A stretch of 6,818 bases of DNA, taken from the NCBI GenBank assembly GCA_002790315.1, contig PFUW01000016.1, positions 14,793-21,610 of the forward strand, in the 5' to 3' direction. The DNA is from Huberarchaeum crystalense [NCBI: Candidatus Huberarchaeum crystalense]. Its GTDB lineage: Archaea; Huberarchaeota; Huberarchaeia; Huberarchaeales. The notes under the pieces are model-generated. The model worked only from the letters and a program-made list of their open reading frames with translations. It did not search any database and was not told where the DNA came from. Below, in pieces: positions 1 through 6,818 of the stretch; within the stretch, counting starts at the first letter, position 1; each line of letters begins with the position of its first letter. A program made the position numbers and the translations under genes.

Positions 1-10
1 AAAAAGATAT

Positions 11-772
11 ATGATATATGATACCTACAAAATCGCTAAAATTGTTGAGTTAAGTACAGGTGAAAAGATCTTTGACAATGAAGCAGGATTTTTGAAATAT
101 ATAGAAACAGAAGAAGGACCTGTTGCGCGCGCAGGAATTGTTGGAACTGTTTTAGAAACACGAGTCAATAGCGAAAAAAATAGTGGATCTATTACTTTAG
201 ATGACACATCAGGAATTATTCGAGTTCAAACTTTTGGTGAAGGTATTGCAAAAATCGAAGAAGTAAAGCAAGGTGACCTTGTTATTGTTTTTGGCAGCGT
301 GCGCGAATATGAAAACAATATTAATTTACTTTTGCAAATTTTAAGAAAAATATCTAAGGAAGAACTGCAAGAACGAAAAGCATATATTGATTTTTTAAAA
401 GAACATTGGCGAAAAATGAGTGAGCAAATTGCTTCGGATTTTACTGTTTTTGAAGGAAGTTTAGATGATTTTACAAAAATTATTGCTAAAAAATATCGAC
501 TGAGCTCAAACGAAGCAGAATCAATGGTTAAAGAAATAAAAGCAAAAAAATTACAGCAAAACGAAACTGCAAAAAAAGTGCAAGACAATGCTGACGAACA
601 AATATTGTTGCAAGCAATACCTAAATGTGACCAAGAAAGAAGAGGGGCTACCACTGATGATTTGGCTGCTTTTACTGGGTTTTCAAAAGAAAAAGTTGAA
701 GAAATAATCAAATATGCAATTGACGAAGGCGATATTTATGAGCCATCGCCAGGCAGATTTAAAATTTTATAA
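11..772 (+). CDS. RPA-like OB-fold protein with C-terminal winged helix (start may lie upstream of window)
   Basis: Probable single-stranded-DNA-binding protein of the archaeal RPA32-like class, acting in replication and repair. Residues about 37-112 read as an OB fold: alternating beta strands with the typical GxVxxT, ITLDDTSGIIRV and GDLVIVFGSVREY stretches. Residues about 116-192 are charged and helical. Residues about 195-253 look like a winged helix ending in EPSPGRFKIL, the same order as in RPA2 proteins, where the C-terminal winged helix binds partner proteins. No zinc-finger cysteines are present; there is one Cys in all. The reading frame stays open to the left edge of the window (codons for K, R, Y precede the first Met). 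Archaeal RPA homologues often have a short Lys/Arg-rich N-terminus there, so the true start may be missing. The OB-fold call is firm; the exact paralogue (RPA32 versus an RPA-associated protein) is inferred. Confidence 0.75.
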   Translation: MIYDTYKIAKIVELSTGEKIFDNEAGFLKYIETEEGPVARAGIVGTVLETRVNSEKNSGSITLDDTSGIIRVQTFGEGIAKIEEVKQGDLVIVFGSVREYENNINLLLQILRKISKEELQERKAYIDFLKEHWRKMSEQIASDFTVFEGSLDDFTKIIAKKYRLSSNEAESMVKEIKAKKLQQNETAKKVQDNADEQILLQAIPKCDQERRGATTDDLAAFTGFSKEKVEEIIKYAIDEGDIYEPSPGRFKIL

Positions 773-774
773 GC

Positions 775-806
775 TGTTTGTTGCCTAAAAATTGAAACAA
801 CAAATA
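775..806 (+). other. AT-rich hairpin just after the RPA-like gene
   Basis: TTTGTTG at 777-783 pairs perfectly with CAACAAA at 798-804. One G-T and one T-A pair extend the stem to nine base pairs around a 14-nt loop. It begins three bases after the stop codon. No T-run follows on the plus strand, so it is not a classic intrinsic terminator. It could act as an mRNA 3'-end structure, or be chance in AT-rich DNA. Confidence 0.3.
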
Positions 807-825
807 TATCAAATCTCACAGAAAG

Positions 826-841
826 CAAATTACTTAAAATT
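826..841 (+). promoter_or_regulatory. Weak TATA-like box upstream of the 70-residue membrane protein gene
   Basis: The stretch CAAATTACTTAAAATT lies about 16-31 nt before the ATG at 857. Archaeal TATA boxes centre about 26 nt before the transcription start, so this would give a leaderless or nearly leaderless mRNA. No Shine-Dalgarno sequence precedes the ATG. In DNA this AT-rich the match is weak evidence. Confidence 0.25.
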
Positions 842-856
842 AAATAACAAAAACAT

Positions 857-1069
857 ATGGCTGTTGAACTAAGTATAACGCAAATAGGACTGATTATTTT
901 AACAATACTTGGGGGCATATTAATACTTTATTATGTTGGGTCTTGGTTTGCGACCATTATTTCTGGAGAAAAACTTATTGAAGTATTTTTGCTCTTTATT
1001 GATGGGTTTGTTCAACTCGGACAAAAACTAGGGGGCCTTGTTGGGTGGATAGGTCAGGTTTTTAAATAA
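857..1069 (+). CDS. Small membrane protein, 70 residues, function unknown
   Basis: I do not recognise this family. Residues about 8-35 form one strongly hydrophobic helix (ITQIGLIILTILGGILILYY) long enough to cross the membrane. Residues about 40-69 form a second, less hydrophobic segment rich in Gly, Leu, Val and Phe (FLLFIDGFVQLGQKLGGLVG). That part is probably amphipathic or a second membrane helix, and the protein ends in Lys. There is no Cys and no catalytic motif. The start ATG is followed by GCT, and an AT-rich TATA candidate lies upstream. It sits 84 nt after the RPA-like gene and 84 nt before another small membrane protein, so it probably has its own transcript. A coding role is supported by an uninterrupted frame and coherent hydrophobic design, but cannot be proved without homologues. 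Confidence 0.65.
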   Translation: MAVELSITQIGLIILTILGGILILYYVGSWFATIISGEKLIEVFLLFIDGFVQLGQKLGGLVGWIGQVFK

Positions 1070-1118
1070 AATTATAAAAAAGCAAGTAAAACACAAATAA
1101 TATTTTAATAAATTCCTT

Positions 1119-1130
1119 AACTTAATAAAG
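1119..1130 (+). promoter_or_regulatory. Candidate TATA box for the 43-residue protein and deoxyhypusine synthase
   Basis: AACTTAATAAAG is centred about 28 nt before the ATG at 1154, close to the archaeal TATA-to-start distance expected for a leaderless mRNA. A second copy of TTAATAAA lies at 1105-1112, 17 nt upstream of the one at 1122-1129. No TATA-like sequence stands 26 nt before the ATG at 1302 (the region reads CTGCAAGACGC). This site is therefore the likeliest promoter for both genes. Confidence 0.35.
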
Positions 1131-1153
1131 AGCAAATCACAAATAATAATATT

Positions 1154-1285
1154 ATGGCAATAATAGATTATGGTGAAATAGCGAGCCTTTTGTTAATATT
1201 TGGATTTGCACCTTTTGTGCTTGTGGGTTTATATTTTTATTTTTATTTTGATAAGTTAAATAAAAATCATCTGCAAGACGCATAA
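1154..1285 (+). CDS. Very small membrane protein, 43 residues, function unknown
   Basis: An ATG at 1154 opens a 43-codon frame ending in TAA. The product begins MAIIDYGEIA, continues with a hydrophobic helix at residues about 9-32 (SLLLIFGFAPFVLVGLYFYF), and ends with a charged tail (DKLNKNHLQDA). This is the shape of a single-pass membrane miniprotein with a short polar tail. I know of no family match. It ends 16 nt before deoxyhypusine synthase, and the only plausible promoter is upstream of this frame, so the two are probably co-transcribed. No Shine-Dalgarno sequence is present. Like the 70-residue protein upstream it starts Met-Ala and is mostly one membrane helix, but the sequences are not clearly related. 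The short length leaves some risk of a chance frame. Confidence 0.5.
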   Translation: MAIIDYGEIASLLLIFGFAPFVLVGLYFYFYFDKLNKNHLQDA

Positions 1286-1301
1286 TTGCGACAAAAAATT
1301 T

Positions 1302-2285
1302 ATGGGTACTATAAACAAAAAAGAAAAATTAGAGCCAATTTCAGAAATTCATCTTGGTCGCAAAACAGCTAATAACCTTGTTGATGATTATTTTGCAGCT
1401 GGCGGATTTTCAAGCCGCGACATTGCAACAGCAACAGATATTTTAGAAAAAATGCTAAAAGATGTAAAATGCACTAAAATTCTTTCTCTTCCATCCTCGA
1501 TTGTTGCAACAGGTCAGCGTGGATTAATTGCAGATGCTTTGAAAAATAAGTGGTTTGACGCAGTAATCGCAACAACAGGACTTCCTTCGCATGATTTGAT
1601 TCGCGTGTGGGGGGCGCACTATTATTACGGCGATTTTTTAATGGATGAACATAATCTTGGTAAAAATGGAATATATAGGTTGGGAAATATCTTAATAAAA
1701 TCTGAAAATTATGGTGTGTTTTTAGAAGATCGTATGAAGCCAATTTTAGAAAAATTATACAATGTTGGAAAAAAAGTGTTTGCTCCTTATGAAATTATTT
1801 GGGAGTTCGGGCGCGAAATCGCAGAAGATAAAAAAATTACCCTCCAACTTAAAGAAGAATCAATCCTTTACTGGTCTTGGAAAAATAAAATTCCTATTTT
1901 TGTGCCGGGCATTACAGATGGTGCTTTTGGCTCACAGCTTTTTTTCTTTTCACAAACACATTTTGGTTTTGAAATTTCTGTTTTTAAAGATGAAGAAAAA
2001 CTATATAAATTAGTTTTTGACGCGAAAAGGTTGGGTGCCTTAATAATTGGCGGGGGAATAAGCAAACATCACACAATTTGGTGGGCACAATTCAACAAAG
2101 GTCTAAAATATGCTGTTTATATTACTTCAGCACCAGAGCAAGATGGGAGTTTAAGCGGAGCAAGAACGCGCGAGGCAATTAGTTGGGGAAAAATAAGCCA
2201 AAATGCGCGCCACATAACAGTGCAAAGCGATGCCACAATTGTTTTGCCGATTATTTTTAATGCTGTTTGGGAGCGACAAAACTAA
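1302..2285 (+). CDS. dys: Deoxyhypusine synthase, archaeal type
   Basis: Catalyses the NAD-dependent transfer of the aminobutyl group of spermidine (or a related polyamine) to one lysine of translation factor aIF5A, the first step of hypusine formation; cytosolic. At 327 residues it is close to other archaeal members. Visible hallmarks are: the NAD-site stretch SSIVATGQRG (65-74); IATTG (89-93); PGITDGAFGSQ (202-212) with Asp206 at the human Asp238 position; the glycine triplet 250-252 followed by ISKHH, with His256 matching human His288; DGSLSGAR (281-288); and EAISWGK (291-297), whose Lys297 corresponds to the catalytic human Lys329 and Trp295 to Trp327. The catalytic set looks intact. Residues 258-264 read TIWWAQF, where many archaeal enzymes have TIWWNQF. 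It lies 16 nt after a 43-residue membrane protein gene, with which it probably shares a transcript. The ATG has no Shine-Dalgarno sequence. Confidence 0.93.
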   Translation: MGTINKKEKLEPISEIHLGRKTANNLVDDYFAAGGFSSRDIATATDILEKMLKDVKCTKILSLPSSIVATGQRGLIADALKNKWFDAVIATTGLPSHDLIRVWGAHYYYGDFLMDEHNLGKNGIYRLGNILIKSENYGVFLEDRMKPILEKLYNVGKKVFAPYEIIWEFGREIAEDKKITLQLKEESILYWSWKNKIPIFVPGITDGAFGSQLFFFSQTHFGFEISVFKDEEKLYKLVFDAKRLGALIIGGGISKHHTIWWAQFNKGLKYAVYITSAPEQDGSLSGARTREAISWGKISQNARHITVQSDATIVLPIIFNAVWERQN

Positions 2286-2314
2286 CAAAATACACATTTG
2301 TTTTTCTGTTGTTC
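2285..2314 (+). terminator. T-rich stretch after deoxyhypusine synthase, possible terminator
   Basis: ACAAA (2285-2289) can pair with TTTGT (2297-2301), and a T-rich tract follows directly (TTTGTTTTTCTGTTGTT). Archaeal RNA polymerase terminates at T-rich tracts, so transcription may end here before the malic enzyme gene. The stem is only five A/T-rich pairs and could be chance. Confidence 0.35.
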
Positions 2315-2358
2315 TTAAATTTAGTGTAGAAATTATCTAAATATTTTCTATATATATT

Positions 2359-3492
2359 ATGTCAAAAATTTCGCAAAAAGAAATACTTATAAAAAACTCT
2401 GTTCAAAAAATAAATTTAAAGGGGGTGGTGATTCGAAATAAGCGTGATTTGACTATTTTTTATACACCAGGAATAGCAGAAATATGCAAGCAAATTGCAA
2501 AAAACCCAGAAAATGTTTATAAATACACATCAAAACAAAACATGGTTGCGATTGTGACAGATGGAACGCGCATTTTAGGACTTGGAAAAATTGGACCTTT
2601 TGCAGGAATGCCTGTAATGGAAAGCAAGGCCTTGCTTTTCAAGAAATTCGCAGACATTACTGCGGTTCCTATTTGCTTAGCCACAACAGACAAAGAAGAA
2701 ATTATAAAAACAATCAAAGCAATTGAGCCGTCTTTTGGTGCTATCAATCTTGAAGACATTGAAAGTCCAAAATGCTTAGAAATCGAAGAAAAACTAAGTG
2801 TATCTCTAAATATTCCTATTTTTCATGACGACCAGTATGGAACAGCAATTATTGTATTAGCAGGGCTTATCAACGGATTAAAAGTTACGAAAAAAGATAA
2901 AAACGCAAAAATCTGTATTAATGGATGTGGTGCTGCTGGTGTTGGAATTGTAAAATTGCTGCTCGCCTATGGATTTAAAAACATTGTTGTCGCTGACTCA
3001 AAAGGGCTTATTTACAACGGTCGCCAAAATCTTAATTCAATCAAACAAAAAATAGCTCAAATTACAAATCCAAATAAAGAAAAGGGCAATCATATTAAAG
3101 CATCTCTTAGTGGTGCTGATATTTTCATAGGAGTAAGCGGAATCCCAAACTCAATTACACCAGAAAATATAAAAAAGATGGGTAAAAACGCAATAGTATT
3201 TGCTTTGACAAACCCGCAACAAGACATTTCATTTGAATATATTAAAAATTGCAAAAATGTCTTAATTTATGCTTCTGGCCGCAGTGATTTACCAAATCAA
3301 ATTAACAATGCTGTTGTGTTTCCTGGCTTTATGAAATTCCTTTTGAAAAACCACATCAAAAACATAACAACCAAAATGATGATTCAAGCAGCAGAAACAA
3401 TCGCAAAATGCGTCAAAAACCCTACAAAAAACAAAATTGTGCCAAGTGCTTTTAGTAATGTAGCAAAAAAAATAACTGAAATAAAAGCATAG
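2359..3492 (+). CDS. Malic enzyme (malate dehydrogenase, decarboxylating), short NAD-type
   Basis: Oxidatively decarboxylates malate to pyruvate and CO2, reducing NAD(P)+; cytosolic, linking C4 acids to pyruvate. At 377 residues it is a complete short-form enzyme. N-terminal malic domain: YTPGIAEIC with catalytic Tyr35; VTDGTRILGLGKIG (66-79); VMESK with catalytic Lys90; LEDI with metal ligands Glu132 and Asp133; and FHDDQYGTA with Asp158, the third metal ligand. NAD-binding domain: NGCGAAGVG (188-196), with Asp213 at the end of the second strand (VVADSKG), which suggests NAD rather than NADP. Substrate-site Asn285 lies in ALTNPQQD, and SGRSDLPNQINN (306-317) is followed by FPGF. Small departures from usual forms are HDDQY where His is commoner than Tyr, and NPQQD where NPxPE is usual. 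The family is certain; cofactor preference is inferred. It probably has its own promoter, since a T-rich stretch separates it from the gene before. Its stop is 20 nt from the convergent large gene. Confidence 0.95.
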   Translation: MSKISQKEILIKNSVQKINLKGVVIRNKRDLTIFYTPGIAEICKQIAKNPENVYKYTSKQNMVAIVTDGTRILGLGKIGPFAGMPVMESKALLFKKFADITAVPICLATTDKEEIIKTIKAIEPSFGAINLEDIESPKCLEIEEKLSVSLNIPIFHDDQYGTAIIVLAGLINGLKVTKKDKNAKICINGCGAAGVGIVKLLLAYGFKNIVVADSKGLIYNGRQNLNSIKQKIAQITNPNKEKGNHIKASLSGADIFIGVSGIPNSITPENIKKMGKNAIVFALTNPQQDISFEYIKNCKNVLIYASGRSDLPNQINNAVVFPGFMKFLLKNHIKNITTKMMIQAAETIAKCVKNPTKNKIVPSAFSNVAKKITEIKA

Positions 3493-3503
3493 CAAAAAAT
3501 AAA
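3493..3503 (-). terminator. T-tract ending the large minus-strand gene
   Basis: Read on the minus strand, the 20-nt gap between the convergent stops contains TCTTTATTTTTTG, a T-tract starting about 10 nt after the stop of the large gene. Archaeal termination needs little more than such a tract. No stem-loop is evident. On the plus strand the malic enzyme stop is followed only by a short TTTT at 3511-3514, inside the opposing gene, so the two transcripts probably overlap at their 3' ends. Confidence 0.4.
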
Positions 3504-3512
3504 GATTGCATT

Positions 3513-6200
3513 TTATAATCCTTCTGTGCTGCAAGGTGTTCCTATTATTGCTTGTTGTTGCTTCACTTCATCTACTTTAACAACAACATAATTTTGCGAC
3601 GCCAAGTTTTGTGACTGGTTCATAACTTTAAAGATTTTTTTCTTACACTCATCAAACCCCCCACTACAAGGATTAATAGTTACATCTAACCCTGCGCAAT
3701 AACCTTCTTCCTCTCCACCACCTTCTTCCTCTCCACCACCTTCTTCACAATATTTACCCCCTATATCGCATTCAATTGCTGTAGAAGGATTATTCACAAA
3801 TGGCGCGCTAATAGAAATAGTGCCTGAACCTGTTAAATTTGAAAATGCTGTATTAGCATTAGAATAACTAATACTTCCTGCTTGTGGATTTTCTAAATTG
3901 CCTGTATCCCATCTTTTAAAAGTCACGGTTTGACAAGACACACTATCTACACAATCTACTTTTGCAAGTGTAGGGGGTTCTATAGTAGAAACACTATAAG
4001 TAAAATTATATTTTTCTTTTGCACTCTTTTCTGTTTCTTTATTAGCAGTACACAAATATTTTTGTTCAATCCTTCCAGGCAGACCCTTTTCATCTCCTGC
4101 AATATAAGTTTTAATTGCAGTATAATTTTCAAAATGATTGCTGCTTACATCATCTCCTGCTAAAACACAAGTATAACACTTTTGGTTATCCCCAATACCT
4201 TCACAATCCCACTTTATAATTATTGTTGTTGTTAGATCTGTAAATATTTCAACCCCTGCTGTATCCTTATTATAAAGAACAAATACTTTTTTGTCAACAG
4301 TTCCATCTTTTACTTCTTCTTTTTTGTTTATCGCAATTTTCTTTACAACAAGTTCATCTTCATTTGTTTCTTTACAGTTAATTTCAACATACGGCCGGCC
4401 TGTACCTGTTTTACCAGATCCTGTTCCACCATAAAGTTTTAATAGTTTTCTAACTATACCCCCATCTGTTGTATAGTCGCAGTAAAAATCACCATCTTTT
4501 TTTTTAATATTTAGTAATTTAGCTCTATCTTCAAATTTAACATCTTTACCAGTTTGTTTTATTAAATTGCAGGAAACAGATAATTTACAATAATCTGATT
4601 CTGGGTTTTTTATACAATCTGCTAAGTTAATTTCAGTTGTGTTTATGCAGTTCCCACCAAATAATTCATTTGTTTCTATATTAACGCAGTCCATACCTTC
4701 TTCTTCAGTATTAAGAACCCCTTTGCAAGCGTATTTTTTTTCAGATAGTTCTACCTGTGCTATATAATCATCACTACAATAACAATTAATATTATATGCC
4801 ATTGGATCTAAAAGCATGCTTACATACTTTTTACAGTCTTCATCTTTTCCAATAGCCGAATCTAAGTTTTTTTCAAAGTTTTGCTCAATAAAAACATTTT
4901 GGTGCGCCATATAAGCAGAATATCCTGCTGCGCAAGCATCATGCGTTATTGCCTTTTTCGGAGGTTCGCATCCTGAAACTGCACTTACTATTGTATTAAA
5001 TATATCAAAATCTGATTGAAATTTTACTATGTCTGCTTGTAATTTTTCTCCTGATACTTCTACATTACACGAATGAAAAGATAAATTTACAACAGTTCCA
5101 CAATCATATGCTGCGTATTTGTAAAGCTCACTTCCTACACCCATTCGCACAACCCCTCCTGCTCCATATCCTGGTAAAAGGACTTTTCTTAATTTATAAG
5201 GATGAAGGTCTTTTCCTGTAAGTAAAACCCCCTCGTGCTTAAATATACCTGCCTCTCTAAATCCTCTGTCTTCAATCCTAAAAAGCAATTCTTTTTTTCC
5301 TCCTTTTACAGTATAACCATTTATTGCCTTTCCATAAAGACCTTTGCCGAGCAAAGCATCTCCTCTTAATTGTATACCTAATGCTTCCATCCCTTTTACA
5401 AATGTTGTGGGTTTGTTTAAGTTATAAACCACCTCTCTACCTCCTCCGCCCTCAATTTTAAGTTCCCCCCCTTGTTTAAAATACTGTAATCCTTTTGCTT
5501 CTGCTTTTGCTATGTTTGATTTTAATCCAGATATAATATATTTATTTATAATTATTTCATTTATTAGTTTTTGTGTTGCTGGAACCTTTCCAACAGCAGA
5601 AGTAGCCCCACCTTTGATGAATTTAGGAGTTAATTTTCCTATAACAGCAGATCCTCCGCGCGCAACAACACTCGCTGATTTTGTAATAACACTTATATGT
5701 AATATCTTCCCTATAAATTTTGCTCCAACGATTACTGGCTTAGCAACCCAACTAATAGGAACAAACCACATAGCAAGACTAATACCAACCATTGCAGGAT
5801 CACAAGTCCAACTACCATCTTCAATTTTGCCAAGCATAATTGTTGCTGAATCAGAGGAAATGGGCGCGCAATAATCACCCCGAGGAAGCTTGTCTTGGTA
5901 AAATATCGCGCAAACTGACGTTGTTCCATCATCTTTACTCATTCCAATATACACCTCACTTACTGTGTTTGGAAAATTGTATTGCTTATTCTGGGGTGGA
6001 AGCCCTGCAGCATAACTACTGTGATGAAAACTACTGATGTCTGCTGCTAAATTATCTATTTTTTGAACAGCCACTATACCTTTCCAAAATATTAAAAAAT
6101 TTGGCAGTACAACAATAATAAGAAACAATGCCAACATAAATAATACTAATTTAAAAATACCTTCTATTGAAAAATCTAACCCTCCTTTCTTGTTTAGCAT
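3513..6200 (-). CDS. Large membrane-anchored cysteine-rich surface protein, family unknown
   Basis: I do not recognise this 895-residue protein. The N-terminus (MLNKKGG) is basic and followed by one hydrophobic helix at about 15-38, so it is a signal anchor with the remainder probably outside. The KKG before the helix loosely resembles a prepilin-type cleavage site. Residues about 136-230 contain a second hydrophobic stretch (MWFVPISWVAKPVIVGAKFI) and a Lys/Gly-rich part. Residues 230-360 are Gly-rich. From Cys367 to the end there are 27 of the 30 cysteines, often in CxC, CxxC or closely spaced form, suggesting disulfides. Six N-x-S/T sequons fit an extracellular protein. An acidic GGGEEE linker (819-833) separates a final 62-residue segment with several more cysteines. 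GGTGSGKT at 591-598 mimics a Walker A loop, but no ATPase fold surrounds it. The ATG at 6200 is preceded in frame by TAA six codons upstream, fixing the start. Possible roles are cell-surface contact or S-layer-like functions, but this is inference only. Confidence 0.85.
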   Translation of the reverse strand: MLNKKGGLDFSIEGIFKLVLFMLALFLIIVVLPNFLIFWKGIVAVQKIDNLAADISSFHHSSYAAGLPPQNKQYNFPNTVSEVYIGMSKDDGTTSVCAIFYQDKLPRGDYCAPISSDSATIMLGKIEDGSWTCDPAMVGISLAMWFVPISWVAKPVIVGAKFIGKILHISVITKSASVVARGGSAVIGKLTPKFIKGGATSAVGKVPATQKLINEIIINKYIISGLKSNIAKAEAKGLQYFKQGGELKIEGGGGREVVYNLNKPTTFVKGMEALGIQLRGDALLGKGLYGKAINGYTVKGGKKELLFRIEDRGFREAGIFKHEGVLLTGKDLHPYKLRKVLLPGYGAGGVVRMGVGSELYKYAAYDCGTVVNLSFHSCNVEVSGEKLQADIVKFQSDFDIFNTIVSAVSGCEPPKKAITHDACAAGYSAYMAHQNVFIEQNFEKNLDSAIGKDEDCKKYVSMLLDPMAYNINCYCSDDYIAQVELSEKKYACKGVLNTEEEGMDCVNIETNELFGGNCINTTEINLADCIKNPESDYCKLSVSCNLIKQTGKDVKFEDRAKLLNIKKKDGDFYCDYTTDGGIVRKLLKLYGGTGSGKTGTGRPYVEINCKETNEDELVVKKIAINKKEEVKDGTVDKKVFVLYNKDTAGVEIFTDLTTTIIIKWDCEGIGDNQKCYTCVLAGDDVSSNHFENYTAIKTYIAGDEKGLPGRIEQKYLCTANKETEKSAKEKYNFTYSVSTIEPPTLAKVDCVDSVSCQTVTFKRWDTGNLENPQAGSISYSNANTAFSNLTGSGTISISAPFVNNPSTAIECDIGGKYCEEGGGEEEGGGEEEGYCAGLDVTINPCSGGFDECKKKIFKVMNQSQNLASQNYVVVKVDEVKQQQAIIGTPCSTEGL
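3703..3746 (-). repeat. 18-bp in-frame tandem repeat encoding an acidic Gly/Glu linker
   Basis: The unit CCTTCTTCCTCTCCACCA (plus strand) occurs exactly twice, at 3703-3720 and 3721-3738, with a third partial copy of 8 bases at 3739-3746. On the coding minus strand this gives Glu-Glu-Gly-Gly-Gly-Glu units, residues about 819-833 of the large surface protein. The period is a multiple of three, so copy-number change would keep the frame and only alter linker length. Confidence 0.85.
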
Positions 6201-6233
6201 ATATTGTTTAGTATATTAAACTCCTCATAATGC

Positions 6234-6249
6234 TTTATTATAAAATATT
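6234..6249. promoter_or_regulatory. Shared divergent TATA region between the surface protein and coiled-coil genes
   Basis: TTTATTATAAAATATT is nearly symmetrical and gives a TATA-like box on both strands (minus strand: AATATTTTATAATAAA). It is centred near 6241, about 25 nt before the plus-strand ATG at 6266, which fits a leaderless mRNA. It is about 41 nt before the minus-strand ATG at 6200, which would give a leader of about 15 nt. A minus-strand GAGGAG at 6226-6221 ends 20 nt before that ATG, too far for a normal ribosome-binding site. A second TATA-like TTTAATATA (6220-6212, minus) is too close to the start to serve it. Confidence 0.45.
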
Positions 6250-6265
6250 GTTTTACAAATATTTT

Positions 6266-6700
6266 ATGGGGTTTGATTTGTTCAAAAAAGAAGAAAAAAA
6301 AGAAGACGAAAATATTGCTTTATTTAGCAGACAAATTTCTGATGTGTCGCGGCGTTTGATGCTCTTAGAATCGCGCATAAAAGCCATAAGCGACAAGCAA
6401 AACGAATTAAGCAAAACTATATTTGAGCAAACTAATTCGCTTGAAAAACAGCTCGCTGTCTTAACTGAACAAGCAAAATCAAATAGATCAAAAACAAATA
6501 TACTTGAGCAAAAACAAAATTATTTAGAAAAGTATCTTCATATTTTAGCGCCAAAAACTGATATGATGGTGCTGCGCGCAAAAATAAATCTACTCAATCC
6601 AATGTATTTAATAAGCAAAGAAGAAATTAAAATGATGATAAATGAAAAGATAGCAAACCAAGAGAAAATAGACGCACATCAGCAAACAAAGAGCGAATAG
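6266..6700 (+). CDS. Coiled-coil protein, 144 residues, function unknown
   Basis: I cannot assign a function. The protein begins MGFDLFKKEEKKEDE, a short hydrophobic start followed by a charged stretch. It then shows a long coiled coil: hydrophobic or Gln residues fall at heptad a/d positions from Ile24 through Val27, Leu31, Leu34, Ile38, Ile41, Gln45, Leu48, Ile52, Gln55, Leu59, Gln62 and Leu66, and the helix probably runs on to about residue 94. After Pro96 a short segment with several Met and Leu (DMMVLRAKINLLNPMYLI) is followed by a charged helix. There is no membrane helix, no Cys and no signal peptide, so it is likely cytosolic and oligomeric. I chose the ATG at 6266 over the in-frame ATG at 6230 because the upstream codons cover the TATA-like sequence and read as Tyr/Phe-rich filler (MLYYKILFYKYF). 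It is divergent from the large surface protein, with a 65-nt gap, so co-regulation is possible. Confidence 0.75.
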   Translation: MGFDLFKKEEKKEDENIALFSRQISDVSRRLMLLESRIKAISDKQNELSKTIFEQTNSLEKQLAVLTEQAKSNRSKTNILEQKQNYLEKYLHILAPKTDMMVLRAKINLLNPMYLISKEEIKMMINEKIANQEKIDAHQQTKSE

Positions 6701-6743
6701 CCAACAAAACAATGAGCAACAAATCAAAAGCTTTGACAATTTT

Positions 6744-6818
6744 ATAAATAAAAACTATCTCAAAAACAACAATTATTAAACCAATAAATAAAAACTATCT
6801 CAAAAACAACAATTATTA
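6744..6818. repeat. Direct repeat, 35 identical bases at a 40-base period, running to the window edge
   Basis: Bases 6744-6778 and 6784-6818 are identical over 35 positions, starting ATAAATAAAAACTATCTC and ending CAACAATTATTA, separated by AACCA. The window ends inside or at the end of the second copy, so more copies may follow. The separator is far too short for a CRISPR spacer, and 40 is not a multiple of three, so a coding role is unlikely. The 118 bases after the last stop (6701-6818) otherwise hold nothing I can identify. Each copy begins with an A/T stretch that could serve as a TATA box. Confidence 0.9.

What the first reader, a model, noticed from the sequence alone, without database searches (positions are those of the whole stretch)
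3513..6200. Unassigned 895-residue cysteine-rich surface protein
One N-terminal anchor, 27 cysteines after residue 366, six sequons and an acidic linker before a small terminal cysteine module describe a large extracellular, disulfide-stabilised protein that fits no family I recognise. If the organism is a DPANN archaeon living on a host, such proteins are candidates for cell-cell contact. It takes up about 40% of the window, a heavy investment for a presumably small genome.
Basis: partly seen in the sequence, partly recalled or inferred. Interest (0 to 1): 0.6.

Follow-up and report, generated by a model that had tools for sequence, protein, structure and literature searches.

The report
Giant pilin-like protein of symbiotic archaeon
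A tiny archaeon thought to live on other archaea makes a very large, cysteine-rich surface protein with no known relatives; its front end and its gene neighbour suggest it belongs to the hair-like pilus machinery that such symbionts may use to touch their hosts.

Summary
The 895-residue gene is real. It lies on the minus strand (6200 to 3513); the window matches Candidatus Huberarchaeum crystalense, putative episymbiont of Altiarchaeum, whose public contig carries the same gene. One strong N-terminal anchor, 27 cysteines after residue 366 and an acidic linker are confirmed. The six sequons are chance level (5.7 expected). No family, solved structure or homologue was found, and AlphaFold failed (pLDDT 29).

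New evidence gives it a likely context. There it sits beside the type IV pilus ATPase: in 30 of 40 fetched loci, 22 divergent within 400 bp; control gene 0 of 29. The Huberarchaeum genome holds prepilin peptidase, pilus ATPase, platform protein and five other proteins with an LNKKG-like start before a helix. In the related loci, 8 of 10 KG-anchored proteins are cysteine-rich, reaching 613 residues.

Best reading: an unusually large class III (pilin-like) component of a T4P-like machine, probably for host contact. Probst et al. 2018 already proposed Cys-rich surface proteins of this species for contact. Assembly into a pilus and host binding are not shown.

The parts
3513..6200 (-). 895-aa cysteine-rich, N-anchored protein P0001 (stop codon 3513-3515)
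   Evidence: ORF, translation; 926-aa version in L001
6183..6197 (-). LNKKG motif (residues 2-6), candidate class III (prepilin peptidase) signal: charged -2, G at -1, before the hydrophobic helix
   Evidence: motif [LM]N.[KR][GA] in 6 of 445 proteins of G001, all six with an N-terminal hydrophobic helix; criteria from passages of PMC4371748
6105..6161 (-). single strong transmembrane helix (residues 14-32); AlphaFold draws helix 12-56, confident only for about 11-36
5796..6086 (-). residues 39-135, post-helix region with 3 Cys
5511..5792 (-). residues 137-230, moderately hydrophobic then strongly basic stretch (160-230: 11 K/R, 1 D/E), no Cys
5103..5510 (-). residues 231-366, Cys-free region; the L001 allele carries 31 extra residues here
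5454..5459 (-). place of the 93-bp (31-codon) indel against L001, around codons 248/249
3747..5102 (-). residues 367-818, cysteine-rich region, 23 Cys, 5 sequons
3699..3746 (-). residues 819-834, acidic Gly/Glu linker (two of the six substitutions against L001 are here)
3516..3698 (-). residues 835-895, small C-terminal module with 4 Cys
6230..6700 (+). divergent neighbour: coiled-coil protein linked to T4P loci in related genomes (likely start 6266, 144 aa)
   Evidence: matches in 45 of 393 other genomes, beside the T4P ATPase, control, alignment
6201..6229 (.). intergenic stretch between the two divergent start codons (to 6265 if the neighbour starts at 6266)

Best explanation
P0001 is a very large, cysteine-rich, class III (prepilin-like) protein of the T4P-like machine of Ca. 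Huberarchaeum crystalense. Proposed working: Sec inserts the N-terminal helix; the A24 peptidase may cut after KKG (G6); the helix stays in the membrane or is drawn by the TadA/FlaI-type ATPase and the TadC-type platform into or onto a short filament; the roughly 860-residue outer part, held by disulfides, is displayed and makes contact with the host (Altiarchaeum). The divergently encoded coiled-coil protein belongs to the same machine. Shown: gene, anchor, Cys pattern, presence of the machinery genes in the species' representative genome, the neighbour's link to T4P loci elsewhere. Inferred: peptidase cleavage, outside location, disulfides, assembly into the machine, host contact.
For: (1) The N-terminus meets the archaeal criteria in passages of PMC4371748 (G/A/S at -1, charged -2, site before the H-domain). 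A similar [LM]N.[KR][GA] start occurs in 6 of 445 G001 proteins, all with an N-terminal hydrophobic helix (Fisher 1e-4, motif chosen after looking); three of them lie with a fourth anchored protein on L061. (2) G001 has an A24 peptidase over Pfam cut-off next to a T2SSE ATPase over cut-off (best NCBIfam models FlaI and TadA, below their cut-offs) and a T2SSF platform over cut-off. (3) The divergent neighbour is tied to T4P loci: ATPase in 30 of 40 fetched loci, divergent within 400 bp in 22 of 40; within 1.5 kb in 8 of 11 loci against 0 of 29 for the control gene DHS (Fisher 2e-6). (4) In those 40 loci [KR]G-anchored single-TM proteins tend to be Cys-rich: n=10, median 4.1% Cys against 0.42% in 480 other ORFs; one, L135:575-2416, is 613 aa with 24 Cys and no sequon, downstream of ATPase and TadC. 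P0001: 3.35% Cys, sequons at chance.
Against: No sequence similarity of P0001 to those KG-anchored proteins or to the other LNKKG-like proteins of G001, nor to any pilin family. +1 is G, which is outside the strict FlaFind set as I recall it; the acidic residues are at +3 and +7, not +5. P0001 is not in an operon with the machinery: in G001 the ATPase and platform are on other contigs, and the rest of the window is housekeeping genes. About 860 residues after the helix is far above ordinary pilins (recalled). AlphaFold gave no pilin fold. The coiled-coil matches are only 16-23% identical in the 17 aligned, and coiled-coil composition can flatter E-values; it is their position that supports them. 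Ten of 40 fetched loci show no ATPase in the fetched stretch, three of these with the 5' side at a contig end. The ten KG-anchored proteins come from only six loci and two have no Cys. The genomes behind these loci are unnamed; that they are DPANN is inferred from small size.
Confidence: 0.5

Rival explanations
1. A generic membrane-anchored surface protein (uncleaved signal anchor) for adhesion or envelope structure, unrelated to the pilus machine; the coiled-coil neighbour is there by genome rearrangement.
For: Probst et al. 2018 propose large Cys-rich surface proteins for host contact in this species; G001 has several large Cys-rich proteins (L025, L048, L053, L033, L071, L085); ATPase and platform lie on other contigs; no similarity to pilins.
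Against: Those large proteins are mostly sequon-enriched and P0001 is not; LNKKG-like start shared with five other N-anchored proteins; neighbour tied to T4P loci elsewhere.
Confidence: 0.33
2. A membrane-active effector: the hydrophobic, basic stretch 137-230 inserts into the host membrane, in line with the haemolysin idea of Probst et al.
For: Residues 160-230 carry 11 K/R and 1 D/E after a hydrophobic stretch, with hydrophobic moments up to 0.46 in windows starting at 149 and 179; no Cys from 134 to 366.
Against: No pore-former family match; the stretch is not a clear TM helix (crude dG positive); the AlphaFold model there is worthless (pLDDT about 22-30). The calcium-binding protein of Probst et al. 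is not identified as this one.
Confidence: 0.1
3. Cytosolic protein, e.g. a metal-binding or redox protein using its 27 Cys.
For: The basic middle region would suit the inside face if 140-158 were a TM helix; no recognised disulfide oxidase.
Against: Only one strong TM helix behind a short basic N-terminus, so the rest should be outside; the Cys are scattered, with a single CxxC at 675/678.
Confidence: 0.07

Closest known systems
Archaeal class III signal-peptide proteins / minor pilins and large tip adhesins of T4P loci (Makarova et al. 2016, PMC4858521, passages)
   Same: KG before the N-terminal hydrophobic helix; those passages describe large secreted or class III components, and conserved cysteines, for some archaeal T4P loci; machinery genes present in the species' genome
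   Different: No sequence similarity; no DUF2341/PilY-type domain found; gene not in the machinery operon; about 860 residues after the helix
DPANN cluster 2 T4P loci with coiled-coil proteins (Hamm et al. 2024, PMC11291902, section 8 read)
   Same: A coiled-coil gene at loci with pilus ATPase and TadC; the window's neighbour behaves so in other genomes. That it is the same coiled-coil family is my inference
   Different: Huberarchaeota are not in the list of lineages in that section; in H. crystalense the place of the ATPase opposite the coiled-coil gene is taken by P0001
Cys-rich surface proteins of Ca. H. crystalense (Probst et al. 2018, PMC6792436, part 2 of the Results read)
   Same: Same species, large, Cys-rich, membrane-anchored, proposed for host contact
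   Different: The text read names no gene; the calcium-binding protein it mentions may be another one, e.g. the MopE/DUF11 protein L048 (my guess)

Membership tests
Archaeal class III signal-peptide (prepilin-like) proteins | G/A/S at -1 and charged residue at -2, before the hydrophobic domain | tested here: met
   K5-G6 before helix 14-32; criteria from passages of PMC4371748
Archaeal class III signal-peptide (prepilin-like) proteins | Strict FlaFind pattern at +1/+2 | tested here: inconclusive
   +1 G, +2 L; G is outside the set as I recall it; the program itself was not run
Archaeal class III signal-peptide (prepilin-like) proteins | Cleavage by a prepilin peptidase | not testable with these tools
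   peptidase gene present in G001 (PF01478); cleavage needs experiment
Archaeal class III signal-peptide (prepilin-like) proteins | Sequence match to a pilin family | tested here: not met
   no pilin family in the Pfam, NCBIfam or PHROGs scans
T4P-like machine in the organism | Prepilin peptidase, assembly ATPase, platform protein | tested here: met
   each over its Pfam cut-off, in G001 (same species; the window's own genome is not held)
T4P-like machine in the organism | Gene linked to a T4P locus | tested here: inconclusive
   linked only through the divergent coiled-coil gene; ATPase and platform on other contigs
PilY/DUF2341-type tip adhesins | DUF2341 or another known adhesin domain | tested here: not met
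   no such Pfam match to the whole protein or to seven pieces of the L001 version
Sequon-rich surface proteins of the same genome | Sequon enrichment | tested here: not met
   6 observed, 5.7 expected

The most novel reading that the evidence does not exclude
Huberarchaeum, and DPANN more widely, build disulfide-armoured T4P-like contact organelles from unusually large, cysteine-rich, rapidly changing class III proteins; P0001 is the largest such subunit seen here, a host-contact spike whose gene has taken the place of the ATPase opposite the coiled-coil gene.
Probability: 0.25. Interest if true: 0.78.

Novelty: new variant of a known kind. Interest (0 to 1): 0.52.

Why it matters
How DPANN symbionts seize their hosts is open. 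This names one candidate gene in the Huberarchaeum-Altiarchaeum pair, ties it through its neighbour to a pilus-type locus found in many related genomes, and suggests that the KG-anchored proteins of such loci tend to be cysteine-rich. It makes concrete, testable predictions (class III processing, co-localisation with pili at contact sites) where the earlier text spoke of Cys-rich surface proteins in general.

Tried and rejected
Sequence families: Pfam, NCBIfam and PHROGs on the whole protein, and Pfam and PHROGs on pieces, gave nothing over cut-off; PDB by sequence nothing up to E 10. The Roc hit (E 0.024, residues 589-658) covers the GGTGSGKTGTG stretch and is below cut-off.

Homologues: none in viral contigs; in genome contigs only L001, same species (single-sequence queries reach close relatives only). 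Whole genomes: 5 of 197 at E<=0.1 (one is G001 itself; I read the other four and judged them chance: two lie on the strand opposite a long gene-like frame, one inside a HAD-phosphatase-like frame, one in a frame broken by a stop); 1 of 156 at E<=0.01 (a 54-residue frame with a stop, matching only residues 10-56 over the TM helix; judged from its row); 1 of 394 with the L001 version at E<=0.001 (itself). The 156 and 394 overlap in part.

Paralogues: no convincing similar protein in G001 (best other blastp E 1.2). Similarity of residues 34-135 to the other LNKKG-like or anchored Cys-rich proteins: not above background (best of them rank 30 of 404). Internal duplication within residues 240-350 of the L001 version: P 0.054, chosen by eye, not claimed; three other internal comparisons gave nothing.

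Structure: AlphaFold of P0001 with two near-identical rows failed, mean pLDDT 28.8; residues 225-397 of the L001 version reached 49, and Foldseek against PDB gave no match better than E 0.99. A resemblance by eye of residues around 275-310 to the GxGxY motif of PARP-like ADP-ribosyltransferases (recalled) found no support in Pfam at E 10 and was dropped.

Similarity of the 70-aa window ORF (857-1069) to four small TM proteins of G001: not above shuffles.

Full report
WHAT IS THERE. The finding is an 895-codon ORF on the minus strand, 6200 to 3513. The finding gave no strand, and read forward its coordinates hold 48 stops. All counted features are right: 30 Cys of which 27 from residue 367 on, six N-X-S/T sequons, one strong N-terminal transmembrane helix at 14-32, and an acidic linker 819-834 followed by a 61-residue module with four Cys. 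Two points need correction. The sequons are what composition predicts, 6 against 5.7. Ten other long or secreted-looking proteins of the same genome run from z 1.2 to 19.4 in the same test; three anchored Cys-rich proteins (L076, L010 twice) are as neutral as P0001 and three more are between 0.9 and 2.0. The hydrophobic stretch 140-158 is borderline and is followed by a strongly basic region (160-230: 11 K/R, 1 D/E).

WHOSE IT IS. A scan of genome contigs returned one relative, PFSX01000029.1 of Ca. Huberarchaeum crystalense (L001). Over the shared stretch (about 6.79 kb) the window differs from L001 by 7 substitutions. Six fall in this gene, which is 39% of the window (binomial P about 0.017, worked by hand): five change the protein, one is silent, and there is a 93-bp in-frame indel at codons 248/249. 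The gene therefore looks like the variable part of the window, though one pair of assemblies is thin evidence. The L001 version is 926 aa. The window's own genome is not held.

NO RELATIVES. Pfam, NCBIfam and PHROGs give nothing over cut-off, PDB by sequence nothing, viral contigs nothing. In whole genomes, 1 of 394 (itself) at E<=0.001 with the L001 version. Weaker hits at looser cut-offs were judged chance, four of the five after reading them. No convincing paralogue in G001. AlphaFold with two rows failed (mean pLDDT 28.8); only the N-terminal helix is confident. Residues 225-397 of the L001 version reach pLDDT 49 with an alpha-beta pattern over the first 80 residues and no PDB match better than E 0.99.

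THE GENOME AROUND IT. I read the genome in which L001 lies (G001, 74 contigs, 499,820 bases) with crude ORF calling (556 ORFs). It holds the core of a T4P-like machine: an A24 prepilin peptidase (L015:122-970, PF01478 E 2e-9), a T2SSE ATPase 0.5 kb downstream (L015:1479-3851, PF00437 E 6e-16; nearest NCBIfam models FlaI 6e-33 and TadA 5e-31, below their cut-offs) and a T2SSF platform (in L084:2082-4751, 30.2 bits against cut-off 25.2). Downstream of the platform gene are two N-anchored CxxC proteins: one, with WCQHC, matches thioredoxin PF00085 over cut-off; the other matches only a glutaredoxin-like NCBIfam model below its cut-off. VKOR, Thioredoxin_4 and DsbD_TM were not found at E<=1, so the oxidase that would form disulfides is unidentified.

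THE N-TERMINUS. P0001 begins MLNKKGGLDFSIEGIFKLVLF. Archaeal prepilins need G/A/S at -1 and a charge at -2, before the hydrophobic domain (PMC4371748, passages); K5-G6 fits. The motif [LM]N.[KR][GA] in the first 30 residues occurs in 6 of 445 proteins (60 aa or longer, not open at the 5' end), and all six are among the 100 with an N-terminal hydrophobic helix (Fisher 1e-4; the motif was chosen after looking). Three of the six lie together with a fourth anchored protein on L061, and two near each other on contig C3.

THE NEIGHBOUR. The divergent gene at 6230-6700 (29 bp between the start codons, or 65 if it starts at 6266) encodes a coiled-coil protein. It has matches at E<=0.001 in 45 of 393 other genomes (46 of 394 with G001). 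The 17 aligned are only 16-23% identical to it but share a C-terminal pattern (A2). In 40 of those 45 loci I sought the Huberarchaeum ATPase: it lies in the fetched stretch in 30 of 40, and divergent within 400 bp in 22 of 40; in three of the ten misses the 5' side is at a contig end (gaps measured between crude ORF ends). Control: within 1.5 kb flanks the ATPase is found beside the coiled-coil match in 8 of 11 loci and beside deoxyhypusine synthase (another window gene) in 0 of 29 (Fisher 2e-6). The neighbour is thus tied to T4P loci, and is probably the coiled-coil kind that Hamm et al. 2024 describe at DPANN T4P loci (PMC11291902 section 8; that it is the same family is my inference). Huberarchaeota are not in the list of lineages in that section. 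A second protein of these loci, often next to the coiled-coil gene, also has a Huberarchaeum homologue (L058:2475-3371, profile E 1e-22). In H. crystalense P0001 occupies the place opposite the coiled-coil gene that the ATPase holds in most of those loci.

ARCHITECTURAL RELATIVES. In the 40 loci, ORFs of 100 aa or more with [KR]G in the first 25 residues, a hydrophobic helix after it and no further hydrophobic stretch number 10, from six loci. Their median Cys content is 4.1% against 0.42% for 480 other ORFs (Mann-Whitney 2e-4; not independent, rule set after looking; two have no Cys). The largest, L135:575-2416, has 613 aa, 24 Cys and no sequon and lies downstream of ATPase and platform. P0001 (3.35% Cys, sequons at chance) fits this class in form but shares no detectable sequence with it.

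READING. Most likely P0001 is a very large class III, pilin-like component of a T4P-like machine, displayed outside and disulfide-held, serving host contact (confidence 0.5 for the machine link; about 0.85, my estimate, that it is on the outer face). The main rival is a generic anchored surface protein (0.33). Probst et al. 2018 already proposed that large Cys-rich surface proteins mediate contact in this species (PMC6792436, part 2 of the Results read), so the general idea is not new. In the held library, no paper held all of DPANN, cysteine-rich, surface protein and symbiont, and three held Huberarch with type IV pil; of those three I read section 8 and passages of one (PMC11291902) and only the listing of the others. 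The two papers I recall as most relevant (Schwank 2019, Esser 2023) are not held under the identifiers I tried, so I cannot say that the link is unpublished.

Noticed in passing
window 857-1069 (+): 70-aa single-helix protein with an amphipathic-looking tail; a 76-aa protein of similar make-up lies between prepilin peptidase and pilus ATPase (L015:1132-1362), but similarity is not above shuffles.
   Followed up: partly
L015:122-3851: Prepilin peptidase, small TM protein and T2SSE ATPase in a row: a T4P-like operon in Ca. Huberarchaeum crystalense.
   Followed up: yes
L084:738-4751: T2SSF platform protein followed on the same strand by two N-anchored CxxC proteins, one a clear thioredoxin match, hinting at disulfide handling tied to the pilus machine.
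   Followed up: partly
L061:3231-6385: Four consecutive N-anchored, Cys-containing proteins, three with LNKKG/LNHRG/MNKKG starts: a likely minor-pilin-like cassette.
   Followed up: partly
L025:979-9783: 2934-aa protein with 93 Cys and 195 sequons (72 expected), the longest ORF found in G001.
   Followed up: no
L048:1-6894: Protein of at least 2297 aa with 174 Cys, MopE metal-binding motifs and a DUF11 domain; perhaps the calcium-binding Cys-rich protein of Probst et al. (guess).
   Followed up: no
L105:2019-7895, L113:11406-15194, L116:2051-5836, L134: Pilus ATPase ORFs of 1261-1958 aa instead of about 760 in four of the fetched loci: large inserts, perhaps inteins.
   Followed up: no
L039:6355-8115: 586-aa protein with a signal-like start, a weak glutaredoxin/thioredoxin-like domain and about ten TM stretches that recalls CcdA/DsbD by eye, though DsbD_TM was not found in G001.
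   Followed up: partly
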